DNA of 64,000 nt from Papaver somniferum. Lineage: Eukaryota; Streptophyta; Magnoliopsida; Ranunculales; Papaveraceae. The translations under genes and the position numbers were made by a program. Of the stretch, positions 1 through 64,000 are shown one piece after another. The notes beneath the pieces are model-generated. The model was not told the origin of the DNA, did no database searches, and was given only the letters and a program-made list of their open reading frames with translations. Numbering within the stretch: the stretch's first letter is position 1; each line of letters opens with the position of its first letter. The stretch spans positions 17,843,116 through 17,907,115 of the forward strand of contig NW_020621603.1 of NCBI RefSeq assembly GCF_003573695.1, written 5' to 3'.

Positions 1-54
1 GTGCCCCTTGGTATCTTACAACTTCTGTTCCGAACTCCATTGGCAATTAAGAAT

Positions 55-85
<31 letters not shown>

Positions 86-2599
86 AAGAAGGATCATTTG
101 AGTCCATTGCCACAAGGATCATTTGAGTCCCAATTTAGTGGTGAGTTCTCCCGGTTACTCTTTAAAGATTGGAGCACTGCAACTGCAGTCCAACACATTT
201 CAGTTTAGTTCGTTCTTTCTATGCGAACTATTTTTTCTCATTACTTTGTTAAACCTTTGAAGTTGAAAGGTATTCCGTCTTTGCATGACCTGTGAACTAA
301 CTTGTTTCCTTATATAGCAGAATGGCATGTTATATCCACCAACAAAGCACTTATCTACTGGCGACTCGAGGAGATGCAAGTGGTCAGAGTGAGATTTACT
401 TGCATTTACATTTTGAACTATTTGTTCTTGGATGCTTTATATTTTATACAGTTCTTTTGCTACTCAGGTTAATTCCCTTGAGACAATAAATTGAATTTAC
501 TATTTCAATAGTCACATTTTTTTATGCTTCTGGAATTATACACGAAGAAGACTGAAAATGCTGCGAGAAAACTGTCAAAATACAAACCAACTTGCAAAAG
601 CACACAATTGATTCTAGGGGCACAAAGAAGAGAGCTTTCTTCTGAAACACTCAAGTTCATATTCCTGCTTATTATTGCATACACTACCCAAGACATATTC
701 ATTGGGTGAATTTGTTTTTGCAATCAATTTCGTCTCTCTATCGTTAAACTAAGGAAATACTCAGTTAAAGGGCCGACTTAGACGTAAAAAGTAATATATG
801 AGTATGGCACTATTTTGTGATGATGGTGTTGCACTATTCTGTGAGCACATGTTTGTATATAATTACACTGGTTTTGACATTAGTGTTCTGAATTTTCAAA
901 TTTACACCTAACTCTGTTGATGTGATTATTATATGGTAAACGCATGGTGTTTCGTTTTTTTTTTCGAAATTTTCATTTGGAGCTCAGATGGTTGTGGAAA
1001 CTCTATACTTATGTTGTTATTTGTTGCAGACTCTGTGTGGTAATAATCTTTGATTGAAATGCTTTGAATAAGGGGCAATAGAACAAAAAAGAAAATGCGT
1101 CAAGTTTGGTAAACAATCTGAGGAGTAACTAAGTCAAATTAATCTTCCTAGTTTAATCTTATCTTTGAGATTGTTGTGTGTTGTGCATATATAACTTTAT
1201 CCACTTAATCATCTTTTAATCTTCAGATAACACAAGGAGAAGTGCTCCTCTTATGCTCCAGAAACTGGGTTGCGATAGCGATTACGATGGATACAGAATT
1301 GAGAAATGTCGGAGAAAAGTTGGGATTCAGGTTTGGTCTTTCTCTGGTCTAATCTGGCACACGCTTTTTTTCCTTCTAGTCCAGCATAGATCTGATGAGC
1401 ATTGTCATTTTTAGGACTTTAAGATGTGTATGTACTCCACTCGAGACAATGAACCTGCTCCGTTGACGAGGTTCTCTATGATCTCTTCTTAATAATAGGA
1501 TTCCATGGTTTTTGAGTCACTTGAGTGATAACTAATTCTCTGCAACATTGTATGCAGTGATGTACACGGAGACTGTCCAAGACTTGTATCTGTTATCTAA
1601 ACGGGGAAACAGATAGACAAAAGAGAAGTTGTGAATCTCTTTATCTTTCAGGAGGAAGAAAGTTGGTGGAAGTGGAAAAAACCCTCCCATCTTCTAGTAA
1701 AAAACCCTGTGTGGACAGGTATTGCTGAAGCAAGGGAGCCAAGAAAGAAGGGAAAAAGGCGCGGATTGTGTCAGTTATAGATAAGGTCCGGTCTCTCTCT
1801 CTCTCCACTGCTAACGAAGCATATTTCACCCAATGCATCGTAATAAGTTGAAGTTTTGGATGTTTGTTGGTTCTGTAGATAGAAAAAGACAATTTGTACC
1901 TGCTGGTGGCGATGGGGTTTTCCGAAATTCATGTCTCTTATTCAACTGCATGACTCTTCCTAAAATGCTTCTTGTGAAATCAGAATTGGAGCTTGAGAAG
2001 CAAATTAGGGGATCCTTTCAAAGGATAAGGATAGCAGTAATGCAGCTGATCGCAGCAAAGGATGAATTGTGGGGCAAGGTGTCTGGCTTATTCATGGAGT
2101 CAGACACTGAGATATACTTACAAATGGGTGAAAAATTTAGATTTGATGGAATGTTTTGCTAGTACAGTAGTTGAAAAGATATTGTTAAGGTAAATGAGAC
2201 AAAAATACTAAGACAACTGTATTTTCTCAAATATGTTGTCTTTTTGTGGGCAAAAGAACACTCCGTTAATCTGAATGAATGAATGAATGAATGGTGTTCA
2301 TCATTTTCATAGTTAACTCTTATGTACAAACTAAGATACCGTCATGAGTTAATCTGAATGTTGTCTTTTCTTTTTTTATTTCCGATAGAACACATCTATT
2401 TCCCTGATAATAAGTAGTGTTTCATTAATGGGTGTGACTGTTCCCAAATGGTTGCAATGTTTCACTAACGGGCGCCATTATGCTTATATATATCGTTAGA
2501 TTTTTACAATATTTACTGTATATTTGTTTTTCTGTTTGAGTTATAATCAGAACAAAAGAATAAAAACGATTAAAGATGGAACTATACGCCTTAGTGACA
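1..2599. other. No recognised gene; possible short exons and simple repeats
   Basis: I see no recognisable protein family here. The sequence holds a GAA microsatellite near the start, a CT run at about 1793-1806, a TGAA run at about 2274-2292 and many short ORFs. A stretch at about 1226-1330 is open and bounded by CAG on the left and CAG/GT on the right, so it could be an exon. A stretch at about 1980-2160 encodes a charged, helix-like peptide. Neither can be assigned. The region may be the 5' part of the exon series at 2600-3622 or simply intergenic decay. Confidence 0.4.
57..92 (+). repeat. (GAA)n microsatellite
   Basis: About a dozen uninterrupted AAG/GAA triplets. They give a lysine run in one frame, which is a simple repeat and not evidence of coding. 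A short duplicated phrase (GGATCATTTGAGTCC) flanks it on the right at about 91-130. Confidence 0.9.
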
Positions 2600-3622
2600 C
2601 AGTTTGGGTACGTAAAAAGGGATATGATATCCATAGCGAAAGGTTTTAGTAGGACCCTTCATACCATCGATCATCTCTTTGGAGAAGTGAGCATCATATC
2701 GTCATCTCTTGTTATTCTAATCTGAATTTTGGTTTCTATTCCTTTTTCAAAACCCCTAATCTTGTTGTTTGTAATCATGGTTATTAGATAGACTTAAACA
2801 ACATCAAGAAGGATGAAGCTGCGTTTGATAGGTCAGTGGCTAAAGCTTATACTGGACTGCGTACATCTTTTCGGCAGGTACGTACATTCATCTCATGAGG
2901 TTTTATGATCTTAAATGATATATTGTTTCTTATTTAACTTTATTTATTTATGTATTAAATTTCTGATCACAGATAATCAAAGACGCCAGTGCTGAGTTGT
3001 GCTGTGATTGTCGGCGTTGTATGCGCGACCACTTGTGGTGCGATTGTCGTCATTGTAGGCGATACCGGCACCATAACAGAAAGCACGGTGGAAAAATGGA
3101 TTCGGAATCAATATTTGTAACCTTACAAAAAGGTGCAAGGACGATAGAAGAGATTAGACATTTTAGTCGAATCGTGAGCATCATATCGTCATCTCTTGTT
3201 ATTCTACTCCTGCATTTTGATTTACGTTCCTTTTTTTAAACCCCTAATTTTCTTGTTTGTTCTCGTCACTAGTTCCATTTAGACGAGGAGACTGAATATG
3301 TGCTCTATGGGTATTTGCACAAAGCCATAGCACAACTTGATCGATCATTCCAGAAGGTACGTGAACATTCATTTTATTAAATTATATTTGCTTGCGGGAG
3401 TTGTTTCTTCTATTTTCTTGGTCTAAATTTCTGATCCAAACAGTCACTGGAGACGCTGAGTTTTTCTCCTGTCGTCATCATCGCAAGGATCACCACCATG
3501 AAAAGCCAATATCGTCCGCCACCACCACCAAAAGTCAGCATCCTAAGGGAGACCGCCACATGTTCGGCCGTCTGGGCAGGTCAATAGGACGGGCTTTGGG
3601 CAGACTTTGTGCCTCCAAATAA
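2600..3622 (+). CDS. Putative multi-exon gene made of two duplicated exon-intron units (unknown product)
   Basis: Two similar units of about 487 bases follow each other. Each has an exon ending at a GTGAGCATCATATCG donor (2687 and 3174), an intron of about 100 bases, a second exon ending in CAG or AAG before GTACGT/GTACGTG (2878 and 3358), a second intron of about 90 bases ending in a CAG acceptor after TTTCTGATC, and a third exon. The second exons encode charged helical peptides. In one frame the third exon of unit 1 encodes a hydrophobic, possibly membrane-spanning stretch followed by a short tail and stop; that of unit 2 is proline-rich. Splice signals and conserved introns support a real or recently real gene. 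I recognise no domain, and the frame across exons is uncertain. Confidence 0.35.
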
Positions 3623-3869
3623 GTATCATTACCATGGGCTTTTTGTGTCAAGAAACAACGTAATCACCAGCAGATGAATTTTTCTCTTGGCTTTTTTGTT
3701 TCGCCAGACTTGTATTGAGTCTTTTTTTTTTTTTTTTTTTTTTGATGTTCTTTGTTGTTTGAGTTGTCAGGAATGTCTGACTTCTCTTCTTCTTGTATTA
3801 TAATCTTTCTTTGGTCTTTAATAAAATCTGTCCATATATTTCCAACAACAGTGAGAATAATCCCAGACT

Positions 3870-4601
3870 TAGGGCTGAACGTGGTGTCGGTTAACCGTTG
3901 GAAACCGACCGAACCAGACCAATAAGCAAGAAACCGAACCAAACCATTTAGATTTGGATTGGTTTGGTAAAAAATGTTGAAAAACCGACATTATTGGTTT
4001 GGTTTTGGTTTGACCTGAAAACCGAACCAAAAACCATTGAGGAACCGATTAATTTTTAAACTTAATTTCTACCATGGATTTAAAAATATTAGATTCTACC
4101 CATTAATTTAGAGGATAAATAGAAACTCTAAATCTAATATTTCATTATGATACTCTCCCTCTTTCTCTTTCTCCTTCTCTCAGCCGCCTCCCTTCTCCAC
4201 CCCCAACTACAGCTGCTGCTACTCGACTTTTTTCTTCCCGTCTTCCTTCTTTTTTATTTCTCAATATATAAATTAAGATATATCATATATCTTCATTTGA
4301 TCTCTAGAATTAGAGTAAGCTTTAACTATTCTTGATTTTTTTTTTGTCTGTATATTTGTGTAAACCAATACTATCGGCAACTACGATTTTTTTATCTGTA
4401 AATTTGTGTATTTTTTTTTGGTTTGACATAATTATTGGTTAACCAAAAACCACTGAGACAAACCGAAACCAACTGGAACCATTTGGAAACCGAACCAATG
4501 GTTAATGGATTGGTTTGGTTTAGATTTTTAGAAACCAATAATATTGGTTTCGGTTTTGGTTTGGCTAGAAACCGAACCAAAACCGACCATGAACAGCCCT
4601 A
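3870..4601. mobile_element. Non-autonomous hAT-like element (732 bp)
   Basis: The left end reads TAGGGCTGAACGTGGTGTCGG and the right end is its imperfect inverse, finishing CAGCCCTA. Flanks are CCCAGACT (3862-3869) and GCCAGACT (4602-4609), an 8-bp target duplication with one mismatch. The YAGGG ends and 8-bp duplication are hAT hallmarks. Subterminal regions carry many AACCGAACC / GGTTCGGTT-type motifs on both sides, the kind of repeated site hAT transposases bind. No transposase ORF is present, and the middle is a pyrimidine-rich AT stretch. It would need a transposase supplied in trans. Confidence 0.8.
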
Positions 4602-4609
4602 GCCAGACT

Positions 4610-5589
4610 TATCATGTTCTTTGGTTAACAGTAAGAATGTTTTTCCGCAAGTATTTCGTGGCTAAATATTCTGCAAACAAACACAAAAGGCGAGTCAGTA
4701 TACAAGAGAAGAAATGCAACTTCAATCGTCTACGCGTCACTTGTGTGCGTAACATACCACGGGTCCCGTTCCTTGTCCAGATGAATGTTTTTGCTGCTGG
4801 AGTTTCCATGAAATCTCAAGGCAGAACCACCCCAAGCAAAACTGACTAGGTTTATCTTTTTGTCTTCCATAATCTTCTCTCTGTAGATCTCGAGAACTCA
4901 CCATGTCTGCAACTAATTTCGACCACCGAAGACAATCAATACCCTAACCTCCTTCCTCAGAGCAGCAGCAGATTCATTTTCTCGATCTCAGATTCAAAAC
5001 AAAAACCTAGTTTGATTTCCCGTTCATACACAGCAACAATAACACGAACTTCTTCTCCTTAATATCGAATTCATCAGCACCACCAGCAGCTGTTTCCAAT
5101 TTCTCGATCTCTCGTTTCTGAATTTCAGATGGCTGTATTAATGAGGTCGGAAGAAAAACTAGAGTTGTCTGAATTCAACTCGACCTAAGTAAATCAAATA
5201 ATCTGAGCGATCAATTTTCTTCTTTCTTGTATACCAATGCTAATGAACGATTCAGACCTAACAAATCATCGAATTACAAAAGAAATGAGTTCATCACAAA
5301 GGTTCAATCGCGGTTGAAACTGGAAGAAATCATCCATGGTGAGAAATTCAAATAACCATTTAACTTCCATCAAAAAAGTTCAGTATTCTTAATTGTTGAA
5401 GTTGAGATTTCTTGGTTAAGTTCTTGATGATGTTGTTTTTGAGAATCGGAAGTCTGCTAATGATTTTGGTTTTTGATTTTTTTTTGGTTTGGGAGAGATG
5501 ACGAGGGGAGTATTGATTGAAGAAGAATGATTGGTGTTATAGATTAATCCCTTAGACAATGTCCCAGACAATTCAACCATTTAGATTTT
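4610..5589. other. Intergenic, no gene recognised
   Basis: The stretch contains 5'-UTR-like sequence rich in CTCC, CAGCAGCAG and TTCTCGATCTC phrases at about 4850-5130, but no ORF that continues or matches a family I know. It may be transposon-derived leader sequence. Confidence 0.35.
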
Positions 5590-5599
5590 GAGGAGATTA

Positions 5600-5800
5600 T
5601 TGTAGTAAAGAAGATCTAGTTATTTCTTAAATCATTGTGTTATTTCATGAAACATCACGATGTTTGCATTATTGTAGGAGAGAAGATCTAGTTATTTCTT
5701 GAATCATTGTGTTGTTTCATGAAACATCACAATATTTGCATGACCATATCTATTTATTTCTTGAACCATTGCGATGTTTCATCAAACATTGTGTCTATTC
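5600..5800. repeat. Three-unit tandem repeat with a palindromic core
   Basis: A unit beginning AAGATCTAGTTATTTCTT recurs at 5611 and 5683 (72-base spacing), with a more diverged, shorter third copy from about 5744. Units 1 and 2 contain TTTCATGAAA, extended to the perfect palindrome GTTTCATGAAAC in unit 2. The third has TTTCATCAAA. No coding role is seen. Confidence 0.75.
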
Positions 5801-6029
5801 ATGACTCAACACATTCACATCCATCATGTATATAATATCATTTTTCTATGTTTTCTATTTGGATTCTCCGTCAGAACCGTAAATAAGTTAATATGAATAT
5901 AGTTGTCGAAGATCTTCCATCATTTTTATAAAGGTTTAGCCTTGCAAAACCTATATTAACTTCAACAAAAATGTGTTCCTTTTCAGAATCCTGATTTTGC
6001 TTGTGTTGTTTGTAATCTGTTGTCTTCAT

Positions 6030-6232
6030 CAGTTAGTGAAAGGCTTGTTCCTGCCCACTGCCGCTTCTCCTGCCACAACTGTTCTTCATGCCCAACAAAG
6101 AAAAATGAGTTGTTGGTCAAAGGACCCAAGGAACTGGCAGAAATGAGTACATGCCAAGTTTTTATATGAAGAACACTTTATTGGCAGTGAAAAGAAAAAG
6201 AAGAATACATCACCGGATTAAAGGTAATTATT
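6030..6232 (+). pseudogene. SPX-domain gene relic, copy A (end of last exon)
   Basis: This is the degenerate counterpart of the last-exon tail seen better at 17290-17475. It keeps the CCTGCCACAACTGTT phrase, the GGACCCAAGGAACTGGCAGA segment (corresponding to a GPKEQAE peptide in copy B) and the ATGAAGAACAC segment. Frameshifts and stops break the frame. Upstream exons are not recognisable, so only the 3' end of this copy survives. SPX proteins are phosphate-status sensors that bind PHR transcription factors; this fragment cannot encode one. Confidence 0.65.
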
Positions 6233-6690
6233 TAATACTAATCCTCCTCCTAATTGATTTGGTTAGGTACATTGTAAATTTTAGGATTATGCAATGAAAT
6301 TTTGTTGCAGACATACAAATTTTTGTCTCGTTATAGTTTTTTCCTTTCCAAATTTTTACAATCATGGTCTGGATTAGGATTTATCCTTAGCTAACATATA
6401 CCTGTAGGTGCGTTGTGTTACTTATTACAGTTATTGAGTTATCCACCTCAGGAGAATAATATCTCCTCTTAATTATCCGTTTGATTTTTGATGTAATCTC
6501 TAGGAATATCCACATTCCACATGATTAGTACCACTCATCTTTGCTATCCTGCCATCTATTTAGACTAGAGAGTTCATTTCTGTAACAGGATCATTGGCTT
6601 ACGAGCAATGTTGTCACACGAATTTGATCTGCTATGTGCATTTATTTTCATAATATGGGGCATGTTAATAAGGTTATAAGCTGATTGAGT
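6233..6690 (+). repeat. Inter-copy spacer of the SPX array (matches about 17470-17880)
   Basis: Long stretches match the region after copy B, including ...AGCTAACATATAC.TGTAGGTG... and ...CCACCTCAGGA.AATAA.ATCTCCTCTTAAT.... The same order (last-exon tail, spacer, next exon 2) occurs twice, so the SPX pieces arose by tandem duplication of a unit that included the spacer and not by retroposition. Confidence 0.75.
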
Positions 6691-6806
6691 CGTATGTTTT
6701 TAGTTACAGGAGTTGCAGGACAGGGTTGCAAGCAAGAAAAGAAATTGTTGATTTTCATGAAGAAAATGGTGTTGCTTGAGAATTATAGTGTCTTAACTAC
6801 ACTGGT
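6691..6806 (+). pseudogene. SPX-domain gene relic, copy B, exon 2 (5' side of retrotransposon)
   Basis: After a GTTACAGGAGTTGCAG acceptor-like sequence comes an exon relic. In one frame it encodes a peptide ending MVLLENYSVLT, matching the SPX core motif usually written IVDFHGEMVLLENYSAL. About 25 bases are missing near its start compared with copy C, which breaks the frame. The exon ends CACTG/GT, and the Ty3 element is inserted exactly over this donor: its 5-bp target duplication CTGGT spans the exon-intron boundary. The intron resumes at 15911. Confidence 0.75.
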
Positions 6807-7264
6807 TGTAGGATCAGAATCTCGCAACAACAATATTTCAGCGAAATTATTAACAACACAATACAATAGCGTCGCAGAATAATTTCAGGAAGAATATAAT
6901 AAATGACGTCACCTAAGATCACAAGAAAGATGTGATAGTCCTGCGAAAATTAAAGAGCTTGCGAAATTAATATTTGTAAGGTTGCGAGAATATCGCAAAT
7001 CATACCCGAAAATAAAGGATAGATTAGCTGTCACCCATTATGTATTTTCCTATAAATAGTCGTTCAAGTTGTAAAGAGAAGGAAGACATCTTTTTTGAGT
7101 AAGAAACAAGTAAATATGAGAGAGAAAGTCTAGGGTAGAGATCATTCTTGATTTCTTTATCTTTTCTTGTAAGAACCTTCAAAGATTGATCTGTAAACCT
7201 AAAAATGAGTTGATTAATAATGAAATCATATGAGGCGTGTAGTGTAGGATTTCCTGCAACTACA
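6807..7264 (+). repeat. 5' LTR of the Ty3/gypsy element
   Basis: A TG...CA bounded repeat, with a matching copy at 15434-15905. It contains a TATAAATA promoter box at 7051-7058 after TTTTCC. It is rich in GCGAA/TTCGC words, such as TGCGAAAATT and TCGCAAATC. Confidence 0.93.
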
Positions 7265-7267
7265 TAA

Positions 7268-7284
7268 TGGCGCTAGAAACAGGG
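7268..7284 (+). other. Primer-binding site of the Ty3/gypsy element
   Basis: TGGCGCTAGAAACAGGG begins three bases after the 5' LTR. The TGGCGC start is common in plant Ty3/gypsy elements and differs from the initiator-Met type TGGTATCAG used by the copia elements in this window. I do not assign the tRNA. Confidence 0.75.
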
Positions 7285-7373
7285 ATATTGAAGATCGAAA
7301 GTTGAAGATTGTTGTTGAGAATATTCAAATCAAGAAAGTGATTAAATGAATCAGTGAATCAGTTAGAAGAAAG

Positions 7374-8059
7374 ATGAATACAATTAATGAAGATGACAAA
7401 AGATTGCAGTGTAATATGATAACAAAAACGATGGTTAATGAATTCCATGAAAACATCAAAGGAAGAATACATAAACGAAATTTTGAAGGAAGGAAAGTTA
7501 TGGCGGTAGAAAAGACATCACCCTTGAAAGATTTGGAAAAGCAAAAATTACATTCATGGCAGCAGAAATACCAAAAGAAAATTTGAACCACACATCTCCG
7601 TTGGTTATCACAGTGCCTATTACGCGAAAAGAGAAGGAGACAACAACAAAATCCACAGGAGAATGGATATTGAACAGAACTTTAATCGATACAGGAAGTT
7701 CAGTGGATATAATATTTTATCACACATTCCGGGGAATGGGATTTAAAGATGAAGAAATGTCCAGTTCAACATATTTTGTTCTCGGCTTTGGAAAATCCAC
7801 AACAAAACCTAAAGAAGAGATAGTGGTACGAATTCCACTTGGAGAAATCGAAACACATGTAACGTTGTGCGTGGTGGATATGGAATCGCCATATAATATG
7901 TTATTAGGAAGACCATGGATACATGCGATAAAATTTGTGGTATCAACGTTGCATCAATGTATTAAATTCCCCACACCAAATGGAATAGGTGAAATCAGAG
8001 GAGATGTTGACAATGCGAAATTATGTCATCAAATTGAAGTAAAGCATTATGGGGGATAA
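7374..8059 (+). pseudogene. Gag tail and aspartic protease of the Tat element
   Basis: Only about 300 bases separate the primer site from protease, far too little for a normal Tat gag, so most of gag is deleted. A gag-tail frame (7374-7586) shifts at about 7550 into the protease frame starting at 7556. The protease has the catalytic LIDTGSS motif at residues 43-49 of that frame and the conserved LLGRPWIH segment about 80 residues later. This is a retropepsin-like fold that would cleave the polyprotein. The protease ORF stops at 8059, after which the reading frame to RT is broken. Confidence 0.85.
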
Positions 8060-8304
8060 TGCAAAAAGAAACAATTTCGCAGAAAGTTGGCAAAGGAGCA
8101 AAGAAAGAAGAAGAAAAGAAGAATTTAGAGTATATATGATAAGGGCAAAAGAAGGCAAAGGAATACCCAGCGAAATTTCGGAAGAAGGAGAAGGACCTAT
8201 GAAAACAATAAAAGAACCAACACCAATGGGAGAACCTAAACCCAGTTACACTGCCGCAGAACCAACAAAAGAAATAAACGTTGGGACTATAGGAACCTCT
8301 AATA

Positions 8305-9309
8305 TTGAGAATTGGAACCAAAATGGATATGGAAGAAGAAGAAAGAACTGTTAACTTGTTGCGAGAATATAAAGATGTTTTCGCAGGAAGCATGGATGAG
8401 ATACCGGGAATAGATCCATCAATTGCATGCCACAAGTTGGAGATTAACAAAAATGTGAGACCATTTAAACAGAGAATAAGAAAAATTGCAACAACTTACC
8501 ATTCCCAAATAGAAGAAGAACTACAGAAAATGCTTGAGCGGGAATCATAAGAGAAGCTAAATACCCAGAATGGATAGCGAATATGGTCATTGTCCCAAAG
8601 AAAAACAAAGGAATCAGGATTTGCATAGATTTCACTGATTTAAACAAAGCTTGCCCCAAAGATAGTTTTCCGTTACCAGATATTCCTCAAATGGTGGAAT
8701 CCGCAGCGGGAAATGATAGGGTATCATCTTTAGATGGGTACAAAGGGTATAACCAAATCCCTCTCGCTGAAGAAGATCAAGAACATACTGCTTTCTTTCC
8801 CCTAGAGGTTTATATTGTTACACGAAAATGCCATTTGGTTTGCGAAATGCGGGAGCGACATACCAAAGAATGGTAGAGAAGGTGTTCGCAAAATGGATAC
8901 ACAAAACATTAGAAGTATACGTGGATGACATGTTAGTAAAGAGTAAAGAAGCTAAAGACCATGTACAAGACCTGAGGGAGATTTTTGAACAAATGCGGCA
9001 GTATAACATTAAATTGAATCCTGAGAAGTGTACTATTGGAGTTGCATCGGGAAAATTTTAGGCTACATTGTATCAAAGGAAGGAATACAGGTTGATCCAG
9101 AAAAAGTGCAAGCAGTTCGTGACATGCCAACACCAGCAACAATAAAAGATGTACAGAAGTTGAATGGGCTTCTAGCTTCGCTGGGGAGATTCATTTCGCG
9201 ATCATCAGACAAATGCAAATATTTTTTCGATATACTCAAGAAGGGTGCGAAATTTAAATGGACTGATGAATGTGAAAAAGCTTTTCAAGGATCAAAGAAC
9301 ATCTTATGA
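8305..9309 (+). pseudogene. Reverse transcriptase of the Tat element, frameshifted
   Basis: Typical plant Ty3/gypsy RT segments occur in order: EYKDVFA and GIDPSI near 8360-8420, then ICIDFTDLNKACPKDSFPLP (about 8620-8680), YKGYNQIPL (about 8740), MPFGLRNAGATYQRM (8828-8872) and the catalytic YVDDM at about 8918-8932. The thumb/connection region GYIVSKEGIQVDPEKV follows. They lie in four frames, with breaks at about 8545, 8800 and 9055 and a stop at 9307-9309, so no active enzyme can be made from this copy. Confidence 0.9.
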
Positions 9310-10200
9310 ATACAACTATTTTACAAAAAGCAGAATCAGGAGAAGAATTATTGATCTATCTTGCGACGACGTCGCATGCATTAAGTTGTGTTATTGCGAG
9401 TAGACGCAGGAGTGGAGAAACCCATTTATTACATTAGCAAAACTTTTAATACTGCCGAGAAGAATTACTCAAAGATTGAAAGTTAATCTTAGCATTAGTT
9501 TATGCATCATTTAAGCTCCGCATATACTTTCAAGCACACAAGATAAAGGTATTAACAAAAGTACCAATTGAATCAGTGATGAAGAATTCTAAAAGATCAG
9601 GAAGAGTGGAGAGATGGAATGCACAAGTAGGCCACTTTGATATTAAATATGAAATTTTGTCTTCACCAAAATCACAAGTTGTTGCAGATTTCTTGGCAGA
9701 ATTTCCTTTAGAAGAAGATGAAGCAGTAGAAGAAATGATGGATGTAGAAGAAGAACATGGAGATCCAAAAGATTTATTAACAGAACCAAATAGATGGGAG
9801 ATATTGGTAGATGGATCATCAAAGAGGAAGGAAATGGAGTTGGAATTGTTTTAATTTCGCCAGAAGGAATAAAATGGCTTTTTCATTCAGATTGGAATTT
9901 GCATCCACTAATAATGAAACAGAATATGAAGCTGTGATACATGCCTTAAAATTCGCAATAGAAATGAAACTAGAAAATGCCAGGATCACTAGTGATTCGC
10001 AGCTAGTTATTCGCCAAATAAAGGGAGAGTATACTACAAATGAACCATCCTTGAAGAAATACAAGAAGCTGGTTGAAGAATTGTCAGCGAAAATCCCAAA
10101 AATAAAATGGAGGCACATTTCAAGAAAGGATAACAGACTCGCAGACGCTTTTGCTTTCATCTCAAGCATGATGACAGATCCAACTGCGAGATGCATAAAA
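9310..10200 (+). pseudogene. RNase H and second RNase H-like region of the Tat element
   Basis: After the RT stop, relics of the retroviral RNase H are seen (SALSCVIASR, then an ISKTFN-like segment near 9440 and a LxLVYASFKLR-like segment). A linker with VVADFLAEFP (about 9680) follows, then a second RNase H beginning WEILVDGSS (about 9798) with the NNETEYEAVIHALKFA core (9910-9960) and SDSQLVIRQIKGEY (about 9993). The second domain marks the Tat group, in which the original RNase H degenerates into a connection domain. A frameshift at about 9845 interrupts it. Confidence 0.82.
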
Positions 10201-11552
10201 ATACAAACACTTCTGTCACCATCAATCAATAAAGAAGAAGAAGACGTGGACGTGATGATAATAGACAATGAAGAAGAAGAACAAATGAACAATATCGCAG
10301 ACTGGAGAATGGAACTTCATGCATATTTGGCGAAAGGAGAAACACCAAGAAATAGATTGGAAACACACAAGTTAAAAAGCCGTGCAACGAATTATGAATT
10401 AAGAGATGGGTTGCTATACCGAAAATCCTTTAATGGACCATCACTCAGATGTTTGACACGAGAGGAAGGAGAAAAGGTGCTAAAAATGTTACATAGTGGG
10501 GATGCTGGCAATCATAGTGGAGGAAGATCTTTGGCACATAGAGCAAAAATGCAAGGTTATTACTGGCCATACATGCATGAAGATGCAAAACAAATATCAA
10601 GACGTTGCGAAGATTGTCAGCGGCATGGAAAGAAAATACATGCACCTGGAGCACCATTGTCATCTTCAACCAGTGTGTGGCCTTTTGGAAAGTGGGGCTT
10701 AGATATTGGGGCCATTTTTACCAGGATCTGGACAAAGAAGATACTTAATAGTCGCAACAGATTATTTCACAAAATGGACAGAAGTGAAGGCAGTAGTACA
10801 CATATTCGCGACAAAGATATCTTTACATTCATATTCGAAAATATCATTTGCAGATTCGGAATTCCTGCACAGTTGGTATCTGATAATGGGAAACAATTTG
10901 AAGGACAGAATATAGAAATGCTACTTAATGCATTCAAGATAAAATGTGGAAAGTCTACTCCTTTGTATCCACAAGCTAATGGGAAGTAGAAGCAACAAAC
11001 AAAACAATTGCAGATATATTAAAAAGAAATTGGAAGGACATCACAGAGCATGGTGCGAACAAGTACATAATGCAGTATGGGCTTATAATACAACTAGAAG
11101 AGAAGCTACTGGAATGTCACCTTTTTGTTTAACATACGGAGTTGAAGCGGTGTTACCAACAGAAGTTGTTATTCCGACAACAAAAAGAGAAGCTTGGGAG
11201 AAAAATCTTAGTGCGGGCTTGATTTTAAATAAACTTGATGAATTAGAAGAAAGAAGAGAAAAAGCTTTACAACATATGGAGAATTATCAGCGAAGATTAG
11301 CCCGAGAATATAATAAACGTGTCAAAATACGCGAATTTCAACCAGGAGATTTAGTTCTGCGAGAGAAACACCAATATATCAGCGAGAAAATGGTGGAAAA
11401 TTAGCGAAAAAATGGGATGGACCTTACATCATTAAGGAGATAGTTGGAACAGAGCTTATAGATTAATGGATCCAAGGAAGAGATGTTGGTCATAGATTAG
11501 ACAGACCATGGAACAGGTTGTACTTAAAAGATATTATCCGTAAGAAGCTTTG
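10200..11552 (+). pseudogene. Integrase of the Tat element, frameshifted
   Basis: The HHCC zinc-binding region is present, with histidines in MLHSGDAGNHSG and cysteines in CEDCQRH (about 10480-10625). The DDE core is split between frames: VATDYFTKWTE (about 10750) in one, LVSDNGKQFEG (about 10875) in another, and the VEATNK glutamate just after a stop created at 10987-10989. The C-terminal region keeps EFQPGDLVLR (about 11335) and GPYIIKEI (about 11420), and ends with a stop at about 11552. It would insert the cDNA, but frameshifts and stops disable this copy. Confidence 0.87.
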
Positions 11553-12218
11553 AGAAGTTATGGATTCTGAAAGAATAATTGCAAGATTACTCATATCAAA
11601 ACAAGATCATGATGTGCGAAATTTTCGCAGAGATAATCACAGAACAATGACATAAAAGAAAGGGGCGAACCTTTATGGCGTACACCCTAGTTCGCGAATA
11701 AAATTTCGCAAGAGGCAAATGTAAGACCTAAAGTACGTCATATTAGGGGGTACCTGTTGCATGGCTCAGGGAAAGGCTACACCGCCACCGGAACCTGAGT
11801 CATGGAGATTTGGGGTCAATAAAGCCCATCCGGGAGAGGCACCTTGGATTCTCAGCTTAAGCATATGACTTGGGTTGGGCGACTAAGGTAATAAGGACTC
11901 TCCCAAGGAGTGCAGATCTGATCAAGGCGCCGAGGTACACGGTTGAGTCAAGAGTGCCAGGGACGTTTGAAGCGTACCTTGCCATTCTTGACAAGTCTTG
12001 GCTTATACTGCACTCGGCCTGAAGAAAACCCCACTTAGGGTGCAGTCTCGTAACCATAAGCCCTATAGGTAAAAGGGATAAGAGGCTGCGAAAACAACTG
12101 GTTGTTGTTAAGACTGGATGGGAGGAGCTAACCTTGTATGGTAGAAGTACGCCTCCTTGAAGGGGCAACCAGGGGGAGATAAGGGCGGCACCCTCCATTA
12201 GGGAGCTGATAAGTGTCT
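11553..12218. other. Non-coding, relatively GC-rich segment between pol and the antisense gene
   Basis: After pol there is no continuing frame. From about 11757 to 12215 the sequence is clearly less AT-rich than the rest of the element (for example GGCTCAGGGAAAGGCTACACC, GGCACCCTCCATTAGGG). The only ORF there (11857-12228, minus) shows no domain or supporting homology. A conserved structural or regulatory RNA role is possible but not shown. Confidence 0.5.
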
Positions 12219-12535
12219 TAAGACGCAAATGTCATGAGGCTTTTTATTCGCAAGGTATTAAGGCTTGTCATATTTGTGCAACAATCCTGAAGAGGCAATA
12301 ATACAAAAGAAAAGATAAGACGAGATCAATGGGTTTTCGCATGAAAGTGCGAAGACGTCCTGCGATTTCGTCGCAAGACGGCAATGTCATGGGGCTTTAT
12401 TTTCGCAAGAATATTTAGGCCTGTCATATTGTCGCAACATTCCTGAAGAGGCCATAATACAAAAGAAAAAGTTAAGGCAAGATCAATGGGTTTTTGCATG
12501 AAAGTGCAAGGACGTCCTGCGATTTTGTCGCAATG
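12219..12535 (+). repeat. Two-copy tandem repeat of about 155 bp
   Basis: Copy 1 starts AAGACGCAAATGTCATGAGGC at about 12219 and copy 2 starts CAAGACGGCAATGTCATGGGGC at about 12373. Both continue through CAATAATACAAAAGAAAA-like and GATCAATGGGTTTT sequences to GGACGTCCTGCGATTT. It lies in the non-coding part between pol and the antisense gene. Confidence 0.85.
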
Positions 12536-12810
12536 ACAAGAGGTGGCATAATAAGACCTTTAATTAGGAAGGCAAAATAAGACCACATGATAAAACAAAA
12601 TATTTATAAGTATTCGTAACAGATTATTTTTTGCAAGAAAGATAATGAGAGGCAAGTATGGGAATCAATACACAAGAAGCATTATCTTTCTCATCAACAA
12701 AATATTAAAAAAAAGTTGATTCCAAAGTTGGTTGAAAAATGTAACTCGCAAAAGTGATAAAATAAGACAGTTCAAGAAGACAAACTAGATAAGAAGCTCA
12801 AGCTTCAGTA

Positions 12811-15032
12811 TTAATTCAGTAGCAGGAGATAACAGAAATTCTTCGCCAAATTCTCGCAAGCCTCTCCTTCATTTCGGTTTTGATCTTCGCCTTGACTAGC
12901 ATCTTGATTATCGCCAGCAATTACTTCTTCAGGAGAAATTTCTTTCTCATTTGATTAACACCAGCAGATGCTTCTTTAGAAGGAATTCTTCTTCATCTTC
13001 CAAGAAATTATCCTCTGCACCGCTTTCGTAATCATAATCACTATCAGCAGGACGAGGAACTTCATCATCATCTACTTCTAAAGGATCAATTGATGTAGGA
13101 GGAAGAGATTTGGACAATAAAATGTCATTTACAAGGACTTCAGCCCGGAGATGAACTTGCGAAGAAGTGCTCTCTGATTCCTATCTTGAATATCCTTAAA
13201 ATAAGCAAGATAATCAAGTCTTCTTTCTGCTCGGTCGCGAGAACCAGTAAGGGCAGAGAGAGCAATGCATTTTCTTTGCGAATTTTGGCATTTTCCTCCA
13301 AAACAGAAATGGAAGAATGAAGATTCTTCTCAGACTCTGCGAAAGATAGAATACAAAATTTCATTAAGAAAGAATTCAGAAAGATATGACAAAGAAAAGA
13401 TAATTAAGGCAGTCAAACTATTATGACTACCTTCCTTTTGCGAAATAAGGTGTTGAATCAAGGACAACAACTATTCTCCCAACGGTCCATTGCGTCATCA
13501 AATTTATCTCCAACTAAACCTTTAAGTCGAGACTGAAGATTTTTCTCTTTAGAAATAAGAAAGGCATTTTTCTTCGCAAGAGAAGAATAAGATTCTTCTA
13601 ATTTGGAATATTGTTCTTTAAGCTGATTCGCCTTTACACTTAAAGCTATTCTACCTTGAATGAGTGTATCTCTTTCAGCGATAGATGACTCTGTTACTTC
13701 TTTAAGTTCATTTCTCAAAGAGCGAAGAGATTGCTCTTGGTCATCACATACTTTTTGAAGAATACTAAGTTGTTGCGAAGATATCGCCATCTTGTTTAAA
13801 TAAGTTCTCTTCTCTTGGGATAAGGTTTTATTCTCATCTGATAAAGTTTACATCCATAAATTAGCTTTAGTTAAAAAATAAGAAAGACGAGATACTTCAT
13901 TACTTAATAAATCTTGTCTTTGAACTAATTGGGTATTTTCATTGGTAAGATTATTTATATGATCAAGAGAATATGAATAGAGGTTATCTAATTGGTTATA
14001 TTGATCCATCAAGATTTCTTTATCAACACAGGCTTCTTCAACAACAGATTCAAATTGATATCTCTCCATTATTCGTTTCTGGTTTAAAGCTTAACATGCG
14101 AAAGAGGGATTTCAAGGATAATTAAATATGGGAAGGATAAAACCATTAAAAAGGAAAATTAAAGACACAGATAAGAAAATCATACCTCTCAATTCATCAT
14201 TCTTCTTGCGAAGATTGTCACGATCCAACAAAACATTATGAAGCTTCTGATTTTCGAGACGAAGAGTATTACATTCTTTTTGCAAAGCTGTCTGCGAAGC
14301 TGCGAAGCAGCTCTGTCAGAACCCAAATGCTTGCTCAGAATTTCGCAAACATTAGATTTGATAGGATCAATGGAAGACTTCTTGACATCATCCAGAACTT
14401 CAGATAAAACTTTGAAGGCAATATCTATCCCTTCCACGGTTTCTTTCGAAAGAGGAAGAGACTTAGGTAGAGAACTGGTAGAGATAGAAGGTTGAGAAAC
14501 ATTCTCAATAGGAAGAGAAGAGGTTTCATTCACAGCAGGATCAACAAGGGGAGTTTCAATCATTGAAAGGTCAGCTGAAGAAATGAAGTCTGAGGCAGCT
14601 TTTTCGCGAATTGGAGATAAAGGTTTATCTTGCGAAGATGTCGCAGGAGATTTAGAAGAGATGAGTAAGTGGAAGGGAACAGAAGTTGGAACAATTTTAA
14701 GGTGGCGAGATTTCTTGAGAGGTTTATTAACATCTTTATCACCCTGCGAATTACAATCCAGATAAGAAACAGAGGCAACAATATTGTTATTAGAAAAGGA
14801 TAGTGTTTCTTACTACCTTCTCATTCGCAAACTTTCTTTTAGGCGCAACAACCTTATGCTGCGATTTGGGAATGTTAGGGTTCTGAACTGTAAATCTAGT
14901 GTTGGAGGCGCTTTTGCTGAAATAACAAGAGTATGAGAATCACATAAACAACATCAAATAAGGCAATAAACAAGATCAATTTCAGTAAAACTCATAAAGA
15001 AGAAAAAAGAAAACTAACCTTGATGAATCCAT
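12811..15032 (-). pseudogene. Antisense multi-exon coiled-coil gene of the Tat element (aORF)
   Basis: Read on the minus strand, a 14-base first exon starts ATGGATTCATCAAG at 15032. A donor GTTAGT lies at 15018 and an acceptor TTTCAG ends at 14917. The joined frame runs MDSSS then KSASNTRFTVQ. After a frameshift near 14805 the frame continues with serine-rich and lysine-rich sequence to a heptad-rich segment at about 14190-14290, an intron (about 14075-14186), a long coiled coil (13458-14069 with one stop at 13848), another intron, and an acidic tail ending near 12947 or, after another shift, 12811. It resembles no gag or pol part. Antisense extra ORFs are known in Tat elements; function is unknown. 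A transcription-related or packaging role is only a guess. Confidence 0.72.
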
Positions 15033-15221
15033 GGAAGACAATAGCATGGAGATTGTTTCGAAGAAAATTACGAACTATGAAGATCTGTAGAAGAAATAGT
15101 ATGAAGATGAAGAAGAACTTAAAAAGATTGAAGAAGAAAGAAGAAAAGTTGCAATAATGGAATTTGCAGAAGAACGATGAAGTTGCAGAGAAAATAAAAA
15201 GAAATAAAAAGAGAGTGAGAA

Positions 15222-15235
15222 GGAATATATATAGA
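15222..15235 (-). promoter_or_regulatory. TATA box of the antisense gene
   Basis: Minus strand reads CCCTCTATATATATTCC, a good TATA box about 190 bases upstream of the antisense ATG at 15032. This spacing is normal for a plant promoter with a leader of roughly 160 bases. It suggests the antisense gene has its own promoter inside the element, independent of the LTR. Confidence 0.55.
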
Positions 15236-15418
15236 GGGAATTTCTCCTCGAGAAAATAAACACGATTAATACGGAAAGATATAAGCGGTAAAGCAACGGT
15301 TACAAAAGACGTGTCGAGAAATAAATGGAAGAAAGTATACGTGTGATAAATGCAGAATATGAAGAGGAGAACAGCTGCGACATTTCTCACATCATTCTCT
15401 ACTTCGCAGAAAAGATAT

Positions 15419-15433
15419 GAGAAAAAGGCAAGA
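15419..15433 (+). other. Polypurine tract of the Ty3/gypsy element
   Basis: GAGAAAAAGGCAAGA immediately precedes the 3' LTR. It is purine-rich with one C. It would prime plus-strand synthesis. Confidence 0.7.
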
Positions 15434-15905
15434 TGTAGAATCAGAATATCGCAACGACAATATTTCAGCGAAATTATCAACAACACAATACAATAGCGTC
15501 GCAGAATAATTTCAGGAAGAATATAATAAATGACGTCACCTAAGATCACAAGAAAGATGTGATAGTCCTGCGAAAATTAAAGAGCTTGCGAAATTAATAT
15601 TTGTAAGGTTGCGAGAATGTCGCAAATCATACCCGAAAATAAAGGATAGATTAGCTGTCGCCCATTATGTATTTCCCTATAAATAGTCGTTCAAGTTGTA
15701 AAGAGAAGAGAGAGATCTTTTTTGAGTAAGAAACAAGTAAATAAGAGAGAGGGAGTCCAGAGCAGAAATCATTCTTGATTTCTTTATCTTTTCTTCTAAG
15801 AACCTTCAAAGATTGATCAATAAAATTAAGAGTGTAAATCTAAAAATGAGTTGATTAATAATGAAGTCATATGAGGGGTGTAGTGTAGGATTTCCTGTAA
15901 CTATA
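15434..15905 (+). repeat. 3' LTR of the Ty3/gypsy element
   Basis: Matches the 5' LTR almost throughout, with scattered substitutions and a small insertion near 15810-15830 (ATAAAATTAAGAGTG). The TATAAATA box is at 15678-15685. Divergence between the LTRs is small by eye, so the insertion is fairly young compared with the SPX decay around it. Confidence 0.93.
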
Positions 15906-17475
15906 CTGGTAATTATCTCTCTCTAAATTACTATACTTTGCGAATAAAAACTAAAACTAGTAATACAGTAAAATCCCATGGAATCCACAAATTTCGACAT
16001 TTATGTAAGAATGACAAGGATCAGTGCTCCACGCATTCGCCATCTAGATCAGGCCACCGAAAAGGATCAGTGCTCCACACATTCGCCACCGAAAATAGTT
16101 CGCTGGTGTGTATAAAACTACTGAATTTAGCAATTTGGATGATATTTTATTTAGTATAGATGTAATAGAACAACTTCAATAGTGTTAGACATTTTAAGAA
16201 AGTAAATGTTTTAATCACACGACAAACGTCAATTTGACTGGCCTTTTCTTTACTAGGCCTTAGATGTGGATAAAGGAAAGTAAAGCGTTTTCTATTTTTT
16301 TTCCGTTTTTTCTTTGACATATGATCACTCATTTGTGTGGACGAATTGGATGTGATTTGGGTTGCCCCATACTATTTTAGATGCATGTTTTTTTGATTCA
16401 GCAGATTTCTTTTTGAATGATTTAACCTGTAGAGGAGTCTCTATTGATGCTTTTGGATTTCTTTTTAAATGGAATCCAACATTATAATATCTGCAGGGAC
16501 TTTTTCTTTACTGGAAAAAAGAATAATTCGCTAACTAGATCCAAATGGAGTCCGAGTCTGGAATCAGATTAAATGTCAACTATGAGTAAACCCAACTCTC
16601 ATCGTCAATTTTTTTTATATGACTCTTTTTGGTAGTGCATGAAAAGCCTTGCCCACAACCATTAGACTTGGCTAGTTGGCTATCTCCGGTACCTTGCTCT
16701 CTAACTACTAAAATGTGTTGAAGACAAACATCGAGTAGGGTATATGTCTGCTGTTGGATCGTGTCCCTGTTACACATGCATAACTGACCCTCTCTCAAGT
16801 ATTACTTCCGAACTTATATATACACCTTGGGGTAGCAGAGAAACCCCAATGTTTGTATGCTTGATGATCCCAACCTGATTATTTTGAAACTCTGCAGCAT
16901 GTATATTGAGCCTGGTTCAGTCATAAATTATAGGCCCGAAACATTTTTTACCTGGATTCCTGAACAATTTTATTGATATCTCTGACTTGTTTAATGAAAC
17001 AATTAACACTTGTTGTATTAAAGCAACAGATTTCCAATACTCTAATCAGGCTTCATAACCGGTAGCTGCCTGTTCATTTAAAATGCTTTCTATGCATCGT
17101 TCAAGTCGAGCATTTATGCTAACATTTTATGGAGCCCTTTTGTATGCAGGTTTCGTGAACATACTGAAAAAATATGATAAGCAAACAGGGGCATCATTCG
17201 TTTTCCCTTCATCCAGAGGGTTTTGGAGCTGCAATTCTATTCCTGATCACCTCTTTCCAATCAACAATAAGCCATCAATTCCAACATCTGAAAGCGCTGA
17301 TACCCCCCCTACTCCTGCCACAACTGTTGTTCCCACCCCCACAGAGAGAGATGGGTCATTGCTCAGAGGACCAAAGGAACAGGCAGAGATCGAGTTCATG
17401 CAAAGTTTGCATATGAAGAGCATTATATCGGCATTGAGAAGAAGAAGAATACATCATCAGATTCAAGGTAATTGA
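15906..17475 (+). pseudogene. SPX-domain gene relic, copy B, intron and last exon (3' side of retrotransposon)
   Basis: The second CTGGT target copy leads into the intron. Most of 16340-17140 matches the intron of copy C (18090-18820). The last exon starts after TTTTGTATGCAG at 17148 and encodes GFVNILKKYDKQTGA, the SPX segment normally GLVKILKKYDKRTGA. A frameshift and deletion follow, removing the helix before LFPIN. The tail recovers with LLRGPKEQAEIEFMQSLHMK, close to the LLRVPKELAEIEYMESLYMK tail of SPX1/2-type proteins. No first exon exists nearby, so the copy cannot encode a full SPX protein. Confidence 0.82.
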
Positions 17476-18990
17476 TTAATACTGATCCTCCTTCTAACTG
17501 ATTTCGTTAACTACGATGTAAATCTTAGGATTACGCCATGAAATTTAGTTGCAGAGATACAAATGTTTGGCTCCATGTAGTTCGTTCCTCTCCAAATTTT
17601 CACAATCATGCGCTGGATTAGTTATCCCTAGCTAACATATACATGTAGGTGTGTAATGTTTTACTGATTACAGTTGTTGAGTTAATCCACCTCAGGAAAA
17701 TAACATCTCCTCTTAATTTATCCTTTTGATTTTTAACTAGTGGAAATCTGTACCACTGATCTTTGTGGTACGTGGTGGATGTTTTGGCTCACTGATTTGC
17801 TATCCCGCCATGTTGCAACAGTATTCGGTGGCTTACGATCAATGTTATCACAAGGATTTGATAAAGTTGTAAGCTGATTGTTTCGTATGTTTTTAATTGC
17901 AGGACAGAGTTGCAACGCAAAGGAATCTCATGATAAGTTGATTAAAGCAAGAAAAGAGATTGTTGATTTTCATGGAGAGATGGTTTTGCTTGAAAACTAT
18001 AGTGCCCTTACCTATACTAGTAACTATCCACCTATTTGGGAAAATTTTAATGCCGGTTCGAGATGAACGTAACCTCGGTTTCCAGACAATTTTAGATGCA
18101 TATTTTTTTTCTGTTCATTGGGTTTCATTTTAAATGATTTAACCTGATGCAATAACAATTGGCTAACTAGATCCAAATGGAATCTGAGTCTGAGTCTGGA
18201 TTAGATGTCAACTATGATAAAACCTAGAAGTAGAAGCCCACAACTCTCATCATCAATTTTTTTAAATGACTCTTTTGGGTGTTGGAATTTGTAGCGCATG
18301 AAAAGCCTTGCACACTACCATTAACTAGACTTGGCTAGTTGGCTATCTGCGGTACCTTGCTAGATGTGTCAAAGAACCAAGGTGGAGTAGGGTATGTGTC
18401 TGCTGTTGGATATACAGATCGTGTCCCTGGTATACACGCACAACTGACCCTCTCTCAAGTGTTACACCTTGGGGTAGCAGAGAAACCCTAAAGTTTATTA
18501 TGCTTGATGGCCCCAACCTGATTATTTTGAAACTCTGCGCTTCTGCAGCGCAGGAGCATGTCTATTGAGCTTGGTTAGAGGCCCAAATCATTTTTTACCT
18601 GGATCCTGAACAATTACGTTGAAATCTCTGACTTGTTTATACTTCTCTCGATGTCTTCAACTCCGAGCTATGTGATACTTGTTATATCAAACCAACAGAT
18701 TTCCAATACTCTAATCGGGCTCCATATTGGACAGCTGTGTTTTATTCATTTAAAATGCTTTCTATGCATCATAATCAACTCGAGCATGTTGAACTTTATG
18801 CTAACATTTTACAGTGTCCTTTTATATGCAGGCTTGGTGAAGATGCTGTCCTTCATCCAGAGGGTTCTGCAGCAGCCAGCCATCAGTTCCAACATTTGAA
18901 ATCGCTGATACCCCCTAATCCTGCCATAACTGTTGTTTCCACCCACACATAGAAAGATGGGTCATTGCTCAAGTCTCAAGAGGACCAATT
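17476..18990 (+). pseudogene. SPX-domain gene relic, copy C (spacer, exon 2, intron, last exon)
   Basis: The spacer matches 6233-6690. Exon 2 starts after TTTTTAATTGCAG at about 17902 and encodes KLIKARKEIVDFHGEMVLLE, a very good SPX core match, but a small indel just upstream shifts the frame. It ends at TATACTA/GTAACT. The intron runs to TTTATATGCAG at 18830. The last exon keeps GLVKML and SFIQRVLQQP, lacks the LKKYDKRTGA part, and loses frame before a decayed CCTGCCATAACTGTTG tail and the GATGGGTCATTGCTC segment. SPX proteins sense inositol pyrophosphates and restrain phosphate-starvation regulators; this copy is not functional. Confidence 0.8.
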
Positions 18991-19009
18991 ATTGAAAGAC
19001 TGATTTGGA

Positions 19010-19490
19010 CGCAGTATTGGCTGGTTATGGGGTTCCGCACTTGTCACCACGGTTTTTCATTAGATATTTTCTAATGATGCCGGGCCTCCTATGGTGGGGC
19101 CAAACCCCCCTGTCCCTATTGCGGTGACAATGGCGGATCCGCATAACCAGCTAAAACTGTTTGGCCGAAGCTGAAAGAGGGAAGCTATACTAAAGAAGAA
19201 GAAAGCTGGACTTCATATCATGCAGGACTTCATATCTCCTAACACGGCTCCATGGTTTGGTAAATTTATGTTTTTTTAGCACCTTTTTTTTTTGTTCACC
19301 TCATAGAAAGAACTCATCCTACGATTTGGATGCAGTAATGGGCCTATTGGCTGGTTGCCAACATTTTCATTACATATTATCTAGAATGCCGATAAAACTG
19401 CCCCTGTCCCCGAATCGGCACCACCAGCAAAAACTGTTTTGCCGAAGTATGAAAAGAAAAGCTATAATGAAGAAGAAGAATAACAAGATC
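19010..19490 (+). repeat. Two diverged copies of a GATTTGGA(C/T)GCAGTA module
   Basis: Copy 1 (about 19010-19200) and copy 2 (about 19324-19480) share GATTTGGAYGCAGTA, TTGGCTGGTT, CCCCTGTCCC, AAAACTGTTT.GCCGAAG and GAAGAAGAA phrases. Copy 1 also has CTGGTTATGGGGTTCCGC mirrored by GCGGATCCGCATAACCAG about 100 bases later, making a stem. I do not recognise the protein, if any. Confidence 0.6.
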
Positions 19491-19524
19491 ATGCAGGACT
19501 TCGTATCTTCTGTTAAAGGACTCA

Positions 19525-20536
19525 AGGCAAGCTACGTTTCTCAACTTTTACAAGGCAGTCATCAGAGAGGCAAAAGCTGCTTATTATCTGGCAAAACAGG
19601 CAAGAAAGACATTACTGGTCTATGGACGGCAGCAGGGATTCAACGTTTACAAGGCTGATAGAAAAAGAGAGGACTTTTTAGACATTACGCCATACTTTAA
19701 AGCGAGGGATGTGATCCTGCGGTCTGGTCCATAACTTGGATACGAGGACTAGGATCCTCCAGTCTGTTCCTGTGCAGTTCCAAGATTATCATAGTTGATG
19801 GATGTTTTTGTGTTCGAATGTCTGTCTATTTATTGTGTGGCTTTTATGTAAATGTTAACAGAGAACAATGATGCCTATTGTGGCTTGACTATATCACTCT
19901 TTTTTTTTGAAGCTAAAAGGAATATATGAATGTATTTTTAACTCACTCTTAATAAGAACAATGGAAAATATCTCGTCTAAAATGACCTTCTTTGGAGCTT
20001 TAGCCATTCTAAAATCCTGAGGTTGTGAGATGAAACACACCGACAATTAACAGACCACTGTGACCGCAGAGGAAAAGCTGATGCTAAAAAAACTCACGTT
20101 TAATGAAACAGAAGTAATTATTCAGAAGAAATTTTCAAGGAAAGATGAAGAGGTGATAACGAAGTCATGCCACATCTGGCATCCTTTCTGTTAACATTTA
20201 CATGTTAGCCACACAATAAATAGACATCCGAACATAAAAAAAACAACTATAAAAATTCAACTATCAACTATGATAGTCTTGGAACTGCAAGATCTTAGTC
20301 TGGCAATTCAAGTTGCCGACCAGACTGCAGGATCATATTCCTTGTATCCAAGTTGTAATAAGCATCTTCCACAGAACGCCTAGTAGTTCATCTAAAAAAT
20401 TCTGTGGTTTGGTATCAGCCTTGTAATCTTTGAAGCCCCAGCTGTAGTACAGTAGTGTCATTTTGCCTGTTTTGCCAGATAAGCGCTGTTCCACTTCCTC
20501 GAATGCCTCTTAAAATATGAGAAATGTAGCTTGCCT
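19525..20536. repeat. Imperfect inverted duplication (arms about 350 bp, spacer about 300 bp)
   Basis: The left arm 19525-19875 and the reverse complement of 20180-20536 share AGGCAAGCTAC, ATCTGGCAAAACAGGCAA, TTACAAGGCTGATA, GTGATCCTGC/ATGATCCTGC.GTCTGGT, CAGTTCCAAGA.TATCATAGTTGAT and CTATTTATTGTGTGGC, ending at TGTTAACAG. On the plus strand the left arm encodes a basic helical peptide (AKAAYYLAKQARKTLL) that I cannot assign. A transcript across both arms could form a long imperfect hairpin. Confidence 0.8.
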
Positions 20537-21956
20537 TGTTGTGTTTAAATGAGAGGCGCCCACAGGTTTAAAGGAAGCCTTGGCCATACAAGGGACCACA
20601 CTCATCGTACAGCTCTGGCAAACATTATTGACCTTTATGCTACTGCAATTAGGTCTAGGGCGAAAAGCAGAGGCAATGTGGTGGGGAAGCTGAATAACTC
20701 CTCGGGAATTGCACTGCACACGAGGACTAGAACAGGCTGTTCTGAACAGCCAAAAAGCAGAGCCAATGTTCTGAAGCACCATCTAATCCCTTCAACACTT
20801 GATAAAGATAAGTTACTCCAATAGACTGAAGCAGCTATTGGCTCTGCAGCCATATTGCGCACAGTAACTCCGTATCCTCCATAATTTGTTTCTTCATAAT
20901 ATAAACCGTACACGTGTACCCAAGCAAATTCTGCTGTCTCGCCTTCCTTTGGCCAACCGTGCTTCCACTTTTGTTAGAGAGCTTGCTTGACTTGAAAAGC
21001 TGCACCCCTTTTGAAAAACTAACATAAACATAAAGCAGATGATCATGTTTATGGTTATCCTCCTGCAAAACATCTTGTTGTCACTACATCAACCAAATAT
21101 ATACTGTAAACATAGATGATAACATAGATGATTTTTAGGTTTTCATATGTGAGCACTATTAGTAAAACTGAAAAATGCATGCTGAGTATGAATATTTAGT
21201 ACTCTCACCACATACATCAATATCAGAGTCTTCCTCAGATAGAATCAGGAAGAGGAGCCTGGAAAAAATCCACCTCCGTAGTCATATCCCTGCTGTTTCC
21301 TCCAAAGATAACTACATCAATCATCATAAAAACTGTAAATCAAGAGGAAAGATGAGAACATCAGTAATGAGTGACCAAGTGGATCTCTTTAGAGCTTGGA
21401 CCATTTAGACATAGACAGCAGCAGCTATTCTAATATGACTCGGTGAAGAGGCATTTGAGGAGGTATGATAGTACATGTCTTGACACGCAGATAAACAAAG
21501 GATGTGCACGCTTAAATGTGTAGTATTAGGTTAATACAACATAAGTGGAAATGTGGAATTGACTCAAATGAGTCAAACCCAGCTCAATTGTATATGGACA
21601 CGTGCATGACTGATAAGTGCAAATTACATAAGAAACAACTTAGGGTTTTCATTATCAACCACCCATATGATAGGAATAGGTTATCACGCATGAAGATAGC
21701 AGCAATAAGCCAACAGGTAAAGATACCACAATAGTACTGATGCTATGAGTTCGAAACACGTAACCGCCAAAACTGTATATCTTTATCGATCAAAAGAATA
21801 AAAATAAAAATAATAAATACTACCACTGATACCTTGCTATCATTGTTGCGCCAAATTGGATTTGATCTCCTCCTGTACAATTAAGTGCAAGGAAAGAAGA
21901 AGCCTCTGATAATCCACTTGTCTATACCCCACGCTAGAGAATATAAGACTCATGAC
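20537..21956. other. Intergenic, no gene recognised
   Basis: Several short ORFs on both strands (for example 20635-20913 minus and 20549-20824 plus) overlap each other and show no domain. The part nearest 21956 would be the 3' UTR of the minus-strand PPR gene. An intact neighbouring gene is not visible. Confidence 0.4.
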
Positions 21957-24900
21957 TCAATCCTCCTCATCTAAAAGAAAATCAGTTGTGGCTATGTAGC
22001 CCTGTTCTCTCATCAATGCAGTCAAATCCTTCAAAACAGCACGAACTTCACCAGCATTAATATGAAGTTTATCTCCTGCTACAAATAAGTTTAGCTTAGC
22101 ATTCACTTCAATCCAGCTACATCCAGGAAACTTCTTCAATCCTCTTTCTTTCATTAAATTGCGAACTCTGTTGGATGCACCCCAGTTCTTAGATGCTGCA
22201 TATAAATTAGAAAGAAGCACATAGGATGTAGGATTATCAGGTTCCAACAAAATAAGCTTTTCAGCTGCCTTCTGCCCCCGTATTAAATCCCCGTGTATTT
22301 TACAGGCTCCTAGTAATGTAGCCCAAACCCCAGCTCCAGGTTCAAATGGCAATTTCTCAATCAACTCTTCTGCTTCTTTGAGACGTCCATGGCGCCCAAG
22401 TAGGTCAATCATGCAGGAAAAATGATCATCTCTAGGTTTGATCCCACTACATATCATAAGATTGAAATATTCGCGACCTTCTAATACCATTCCTCCATGA
22501 CTGCACGCGGTGAGGACTCCTAGGAATGTGATATCATCAGGTTTGACATTTGTATGCTTCATTTGATTGAAGATCTTCAGTGCTTTCCCTGCATAGCCAT
22601 TTTTCGCAAATCCAACAATCATCGAGTTCCAAGAAACAGCATCTTCTTTGTTTACCATTTCCTCAAAAACTTTCATTGAGCTCCCAATATCCCCACATTT
22701 AGCATACATATCTACAAGAACACTGCACGTGGATTCATCCAAGTCGAACCTGGTATGAAAAGCAAGACAATGAATGACTTTCCCATCCTGTAGGGCTGCT
22801 AAGCCAGAACAAGCACTGAGGACACTGGTAAAAGTGGATTGATCTGGTAAAACATCATCATTACGCATTTCTCTAAAAAAACAAAGAGCCTCCGAGCTAT
22901 TGCCGTTCTGAGCATGTCCTGAAATCATACAAGTCCATAAAACTCTACTTCTTTGCTTCAGGAACTCCAAAAAGAGCTTATTTGCATCTTCAGTGCTTGA
23001 AGATCGCAGGTACATACCCAAGAGTGAGACACCCGAAAACTCATCATCAACTAAAACACCAGATTTCAAAGTATCACAATGAACCTGCCTTCCCAGATTC
23101 AACCTTGATGATGCACTACATGCAGTTAAAATGCTGGCGAATGTGTACTTTGAAGGCTGCAAACCTTCTGCTTGCATGTCTAAAAACTCCTTCACTGCTT
23201 CATCTGCATTGTTGTTCTGAATGTACCCTGCAATTAGGGCATTTCTAGAGACAACAGTCTTTACAGGCATCTCAGAGATTACCTTATTTGCAGCTTCCAT
23301 TGCCCCACACTTGGCATACATGTCAACCAGAGAACTTCCAGCATAAATATTCAAGTCAAGACCTAATTTCACTGAGAAGCAATGCACTTGTTTACCTTGC
23401 TCTAATGCTTGCCGATTTGCGCTGCCACTAAGAATACTAGACACTGAAAATTGATCAGGCAAAAAGCCATCAAATATCATCTTCTTGAACATTCTAAAAC
23501 CTTCCTCCTCATCTTTTTCATGTACATACCCAACAATAATGGCATTCCAAGAAACAATATCTCTCTCTGGGATGAGTTCAAATTGCCTTCTTGCATCTTT
23601 CAAATCACCAGACTTAGCATACATATCAACCAAAGCATTTCCAACAAATAAGTTCAACTCCAAGTTCATCTTGATTATAAATGCATGAAATTGCCTACCC
23701 ATTTCTAAGCTTTCCCACTGACCAAATGCGCTAAGAACTTTGGTGTAAGTAAACTCATCAGGTTCTAGACCAGAATTTCTCATATTGGAGAAAATTTCTT
23801 TGACTTCAAGAGATTGTCCGTTCTGTGCATAACCTCCTAACATAGCATTCCACACAACAGTATTTGTAACATCCATTGCATCAAAAACTTTTCTAGCAGA
23901 TTCCATAGAGTGACACTTGGAGTACATATTTATCAATGAACTTCCAGCGTAAACATTACAATCCAACCCTAGTTTGATAGCCTCAGAATGAACCTGCTTT
24001 CCTAGATTAAGATCTGTAAGACTAGCGATGGCACTTAAAACACTTCCCAGTGTAGATCTTGTTGGTTTAACACCAACCAGATGCATATCTCGAAAGAAAC
24101 TAACAGCTTTTTTCTCAAACCCACTTTTAGAATGTCCCTTAATCATTACATTCCAAGCCACCACATTGGGATTTGGTAGTTGGGAAAACAAATCAATTGC
24201 CTGGTTCAACCTTCCTAGACCAACACAGGCGGTAATTATCGTAATAACTGCAACTTCATCTGGTTTCTCAACGACTCGTTCCATTTCTTTAAACAACTCG
24301 AGAGCTTCTCTGGGTAAGCCAACTCGAACATAACCCGCAATCATTGTTGTCCAAGATACAGTATCAGGTTTATCAACTCTATCAAATAATTTTCGAGCAT
24401 CTGGTAAGCAGTCACATTTAGCATACATGTCGATCAAAGAACCCCCGCAAAAGGAATTTAACTCAATATCTGTCTTGATCGCATCGCAGTGAAAAACCTT
24501 ACCTAAACCCACATTATTCAATTTCGTACAAGCAGAAACAACCAAAGCAAATGTGTACTGATCTGAAACAGTGTTAGAATTACGCATCAACCTAAACATC
24601 CTCACAACCTCTTCTGGAAATTCCGATCTTGAATGCATAGACATGATTGAATTCCAGGCAACAGTATCTCTTCTATCAAGCCGGTTGAAGACCTCCATTG
24701 CGAAATCAGTCTCACCACATTTACCATACAGATCAACAATTATATTTCCAAGTTTTCCTTCTAATCCATACCCAAGACTCAGGGTCTTGGCATGGATAAC
24801 TTTGCACTTTTTTGTAGCTTGAGATTTCAGATGAGGCATTTTGTCGCACACGTGAAGGGATTGAATACGTTTGCATTCTTGTACACAAGTATATAACAGG

Positions 24901-25055
24901 TTGCTATATGTATAATTTTGGTTTGGGACCAGCTGAAAATTTTGCTGTACCTCTTCAACGGCTAGTACAGCATCCGAGGTGAAACATACACGACGGAGAG
25001 AGAATACCGAGTTCAACTTGAGTAAATTTGACGTGCGCACATGAGTTGCACGCAT
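21957..25055 (-). CDS. PLS-class pentatricopeptide-repeat protein with E/E+ domain (1032 aa)
   Basis: An uninterrupted, intronless 1032-residue frame, as usual for plant PPR genes. The N-terminus (MRATHVRTSNLLKL...LRRVCF) is arginine- and serine-rich and lacks acids, like a mitochondrial targeting peptide. From about residue 70 to 900 there are roughly two dozen P, L and S type repeats with typical NALVDMYAK, DIVSWNAII and YTFASILTACS phrases. From about 902 come the E motif (VWATLLGACKIHGD, YVLLSNLYAA) and E+ motif (CSWIEV, NLFVAGD). It ends LLDEED with no DYW deaminase. Such proteins bind organellar RNA and usually specify C-to-U editing sites with a partner deaminase. Architecture and length resemble Arabidopsis At3g09040, a likely but unproven relationship. 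Confidence 0.95.
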   Translation of the reverse strand: MRATHVRTSNLLKLNSVFSLRRVCFTSDAVLAVEEVQQNFQLVPNQNYTYSNLLYTCVQECKRIQSLHVCDKMPHLKSQATKKCKVIHAKTLSLGYGLEGKLGNIIVDLYGKCGETDFAMEVFNRLDRRDTVAWNSIMSMHSRSEFPEEVVRMFRLMRNSNTVSDQYTFALVVSACTKLNNVGLGKVFHCDAIKTDIELNSFCGGSLIDMYAKCDCLPDARKLFDRVDKPDTVSWTTMIAGYVRVGLPREALELFKEMERVVEKPDEVAVITIITACVGLGRLNQAIDLFSQLPNPNVVAWNVMIKGHSKSGFEKKAVSFFRDMHLVGVKPTRSTLGSVLSAIASLTDLNLGKQVHSEAIKLGLDCNVYAGSSLINMYSKCHSMESARKVFDAMDVTNTVVWNAMLGGYAQNGQSLEVKEIFSNMRNSGLEPDEFTYTKVLSAFGQWESLEMGRQFHAFIIKMNLELNLFVGNALVDMYAKSGDLKDARRQFELIPERDIVSWNAIIVGYVHEKDEEEGFRMFKKMIFDGFLPDQFSVSSILSGSANRQALEQGKQVHCFSVKLGLDLNIYAGSSLVDMYAKCGAMEAANKVISEMPVKTVVSRNALIAGYIQNNNADEAVKEFLDMQAEGLQPSKYTFASILTACSASSRLNLGRQVHCDTLKSGVLVDDEFSGVSLLGMYLRSSSTEDANKLFLEFLKQRSRVLWTCMISGHAQNGNSSEALCFFREMRNDDVLPDQSTFTSVLSACSGLAALQDGKVIHCLAFHTRFDLDESTCSVLVDMYAKCGDIGSSMKVFEEMVNKEDAVSWNSMIVGFAKNGYAGKALKIFNQMKHTNVKPDDITFLGVLTACSHGGMVLEGREYFNLMICSGIKPRDDHFSCMIDLLGRHGRLKEAEELIEKLPFEPGAGVWATLLGACKIHGDLIRGQKAAEKLILLEPDNPTSYVLLSNLYAASKNWGASNRVRNLMKERGLKKFPGCSWIEVNAKLNLFVAGDKLHINAGEVRAVLKDLTALMREQGYIATTDFLLDEED

Positions 25056-25838
25056 TCTTTATGTTTGCGAGGTGTTTAAGCTGATTCTGATCATCCGTAT
25101 GCTTGACTTCGTTTATATTTTGGCAGAATGTCCTTTGTTCGTAGACGAAGTCCTGTCCGCTGTCAACATTAAAACAAAATGTTCCTATCAGATGTTATGA
25201 CAAATTTATGAAACACAAAAATGGTTCTATCAAATGTTATGATAAATTTATGAAACACACAGAATAAGAATTTGTATCTGCTTGAACTACTGTATGTTAT
25301 CAAATTTTTTTTTGGAATTTTACAGAATGACTTACTCACAATTCCAAGTTTTCAATGTCTCTGTTGCTTGTGTCGAAGCTCTACTTGAGCATTCCAACCT
25401 CCCTTGCCTTTCATTTAAACTACATAAAAATTATTCTCACTTAGGCATTTCTACAAACACTTAACATGTTCCAGTTTTGGTTTGGAAACCCTAAAGTTGA
25501 TGAAGAGAATAAATTCTGAGCAAACAGAATAACCCCTCGGACTAAAACAAATCGTAAACAACTATCAGTAGCTTATTAAAGTAAAAAAGCACAGTGATGA
25601 AGAAATATGAGACCTTGATTGTTTCAGCTTTTTGTTGTCAAACGGTGTTTTTCAGCTAGTTGCCAGACAGGCAAATTATTTTATCTTTGACTTCTCGGTT
25701 GACTTCTGCTTTGCTTTAAAAGTTCAGGAATATGGACCCCCAGAGATACGCACTCATGAGTTATCATGGTCCATGGCCATGCTCACAATATTTTTACATT
25801 TTAAGTTTGAGGTAGTGTAGGACACATAAAAGGAAGGG
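25056..25838. other. PPR upstream region and intergenic DNA
   Basis: The promoter of the minus-strand PPR gene should lie at the left of this stretch. I see no clear TATA box near 25080-25110. A direct repeat (TATCAGATGTTATGACAAATTTATGAAACAC, shared by about 25186-25217 and 25228-25259 with small changes) is present. No gene is recognised in the rest. Confidence 0.4.
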
Positions 25839-25846
25839 CTAGAATA

Positions 25847-26568
25847 GGAAGTCTATTATTGGAGCGTCACATTTTAATAGAGGGGCGTTACCTAATAGGA
25901 TAAAAACGGGTCATCCAGAAGTAATATAAAAAATCCTTTATCTAAAATAATTTTGTAATGAGCGAATAACCCTTTAGTTAATTTTAATTTTATTTAATTT
26001 GATTAGATAATAATTAATTTTTACGGTTGGAATCGATCCAAATCTGGACGTAAAGCCAATTTCTACGGTTGGAATCAATCAAAACCTGGACGTAAAATCA
26101 ATTTCTACGGTTGAAATTAAAAGGAACCTGGACGTAAAATTGAAATTTACGGCTAGGTTGACGAAAGAAAAATTTAGTAAACTAAACCTAGACGTAAAAT
26201 TGAAAATTACGGTTGGAATTCAACTAAACCTGGACGTAAATCACTTCTATGGTTGGAATTAAAAGAAAACTGGACGTAAAATCGGATTTTACGGTTGGAA
26301 TTAAAAGAAACCTGGACGTAAAATGAGCTTCTACGGTTGGAAACTAATCCAAACCTGGACGTTAAACTACATGCAAATAAAATTTTACGGTTGGAATTAA
26401 TCCTAACCTGGACGTAAAATCACTTCTACGATTTTTAAGTTTTATTTTAGTTAAAGGGTAAGCTAGACATTTTGTATATGTGTTAGAATATCCCATAACT
26501 ACTTTTTTGGACATTAAGAATCCAAGTGAAGGCCCTTTATTGGAGTGTGACGCCCCAACAATAACCTT
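25847..26568. mobile_element. Small DNA transposon of tandem quasi-palindromic units (722 bp)
   Basis: Flanked by a perfect 8-bp duplication CTAGAATA (25839-25846 and 26569-26576). Terminal inverted repeats of about 20-25 bp read ...TATTATTGGAGCGTCACA on the left and, inverted, ...TTATTGTTGGGGCGTCACA on the right. The interior (about 26015-26440) is about nine tandem units of roughly 40-60 bp of the form TTTACGGTTGGAAT...AACCTGGACGTAAAA. Each can fold because CGTAAAA mirrors TTTACG. There is no ORF. The 8-bp duplication points to hAT, but the terminal sequence is not typical, so the superfamily is uncertain. Confidence 0.75.
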
Positions 26569-26576
26569 CTAGAATA

Positions 26577-26840
26577 TTGCTAATTATCAACGCCCCCGAA
26601 GGTCGCCGTAATTTTTTTTGAAATAAGTAAACATAACTAGAGGTTTAGATTCGAAAAATATAATTAGAGGTTAGTTGGAATTTGTATATATAATATCAGA
26701 CAAATAGACAATTATAAGATTAAAATCCATAAATTTTAATTAGATATTTTTTTAATAGGAAAGATTAAAGATTTATATTAAAACTTAAACCGAGGCCATA
26801 CCCTGTTTTTTTCTTATAAGAGAGATCAGAATTAATTTGT
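26577..26840. other. AT-rich intergenic DNA / LINE 3' flank
   Basis: No gene seen. It is very AT-rich. The right part (about 26780-26840) is probably LINE 3' untranslated sequence, since the LINE frame ends at 26841. I cannot see a clean poly-A tail. Confidence 0.4.
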
Positions 26841-28345
26841 CTATTTTGTGCCATAATCACACCAAGTTGCTATCCAATCTTTTAGATTCATACTAGTATA
26901 CGTCCCTGTAACAACACCGTCCACTGCAGTATACAAAGACTTAGGGCCTGTTTGGTACGGTTTTCAAAAACAGTTTTCAAAAATAGTTTTCCACTGTTTT
27001 AAAAACATACCCTTTTTTCCTTGTTTTCATTTTCTAAAAATTATTTGGTAAAATGTTTTTGAAAACAAGGAAAACCAACTAAATCGGATCAAATGTAAAG
27101 ATTCGTCTAAGAGATAGTGATATTAGCCATGACTCACTTGCGGTCATTCCCCCATCTCTTACTTTGTTCTGAAAAGAAGAAAATAAAAAAGAAAAGAAAA
27201 AAAGAGAAAACACAGAAAACAATAATTTGTTGTTTTCATTTTTTTGTTTTTAAAAACAGAAAACAGATAGAAAACATTTTCTGAAAATGTCCCTACCAAA
27301 CGCGTTTTCTCCTGTTTTTTGTTTTCTCTGTTTTTAAAAACAGAAAATTGTTTTTGAAAACTATACCAAACAGGCTCTTAGTTACATGACATTCTAAAAG
27401 GAGATGATCTACTATTTCAACATGATTACTACAAAGAGGGCACTTTTGATCAACAGTTTGGACATACCTACCTGTTTTCCCATTTAAAGGAAGACAATCA
27501 GTAACACACTTCCATAGGAAGTATTTGATCTTTGGTGGTAAGTTAAGTTTCCAGAAAGCTTTCCGGTTAAAGTTATCTTGCACTGGACCATAAATTCTAT
27601 CAGTCACCACTCTATAAGCAGTTTTAACAGAATATTCACCGTTATAGGCTGGAACCCATCTAATTTCATCAACAACCATTAAGGGAATTCATATTTTACA
27701 GATATCTCTAACAATTTCATCATCAAAAAGAGCAGTCAACATGCCAACATTTCATTCATTAGTATTTTGGTCAATTAATTGATCCACTGTACTAATATTG
27801 GCAGACATAAACTGAGAGCGAACCAAACTATTTTTACCTGACACCCATTTATCCTTCCAGATTGAAATATCCTAACCATTCCCAACCTCCCAACAATACT
27901 TTTCCCTAATAATCTCCAAGCCTCTACAAATTCCTCTGCAAACCCAAGACCTAGTTTTGTCATTAACAAAATGAAGAGGATTATGTTTGAGGATCAGAAC
28001 CAATAAAGCATCTAGTTCTTTTAACATTCTCCAAGCAAGTTTGGCCAACAGAGCAGTGTTAAGGAATTCGGTTTTTTTAATGCTAAGTCCACCATGAACT
28101 ATTGGTTTAGTATCATTTTCCCAACCTCTAAAGTACATTTCTCTATTATTTCCTTTCTTATTCCAGAAAAACTTCCTCTGGATAGAGTCTAACCTGTCAG
28201 TAAACTTTTTAGGCATGGGAAAAACAACAAGATGGTGGCTAGCAAGAGCTCCTAAAACAGACTGAAAAAGAACAGTTCTACTAGGTTGATTAACATGTTT
28301 ACTTTTCCACATTCCTGGTCTTTTTTCAAAACTAGTTCTAGATGA
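26841..28345 (-). pseudogene. 5'-truncated LINE (non-LTR retrotransposon) ORF2 C-terminal part
   Basis: On the minus strand the segment 27872-28312 encodes the post-RT region of plant LINEs (QPSRTVLFQSVLGA, FPMPKKF, FFWNKKGN, GGLSIKK). The segment 27378-27679 encodes the zinc-binding RT-associated domain (AFWKLNLPPKIKYFLWKC, CPLCSNHVEIVDHLLLEC). Stops and shifts separate them near 27680-27870. A MITE at 26944-27377 interrupts the C-terminus; the frame resumes beyond it and ends at TAG (26841-26843). The RT core and endonuclease are absent: the 5' end stops where copia LTR sequence begins at about 28350. Confidence 0.85.
26944..27377. mobile_element. Tourist/PIF-Harbinger-like MITE (434 bp) inside the LINE
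   Basis: Terminal inverted repeats start GGGCCTGTTTGGTA on the left and, inverted, GAGCCTGTTTGGTA on the right, extended by GTTTTCAAAAACA on both sides. Flanking TTA on each side (26941-26943, 27378-27380) fits the 3-bp TTA/TAA target preference of PIF/Harbinger elements. The interior is rich in GTTTTC/GAAAAC words and has no ORF. Removing the element and one TTA makes the LINE reading frame continuous, which supports these exact ends. Confidence 0.88.
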
Positions 28346-28350
28346 CCAAA

Positions 28351-29007
28351 TGTCTCGGACTAGGATAAACTACTCGGTCGAACTCGCAAGCGTTGTTATC
28401 TCAAGCTTGTTTGTCAAGTTTAGGTGATCAAAACTATAAGTCTTGATTTCTGGTCTACTTATATTATGTCTCGGACTAGGATAGAATGTGTAGTTGAGAT
28501 TTAGAATTCACGACGTTCATCGATTGAAGACGAAGGTCTACTGAGGAGAGCTTGGAAGAACTTCATCAATAAAAGGTATGTGGAGACTAAAACTTATCTA
28601 TCACTCAGAATTCTATTCTATTCTATCTCCTATTGAGACTAAGTCGCAAGCTATATAGACTTTCACATTATACACATTTGATATTTCGAGCTGAGTTTAA
28701 CCCACTGATATCTCGAAATATGTGTTGGAAAGCTTTTTGCTTTAGCTACATTCATCATTATTCTTGACGAGTTTAGTTGGAACAATTTATTTGTTGGAAA
28801 CTAAATAATGAGTCAAAAGATGATCATGTGAAAATTGCTTTGAAACATCTTACATGATTTGTGTGAGACAGTCATTTGATGTCAACCCGGAATGTTTCGT
28901 ATTGATCATTCGATTACTTGAAAATTACTTATAAGCTAATATTTTGTGTGAGACAGCTATTGTCGTCTTCTAAGGATGTTTTAATGATTGAAATGGGAGT
29001 TTAGAAC
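28351..29007 (+). mobile_element. Copia element 2, 5' LTR, first part
   Basis: It corresponds to the first about 650 bases of the 3' LTR of element 2 (42872-43530), with shared CTCGGTCGAACTCGCAAG, GTCTTGATTTCTRGTCTACTTATAT and AATGGGAGTTTAGAAC. The extreme left end is altered: it begins TGTCTCGGACTAGG, not TGTTAGAGCACTG, so the boundary is uncertain. It stops at AGAAC, where element 1 is inserted; the rest of this LTR resumes at 37487. Confidence 0.8.
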
Positions 29008-31360
29008 TGTTAGAGCACTGCTCGGTCGAACTCGCATGCGTTTCTATCTCAAGCATGTTTGTCAATGTTAGTGATTAAAACTATAAGTCTTGATTTCTAG
29101 TCTACTATTAGCTAAGTCTCAGACTAGGATAGAAAGTGTAGTTGAGCTCAAGACTCCATGGCGATCATCATACAAAGACGAAGAACTACTCAAGGAACTG
29201 GTGGAACTTCATCGACTAAAAGGTATCTGGAGACTTGAACTTATCTATCACTCAAAATTCTATCTACTCTATCTCCTATCTTGAGACAAAAGTCGTTTTG
29301 CTATATATATTTTGATTATACACATTTATTATTTCGAGCCGAGTTTATCTCGCTTATCTATTTCTCGAAATATGTGTTGATAAGCTTTCGCTTTGGCCAA
29401 GTTCATCTTTACTAGTGACGAAAGTCATGATAAGTTTCAATCACTTGAAAATGGCTTTGGCAAAAAATTGTTTGTGAACAACAACTATATAACATCCTCT
29501 AAGAATGTTTCAATGACTGAAATGAGAGTTTAGATTATATAACATTGTTGGATATAAGCATTGTGTGATAACTTATACATGTACAAGTCCTTATTCCTTG
29601 AACCAAAGTATGCGCACTTTGTTGATCAGGAAAACCGGAATAGAGTCCGTGAACCCAGTCCGCGGACTGTCAGAGGTTCTCTTCCCGAGAAAATCTGCTG
29701 GAGTTTGTGAGCTATTTACAAAATTATTCCGGGTACTTAAGTCCGCATACTGAAGTTGGTTATTTTATAAAAACGATTATTCGTGAACTTACACTTATAT
29801 AAAGTAAGGAATGCAATTTTACAAACTGTGGTTATAAAGTTCATGAATCGATTCGAGTGAATCAAATCGTTTTTGTTTTAATTGTGTCTATTATAAAGAT
29901 CTAAGCAATTGAACAACTTTCTAACTAGTTCATTTGAGTCATTTGAACTAGTTGTGGTAAAGGAGAATATGGTTGATATGAAAGTGCTCATATGGCTAAC
30001 CATTTGGTTAACTACTGTTGAACAAACTAGATGTACATGTTTGGGTCCGGTTACACAAACCTACATAAACGTGCATTTCATTTGTGTGTAACAAGATAAG
30101 TTTCGATCCAACGGTTGAAAGATATTAGCTTGAATCTAATCAGGTTTTCATCTAACGGTGAATATTGAATTCTTTGTTACTAAGCTAACATTGTTTCAAA
30201 CCCTGATTTGAAAGACTATATAAGGGAGAACTCTAGCAACTGGGAAACCTAATCCCCACACCTCAGGTGTGATATTAGTTGTATTAGCTAGAGTCGATTA
30301 TCCTTTAACCTTAGGTTTCTACCGATACCCTGTAGGTTAACGACTTGAAGACTTTATTGGGATTGTGAAGCTAGACCGATACTACTTTTCTTGTAGTTGT
30401 GTGATCTGATATTGTTGTTTCTATCGTACTAAGTACAATCGTAAGATTGGCTTGAGATTGATTTCTCTGATAGGAAAGATATAAAAGAAGTCACAAACAT
30501 CTTTGTTTCATCGTTTGTGATTCCGCAATATCTTCTTCCGCTAGTCGATTAAGATGATTGTGAGGTGATTGATAATACTAGGCTGTTCTTCGGGAATATA
30601 AGTCCGGGTTATCAATTGGTTCCTGTTCACCTTGATCTATCAAAAGACGGAACCAAAACTCTTAGTATTTCTGTGGGAGACAAATTTATCTATTACCATA
30701 GACTTTTTTGTGTGATACAGATTTGTTTATTAAAGTCTTCGACTTTGGGTCGTAGCAAATCTTAGTTGTGTGTGAGATCAGCTAAGGGAATCAAGTGTGT
30801 AGTATCCTGCTGGGATCAGAGACGTAAGGAGCGCAACTGTACCTTGGATCAGTGTGAAATTGATTCGGGTTAAACTACAGTCCATACTGAAGTTAATTTG
30901 TAGTAGGCTAGTGTCTGTAGCGGCTTAATACAGTTTGTGTTCAATCTGGACTAGGTCCCGGGATTTTTCTGCATTGCGGTTTCCTCGTTAACAAAACTTC
31001 TGGTGTCTGTGTTATTTCTTTTCTGCATTATATTTTGTTATATAATTGAAATATCACAGGTTGTGCGTTGAATCAATCAATTGGGAAATCCAACCTTCGG
31101 TTGTTGATTGAAATTGATTGATCCTTGAACATTGGTCTTTGGTACCGTTCAAGTAGTTTCTCTTGTATTCAATTAGACTCGCAGATTTCTATTTGCTTGA
31201 GTAAGTATTGAATCGAGAAAGTGAGATATCACTCTTTGATATACTTTTTTTAAGATTGAGTTTGACTGTCTAGTTGATTCTCTTAAAAGTATATTGGAGT
31301 TAGTCCATACAGATTGCTAATCTAAATATTTGGTGTGGTTATTAGACCCCCACTTTTTCA
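29008..31360 (+). repeat. 5' LTR of copia element 1
   Basis: Begins TGTTAGAGCACTGCTCGG and ends CTTTTTCA. It has a TATATAAGG promoter box at 30217-30225 after AAAGAC, about 1.2 kb into the LTR, followed by AACTGGGAAACCTAATCCCC, which recurs in every copy. A palindrome-rich segment lies at about 29620-29755 (AGTCCGCGGACT and relatives). Confidence 0.92.
30217..30225 (+). promoter_or_regulatory. LTR TATA box (copia family)
   Basis: TATATAAGG in GAAAGACTATATAAGGGAGAACTCTA. The same box is at about 36338 in the 3' LTR and, on the minus strand, in the other LTR copies. It is the likely transcription start region of the family. Confidence 0.65.
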
Positions 31361-31361
31361 A

Positions 31362-31374
31362 TTGGTATCAGAGC
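31362..31374 (+). other. Primer-binding site of copia element 1
   Basis: TTGGTATCAGAGC, one base after the LTR, is complementary to the 3' end of plant initiator tRNA-Met, the usual copia primer. Element 2 has TTGGTATAAGAGC (39362-39374), with one change. Minus-strand copies are at 51733-51745, 55370-55382 and 59620-59632. Confidence 0.88.
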
Positions 31375-31427
31375 AGGAAAACACGTTTAAAGACCTTATA
31401 AGTCTGTGTTTGTAGCGATCTGAATCT

Positions 31428-32594
31428 ATGGACAATAGTGATATCTCGGATAAACGCATCACCAGAAATAAAAGTTCCGTCTCTACTATATCTATTAAAG
31501 AGAAAGATTCTTCAATCTCAAATATAGACGAACCCAGTGTTCTGATGAGACAAACAAACACCGACATGTGTTGTTCCGATTCCCTTCAAAATAGTCTATC
31601 TCCATTAATGAAAGGGAAACAGCTGAAGAGAGTCAACTGATTCTAAATATTGTTACAATCCAAACTGATAGATTTAATCGGTTGAAAAACCATGTCAATG
31701 TCCTTCTTGGTGTAGTAAGAGACTGCAATTCCAAAAACGCTGAAGATCAGTCTTCACTATCCTACTTGAGGCAAGTCTTGAAAGTATGTTTTGGAAATTG
31801 AACATCGCTTGAGAAAACTCTCTATTCAAGGTCGTGTCAAAAAGTCTTCTACACCATCTACTTCTATTGAAACCAAAGCTCCAGGTTTAGAAGTAAAATT
31901 GGAATCCCTTCCTATTAAAAAAGATGTGCCTGAAATTTCTATTAATCAAGGATGTTGCACATTAAATGGAAGTAAGAAATCTTCAAACGATGATGCTAAG
32001 ACGAAACCTTATGATCATCCACATGATCAGAAATTATGTCTCTTTTGTGATTAAAAAGGGCCTGTTAAGCTAAAGAGAAACTCTAGGTTGAATAAAAATT
32101 CCATTCTTCAACTTCAACACACCTTCGACTTAATTCTCAAAGGTGTAACTAACATTTGCATGTCTAAACCAATTGGTTTTAGTACTTACCCTGTGTTTGC
32201 TACCAGGAGAGTCAGTTCAAAGAGTTCCTTGAATGCTCAAAAGCAGAACAGATGTCTTAACAAAAATCGTCTAAGGAAAGGTCAAGTCGTTTCCTCTGGA
32301 AATAACATTACCTTTGATGTGAACGAAATCCCAGGAGAGAGAAGAAAAATTGATGATATAAGAAATAACCTGAAGGAGATAATTGAAGGCTATAAAGAAA
32401 TTGTCAACATGTTGTCATCCTCCTCAAGTCAAAATTCTTCTGTTAAGAACTCAAACTATGTCTCATATTTTGATGACAATAAGTTTTGTGATAATTTTTC
32501 ACATCAAAAGAGATTTTTTTCTAGACTTGAAAGGAAAAAGAAACTCAACCATGAACTTCGTTCATCTAATGTGCTAATTAATCACAAGGGTTGA
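31428..32594 (+). pseudogene. Unassigned ORF replacing gag-pol in copia element 1
   Basis: Starts ATG 54 bases after the primer site, as a gag would. An initial frame (MDNSDISDKR, to 31640) shifts at about 31620 into a second frame for about 170 bases and returns at about 31790. The first frame then continues to 32594 with one stop (32052-32054). In all, about 390 residues are implied. The protein is hydrophilic, Ser/Lys/Asn-rich, with a CLFCD segment, a helical KIDDIRNNLKEIIEGYKEIV region and a basic tail (RLERKKKLNHELR). It is not like the gag of element 2 (39424 on), and no protein family is recognised. A nucleic-acid-binding or structural role is only possible from the basic composition. 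Confidence 0.6.
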
Positions 32595-33098
32595 GAAATT
32601 ACTCGTCAAAATCCTGTTGGGAAAGTCGTGTTAATAATCGGGTATACTTTTGTCAAAATTGTTTTCTGTTTAGTTGGGATATCTTCTTTTCGTTTATGAC
32701 TCAACTATTGACTGCATACAACTTTTCCTAAAGTATTAACTGTGTCTAATGTGGTTCTTCGTTTTGCCTTCTCTTTTTCGAAGCAGTTTTTTTTTTGCAA
32801 CCATGTTGCTTGCTACTTTTGTGCTCTAATATTGTTTCTCTACTGAGATAAAACATTTATTGAACCAAAAAATCTTGTGATATTTTTCACATAGCAGAAA
32901 CTCTGTCTTGTTGTAAATTTACGACCGGTTGCGTACTTTTTGTGTTGGGTCAAGATTGTGTTCGTACGAGTACACGTGTTACTGTCACGAATCAATTTTT
33001 AGAAACCTTAAAAGTTACCTTCCCTAATAAACCATTTAAATACCAAAACCCTTGAATCTCGTACGCATACTCTGGGATTTTTTTGTGGTCTGCCAAGA
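32595..33098. other. Non-coding interval with a possible internal promoter
   Basis: T-rich sequence without a frame. It ends in CCATTTAAATACCAAAACCC (about 33028-33047), where TTTAAATA could serve as a TATA-like box about 60 bases before the ATG of the next ORF at 33099. That would allow separate expression of the downstream ORF. Confidence 0.4.
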
Positions 33099-33509
33099 AT
33101 GTCTTCTTCTAACTCTAGCGGTTTTCCAAACGGGTTTCTTGACAAAGATATTGGTTTCGAGTCCAAGGGAAGGAAGAAAATAACCCTAGTAGAAGATTAT
33201 CATCCTAATGCCTCATGTTACTATGCCTATACACATCAAGATGTTGAGAATGAGGACATGGTTTCTGCTGAAGTGGTTCATGATTTTCTTAAATATTTTG
33301 AGGAAGCAAAACTGCAGTTTGTTGATACTTTGAAGAGTCTTGATGTGTTAAAAACTGAGTTGATAAAGGTTAACTCTGACCTTGTTCTCATGAACACACA
33401 TGTTAAAGAACTTCTCAATGAGGATAGCTTCTCTGAAGAAGCAGTTGATGTTGTCAATCACAAGCTCAAAGACCTCAAGGCTCGTGAGGATCCCGAATTT
33501 TCTATATAG
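33099..33509 (+). CDS. Extra downstream ORF of the copia family (136 aa, coiled coil)
   Basis: Intact frame MSSSNSSGFP...DPEFSI placed between the ORF region and the 3' LTR, the position of env-like or extra ORFs in some Sireviruses. The N-terminus is Ser/Gly-rich; residues about 50-125 are a probable coiled coil (VVHDFLKYFEEAKLQF, LKTELIKVNSDLVLMN) followed by LLNEDSFSEEAVDVV. A minus-strand ORF at 63813-64000 in the last copy has a related end (NNEKEFSEETLEKFIN). No signal peptide or membrane segment is seen, so it does not look like an envelope protein. Function unknown. Confidence 0.65.
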   Translation: MSSSNSSGFPNGFLDKDIGFESKGRKKITLVEDYHPNASCYYAYTHQDVENEDMVSAEVVHDFLKYFEEAKLQFVDTLKSLDVLKTELIKVNSDLVLMNTHVKELLNEDSFSEEAVDVVNHKLKDLKAREDPEFSI

Positions 33510-34268
33510 TTCGTGTTTGCCTTCGGCATAGGAGTCCACTTTGTCTTTAGCTTGTTGATTTTATTATGTCTAGTAAATATTCTTATGAGAATTTTATTCT
33601 TGTGTTTTTTGGAAGAATAACTAGAGTTTGGAATAACCATTATTGTGATTACATATAGCTATGTCCAACGTTTTAATCTTTATTTTTTTTAGATTTATTT
33701 GGTTAAATTCTAAAAAATTGTTTGGAAGATGATTTTTGCAGCAGTAATCTTTATGGTTTTATATATTGCAAACTTGTTATGGGATATGTGTGTTTGCGTC
33801 CATGAATTATGATTGTCCCATACTTTATCAAAAGTTAAGTCTTTCATATGTTGATATGCATGTATTGATAAAAGAATGAATGAGCTTTTGATATTACAAA
33901 AGTTTTAATCCTATATGTCATTATGCGAATATTGATGGAAGATAGGATGAACTTTTGTTTACAAGGATTATGTCTATTGTATGTCATTGTGCAAAATAGT
34001 GATGGTAAATAGAATGAATCCTTGTCTATTCCGCAGTATTGATCTTCCCTGATTTATATTTTTATGTATATACTATGCGGCTCCATAAGTTCTCTTATGT
34101 TGAGCATTTTCGATTGGATTAATCATGGGTTTTCTTGTGGTTAATTTAATTGAGTATTATTTAGATTCAAATTCATATTCGTATGTGATTTGTTATGTCC
34201 AAAGAAATCCTTCTTTTTTGTGAAAATAAGGTCGCTCTTGTTGTTCTTCTTTCGGGAATGACATTTTA

Positions 34269-34939
34269 TGGGGGAGAGTTCTTAATTAAACTTGTGCTTA
34301 ATTGCCAAATCTTTGTGGGGAGTGCGGATGTGGAATATTATAGGGGTTATCTTGTATCTTTATAAAATCCTTGATAAATGCATTTAGCTTCAGCTATACG
34401 ATAGCATCTAAAAATTTTATATGTGCTTGCTTTTGGTCATGAAATGTATCTATGGAAATTTCATTAGGATCCCACTAGTTTTCGTACACTTGCCAATTTT
34501 ATTGACAAAAAGAGGGAGAATTAATGTGTAGTTCACACTACAAATACATATGGTTTTTAGATCATTATGTAAGGGGGAGTCGTTTCCATGTGAGATGGAG
34601 TATTGACTAAGGGGGAGTGATACATATCACCATAGTATTGTTGCCGAAGTTGTGATACAATCGAACTTTGATGTTGTATAATAATACTATGACACTGTAT
34701 AACAATGATTGAAAATTCTTGTTTTCTCATTGTTATGACTACGGATTTTCAACAACGGTGATACTACAGTTACAACCTTTAGGATCATTGGAGTACTTGG
34801 AAGTGATGAAGATTTCGAGTAATGTTGAAGAACCAAGAAGATCAGGCATGTGGAAGAGAAGCTACAAAAGTTTGTTTATCTATTTTTGTATTCCTTATGT
34901 ATTGATAGTTTTGTCAGTAAAATTGACAAAGGGGGAGAT
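34269..34939 (+). other. Multiple polypurine tracts before the 3' LTR of element 1
   Basis: GGGGGAG occurs at about 34270, 34573, 34611 and 34931 (the last abutting the LTR as AAAGGGGGAGAT), and a variant AGAGGGAGAA at about 34511. Repeated copies of the priming tract in this position are a reported signature of Sireviruses. Element 2 and the minus-strand units show the same pattern (CTCCCCC on the plus strand). Confidence 0.75.
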
Positions 34940-37486
34940 TGTTAGAGCACTGCTCGGTCGAACACGCATGCGTTGCTATCTCAAGAATGTTTGTCAATGT
35001 TAGTGATCAAAACTATAAGTCTTGATTTCTAGTCTACTATTAGCTAAGTCTCGGACTAGGATAGAAAGTGTAGTTTAGCTCAAGACTCCATGATGATCAT
35101 CATACAAAGACGAATAACTACTCAAGGAACTGGTGGAACTTCATCGACTAAAAGGTATGTGGAGACTTGAACTTCATCGACGAAAAGGTATGTGGAGACT
35201 TGATCATACAAAGACGAAGAACTACTCAAGGAACTGGTGGAGACTAAAAGGTATGATTCCAGTATTGATTCCCATTAATTTAATATGTGATGATTTCAGG
35301 CATTTCGTTAGGAAGAATAGGCATAATGTTAATGAATCACTGAATAACTCCTCCTTTCATTCAGTTCATTTGTTGGAAGTCACTCAAAAGTCTATCTACT
35401 CCATCTCCTATCTTGAGACAAAAGTCGTTTTGCTATATAAACTTTGATTATACACATTTGCTATTTCGAGCCGAGTTTATCTCGCTTATGTATTTCTCAA
35501 AATATGTGTTGGTAAGCTTTCGCTTTGGCTAAGTTCATCTTTAATAGTGACGAAAGTCATGATAAGTTTCAATCACTTGAAAATCGTTTTGACGAAAAAT
35601 GGTTTGTGAACAACAATTATATAACGTCCTCTAAGAATGTTTCAATGATTGAAATGAGAGTTTAGATTATATAACCATTGTTGGGTATAAGCATTGTGTG
35701 ATAACTCATACATGTATAAGTCCTTATTCCTTGAACCAAAGTATGCGTACTTTGTTGATCGGGAAAACCGGAACAGAGTCCGTGTACTGTGGGAGGTTCT
35801 CTTCCCGAGAAAATCTATTGGAGTTTGTGAACTATTTACAAACTTATTACGGGTACTTAAGTCCGCGTACTTAAGTTGGTTATTTTCTAAAAACGATTAT
35901 TCGTGAACTTAAACTTATATAAACTAAGGAATGCAAGTTTGCAAACCGTGGCTATAAAGTTCATGAATCGATTCGAGTGAATCAAATCGTTTTTGTTTCA
36001 ATCGTATTTATTACAAAGATCTAAGCAAATGAACAACTCTCTAACTAGTTCATTTGAGTCATTTTAACTAGTTATGGTAAATAAGAATATGGTTGATATG
36101 AAAGTGTTCATATGGCTAACCATTTGGTTAACTACTGTTGAACCAACTAGATGTACATGTTTGGGTACGGTTCCACAAACCTAGATAAACGTGCATTTCA
36201 TTTGTGTGTAACAATCTAAGTTTCGATCTAACGGTTGAAATATATTAGCTTGAATCTAATCAGGTTTTCATCTAACAGTGAATATTGAATGCTTTGTTAC
36301 TAAGCTAACATTGGTTGCAAACCTTGATTTGAAAGACTATATAAGGGAGAACTCTAGAAACTGAGAAACCTAATCCCCACACCTCAGGTGTGATATTAGT
36401 TGTATTAGCTAGAGTCGATCCTCCTTTAACCTTAGGTTTGTATCGAGACCCTGTGGGTTAACGACTTCAAGACTTCATTGGGATTGTGAAGCCAGACCGA
36501 TACTACTTTTCTTGAAGTTCTGTGATCTGATCTTGCTGTTTCTATCGTACTAAGTACAATCGTAAGATTGGATTGCGCTTGATTTCTCCGATAGGCAAGA
36601 TATAAAATAAGTCACAAACATCTTCGTCTCATCGTTTGTGATTCCGTAGTATCTTCTTTCGCTAGTCGATTAAGATTAGTGTGAGGTGATTGATAATACT
36701 AGGTTGTTCTTCGGGAATATAAGTCCGGGTAATCAATTGGATCCTGTTCACCTTTATTTATCAAAAGACAGAACAAAAACTCTTAGGTATTTCTATAGGA
36801 GACAGATTTATCTATTACCGTAGACTTTTCTGTGTGATACATATTTGTTTATTAAAGTCTTCGACTTTGGGTCGTAGCAACTCTTAGTTGTGGGTGAGAT
36901 CAGCTAAGAGAATCAAGTGCGTAGTATCCTGCTGGGATCAAAGACGTAAGGAGCGCAACTGTACCTTGGATCAGTGTGAAATTGAATGGGGTTCAAGTAC
37001 AGTCCAGACCGAAATTAGTTTGTAGTAGGCTAGTGTCTGTAGCGGCTTAATACAGTGTGTGTTCAATCTGGACTAGGTCCCGGGGTTTTTCTGCATTTGC
37101 GGTTTCCTCATTAACAAAACTTCTGGTGTCTGTGTTATTTCTTTTCCTTATTATATTTTGTTATATAATTAAAATATCACAGGTTGTGCGTTTGAATCAA
37201 TCAATTGGGAAATCCAACCTTTGGTTGTTGATTGAAATTGATTGATACTTGAATATTGGTCTTTGGTACCGTTCAAGTGATTTCTCTTGTATTCAATTAG
37301 ACTCGCAGATTTCTATTTGCTTGAGTAAGTATTGAATCGAGAAAGAGAGATATAACTCTTTGATATACTTTCATTAAGATTTAGTCTGACTGTCTAGTTG
37401 ATTCTCTTAAAAGTGTATTGGAGTTAGTCCATACATATTGATAATCGAAATATTGGATGTGGTTGGTAGACCCCCTCTTTTTTTCA
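34940..37486 (+). repeat. 3' LTR of copia element 1
   Basis: Starts TGTTAGAGCACTGCTCGGTCG and ends TTTTTTTCA. It is about 190 bases longer than the 5' LTR, partly from a local repetition at about 35135-35240 (AAGGTATGTGGAGACTTGA units with CATACAAAGACGAAGAACTACTC) and an insertion to about 35370. Otherwise it matches the 5' LTR closely. Confidence 0.92.
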
Positions 37487-39360
37487 AGAACAATTAACCA
37501 TTGTCTGGATATAGCACAGTATGCATACCAGTATGCAAATTGATGTAGTATGATTCAGGTCTGGGATCCAAGTTTGCATACCAGTATGCAAACAGTTTTA
37601 ACTGTCAAAGTCCGGGAACCAAGTATGCATACCAGTATGCGAACAGTTTCACCTGAGTTAGGTCCGGTACGACAGTATGCATACTCGTTTGCGAACTGTC
37701 GGACAAGACCAATGTCCGGAACTTAAGTTTGCATACCCGTTTGCAAACTTGGTTTATTTTCTAAAATCGGTTATATATGATTTCATATTGATGAACAAAT
37801 ACATATATAAATTAAGGAATGCAATCTTTGCAAACCGTGGCTAAATGTTCATGAATTGATTCTCTTGAATCAATCCGATTTTGTTTCAATTATGACTTGT
37901 ATACTTCTATGAGAATATAAACAATTTAACAACTCTATGAGTAACATAATTAGATTCATTTGATTATCATTTGATCTAGAAGTGTTAGGTGAATGAGGTT
38001 AATAAAAAAAGTGTTCATATGGCTAACTTAGGTTACCAATATCTAAATGAAGGTATGTTTCATCTGTGTGTAACAAGCTAAGACCATCTAACGGTGGTGA
38101 GATATTGCTTTGGTTTTAAGCAAACATAGCTTGAATCTTAAATCAGGTTTTCATCTAACGGTGAATATTGATTGCTTTGTTCCAAAGCTATCAAACCCTG
38201 ATTGGAAGACTATAAGGGAGAACTCTATCAACTGGGAAACCTAATCCCCACACGTTCTGTGTGATACTAGTTGCGTACTAGAGTTGACTTTCCTTTAACC
38301 TAGGTTTTTCCTTAAACCATTATAGGTTAACGACTTAAAGACTTCATTGGGATTTTGAAGCCAGACCCAACTATTTTCTCTGTAGTTGCGTGTTCTGATC
38401 TTACTTGTTTTATCGTGTTGAGTACTATATGCTTTAAGATTGGCTCGAGATTTATCTCCGATAGGTAAGATATAAAAAGTAATCACAAAGATTTTCGTCT
38501 CATTCTTTGTGATTCCACAATAATTTACCAATACAGTTAAGTTATTGTGAGGTGATTGATATTTATAGACTGTTCTTCGGGAATATAAGACTGGATTATC
38601 AATTGGTTCTTGTTCACCTCGATTTACCAAAATACGGAACAAAAACTTCGTAGGTATTTCTGTGTGAGACATATTTATCTATCAGAATGGATTTTTATGT
38701 GGGAGACATATTTATTTATCAAGTCTTCGACTTTGTGTCATAGAAACTCTTATTTGTGGATAAGATCATCTAAGGGAATCAAGTGCGTAGAGTCCTGCTG
38801 AGATTCATAGGCGTAAGGAACGCGACTGTACCTTAATCGGTGTGAGACTTGGTTAGGGCTCAACTACATTCCAGTCTGAAGTTAACTTGTGGTAGGATAG
38901 TGTCTGTAGCGGCTTAATACAGTATGGTGTTCATCTGGACTAGGTCCCGGGGTTTTTCTGCATTTGCGGTTTCCTCGTTAACAAAACTTCTGGTGTCTGT
39001 GTTATTTCTTTTGCGCATTATATTTGTTTATATAATTGAAATATCACAGGTTGTGCGTAGTTCAATCAATTGGTAAATCCAACCTTTGGTTGTTAATTGA
39101 AATTGATTGACACTTGAACATTGGTTTTTGATACCGTTCAAGTTATTTCTCATATCGATCGGGCTCACATATTTCTATCTGTTCGATTGCAGATTGTGTT
39201 GAGAAATTGAGATATAACTCTTGGATGTTTTTTCCTTGATTGAGTCTGACTGTCTAATTGATTCTCTTGGACAGTTGATTCTCTTGGAATTATATTGGAG
39301 TTAGTTCATACAGATTGCCGAACGAAATATGGGTGTGGTTGTTAGACCCCCGCTTTTTCA
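37487..39360 (+). mobile_element. Copia element 2, 5' LTR, second part
   Basis: Continues the LTR broken at 29007. It starts with the second AGAAC and AATTAACCATTG, as in the 3' LTR at 43524, and ends CCGCTTTTTCA before a primer site. It carries the palindrome cassette at about 37518-37757. Confidence 0.88.
37518..37757 (+). repeat. Palindrome cassette in the LTR (GTATGCATAC type)
   Basis: Five units spaced roughly 50 bases apart, each like AGTATGCATACCAGTATGCAAAC (the core GTATGCATAC is a perfect 10-bp palindrome), joined by GTCCGGGAACCAAG-type linkers. The matching segment in element 1 and the minus-strand LTRs uses GTCCGCGGAC or GTACGCATAC type cores. Confidence 0.85.
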
Positions 39361-39423
39361 ATTGGTATAAGAGCAGGCAAACACGTTTACCTCATAAGTC
39401 TGTGTTTATAGCAATCTGACCCT

Positions 39424-40893
39424 ATGGACTTAAGCGCTATCTTTATAAACGTACCGCCAGTCTTCGATGGCTCGAATTACTTATGGTGGAAAATTTCTAT
39501 GCGTGCCTTTTTTCAAGCATGTGAATTTCAACCATAGTTTTATGTTTTGAATGGCTATAATCCTCCAATGGTTACAGTAGACGGTATAACTGTTGCAAAG
39601 GATATTGGTAGATATGAGCCTGATGAGATTCTCGCTGCAAAGCAAAATTCTGACGGCTTAAATGCTATCATACGTGGCATTACCCCAGATCTTCAGCACC
39701 ATGTGACTACGTGCACTCGGTCTAAAGATGCTTGGGATATCTTAGAAACCGTATTTGAAGGGAATACCTATGAAAAGGAAGCTAGGATTCAAAACCTAAA
39801 TTATGATTGGCAAAACCTTTGTATAGCTAATGAAAATTCATTTGATGAGTTTAATCACAAAGTGTCTGAAGTTGTTAATGCATCGATCCTTTGCATTGGG
39901 TAAGACTATTCCTGAAAAGGACATTGTGATAAAAATTCTCAGATCGTTACCAGCTAGATACGATTCTAGGAAACATGCCATCGTTGAAGGAAATAACCTT
40001 GATACACCTTCCAGAAATACTCTTGTTGGGAAGTCAAAGATCTTTGATCATGAGCATACATCAAAATCTGAAAAGGATATTGCTTTCAAAGCACAAAAGA
40101 ACACTAAATTACTTGACAAAAGTAAAAGTGTTGGAAACTCTATAGTTGATCCTATTGAGACTGATTCATCGGATAAAGATCTTGACAACTCAGTCTCACT
40201 GATCACAAGAAAGTTTAGAGGTCTTCTTTTGAAGAGAAGTAAACGGGTCATCAGAGATAAACCCAGGTCATCAGTCAAACCTCATGACCGTGTCCCACCT
40301 TAACACAGGGACACCGTCGATACTAATGGTGAGGATATGCCACATTTTTTTAAGTATAAAGGTTTTGGTCATTTTACTAATGTCTTGCTGCAACTCTTGA
40401 TGAAATGTCTGATCACTATGATTCAAATGAAGATGAAAAGTCAAGTGTTGCACTCCTTGGTGAAAATATTTATTTTGATAATTGTAGGAATACGTACATC
40501 AATCTTGATATTCTTCCTGGAGAAACTTCTTCAACCACTTTGGAGGATACAATGGATTTTTCCATGTCTACTGAAAATTCTATCTCACATGTTTCAGGTA
40601 CCACAATTTTTTTAGCAGCATGTTCAGATATAGTGTATGAACCATGCTCCACATTGACATGTTCTTATTGTACTTTTAAAGGTCATGAACTCCCTAAGTG
40701 TTTCAAGTACAAACATAAAATAAGACATGTCAACAAACTTCAAAGGAGAGCAAATCGATTAAAAAACAAGCTCAAATTTGTTCAGAAGTCGAATTCATCT
40801 GAGGTATGTAGATTCAACTCATCTCCGAAGAAGTTAATTTCTAAAAAAAAGATAGACCTCTTCAGGAAAGAACAAGGTATAAACAATCTATGA
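39424..40893 (+). pseudogene. Gag of copia element 2 (UBN2-type with zinc knuckle), broken
   Basis: Begins MDLSAIFINVPPVFDGSNYL with the WWKISMRAF segment of plant copia gag. A stop follows at about 39536, then the UBN2-like part (DAWDILETVFEGN, NSFDEFNHKVSEVV), a frameshift near 39895, and IPEKDIVIKILRSLPARYD. The first zinc knuckle region (about 40335-40375, KGFGHFTN) has lost its cysteines. A second CX2CX4HX4C knuckle is intact (CSYCTFKGHELPKC, about 40660-40705), followed by a basic tail. Gag forms the particle and binds RNA; this one cannot be read through. No pol follows. Confidence 0.85.
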
Positions 40894-41316
40894 AAAAGGT
40901 ATTAAAAATTCCGTACATGAATTATATAGTGGATAGATTATTGTTCACCCCAATACAACTTAATTGTGTTGAAATGAGCATCTTGTCTCATGTGCCTAAA
41001 TTTAAAAAGAGACAAGATTTATGTACAATCGGGTTTTAGAAAAGAAAATTTGTTTGTTTTTTTGTTTTTGTTTTTGAATTCTGTTGATCTTTTCACAATT
41101 GATTTTGAAAAAGTTTACTCTGTTTTGATTATTAAAAGAGGGTTAATTTCGAAAATTCTGCCTTTTTTAAGATTATGAGTTGGTCATACGTGAATCCTAC
41201 TTACTATGTATTTAGGTTCCGTGACCCTACATTCCTTTTTCCTTCTCTAAAATTCTTTTTATCAAGAGATTGCTTGTGCAGTTAGTTTTGTGTGTTTCTT
41301 CACAATTCCATATTTT
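40894..41316. other. Pol-deleted interval of element 2
   Basis: Where protease to RNase H should lie (over 3 kb in a full copia element) there are only about 400 bases of T-rich sequence, without recognisable pol motifs. Confidence 0.6.
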
Positions 41317-41677
41317 GATGGAGACTCCAAGCATCTTATCTTCTGATGGAAAAGATGTTAATATGATTGGTAAGCCATCAATCATGAAGGAAAAATATAA
41401 ATCTCATTCCTCTACAACTTTGAAGACAAAAAGGAAGAATATGAATAAACCAAGGGCTAATCCCTCAAATTTTCAGAAGTTTTCTGGTGTTCTTGAAGAG
41501 TTGAAAGAAACAAGAATGGAGATTCAACAAATAAAGGCTATTCTTCTAAGAACTCTTGAAATTCAGAAAGCTCTGGTTCGACATCAGTCTAGAAGGTTCT
41601 TTGGAATTGACTCCTTTCTTCATGAACCTTATTTTCCAATGTCTGTTGGCGACAAGGAGTTCGGGGACGATAAATAA
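41317..41677 (+). CDS. Extra downstream ORF of copia element 2 (about 119 aa)
   Basis: Occupies the same position as 33099-33509: between the coding part and the conserved CTAGGGTTTGTAATAGCAAATATTGTG stretch that also follows the other copies. I take the ATG at 41317 (METPSILSS). An in-frame upstream ATG at 41270 would add 16 residues. The protein is basic at the N-terminus (KTKRKNMNKPR) and helical in the middle (LEELKETRMEIQQIKAILL). It ends FGDDK. Similarity to the element 1 ORF is weak by eye, so it may be homologous but fast-evolving, or an independent ORF. Confidence 0.5.
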
Positions 41678-42871
41678 TTTTTCAAGAATCTTAATGTCTA
41701 AGAAACTTCTTATGAGAATTTATTATTGTGTTTTAAGAAGGATAACTAGGGTTTGTAATAGCAAATATTGTGATTACACGTAGATATTTCCAGCGATTTT
41801 CATCTTACAATGTTTTAGATTTACTTATTCAAATTCTAAGTTATTTGGAAGATGATTTTGCAGTAATAATCTTTACAGTGTTATATATTGCAAAACTTTT
41901 ATGGGATATGTGTGTTTACGTTCGTGAACTATGATTATCTCATATATATCAAAAGTTAAGTCTATTATGTTTTTATGCAAATATTGATAAAAGATAGAAT
42001 GAACTTTTGAATATTCCGCAGTATTGATCTTTCCCTGATCCACTTCTATGTGAAAATACTGTATGGCTCCGTAAGTTTTCTTATGTTGAGCATTTCCAAT
42101 TAAATTAATCATTAAGGTTCTCTTGTGGTTAATTTATTTGAGTTTACTGGATACAAACTCATGTTTCATGTGATTTGTTAATGTCCAAAGAAGTCCTTCT
42201 TTTCTCGTAAAAGTGAGGTCGCTCTTGTTGTTCTTTCGGGAATGAAATTTTATGGGGGAGGGTTCTTAATTGGAATTGTGCTTAATTTCCAAATCTTTGT
42301 GGGGAGTGCGGCTGTGGAATATGTAGGAGTTATCTTGTATCTTTATAAAATCCTCGATGAATACACTAAGTTTCGACTATGTGAAATCATCGAAACCAAG
42401 TTGATATGTTCTCTTTTAGTCATGAAGTGTCTATATGATAATTTCATTATGATCTCGTTAGTTTTAGTACCTTTGCCAATTTATATTGACAAAAACGGGG
42501 AGAATTATTTTGTAGTTCACATTGCATACATATGGTTTACGGATCAGAGTGGTTTTCATCGTGAGATGAAGTATTGACTAAGGGGAAGTGATACATATCA
42601 CCATAGTATTATTGTTAAAGTTGTGATACAATTGAACTTTGATGATCTATAATAATACTATGACACTGTACAATAATTGAGAACATCTGTTTTCTTATTG
42701 TTATGGCTACGGATCTTCAACAACACTGGAGTACTTGGAGTGACGAAGAATTCAAGGAATGTTAAAGAACCAAGGAAATCAAGCATGTTGGATGCGAAGC
42801 TACAAAGTTTATTTATTTTGTAATCCATATGTTTTGATAGTATTCTCACTAAAATTCACAAAGGGGGAGAT

Positions 42872-43717
42872 TATTAGAGCACTGCTCGGTCGAACTCGCA
42901 AGTGTTGCTATCTCAAGCTTGTTTGTCAAGTTTAGGTGATCAAAACTATAAGTCTTGATTTCTAGTCTACTTATATCTATGTCTCGGACTAGGGTAGAAT
43001 GTGTAGTTGAGCTTTAGACTTCACGGTATTCATCGATTGAAGACGAAGATCTACTGAGGAGATCTTGGAGGAACTTCATCAACAAAAGGTATGTGGAGAC
43101 TAAAACTTATCTATCCCTCAGGAGTCTATTCTATTCTATCTCCTATGGAGACTAAGTCGTATATCTATATAGACTTTCACATTATACACATTTGATATTT
43201 CGAGCTGAGTTTAACTCGCTTATATCTTTCTCGAAATATGTGTTGGAAAGCTTTTTTCTTTAGCTACATTCATCATTATTCTTGACGAGTTTAGTAGGAA
43301 ACAGTTTATTTGTTGGAAACTAAATAATGAGTCAAAAGATGACCATGTGAAAATTTCCTTGAAACATCTTACATGATTTGTGTGAGATAGTGATTTGATA
43401 TCGACTCACAATGTTTCGTATTGATCATTCGATCACTTGAAAATGACTTATAATCTAATAGTTTATGCGAGACAGCTATTATCGTCTTCTAAGGATATTT
43501 CAATGATTGAAATGGGAGTTTAGAACAATTAACCATTGGCGGGATATAACACAGTATGCATACCAGTATGCAAATTGTTGTAGTATGATTCAGGTCCGGA
43601 ACCAAGTTTGCATACCAGTATGCAAACGGTTTTAACTGCCAAAGTCCGGGAACCAAGTATGCATATTAGTATGCGAACGGTTTCACCTGATTAGGTCCGG
43701 GAACCAAGTATGCATAA
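42872..43717 (+). repeat. Copia element 2, 3' LTR, truncated
   Basis: Follows the AAAGGGGGAGAT tract and starts TATTAGAGCACTGC (TG changed to TA). Only the first about 845 bases remain, ending inside the GTATGCATAC cassette, where a Tat-like solo LTR begins. The promoter part of the LTR is missing on this side. Confidence 0.88.
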
Positions 43718-44000
43718 TGATAAGCACGTATGTGCTATATTTTATACCCATATTTATATTAGTTAGGACTCAATATTTTGGTTAATAACACTATTTTAGT
43801 GCTTTTGTAGAAAGTACAAGCGATTCCAATCATCCAGAGAATGAATGGCTAAAATAGAAGTAAAATGGAGACGAAAATGACATAACGTAGCTGGCCTGGT
43901 ATTTCCATATATCAGCAGCATGGAAGTCACTTCACGGCTAGAGAACATTTGTGTTGGTGGTACAAACAATTTCTTTGCTTTCTCAAGCACGTGACTGTCC

Positions 44001-46295
44001 TAAGGGTGCACACTGTACGGTTCGGCTCGGTTCTTGCCGAGACCGAGTACCTGTACCTTACACCCTTCGGTACCAAAAAAATGGACCGGTTCCGGTTCCA
44101 TTTCAGGGGAAAAAAAAATTCATAAATATTAAAAACATTGTTCTAAGCATAAGTGCATAACTGCATAAGTTCTAACTTCTAAGCATAATTTCATTAAGCA
44201 TAAGCATAAGTGCATAACTGCATAAGTTACAACTTCTAAGCATTATTGCAACTTCTAAGCATTCCACAAGGCAGAACTTCCATTTCTGTACATGTTAGCC
44301 CTATAAGTCCTTCCACAGTAATTGCAAGAGGGTTCTTCAACATTTCTCCGAGTGAAATGACGCCATATTTCCATCACTGACAAAGTTGGCACTTCCTGTA
44401 TTTGAGCTCAGTGAATAAGACATAATACATGTGAACAGTGAACTAGTACATGAAATTTAACTATCTTCAATCCTTAAAGTGGACTAGTACATGAATAAGA
44501 AGAAGAAAACATGTAATCTAGTAAACAGTGGACAATCATTTATAGTGCTTCAATCATTTACTGTGAACCAGTACATGTGAACATTTAAAGTTTAGTAATT
44601 TGTGAAATCTGTTTAACATGTGCTTCTAGTACTTGTGTGACATGCAGTTAAGAAAGAACATAAAGTTCAGTAATCAGAAAGAGGCTATGTACAATGTGTT
44701 CCATAAAATTCTTTAGACAATGATTCCCATTCTATAGAAGAAGATAAAAATGTTCTACTGTTATGAAATTGTAAAGTTCGGGATTTTTCTACCTTGTGCA
44801 ATTGATGCAGTCCTGCGGCTCCTGCCTTTGATAATGTACCTTGATTTTACTTGTCAGGCAATTTCTCTCAATTGGTCTCAATCTTTGGCCTGTAGACTGG
44901 GGTAATGTAGCTTATGATCAGCAAAATCTGGCAACTCATTGCTTATAAATTGCCACTCTTAACAATGACTGACCCAATCTTATACAGTCAATTAAAAACT
45001 CGTATAGGAACACTAAATTTGGTGGTTAAGCTCAAAATTATAAAAAGATGCATTGAAATTGTATGATAAAATGCATGTTCTACTTCGATTTCCCAGAATT
45101 AAAATTAAAAGCTAATGAAACACAATTAGCCAGGAATTCAACAAACCCAAAATAGAGACACGGAAACAAAAGGCAAGAATACTTACAGAGGTAAGAGTGG
45201 GCTACACAAGGTTCTGTGAACTGGTTATCTAATTACTTGTGAAAATCCATACAAATACCTCTGGAAGTGAACAATTTAGCTTTCTATTTCAAGTATGATT
45301 CATAATAACTGTTCAAAAACATTCATCAATAGCCTTTAAACTAACTCAATCAAAAGAATGGTAAACTAAATACTCAGAGTCAAATTCAACACCCATGTTA
45401 ACATTTTATCAGCATTCACAAAACTAAAAAACAACTATTAGTCTATTACAGAAATTTTTAGGTAACCCTAGCTTTAGAATAGCATTTCCATCTTCACGGC
45501 TAAACTACTGCTCATGAATCAAAGATCTAAAAGCAAAAAAAATCATCCAAAAATGTGACAGAACACTAAAAGCCTAGATTTAGTTTCAGAAGTGTAAAAG
45601 AAACAACATCCATATGAAGAAGAAAAAGATCTTACGGTGATTGCAGTGAATCCTTTAAGACGCTACTCGCTATGAAGGTTTGGTGGGAGATGAAGAAAAT
45701 CCTTTAAGCCGCTACTCGCTAGAGAAAACAAAAATCCGTTAATCTCAATCACAGATTCACAGACATGCATACAAAAATTAAAATCAAAAAATTAAAAATT
45801 ACTTACCACCAGAATTGTTCTTCTAATTTTCTTCACACCGGAATTAAAAACGAAGAGACAGACGAAGTAATACGGTTTGAACTTTTAATCGTTTGATTGA
45901 AGGTTAACAGAGAAGATGAAGATCAGAAGAAGGGGAGAATTTCTTCTCCTTCTCAGAGAGAAGTACTGAGAAGAGGCGAGAAAAAATTAAAGGAACTGAA
46001 AGTCTGAAACCCCAAGAATTTCTTCTCCTTCTCACAGTGAGCTTATATACCCCCTATTAATCCAATGGCTGAGACAGATCCCTTATCCCCTAAATCTAAC
46101 GGTCAGAATTATTCGGGACTTCGGTCCGGTACGGGACGGTTCATGTGTTGGACCGTGTACCTGTACCCCCAGAGCTCGGTTCCTATTTTTGGGACCGGTA
46201 CTTGTACCTTGTACCTCGGTTCGGTCCAAAATCAGGTACGGTTCCATCGGTTCCGGTTCGGTCCGTCGATCCGGCTCGGTTCCTGTGCACCCTTA
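44001..46295 (-). mobile_element. hAT element relic with BED zinc-finger exon (2295 bp)
   Basis: Ends TAAGGGTGCACA...TGTGCACCCTTA form inverted repeats, and a perfect 8-bp duplication GACTGTCC flanks it (43993-44000, 46296-46303). Subterminal parts are packed with CGGTTCGGT / ACCGGTACC-type repeats on both sides. The transposase core is missing; only a BED exon survives on the minus strand. UTR-like purine- and pyrimidine-rich sequence near 45650-46010 would be the 5' leader. It is an internal-deletion derivative of a longer autonomous hAT. Confidence 0.9.
44255..44395 (-). pseudogene. BED-type zinc finger exon of a hAT transposase
   Basis: After an AAATACAG acceptor the minus strand encodes MEIWRHFTRR, then CNYCGRTYRANMYRNGSSAL and WNA, then TAG. 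The W...F, CX2C and RNGSSALW pattern is the BED finger of plant ZBED/hAT transposases, which bind the element ends. The histidine pair that should follow (LWxHLxxxH) is lost because the frame stops first. The rest of the transposase is deleted. Confidence 0.82.
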
Positions 46296-46303
46296 GACTG
46301 TCC

Positions 46304-47870
46304 CAATAGATGTTGGTTGTTCTTATCGCAAGGAGAGGGGTCTTAGAAGGGTTCATGATGGCTGAAATAATAGTCAGCAGTGGTGTGTATTCTGGAGTAC
46401 ACTTCAGTGAGTCTTTGGTTGAGCTAATGGACGAAATGCAGCCTGAAGTTGGAGTTGAAGTTGGAGTTATATTGAAATTATCGATCAAGAAATACATGAG
46501 TTCGCTGTGCAATCGAGGGACCAAAGAAGTTGAGCTGCTGGTGGTGATTATCTCGAGTTCATAACAGCAGCATCACCAAGCTACTATGAACGGGTTTAAT
46601 CTTGTGGTCAATGGAGCTCAAGCTACTAGTCCAAAATAAGAAGCTGAAGGAACTGTTGGGAGAAGAAGACCTGAGAGCTTAAACGTATGAGATAATGGAG
46701 GAGTTTTGTGTTAGATGACTCGTTTCATTTATATTGTGTTGTTTGGCCGAGATGAGAAGTTTTGGAAGAAATGGATGGTGATGGATTGGAATGGGCTGGT
46801 TCATACCGTGAGCTCTTGGTTCTCGAAATAATAGGCAGAAAACGAAGAATAATTGATGCTGAATGATGGTGGCCGTGTATGGAGTTTAAATGCTATGCAA
46901 TCGCCAGTGACGAACGTTAGAATACCAGAAGACAGGGAATTCTTGGTCTTATATGTACAGGTCAGATTTCAGCTGGGAATAGAAACTGGTGTTGTAGTTC
47001 CAACAGTTTGAGCTGGTCCTGCCTTATTGCAGTCGATAGAGGTGTCGTTGGTAGTATGGCTGGTCTCGTGAGATTGAAATGGTACGTAGGTTGCTGAGAA
47101 GGTTGAAACTCGGTGATGTTGGCTGTGAAGAGAGCTCGGTAATGGAAGGACATGGAAAAAACACGAGCAGTGAATCAAACTGGTGGTATACGGTGCTGGT
47201 TTTGGTTGGATGGTGGAATATCTCCAGAGTTAACGATGGATATATCAAGCAGGTGATGAATCGATGGTTGATTTGAGCTGGCTCGAGCTGTGCAGGCAGT
47301 GGTGATGTGCTGTAACCGATAGAGAATTATGAAAGTAGGGACTCGGATGAGATTTTCCGAATGGAATTGGACTGAACTGGCTGCAATCAGTTTAAGGAAA
47401 GTGAACAGCTGCTGAGATAAATGGAGTTGTATGGAGCTCGCAAGAGTTTTGTACCAAACTTCTGAGGTCCGTATTATGAGCATGAGCAGCTGGTGGATCG
47501 ATGATGTACGATATTGATTGAATGCGACTGAGATGGAATTGGACGGTGAACGAAGATGTTTAGATGGCCAGGGATTCAAAGTTGGTGATGTGGCTGGAAT
47601 AGAATTTCTTGGTCCGGATCTCGGTTATGTTTGGACTGGGCCTTGGCAATTTCCTAGGTCGTATTTTGGAGTCTTGGCAGCACCTATATATTGATATCAA
47701 CAGAAAGCTTTGGGAGGAGGGCGACCAGGCTACTGAAGCCGCAACGGAGAGAGCCAAGAAGAGGAGAAAGGAACAGAGGCTGGCGGCGACGGACGCCGTC
47801 TACAAGGGTTTGAAGCTTTTGTGTTCTACAAGGCTTCGTATGATACATTAGCCTCTCTTCATAAATTCAT
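46304..47870. other. Long non-coding body of the solo LTR
   Basis: Several ORFs of 60-135 codons overlap in different frames, but none has a domain. A stretch at about 47700-47800 is GC-richer (GCGACCAGGCTACTGAAGCC, GGCGGCGACGGACGCC) and resembles 5' leader sequence after the TATA box. Confidence 0.5.
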
Positions 47871-48405
47871 ATAGATTGCAATTGTATTTGTTAGTATTTG
47901 ATAATCCATGCTTAGGTTAAATCTTTCGATGGGTTATGCTTAGACGAAACAAATAAAAATTATGAATTTATAAATTATGTTTTCGATGATTTCCTCGTCA
48001 TTGTAATTTGATAGGTCATGCTTAGATAATTTGATAGGCTATACTTAAGAGATGCGAGCTTATGATCAAAAACATATACCAATAATAGGTGTTGCAATAG
48101 AACAAAGACATACATAAATTTGGATTTGAATTCTTTTCGGTGCGAAATATAAATAGTAGTGGATGCCATTGACCCTGGTTACCGGCTCTCTCATTGCGAG
48201 TTCACTTTATTAGTTTGCTTTAATTTTATTATTTCATTTTCAATTTCAAAAATCCAAAAATATTGTTTCTAGTGAAGTTATTACAGATATTGATTATAGG
48301 TATTTCCACCGCTCCCTGTGGGTTCGACCCGTACTTGTCCCTGTCTACTAGTTAGACACCGTGCGATTGCGGTTATTATATATAGGGTTTCCCGAAATCC
48401 TATCA

Positions 48406-49384
48406 CCTAATATACTTTTAAGAGAATCAACTAGACAGTCAGATTTAATCTAGATAAAAGTATCTCAAGGAGTTATATCTCACTTTCTCGATTCAATACT
48501 TACTCAAGCAAATAGAAATCTGCGAGTCTAATTGAATACAAGATAAACTACTTGAACGGTACCAAAGACCAATGTTCAAGGATCAATCAATTTCAATCAA
48601 CAACCAAAGGTTGGATTTCCCAATTGATCGATTCAACGCACAACCTGTGATATTTCAATTATATAACAAAATATAATGCAGAAAAGAAATAACATAGCCA
48701 CCAAAAGTTTTGTTAACGAGGAAACCGCAATGCAGAAAAATCCCGGGACCTAGTCCAGATTGAACAAAAACTGTATTAAGCCGCTACAGACACTAGCCTA
48801 CTACAAACTAAATTCAGTATGAACTGTAGTTTAACCCGAATCAATTTCACACTGATCCAAGGTACAGTTGCGCTCCTTACGTCTCTGATCCCAGCAGGAT
48901 ACTACACACTTGATTCCCTTAGCCGATCTCACCCACAACTAAGAGTTGCTACGACCCAAAGTCGAAGACTTTAATAAACAAATTTGTATCACACATAAAA
49001 GTCTACGGTAATAGATAAATATGTCTCCCATAGAAATACCTACGAGTTTTTGTTCCGTCTTTTGATAAATCAAGGTGAACAAGTACCAATTGATAACCCA
49101 GACTTATATTCCGGAAGAACAGCCTAGAATTATGAATCACCTCAGAATAATCTTAATCGACTAGCGAAAGAAGATGTTGCGGAATCACAAACGATGAGAT
49201 GAAGGTGTTAGTGACTTCTTTTATATCTTGCCTATCGGAAAAATCAATCTCAAGCCAATCTTACGATTGTAATTAGTACGGTAGAAATAACAAGATCAGA
49301 TCACGTAACTACAAAGAAAATAGTTGGGTCTGGTTTCACAATCCCAATGAAGTCTTCAAGTCGTTAACCTACAGGGTCTCGAGA
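48406..49384 (-). repeat. Copia-family LTR fragment (3' part), minus orientation
   Basis: Reverse complement of the LTR from about 1.3 kb after its start to about 70 bases before its end: GATTCTCTTAAAAGTATATT at the left and CCTGTAGGTTAACGACTTGAAG at the right. Both LTR ends are missing. On the right it joins a pol fragment directly, at about 49384. Confidence 0.85.
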
Positions 49385-50760
49385 ATTGATATTGGGGGGA
49401 CAAGGTATGAGCTTCCATACATCTTGTCTTTGGAACTGATTTAACTCTCATGCGTTGCATTCACCCAAAAGGGATCACTAAGAGCTTCATCAATGTTTTT
49501 TGGTTCTACTTGCGATAAATAACAACCAAAATTGCAAATATTTTGAAGTTGTCAACTCGTCTTAGCTGTAGAATCTTTTCTCCATTAATACTGTTAGTAT
49601 CATGATTTCTTTAAACCAAAGATGCCGCGGAAAGGCACATTCATATTCAACAGGAATATCCTGATTAGGGATTTTCTCCTCATCACTAGAAACATCAGGA
49701 TCAATAACTATTGGAACAACTTCTACTGATTCTGGGATTTCTTTGATTTTCTCAATTGTCTCGGTTGGAGGAAATTCAGCAGGAGAGTCATCATGACGAA
49801 AATTACTTAGATCATCAATAATAACATTTGCAGATTCCATCATGACATGGGTTCTGAGATTAAAAACTCGGAAACCACGACTATAAGATGCATAGCCAAG
49901 AAAAATATCTTCACCGCTTTTTCAGTTAAATTTCCCTTTATGTTCACGGTCCTTTAAAATGTAGCACTTACTGTCGAGCACTTTAAGATAATGCAAGTTG
50001 GGTTTCTTAACGTACCACAACTCACAAGGACTGTTTAAGGTCTTTGATCGTAATTAAACACGATTGATCAAGTAAAAAGCTGTAAAAACATCCTCTCCCC
50101 AAAACTTTAACGGTAAGTTTTTGTTATGGAGCATTACCCTTGCCATTTCCTCAATGTTCCTATTCTTCCTTTCTGCAACTCCATTAGCTTGTGGAGTAAT
50201 GGGTGGAAAGTATTGTTGAGAAATTCTCAGAGAATCACAATATTCAAATACTTTGGTGTCTTTGAATTCTGTGCCACGATTACTTCTAATCTTCTTTAGT
50301 TTTCGACCCTGTTCAATCTAGATTCTATTAATAATAATCTTGAATTCACCGAGGGTTTCATTTTTGTGAGCCAAAAAGGCCACCCAAGTGAATCTGGTGT
50401 AATCATCTACCATACCAAAACCTACTTATTTTCATCCGCAGTAGGTTGTTGAGTTGGGCCGAAGAGATCCATATGAATTAAATCGAGTGGATATTTAGTA
50501 AGAATATCTTGAGATGATTTATATGGAACTTTCATTTGTTTACCCTTTTGACAGGCACCACATACACTTTCAATCTTAGCATTGATTTTGGGAACACCTC
50601 TAACAAGTTCTTTGTAAATGGTCTTACTTAGAAGTCAATAATTGATGTGATCAAAACGCTCATGCCAAAGATGTGTAGATTCCACCTTAGTCAAATTGCA
50701 ACAATTACTGAACTGAATATCTAACATAAAACAATTATTTTTGCCACATGATCCTTGAAA
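49385..50760 (-). pseudogene. Copia integrase and start of reverse transcriptase, broken
   Basis: Minus-strand segments show the integrase zinc region (HLWHERFDH with a stop soon after, CGACQKGKQ), PLDLIHMDLFGPTQ at the start of the catalytic core, the IEN-like and target-site segments in shifted frames down to about 50000, a linker ORF (49562-49843, acidic) and finally the opening of RT (FQRQDVWKLIPCP at about 49400-49440). The RT is cut there and fused to LTR sequence. Several stops are present. RT and RNase H are entirely absent. Confidence 0.82.
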
Positions 50761-50762
50761 AA

Positions 50763-51449
50763 TCACTTTCCAGATTTGTCTACAATGTTACATCCATTAG
50801 CATTGAAGACAACCTTATGGCCTTTGTCCCATATTTGACTAACAGAAAGAAGATTAGCAGGCATACCTTTAATGTATAATACATCATGAATTTCAGGAAC
50901 GCCAGGTAATTTGATCGTCCCTTTCTTGCTTATGTAGCAGAAGCTCCAATAACCAAATGTTACTGGTCCAAAATCAAAGTCGCTTGTGTCGACAAACCAC
51001 GAGAGATCTCCAGTCATATGCCTGCTACATCCATTATTAAGAAACCATTGAAAGGGTGATGTTGAGTTCAGAGCAAAAGCTCTCATACTAGCACTACTAA
51101 CCATATTAGGTTTTCTTGTTAGTATTAAATGTCTTTTAAGAATAGACAAAAGTTGTACAGTATTCTTATGAAGATTACGTGCAACATTTAGCAAACATAC
51201 ATGTTGAAAGTGATCATGAGAACCACAAAACAGACATGTACCAACATCTTTACTCTTGTTCGAAGAATTCTGAGCACTTTCAGTTTTCACAAAGCCTAAG
51301 CCTCGCTTATCACCTGACATACGGAAATTCTTCAGTGAAGAATTAGAGGAGTTACTCAATTCCATTGAAGATGACTTTACAGATTTCAAATCCTTAAGTT
51401 TTGCAAATTCTGCAACAACTTCAGAGTTGATCCGGATTTGTTCGCCCAA
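50763..51449 (-). pseudogene. Copia gag tail and protease, with protease active site lost
   Basis: A 228-residue open frame. Residues about 1-60 are the helical gag tail (EQIRINSEVVAEF). A CX2CX4HX4C zinc knuckle follows (CLFCGSHDHFQHVC). The protease region then reads WFLNNGCSRHMTGD, where copia proteases have W(x)LDSGCSRHMTG: the catalytic D-S pair is N-N here, so the enzyme should be dead. GTIKLPGVPEIHDVLYI and NLLSVSQIWDKG are the usual GAG-pre-integrase segments. The N-terminal UBN2 part of gag is missing: only about 280 bases separate the primer site (51733-51745) from this frame. Confidence 0.85.
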
Positions 51450-51746
51450 CTTCTTTTGGAGATCATCAACCTCTTCAGAACGTTCTCGAAGCTCACATTT
51501 TTTTATATAAATATCGTAATGAAGTTAATCAATTTTTCTTATCAATTGGTGTTTTTCAAGACAAAGATTATTGATGAATTTTTTTAAATTAGGATTCTCA
51601 ACCATATCGATGGTTTATAGAACACACTTGAAGTTGAGTTTATCCATTTCTGGTGAAGCGTTTTTAGAGACAAAATCGTCAATACTCAGATCGAGACAAA
51701 CACAGACTTATAAGGTCTTAACATGTTTGACTGCTCTGATACCAAT

Positions 51747-54230
51747 TGAAAAAGCGGGGGTCTAACAACCACACCCAATATTTCGTTTGGAAATATGAAT
51801 AGACAAACTCCAATATACTTTCAAGAGAATCAACTAGATAGTCAGACTCAATCTAGAGAAAAGTATATCAAAGAGTTTATATCTCTATCTCTTAATTCAA
51901 TCCGCAATCAGCAAATAGGAATTTGCGAGCCCGATTGAATATAAGAGAAATAACTTGAACGGTACCAAATACCAATTTTCAAGGATCAATCAACAACCAA
52001 AGGTTGGATTTACCAATTGATCGATTCAACGCACAACCTATGATATTTCAATTATATAAAAAATATAATGCGGAAAATAAATAACACAGATACCAGAATT
52101 TTGTTAACGAGGAAAACCGCAAATGCAGAAAAACCTCGGGACCTAGTCCAGCTTTGAACACCATACTGTATTAAGCCGCCACAGACACTAGCCTACTACT
52201 AATGAACTTCAGACTGGAATGTAGTTGAGCCCTAATCAATCTCACACTGATCAAGGTACAGTTGCGATCCTTACGTCTCTGAACCCCAGCAGGATTCAAC
52301 GCACTTAATTCTCTTAGCTGATCTCACCCACAACCAAGAGTTTCTACGAGCCAAAGTCGAAGACTTGATAAACAAGTCTGTCTCACACAGAAAATTCTAT
52401 TGGAATAGATAAATATGTCTTCCACAGAAATACCTACGAGTTTTGTTCTGTCTTTTGATGAATCAAGGTGCACATGAACCAGTTGATAAAACGGACTTAT
52501 ATTCCCGAAGAACAGCCTAGTATTATCAATCACCTCACAATAATCTTAATCGTATAGTAACGAAACAAGATATCGTGGATTCAAAAACACATGAGACGAA
52601 GATATTTGTGACTACTTTTAATATTACCTATCGGAGATAAATCTCAAGCAAATCTTAGCAAAGATAATACTCAATCACGATAGTAAAAGTATGATCAGAA
52701 CACGCAACTACAGAGAAAATAGTTGGGTCTGGATTCACAATCCCAATGAAGTCTTCAAGTCGTTAACCTATAGGGTTTTGTGAAAAACCTAAGGTTAAAG
52801 GAGAATCGACTCTAGTCGCAACTAATATCACACATGAGGTATGGGGATTAGGTTTCCCAGTTGCTAGATTTCTTCTCCTTTATATAGTTTTCAAATCAGG
52901 GTTTGCAATTAATGTTACCTTGGTAACAAAGCATTCAATATTCACCATTAGATGAAAACCTTATAAGCTTCAAGTTAATATCTTTTAACCGTTAGATCGA
53001 ACTTAGCTTGTTACACACAAATGAAATGTACCCTCATTTAGGTTTATGTAACCGTACCTAAATGTGCACACCATGTTGGCTCAACAGTAACCGAGGTTAG
53101 GTATATGAACACTCTCATATCAACCTTATTCATCTTAACCATAACTAGTTCAAATGACTCAAATGAAGCTAGTTAAAGATTTGTTCAATTGTTATACTCT
53201 CATAGAAGTATACAAGAACACAATTGAAGTAAAATTGGTTTGATTCACTTGAATCAATTCATGAACATTATAGCCACGGTTTGCAAAGAATGCATTCCTT
53301 ATTATATAAATGTATTTTTTCATGTCACAATGATTTTAGAACTTTAACCACTCAAGTATGCAAACGGGTACACATACTTGAATAGCCGAACCAAGTTTGG
53401 TTTTCGCCAGTATGCGGACGGGTACGCATACCTCCAAACCCAGTAGAATTTTTTGGACATGAACCTTAAGCCAGTATGTGTACGGGTACGCGCACTTAGG
53501 TTCCCGGACTTCTCAAACCAACAGGTACTCATACGGGTATGCATACTATGGTTCCCGAACATGAATCACATATATGCAAGGGTGCATAACATGTCTATAA
53601 TCCAATGTTGGTTAAGTGTTCTAAACTCTATTTCAATCATTGAAACTTTCTTAGAGGATGACAATAGCCGTTTTCACACACTATTAGCATCAAAGCAATT
53701 TTCAAGTTATTGAAATAATCATAACGAAATATTCCAAGTCTACACCAAATGATTGTATCACACAAACCATGTAAGATGTTACTCGAAAATTTTCACATGA
53801 TTATCTTTTGACTTTTTTCAAGAATATAAGATGAACTTGGTTGAAGCGAAAGCTTACCAACACATATTTCGAGAAATATATAAGCGAGTTAAACTCAACT
53901 CGAAATCTCAAATGTGCATAATCGAAAACCATAGTAATACGACTTTTGTCTCAATATAGCAGATATAGTAGAAATACACTTTCTAAGTGATAGATGAGTT
54001 TTAGTCTCCACATACCATTTGTTGATGAAGTTCCACAAGCTATCCTTAGTAGTTCTTCGTCTTCAATTGATGAACGTCGTGAAGTCTAATGCTCAACTAC
54101 ACAATCTATCCTAGTCCGAGACATCACTATAAGTAGACTAGAAATCAAGACTTATAGTTTTGAACAGTAACATTGACAAACAAGCTTGGGATAGCAACGC
54201 TTGCGAGTTCGACCGAGCAGTGCTCTAACA
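51747..54230 (-). repeat. Copia-family LTR 'a', minus orientation (2484 bp)
   Basis: Complete: on the minus strand it starts TGTTAGAGCACTGC (54230) and ends GCTTTTTCA (51747). A primer site adjoins the left end, and a polypurine tract (CACTAAAATTGACAAAGAGGGAGAT) adjoins the right. It can therefore serve as 5' LTR of the pol fragment to its left and 3' LTR of the unit to its right. Palindrome cassette at about 53355-53570 with AGTATGCGGACGGGTACGCATACC-type units. Confidence 0.93.
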
Positions 54231-55383
54231 ATCTCCCTCTTTGTCAATTTTAGTGACAAAACTATCAATACATATGGATTACAAAATAAATAAAATTTGT
54301 AGCTTCTCATCAAAATGCTTGATCTCCTTGGTTCTTCAACATTACTCGAAATCTTCGTCACTTCCAAGGACTCCAATGATTACAAATGTGTTCAACTCAG
54401 CATCATAGTTGTTAAAGATCCGTAGCAATAACAATGAGAAAACAGTTGCTCTTAATCATTGTTATACAGTGTCATAGTATCATTACACATCAGAAATGTC
54501 CAATTGCATCACAACTTTGACAACAATACAATGGTGATATGTATCACTCCCTCTTGGTCAATACATCATCTCAAAATGAAAACTGCTCCCCCTTACATAA
54601 TGATCCATAACCATATGTATTTTTAGTGTGAACTACACATTAATTCTCCCCTTTTTTGTCAATATAAATTGGCAAAGGTACGAAATCTAGTGGTATCCTC
54701 ATGAAATTTTCATAGAGATACTTCATGGACAAAAGAGAATAACATACCAACTTGTTTAGATGCCATCATCTAGTCGAAACTAAACGTACTCATCAAGGAG
54801 TTTATAAAGATACAAGATAACCCAGAAAATATTCCACAGCCGAACTCCCCACAAAAAATTGGTAATTAAGCACAAGTTCAAAAAAGAACTCTCCCCCATA
54901 AAATGTCATTCCCGAATAAACAACAAGAGCGACCTTAATTTTACAAGAAAAGAAGGATTTCTTTAAAAAGAAACAAGGATACTTAACATAAATTCAACTA
55001 CTGAAACAACTGAATAAGCCAGAACCTTGACTTTTGTCTGATTGATTCCTAATCACATCAGTTTTCTCAACAAGCGACCGTTGAACATTATCTGAATGGT
55101 GACAATTCTTTAGAAAAGAACAACTGGATTCTCTCGGATTCAATGAAAGACTCTTACTGGATATCAAATCCTTAAGAGTTTCAATTTCTGCAACAAGACC
55201 AGAATAGATCCGGATTTTTTCTTCCAATCTCTTTTGAAGAGTAACCAGTTTATCAGACTTTTTCTTGCGGTTGTTTTTCAAACCTGGTGAAGCGTTAATT
55301 GAGACTTTATAGTCCATATAGTCAGATCGCGACAAACACAGACTTTTGAGGTCTTTAATGTGTTTGCGCGCTCTGATACCAAT
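54231..55383 (-). mobile_element. Copia internal region 'a' (1.15 kb, mostly deleted)
   Basis: Lies between polypurine tract and primer site on the minus strand. It keeps the 3' non-coding part with CTCCCC tracts at about 54600 and 54893 and a gag-derived ORF (54994 to 55317, start MDYKVSINASP at 55317). The ORF contains LVTLQKRLEEKIRIYSGLVA, related to the EQIRINSEVVAEF helix of the pol-bearing fragment. No gag core or pol. Confidence 0.85.
54994..55317 (-). CDS. Gag-derived short ORF of internal region 'a' (about 107 aa)
   Basis: I choose the ATG at 55317 because the longer frame to 55401 runs back across the primer site into the LTR. The same start recurs at 59567 in region 'b' (MDYKVSIN). 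The protein is a basic N-terminus (KNNRKKKSDK) followed by a coiled coil (LQKRLEEKIRIYSG, IETLKDLIS) and a Ser/Gln-rich tail ending FSCFSS. It may be a shortened gag, but there is no zinc knuckle. Confidence 0.5.
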   Translation of the reverse strand: MDYKVSINASPGLKNNRKKKSDKLVTLQKRLEEKIRIYSGLVAEIETLKDLISSKSLSLNPRESSCSFLKNCHHSDNVQRSLVEKTDVIRNQSDKSQGSGLFSCFSS

Positions 55384-57773
55384 TGAAAAAGCGGGGGTCA
55401 AACAACACCACCCAATATTTCGCTTAGAAATCTGTATGGACTAACTCCGAAATAGTTGGCTAGAGAATCAACTAGACAGTCAGATTCAATCTAGATAAAA
55501 GTATCTCAAGGAGTTAATATCTCTCTCTTGATTTGATTTTTACTCAAGCTAAAAACAATAGCGAGTCTTTAACAAATACAAGGAATAACTTGGACGGTAC
55601 CAAAGACCAATGTCCAAAGATAAATCAATATCAATCAACAACCAAAGGTTGGATTTCCAATTGATGATCACGAACGCACAACCTGTATTATTTCAATTAT
55701 ATAAAATATAATGCGGAAAAGAAATAACACAGACACCAAAAGTTTTGTTCACGAGGAAACCGCAAATGCAGAAAAACTTCGGGACCTAGTCCAGATTGAA
55801 TACACACTGTATTAAGCCGCTACAGACACTAGCCTACTCCAAGATAACTTCGAACTGGACTATAGTTAAACCCCAATCAGTCTCCCACCGATCCAAGGTA
55901 CATTTGTACTCCTACGCCTCTGATCCCAGCAGGATACTGCGCACTTGATTTCGTTAGCTGTTCTAACCCACAACCAAGAGTTGTTGCAACCCAAAATCGC
56001 AGATTTGATAATAAACAAATATGTTTCACGCAGAAAAGTCTATCAAAGGATAACTCTGTCTCCCACAGATAAACCCTAGTTTTTGTTCCGTCTTAAGATA
56101 TAAAATCAAGGTGAACAGGAACCAATTGATAATCCGGTCTTATATTCCCGAAGAACATTCTAGATTAATCAATCACCTCTCTAAAATCCTTCCTGACTAC
56201 ACAGGCGGTTTGTCGAGGAATCACAAACAGTCAGACGAAGATGTTTGTGACTTCTTTATCTTGCCTATCGGAGAACTCTCAGGATCTCAAGCCAATCAAA
56301 GAGTGTACTCGTACGATAGAAGATGCAAGATAAAATCACACAACTACGATAAAAGTAGTATCAGTCTGGCTTCACAATCCCAATGAAGTATTTAAGTCGT
56401 TAACCTGGTTTTAGAGAAGAAAAACAAAGGTTAAAGGAGAATCGACTCTAGCGAGCGCACTAGTATCACACAGACGTGTGGGGATTAGTTTTGCACAATT
56501 CTAGATGTCTCCTTTATATAGATTTCAAATCAGGGCTTTGCCTTAGTTACAAAGCAATCCATATTCACCGTTAGATGAAAACCTGATTTAGATTTAAGCT
56601 AATATTTCTCAACCGTTAGATCGAAAACTTAGCTTGTCACACACACTTGGGTAGACGTTTACCGGGTTTGTGAAAACCATGCCGAAACGTGTACGTGTAA
56701 GTTGGTTCTACATAGTAACCCAAAAGCTTAACCATATGAGCATTTCATATTAACCTTGTTCTTCTTCACCATAACTAGTTCAATTGACTCAAATTAACTA
56801 GTTAAATAGTTGTTCAATTGCTATGAGATCTTGTGTAACTACACAAGACACAATTAAAACAAAGATGATTCGACTCGATTGAATCGGCTCATGAACTTTT
56901 ATAGCCACGGTTTGCATAAATCATTCCTTAGTAATTTAAGTTTCATGTTCAGAGCACATCTTTAGATCATAACCACTTAAGCTCACAAACAAGTTTGCGG
57001 ACTTAAGACAACCGGTTGATTTTTCCAAACTCAGCAGAAAATCTCGGCAAGGAGACTTTCGCCAGTTCGGGGACTAGGTTCGTGGACTTACACGCAAACG
57101 AGTTGTTGGAAAATCCCAGCAGAAATTCTCGGTCGAGAACTTCCATCAGTTCGCGGACTTGGCAAAGCCAATTCCTCCGGTTTCTCTCAATCAACAAAGT
57201 TTGAAAACTTCGGATTAAGGAATACATGGTTATGTAATCTAAACTCTCATTCCAATCATTGAGACATTCTTCAGAGGACGTTATATAGCCGTTATTCACA
57301 GACCGTTTCACGTCAGAGCAATTCTCAAGGTAATTGAAACTTTTCATGACTTTCGTCACTAGGTGAAGATAAACTTGATCAAAGAGAAACGCTTTACCAA
57401 CACATGATTTCGAGATGTAGATAGGAGAGATATACTCGGCTCGAAATATCAAATGTGTATGATCCAGTCTATATATCATACGACTTTTGTCTCATAAGAA
57501 ATAGAAGATAGAAGAGATAGACTTTTGAGTGATAGATAAGTTCAAGTCTCCACATACCTTTTTGTTGATGAAGTTCCATGGTTCCTTGAGTATATCTTCG
57601 CTTTTGTATGATGAATCACCATGAAGTCCTTGAGCTCAACTACACTTTTCTATCCTAGTCCGAGACTTCGCTATGTAGGCTAGAAATGAAGACTCATAGT
57701 TTTGATCACTAACATTGACAAACATACTTGAGATAGCAACGCATGCGAGGTCAACCGATCTATGCTCTAACAA
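55384..57773 (-). repeat. Copia-family LTR 'b', minus orientation (2390 bp)
   Basis: Complete with primer site on the left (55370-55382) and polypurine tract on the right (57774-57785). Very similar to LTR 'c' along its length. Its palindrome cassette (about 56990-57170) uses TTGCGGAC / CAGTTCGCGGACT-type cores. Confidence 0.93.
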
Positions 57774-58489
57774 TCTCCCCCTTTGTCAATTTTAGTGACA
57801 AAACTATTAACACATATGGAATACAAAAAAGATAAACTTTAGTGGCTCCTATTCCATAGTCTAATCTTCAACATTCCCTGAAATCTTCGTCATTCCAAGT
57901 ACTCCAATGATCCCAAAAGTTGTAAGTTTAGCATCACCGTTGTTGAAGATCCGTAGCTATAAGAATGAGAGAAATCGAGATTCTCGATCATTATTATACA
58001 GTGTCATAGTATTATTATGTAACATCAAAGTCCAATTGTATCACGACTTTAACAATAATACTACGGTGATATGTATCACTCCCCCTTAGTCAATACTCCA
58101 TCTCGATCATGGAAACCACTCCCCCTTACACAATGATCCGAAAACCATATGTATTTGTAGTGTGAACTACAATATTTCTCCCCCTTTTTGTCAATAAAAT
58201 TGGCAAAGGTACAAGAACGGGATCATAATGAAATTTCCACAAGAGACATTTCATAGACTAAAAGAAAAATACATACCAACTTAATTTAAATGCAATCATA
58301 AAGCCAAAGATAAATGCATTCATCAAGGAGTTTTAAGATACAACATAACCCCTATAAAATTCCACAGCAGCACACCCCGCAAGATATTACCATTAAGCAC
58401 AAGTTTAAAAGAACTCTCCCCCATTTGATGTCATTCCCGAAAGAACAACAAGGGCGACCTTAATTTCGAAAGAAAAGAAGGATTTTTTA

Positions 58490-59085
58490 ATTGGACACCA
58501 ACAACCATTGAAATGATTTTCTATATCCAAAACTCAACCAAATTAATCACAAGAAAAACCATGATTAATTTAATTGGAATACTCAACTAAATCAAACCAC
58601 AAAAGTGAACAATTTAATTGAAAGTGCTCAACATAAGTAAACTTATGGAGCTACGACCAAAGTAATCATATGGAGATGACTAACTTAATCGTTCACATAC
58701 TCAACATAAGGAAAACCTTACGGAATATACGACTACATTAACTAATAGAACATGATTTGTATAGCCGTTCATATACTCAACACAAGAACTTGTGGAATAT
58801 ATAAAAAATCAACTAGACTAATTACAAGAGAACTGATAATTATCTAATTGGAATAAAAAAAACCAAACTAATCACAAAAGTAATCAATTTAATTGTCAAA
58901 AGATTTGCTCGACAAAAGAAGACTTTCGGAGCAAACAACTAAATAACCAATCAAGATAACTAATTTAGTTCAAGAATGCTCAACATATAGCATCTTATGG
59001 AACAACCAACAAGGCCAATATTAATCGACATAGTTGTAAGGTGCTCAACATAAGACACACAATGGATCCTTCACGGTAAAACATA
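58490..59085. repeat. Six-copy hairpin series (CTCAACATAAG ... CTTATGGA)
   Basis: Units at about 58627, 58698, 58773, 58911, 58977 and 59051 begin CTCAACATAAG or a close variant; most are followed within a few bases by CTTATGG, CTTACGG, CTTGTGG or CTTTCGG, so they can fold as short stem-loops. Substitutions in some units are compensated (CACAAG with CTTGTG). Element 1 (about 34079-34107) and element 2 (about 42060-42090) have a single copy. Confidence 0.75.
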
Positions 59086-59369
59086 ACAAAATAGATCAAT
59101 GAAGATCAATACCGTGGATAAAATACAAGGATCTATTCTATTTTCCATCATAACGACATAATAGACTTTATCCTTTTCAAACAAAAGATTTTATCATATT
59201 TTCCATCAAATACATGACTGCATAGGCATAACTTTTGTGATTGTCAAAAGTCCATTCGTCCTTTCATCAATATGAATACCAATTCATGAACGACTTTACT
59301 TTTGACAGCATATGGGACCTTCAAGTTCACGGACGCAAACAATACATATCCCATAATCAAATTGCAATA

Positions 59370-59567
59370 TCACAAAATCATAACGAGTTGCAATGAGAGA
59401 CTCTTACTGGATATCAAATCCTTAAGAGTTGCAATTTCTGCAACAAGACCAGAATAGATCCGTATTTGTTCTTCCAATCTCTTTTGAAGAGTAACCAGTT
59501 TATCAGACTTTTTCTTGCGGTTGTTTTTCAAACCTGGTGAAACGTTAATGGAGACTTTGTAGTCCAT
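59370..59567 (-). CDS. Gag-derived short ORF of internal region 'b' (65 aa)
   Basis: Near-identical to residues 1-55 of the 54994-55317 ORF (MDYKVSIN, KKKSDKLVTLQKRLEEQIR), then cut by the deletion junction at about 59384-59397. Probably not functional. Confidence 0.4.
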   Translation of the reverse strand: MDYKVSINVSPGLKNNRKKKSDKLVTLQKRLEEQIRIYSGLVAEIATLKDLISSKSLSLQLVMIL

Positions 59568-59633
59568 ATAGTCATATCGCTACAAACACAGACTTTTGAG
59601 GTCTTTAATGTGTTTGCGCGCTCTGATACCAAT

Positions 59634-62033
59634 TGAAAAAGCGGGGGTCAAACAACACCACCCAATATTTCGCTTAGCAATCTGTATGGACTAACTCCGA
59701 AATACTTGGCTAGAGAATCAACTAGACAGTCAGATTCAATATAGATAAAATTATCTCAAGGAGTTAATATCTCTCTCTTGATTTTATTTTTACTCAAGCT
59801 AAAAACAATAGAGAGTCTTTATCAAATACAAGGAATAACTTGGACGGTACCAAAGACCAATGTCCAAGGATCAATCAATATCAAACAATAACCAAAGGTT
59901 GGATTTCCAATTGATGATCATGAACGCACAACCTGTATTATTTCAATTATATAAAATATAATGCGGAAAAGAAATAACACAGACACCAGAAGTTTTGTTA
60001 ACGAGGAAACCGCAAATGCAGAAAAACCCTGGGACCTAGTCCAGATTGAATACACACTGTATTAAGCCACTACAGACACTAGCCTACTCCAAGCTAATTT
60101 CGGATTAGACTATAGTTTAACCCCAATCAGTCTCCCACCGATCCAAGGTACAGTTGTACTCCTACGCCTCTGATCCCAGCAGGATACTGCACACTTGATT
60201 CCCTTAGCTAATCTCACCCGTAACCAAGAGTTGCTGCAACCCAAAATCGCAGACTAGATAATAAACAAATCTCTCTCACACAGAAAAGTCTATCAAAGGA
60301 TAAATCTGTCTCCCACAGATAAACCCTAGGTTTTGTTTCGTCTTAAGATATAAAATCAAGGTGAACAGGAACCAATTGATAATCCGGTCTTATATTCCCG
60401 AAGAACAACCTAGATTAATCAATCACCTCTCTACAATCCTCCCTGACTACACAGGCGGTTTGTCGAGGAATCACAAACAGTGAGACGAAGATGTTTGTGA
60501 CTTCTTTATCTTGCCTATCGGAGAATTCTCACGATCTCAAGCCAATCAAAGATTGTACCCGTACCATAGAAGATACAAGATTAGATCACACAACTACGAT
60601 AAAAGCAGTATCGGTCTGGCTTCACAATCCCAAGGAAGTCTTTAAGTCGTTAACCTGGTTTTAGAGAAGAAAGCCAAAGGTTAAAGGAGAATCGACTCTA
60701 GCGAGCGCACTAGTATCACACACACGTGTGGGGATTAATTTTGCACAATGCTAGATGTCTCCTTTATATAGCCTTCAAATCAGGGTTTTGCCTTAGTTAC
60801 AAAGAAATCCATATTCACAGTTAGATGAAAACCTGATTTAGATTCAAGCTAATATTTCCCAACCATTAGATCGAAAACTTAGATTGTCACACACACTTGG
60901 GTAGACGTTTACTGGGTTTGTGAAAACCATGCCCAAACGTGTACGTGTATGTTGGTTCAACATAGTAAACCAAAAGGTTAACCATATGAGCATTTCATAT
61001 TAACCTTGTTCTTCTTCACCATAACTAGTTCAATTGACTCAAATGAACTCGTTAAAGAGTTGTTCAATTGCTATGAGATCTTATGTAACTACACAAGACA
61101 CAATTGAAACAAAAATGATTCGATTCGATTGAATCGGCTCATGAACTTTTATAGCCACGGTTTGCATAAAGCATTCCTTAGTAATTTAAGTTTCATGTTC
61201 AGAGCACATCTTTAGATCATACCCACTTAAGCTCACAAACAAGTTCGCGGACTTAAGACAACCGGTGGAGTTTTCTAAACTCAGCAGAAAATCTCGGCAA
61301 GGAGACTTTCGCCAGTTCGCGGACTAGGTTCGCGGACTTACACGCAAACGAGTTGTTGGAAAATCCCAGCAGAAATTCTCGGTCGAGAACTTCTGTCAGT
61401 TCGCAGACTGGGTTCGCAGACTTGGCAAAGCAAATTCCTCCGGTTTCTCTCAATCAACAAAGTTCGAAAACTTCGGATTAAGGAATACATGGTTATGTAA
61501 TCTAAACTCTCATTCCAATCATTGAGACATTCTCAGAGGACGTTATATAGCCGTTATTCACAGACCATTTCACGTCAGATCAATTCTCAAGGTAATTGAA
61601 ACTTTTCATGACTTTCGTCACTAGGTGAAGATAAACTTGATCAAAGCGAAAAGCTTTACCAACATATGATTTCGATATATAAATAGGCGAGATATACTCG
61701 GCTCGAAATATCAAATGTATGATCCAGTCTATATAGCATACGACTTTTGTCTCATAAGAAGTATAAGATAGAAGAGATAGACTTTCGAGTGATAGGTGAG
61801 TTCAAGTCTCCACATACCTTTTTGTTGATGAAGTTCCACGGTTCCTTGAGTAGATCTTCGTCGTTGTATAATGAATCGCCATGAAGTCCTTGAGCTCAAC
61901 TACACTTTTCTATCCTAGTCCGAGACTTAGCTATGTAGGCTAGAAATCAAGACTCATAGTTTTGATCACTAACATTGACAAACATGCTTGAGATAGCAAC
62001 GCATGCGAGGTCAACCGAGCTATGCTCTAACAA
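59634..62033 (-). repeat. Copia-family LTR 'c', minus orientation (2400 bp)
   Basis: Complete with primer site on the left (59620-59632) and polypurine tract on the right (62034-62045). The cassette at about 61240-61425 has one more GTTCGC(G/A)GACTGGGTTCGC(G/A)GACTT pair than LTR 'b'. TATA-like TATATAAAGGAGAC box near 60760-60775 on the minus strand. Confidence 0.93.
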
Positions 62034-64000
62034 TCTCCCCCTTTGTCAATTTTAGTGACAAAACTATTAATACATATGGAATACAAAAAAGATAAACTTT
62101 AGTGGCTCCTATTCCATAGTCTAATCTTCAACGTTCCCTGAAATCTTCGTCCTTCCAAGTACTCCAATGATCCCAAAAGTTGTAAGTTTAGCATCACCGT
62201 TGTTGAAGATCCGTAGCTATAACAATGAGATAAATCGAGATTCTCGATCATTATTATACAGTGTCATAGTATTATTATTATGTAACATCAAAGTCCAATT
62301 GTATCAAGACTTTAAGAATAATACTACGGTGATATGTATCACTCCCCCTTAGTCAATACTTCATCTCGATCATGCAAACCACTCCCCCTTATACAATGAT
62401 CCGAAAAACATATGTATTTGTAGTGTGAACTACAATATTTTTCCCCTTTTTGTCAATAAAATTGGCAAAGGTACAAGAACGGGATCATAATGAAATTTTC
62501 ACAAGAGACATTTCATAGACTAAAAGAAAAATACATAACAACTTAATTTAGATGCAATCATAAAGTCGAAGCTAAATGCATTCATCAAGGAGTTTTAAGA
62601 TACAAGATAACCCCTTTAAAATTCCATAGCCGCACACCCCGCAAGATATTACCATTAAGAACAAGTTCAAAAGAACTCTCTCGCATTTGATGTCATTCCC
62701 GAAAGAACAACAAGAGCGACCTTAATTTCGAAAGAAAAGAAAGATTTTTTAATTGGACACCAAAAACCATAGAAATGATTTTCTATATCCGAAACTCAAC
62801 CAAATTAATCACAAGAAAACCCATGATTAATTTAATTGGAATACGCAACTAAATCAAACCTCAAAAGTGATCAATTTAATCGAAAGTTCTCAACATAAGT
62901 AAACTCACGGACCTACGACCAAAGTAATCATACGGAGATGACAAACTTAATCGTTCACATCCTCAACATAAGGAAAACCTTACGGAATATACGACTACAT
63001 TAACCAATAGAACATGATTTGTATAGCCGTTCATATACTCAACACAAGAACTTGTGGAATATATGAAAACTCAACTAGACTAATTACAAGAGAACTTATA
63101 ATTAATCTAATTGGAATACAAACAACCAAACTAATCACAAAAGTAATCAATTTAATTGTCAAAAGACTTTCTCGACAAAAGAAGACTTTCGGAGCAAACA
63201 ACTAAATAACCAATCAAGATAATTAATTTAGTCCAAGAATGCTCAACATATAGCATCTTATGGAACAACCAACAAGGCCAATATTAATCGACATAGTTGT
63301 AAGGTGCTCAACATAAGACACACAATGGAGCCTTCACGGTAAAACATAACAAAATGGATCAATGAAGATCAATACCGTGGATAACATACAAGGATCTATT
63401 ATATTTTCCATCAAAACGACATAATAGACTTTATCCTTGTCAAACAAAAGATTTTATCCTATTTTCCATCAAATACATGACTGCATAGGCATAATTTTTG
63501 TAATTGTCAAAAGTCCATTCGTCCTTTCATCAATACGAATACCAATTCATGAACGACTTTATTTTTGACAGCATATGGGACCTTCAAGTTCACGGACGCA
63601 AACAATACATATCCCATAATCAAATTGCAATATCACAAAATCATAACGATCAATACTGCAATAACATCATCCTCCAAATATTTTAGAATTTAAAAACCAA
63701 TAAACCTAAAAAATAACATAAGAAAATGAAAACAAAAATAGCTATGTGTGGTCACAATCATCGATATTGAAAACTCTAGTTATTCTTCCAACTAATACAA
63801 AAAGAAGACGTATTAGGCATTAATGAACTTTTCCAAAGTTTCTTCAGAGAACTCCTTCTCGTTATTGAAAAGTCCATTGAAAAAGGGACCATTCAACTCC
63901 TCCAAATCTTTTGAAAACACTGTCAATTTATTGAGTTCCTTTTCTAGTTTTCGTACAGTGTTTGTAGATTGAGACAACATTCGTTCATACTGAATTATAT
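62034..64000 (-). mobile_element. Copia internal region 'c', running off the window
   Basis: Begins with the polypurine tract and repeats region 'b' to about 63645, including the hairpin series (about 62888-63315) and several CTCCCCC tracts (about 62343, 62382). From 63646 it continues into the stretch following the downstream ORF (TTATTCTTCCAAC, as after 33509) and then the end of that ORF. Confidence 0.85.
63813..64000 (-). CDS. Extra downstream ORF of the copia family, C-terminal part
   Basis: Partial: it enters from beyond 64000 on the minus strand and stops at 63813-63815. Heptad-like sequence (STNTVRKLEKELNKLTVFSK) is followed by NNEKEFSEETLEKFINA, comparable with the LLNEDSFSEEAVDVVN end of the 33099-33509 protein. 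The same position relative to the 3' LTR supports homology. Function unknown. Confidence 0.6.
   Translation of the reverse strand, partial: IIQYERMLSQSTNTVRKLEKELNKLTVFSKDLEELNGPFFNGLFNNEKEFSEETLEKFINA

What the first reader, a model, noticed from the sequence alone, without database searches (positions are those of the whole stretch)
12811..15032. Spliced coiled-coil gene on the antisense strand of a Tat retrotransposon, with its own TATA box
Seen: a 14-base first exon, a 102-base intron with proper donor and acceptor (14917-15018), two further intron-like gaps, long heptad-rich frames, an acidic tail, and a TATA box about 190 bases upstream on the same strand. Known: extra antisense ORFs have been reported between pol and the 3' LTR of Tat-group elements, with unknown roles. 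Inference: this copy is a decayed member of a conserved retrotransposon gene expressed independently of the LTR, possibly influencing element transcription or particle assembly.
Basis: partly seen in the sequence, partly recalled or inferred. Interest (0 to 1): 0.75.

Follow-up and report, generated by a model that had tools for sequence, protein, structure and literature searches.

The report
Spliced antisense gene in poppy retrotransposon
A mobile element in the opium poppy genome carries, on its opposite strand, a real gene with five exons and its own promoter-like site; related copies show that evolution has protected its protein, a long coiled-coil with an acidic tail.

Summary
The window holds a gag-less Tat/Retand-type element (LTRs 6807-7264 and 15434-15905, TSD CTGGT) in a genome identified as Papaver somniferum. 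Between pol and the 3' LTR, on the antisense strand, lies a five-exon, four-intron gene (15032 to 12798), broken in this copy but open in some siblings (624 codons). Differences shared among 38 copies are depleted in amino-acid changes (N 56, S 61, omega about 0.31, p 3e-10); copy-private ones are nearly neutral (0.85). A second set of 21 copies agrees (0.28). A diverged relative (dS 0.8-1.0) keeps the 14-nt first exon, introns 2-4, a 660-nt exon 4 and omega 0.23-0.38. A public contig lacks intron 4 exactly at the predicted junction. Antisense accessory genes of Retand elements, one nuclear with its own promoter (Grande gene23), are known. In what I could search I found no multi-intron coiled-coil version in a plant element, nor one kept in a gag-less family. 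Reading it unspliced puts two membrane-like segments in the protein, both intron-derived, which may explain reported "transmembrane" ORFs of Papaver Retand. Function, probably nuclear regulation, is inferred.

The parts
6807..7264 (+). 5' LTR, preceded by TSD CTGGT (6802-6806)
   Evidence: 459 aligned columns with the 3' LTR, 24 mismatches, K2P 0.055
7487..11550 (+). pol remnant: protease-like, RT, RNase H, additional RNase H, integrase; no gag before it
   Evidence: Pfam (protease E 0.00066, below its cut-off; RVT_3, integrase zinc-binding and core; RT and domain order read in sibling locus L069); collinearity with two siblings without a gag insert
12220..12533 (.). two tandem copies of a ~157-bp unit between pol and the antisense gene
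15226..15233 (-). TATATATA, candidate TATA box of the antisense gene
   Evidence: kept in 34 of 37 copies; a TATATAA lies 128 nt before the ATG in diverged relative L073
15019..15032 (-). exon 1, ATG + 11 nt
   Evidence: a 14-nt exon with GTGAGT donor begins the gene in L073
14917..15018 (-). intron 1, 102 nt, GT-AG, phase 2
14817..14916 (-). exon 2; ends in the first half of a bipartite nuclear-signal-like motif (KRK...)
14744..14816 (-). intron 2, 73 nt, GT-AG, phase 0
   Evidence: donor and acceptor kept in L073 (72 nt)
14186..14743 (-). exon 3; begins with the second half of the motif (KPLKKSR); carries an 8-base private insertion in this copy
14090..14185 (-). intron 3, 96 nt, GT-AG, phase 1; contains stops
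   Evidence: 92 nt in L073
13431..14089 (-). exon 4, long-helix coding (660 nt in L017 and in L073, a multiple of three)
13337..13430 (-). intron 4 (96 nt and stop-free in sibling L017; 111 nt and 108 nt with stops in relatives L071 and L073), phase 1
   Evidence: absent from the contig that encodes P0006
12798..13336 (-). exon 5, helix then disordered acidic tail
15434..15905 (+). 3' LTR, followed by TSD CTGGT (15906-15910)

Best explanation
This is the antisense accessory gene of a gag-less Retand-type element of opium poppy. SHOWN: a five-exon gene on the strand opposite pol, between pol and the 3' LTR, whose spliced reading frame has been under purifying selection while the elements multiplied and has decayed after insertion in most copies examined, including this one. 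SUPPORTED: splicing (conserved intron positions, one contig lacking intron 4) and transcription from a TATA promoter of its own just inside the 3' LTR. INFERRED: host RNA polymerase II makes the antisense mRNA from the integrated copy, the host spliceosome removes the introns, and the protein enters the nucleus through a basic motif assembled at the exon 2/3 junction, self-associates through its long helices, and uses the acidic tail to influence transcription or chromatin of element copies. Because the introns lie on the antisense strand, the genomic sense RNA carries them as reverse complements that are not spliced; so an intron-bearing gene can pass through retrotransposition unchanged. Its upkeep in a family without gag suggests an advantage tied to the copy that encodes it, not a part of the particle.
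For: 38 copies: shared differences N 56, S 61, omega 0.31, p 3e-10; singletons N 405, S 145, omega 0.85; Fisher p 1.4e-7; 5' and 3' noncoding stretches 0.69-1.41, not significant. Replicate, 21 further copies: shared N 31, S 38, omega 0.28, p 1.7e-7; singletons 0.84. Exons 1-2, 3, 4 and 5 each show the effect (0.14-0.36). GT-AG in 140 of 152 copy-introns and in 71 of 77 in the second set. L073: exon 1 with its donor, introns 2-4, a TATA-like site and zero stops in exons 3-5 kept at dS 0.78-1.0, omega 0.37, 0.23, 0.38; shifted frames 0.66-1.27. L071: omega 0.21 and 0.38, with stops inside intron 4. P0006 joins QKE to DSEKK where intron 4 was predicted; its best genomic match starts at residue 43, two residues before that junction. 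Long helices 24-218 and 225-331, disordered tail. Nuclear-signal-like motif and acidic C-terminus.
Against: No RNA reads were mapped; P0006's contig could be an intron-lost genomic copy. With minor-allele count 6 or more omega rises to 0.46 (p 0.04, N 14, S 11). Four indels in exons are shared by three or more copies and only one is a multiple of three. One sense frame also shows omega 0.46 (p 2.7e-5), which I explain by its sharing the wobble position; the same frame has 30-33 stops in six copies. The introns are too short to test selection alone. TATA conservation is not exceptional. Exon 2 of L073 reads with an in-frame stop, and exon 4 of L071 shifts frame near its end, so both relatives are themselves decayed. 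Nuclear location and regulatory role rest on motif and analogy; pTM is 0.26.
Confidence: 0.62

Rival explanations
1. The antisense strand encodes separate membrane (ENV-like) proteins from unspliced frames, as the Papaver Retand paper suggests for two additional ORFs.
For: Unspliced frames of 229 and 435 aa are open in several copies and have hydrophobic peaks of 2.41 and 1.93. [quoted passage not shown]
Against: Both peaks lie inside introns 3 and 4; the spliced protein peaks at 0.89. In relatives intron 4 has in-frame stops, and P0006 lacks it. I could not see Figure S16, so that these are the same ORFs is inference.
Confidence: 0.1
2. Only the antisense RNA matters (dsRNA, siRNA or interference with the sense RNA), and the frame is incidental.
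For: Antisense non-coding roles are discussed for such elements in PMC7264820 (part 2).
Against: Selection is at codon level, in one frame, across four exon blocks, and continues over dS near 1.
Confidence: 0.05
3. A host coiled-coil gene captured by the element and kept for a while.
For: The introns resemble those of ordinary plant genes; captured genes are known in LTR elements (PMC7264820, part 1).
Against: Three protein searches gave seven proteins in all (in 37 and 44 only the roughly 8000 candidates sharing most words were scored). Two are named P. somniferum LOC proteins; one of them (P0003) lies in a locus with the same architecture and 77% DNA identity over 1.27 kb to the element gene, so it is probably element-derived too. 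No clear host homologue appeared. Ancient capture cannot be excluded.
Confidence: 0.2
4. A structural or particle-assembly protein that replaces part of Gag.
For: The window copy and two siblings lack gag and the protein is a long coiled coil.
Against: Basic nuclear-signal-like motif; strand and promoter separate it from the packaged transcript; gag-bearing Retand clusters also carry antisense genes (PMC11963269, Table 1).
Confidence: 0.1

Closest known systems
Antisense aORFs (aORF-3R) of Retand elements with the TRP28/Transposase_28 domain (PMC11963269)
   Same: Same place (pol to 3' LTR), antisense, long pol-3'LTR region, tandem repeats, coiled-coil (Smc) hits in some clusters, several clusters without gag
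   Different: No PF04195 hit in the scanned frames nor in the whole genome (whose control was silent too). TRP28 is in 97% of the clusters of that paper but only in 23% of Retand elements of PMC6317226, so its absence is not unusual by the second count. Four introns here; the word 'intron' does not occur in that paper's main text, nor do Papaver or Ranunculales
Grande gene23 of maize (Gomez-Orte 2013, seen only as cited in PMC7264820 and PMC11963269)
   Same: Antisense accessory gene, own promoter, nuclear product
   Different: I have not seen the original, so its intron content and sequence were not compared
PvRetro13 ORF2 (as described in PMC7264820)
   Same: Antisense ORF between pol and 3' LTR with an SMC-type (coiled-coil) match
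   Different: Different host and domain call; sequence not compared
HBZ of HTLV-1 (PMC10186651, passages read)
   Same: Antisense, spliced, nuclear coiled-coil (bZIP) protein opposite gag-pol
   Different: Starts in the 3' LTR, intron number not checked, viral; works-like comparison only, no homology claimed
Group II Retand sublineages of Papaver (PMC12582370, passages read)
   Same: gag-less, short distance from 5' LTR to protease
   Different: The word 'antisense' does not occur in that paper's main text; exact sublineage not assigned here

Membership tests
Tat clade, Ogre/Retand position | additional RNase H between RH and INT (PMC6317226) | tested here: met
   sibling L069: RT_RNaseH 3-97, RVT_3 158-272, integrase H2C2 375-430 and core 448-537 in one frame
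Retand lineage | RT phylogeny within Retand | not tested
   no reference RT set at hand; Retand is called the most abundant lineage of three Papaver genomes (PMC12582370, passage)
Retand lineage | long pol-3'LTR region with antisense ORF | tested here: met
   about 3.9 kb, antisense gene
TRP28-type aORF | Transposase_28 domain PF04195 | tested here: not met
   no hit in the exon 3 frame and the exon 4-5 frame of siblings L017 and L025 (exons 1-2 not scanned); genome search empty but its control was silent
Antisense accessory gene of Retand elements (aORF-3R) | conserved antisense coding frame across copies | tested here: met
   selection and splice sites conserved; frame still open in 6 of 38 copies, as decay after insertion predicts
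Antisense accessory gene of Retand elements (aORF-3R) | own promoter and antisense transcript | tested here: inconclusive
   TATA-like site kept in 34 of 37 copies; no RNA data
Antisense accessory gene of Retand elements (aORF-3R) | nuclear product | not testable with these tools
   motif only

The most novel reading that the evidence does not exclude
A retrotransposon lineage carries an intron-rich, promoter-bearing protein gene on its antisense strand. The strand choice lets a multi-intron gene survive reverse transcription, and in a gag-less parasite family this gene is kept under selection because its nuclear coiled-coil protein favours the copy that makes it. Skipping the 660-nt exon 4 would give a second in-frame isoform without the first long helix, a possible built-in competitor. 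The 'transmembrane ENV substitutes' of Papaver Retand would then be misread introns.
Probability: 0.35. Interest if true: 0.75.

Novelty: new variant of a known kind. Interest (0 to 1): 0.58.

Why it matters
Whether the diverse extra ORFs of plant LTR elements have any function has been left open (PMC6317226, section 13). Here codon-level selection on a spliced antisense gene answers yes for one family, and two diverged relatives agree. ORF surveys that ask for a minimum length and model no splicing (600 bp in PMC11963269, 250 codons in PMC6317226) would split this gene into unrelated-looking pieces and turn its T-rich introns into membrane segments, so similar genes may be missed or misread. 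It gives a concrete protein for testing what antisense accessory genes do, and shows how a gene with introns can live in an element that copies itself through RNA.

Tried and rejected
Chance ORF: rejected. Sense-strand coding: the only sense frame with low omega has 30-33 stops in six copies. Intronless copy at C10:124182215 (suggested by the gapless match): the locus is a same-family copy with a deletion running from intron 4 into exon 5. Pfam matches of the coiled coil (KASH_CCD, HAUS1, ZapB and others) are all below their cut-offs and were taken as composition. Fold search was not run because the model is two long helices with pTM 0.26. Variants with minor count exactly 2 were left out of the single/shared classes; all variants with count 2 or more gave omega 0.47. 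Variants lacking a natural codon partner were dropped in all three. Of 40 copies scored, 38 were aligned; two were not fetched in that set (one of them came in later as L057). Of 97 matches scored, 30 became loci; nine were the same copies as before and 21 were used. A tblastn step returned nothing and was not used. Paper searches behind the novelty statement: full text of open-licence PMC papers only; subscription papers (Gomez-Orte 2013, Steinbauerova 2011, Kejnovsky 2006) were not seen.

Full report
SETTING. The window lies on contig C2781 of a 2.715-Gb genome. It is Papaver somniferum: a protein of that species in the protein database (P0004) lies on a contig of 166,527,240 bases, the length of contig C10 here, and the contig length of P0003 equals that of C32180. 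The element has LTRs at 6807-7264 and 15434-15905, 24 mismatches in 459 columns (K2P 0.055), and CTGGT on both sides. With a recalled plant rate of 1.3e-8 per site and year this is roughly two million years. The 5' LTR is followed almost directly by protease, so gag is missing; two siblings are collinear with the window from 6806 to about 12,940, so gag loss is shared by the two siblings looked at. RT, RNase H, a second RNase H and integrase follow in the order that marks Ogre and Retand elements (in sibling L069; PMC6317226 section 13 read). The layout fits the gag-less 'Group II' Retand sublineages of Papaver (PMC12582370, passages).

GENE MODEL. Using one natural sibling as ruler, the antisense strand reads ATG + 11 nt, intron 1 (101; 102 in the window), exon 2 (100), intron 2 (73), exon 3 (550), intron 3 (96), exon 4 (660), intron 4 (96), exon 5 (551 with stop): 1875 nt, 624 codons and a stop, no internal stop, every intron GT-AG. 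Window coordinates are in the parts list. Over 38 copies (38 of the 40 scored, out of 3101 first-look candidates), 140 of 152 copy-introns keep GT-AG. The spliced frame is open end to end in 6 of 38 and fully intact (start, splice sites, stop) in 2 of 38; in the second set 2 of 21, with GT-AG in 71 of 77 copy-introns that could be read. The window copy is broken by a private 8-base insertion in exon 3 and other private length changes.

SELECTION. A difference carried by three or more copies mostly arose before insertion, while elements multiplied; one carried by a single copy mostly arose after insertion. In the gene frame, shared differences are N 56, S 61 against an expected N:S of 2.99 (omega 0.31, p 3e-10); singletons are N 405, S 145 (omega 0.85, p 0.06). 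Third positions hold 62 of 117 shared differences. Each exon block shows it (0.14, 0.36, 0.30, 0.33). The other antisense frames give 1.60 and 2.31, and the sense frames 1.22, 1.64 and 0.46. The 0.46 frame shares its wobble position with the gene and carries 30-33 stops in six copies. Noncoding stretches on both sides give 0.69-1.41, none significant; thresholds of 2, 4 and 6 copies give 0.47, 0.24 and 0.46, the last with p 0.04. Twenty-one further copies, chosen by protein similarity and so slightly biased, give shared 0.28 (p 1.7e-7) and singletons 0.84. Against this reading, four exon indels are shared by three or more copies and only one is a multiple of three.

RELATIVES AND SPLICING. Locus L073 (contig C32180, 77% DNA identity over the matched 1.27 kb) holds the locus of NCBI protein LOC113345268 (P0003; 99% match from residue 63, and its first 63 residues read in another frame upstream). 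It keeps the 14-nt first exon with GTGAGT donor, a TATATAA 128 nt before the ATG, intron 2 (72 nt, GTAGTAAG...TTCGCAG), intron 3 (92 nt), exon 4 of exactly 660 nt, intron 4 (108 nt, with one in-frame stop) and exon 5 (554 nt). Exon 3 is longer (643 nt against 550). Exons 3-5 have no stop, and omega is 0.37, 0.23 and 0.38 at dS 1.0, 0.83 and 0.78, against 0.66-1.27 in shifted frames. Its exon 2 reads with a stop, and the intron 1 acceptor was not checked. Locus L071 on C6 gives 0.21 (exon 4, 183 codons) and 0.38 (exon 5, the 89 codons before a decay stop), with a 111-nt intron 4 that has stops in the reading frame; its exon 4 shifts frame near the end. P0006, from a 935-nt contig of the 'lgn' source (which I take to be Logan, assemblies of public read sets), runs QKE-DSEKK without intron 4, as donor GAAG|GT and acceptor CGCAG|AC predict; its closest locus in this genome (89%) aligns only from residue 43, two before that junction. 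P0003 joins exon 3 to exon 5 at the predicted donor and acceptor and skips exon 4, which is present and open in the genome; since exon 4 is a multiple of three and both flanking introns are phase 1, skipping keeps the frame. P0003 is an annotation model; I do not know whether reads support it.

PROTEIN. The 435-aa frame of exons 4-5 (with intron 4 read through) models as two long helices, 24-218 and 225-331, and a disordered tail 356-435; mean pLDDT 69.5, pTM 0.26, eight sequences. The last 124 residues of the spliced product carry a net charge of -26 and the first 50 of +8. A motif of the bipartite nuclear-signal type (KRK, 11 residues, KPLKK; pattern recalled) is completed at the exon 2/3 junction. 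In the 32 copies whose exons 1-2 could be printed, KRK is kept in 30 and KPLKK in 24. In L073 the translated exons read KRK, 11 residues, KLPKK. No Pfam family reaches its cut-off; in particular there is no Transposase_28 hit. A genome-wide search with that model found nothing, but its control genomes were silent too.

UNSPLICED READING. The unspliced 229- and 435-aa frames have hydropathy peaks of 2.41 and 1.93 that lie in introns 3 and 4; the spliced protein peaks at 0.89. [quoted passage not shown] I infer, without having seen Figure S16, that these may be the two unspliced frames of this gene or its gag-bearing cousins.

HOW IT MOST LIKELY WORKS. Shown: a selected, intron-bearing antisense protein gene. 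Supported: splicing and a separate promoter. Inferred: nuclear, self-associating, acidic-tailed regulator of element transcription or chromatin. The antisense placement lets introns persist through the RNA cycle.

KNOWN AND NEW. Antisense genes in this position are a hallmark of Retand elements, and 97% of clusters with recent copies encode TRP28 (PMC11963269, parts 1-4 of 5 read), though an earlier survey counts it in 23% of Retand elements (PMC6317226). Grande's antisense gene is reported to be nuclear and to have its own promoter, and conservation of such genes across copies was argued before, citing Ohtsubo 1999 and Gomez-Orte 2013 (PMC7264820, parts 1-2 of 3 read). So the kind is known, and that review itself asks for a look at antisense and spliced transcripts. 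In the passages and texts seen, I found no antisense gene with several introns in a plant element, none in Papaver, and no codon-level selection test. HBZ of HTLV-1 (PMC10186651, passages) is a works-like parallel only.

On re-reading the calls I corrected the stop count of the low-omega sense frame (30-33; I had matched the wrong frame), gave motif counts, the 23% figure for TRP28, and the decay seen in both relatives.

Noticed in passing
window 21957-25058 (-): A 1033-aa pentatricopeptide-repeat protein with E motif, an ordinary host gene about 6 kb from the element.
   Followed up: no
window 12220-12533: Two ~157-bp tandem copies, 86% alike, between pol and the antisense gene.
   Followed up: no
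window 6193-6377 and 17437-17621; 16519-17365 and 18151-18971: Flanking DNA outside the element is itself repeated (first pair 84%; pieces of the second pair 76-90% alike), an older duplication around the insertion.
   Followed up: no
L073 (C32180:8649700-8652400): Annotated host protein LOC113345268 sits in a locus with this antisense gene's architecture; its model skips an open 660-nt exon.
   Followed up: partly
P0002 (454 aa, 3104-nt ENA contig): A 37%-identical relative of unknown host, also with a hydrophobic stretch where intron 4 would be; it may mean that the gene reaches beyond this family.
   Followed up: partly
L069 and L070: Two siblings lack gag in the same way as the window copy, so a non-autonomous family seems to have multiplied.
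   Followed up: partly
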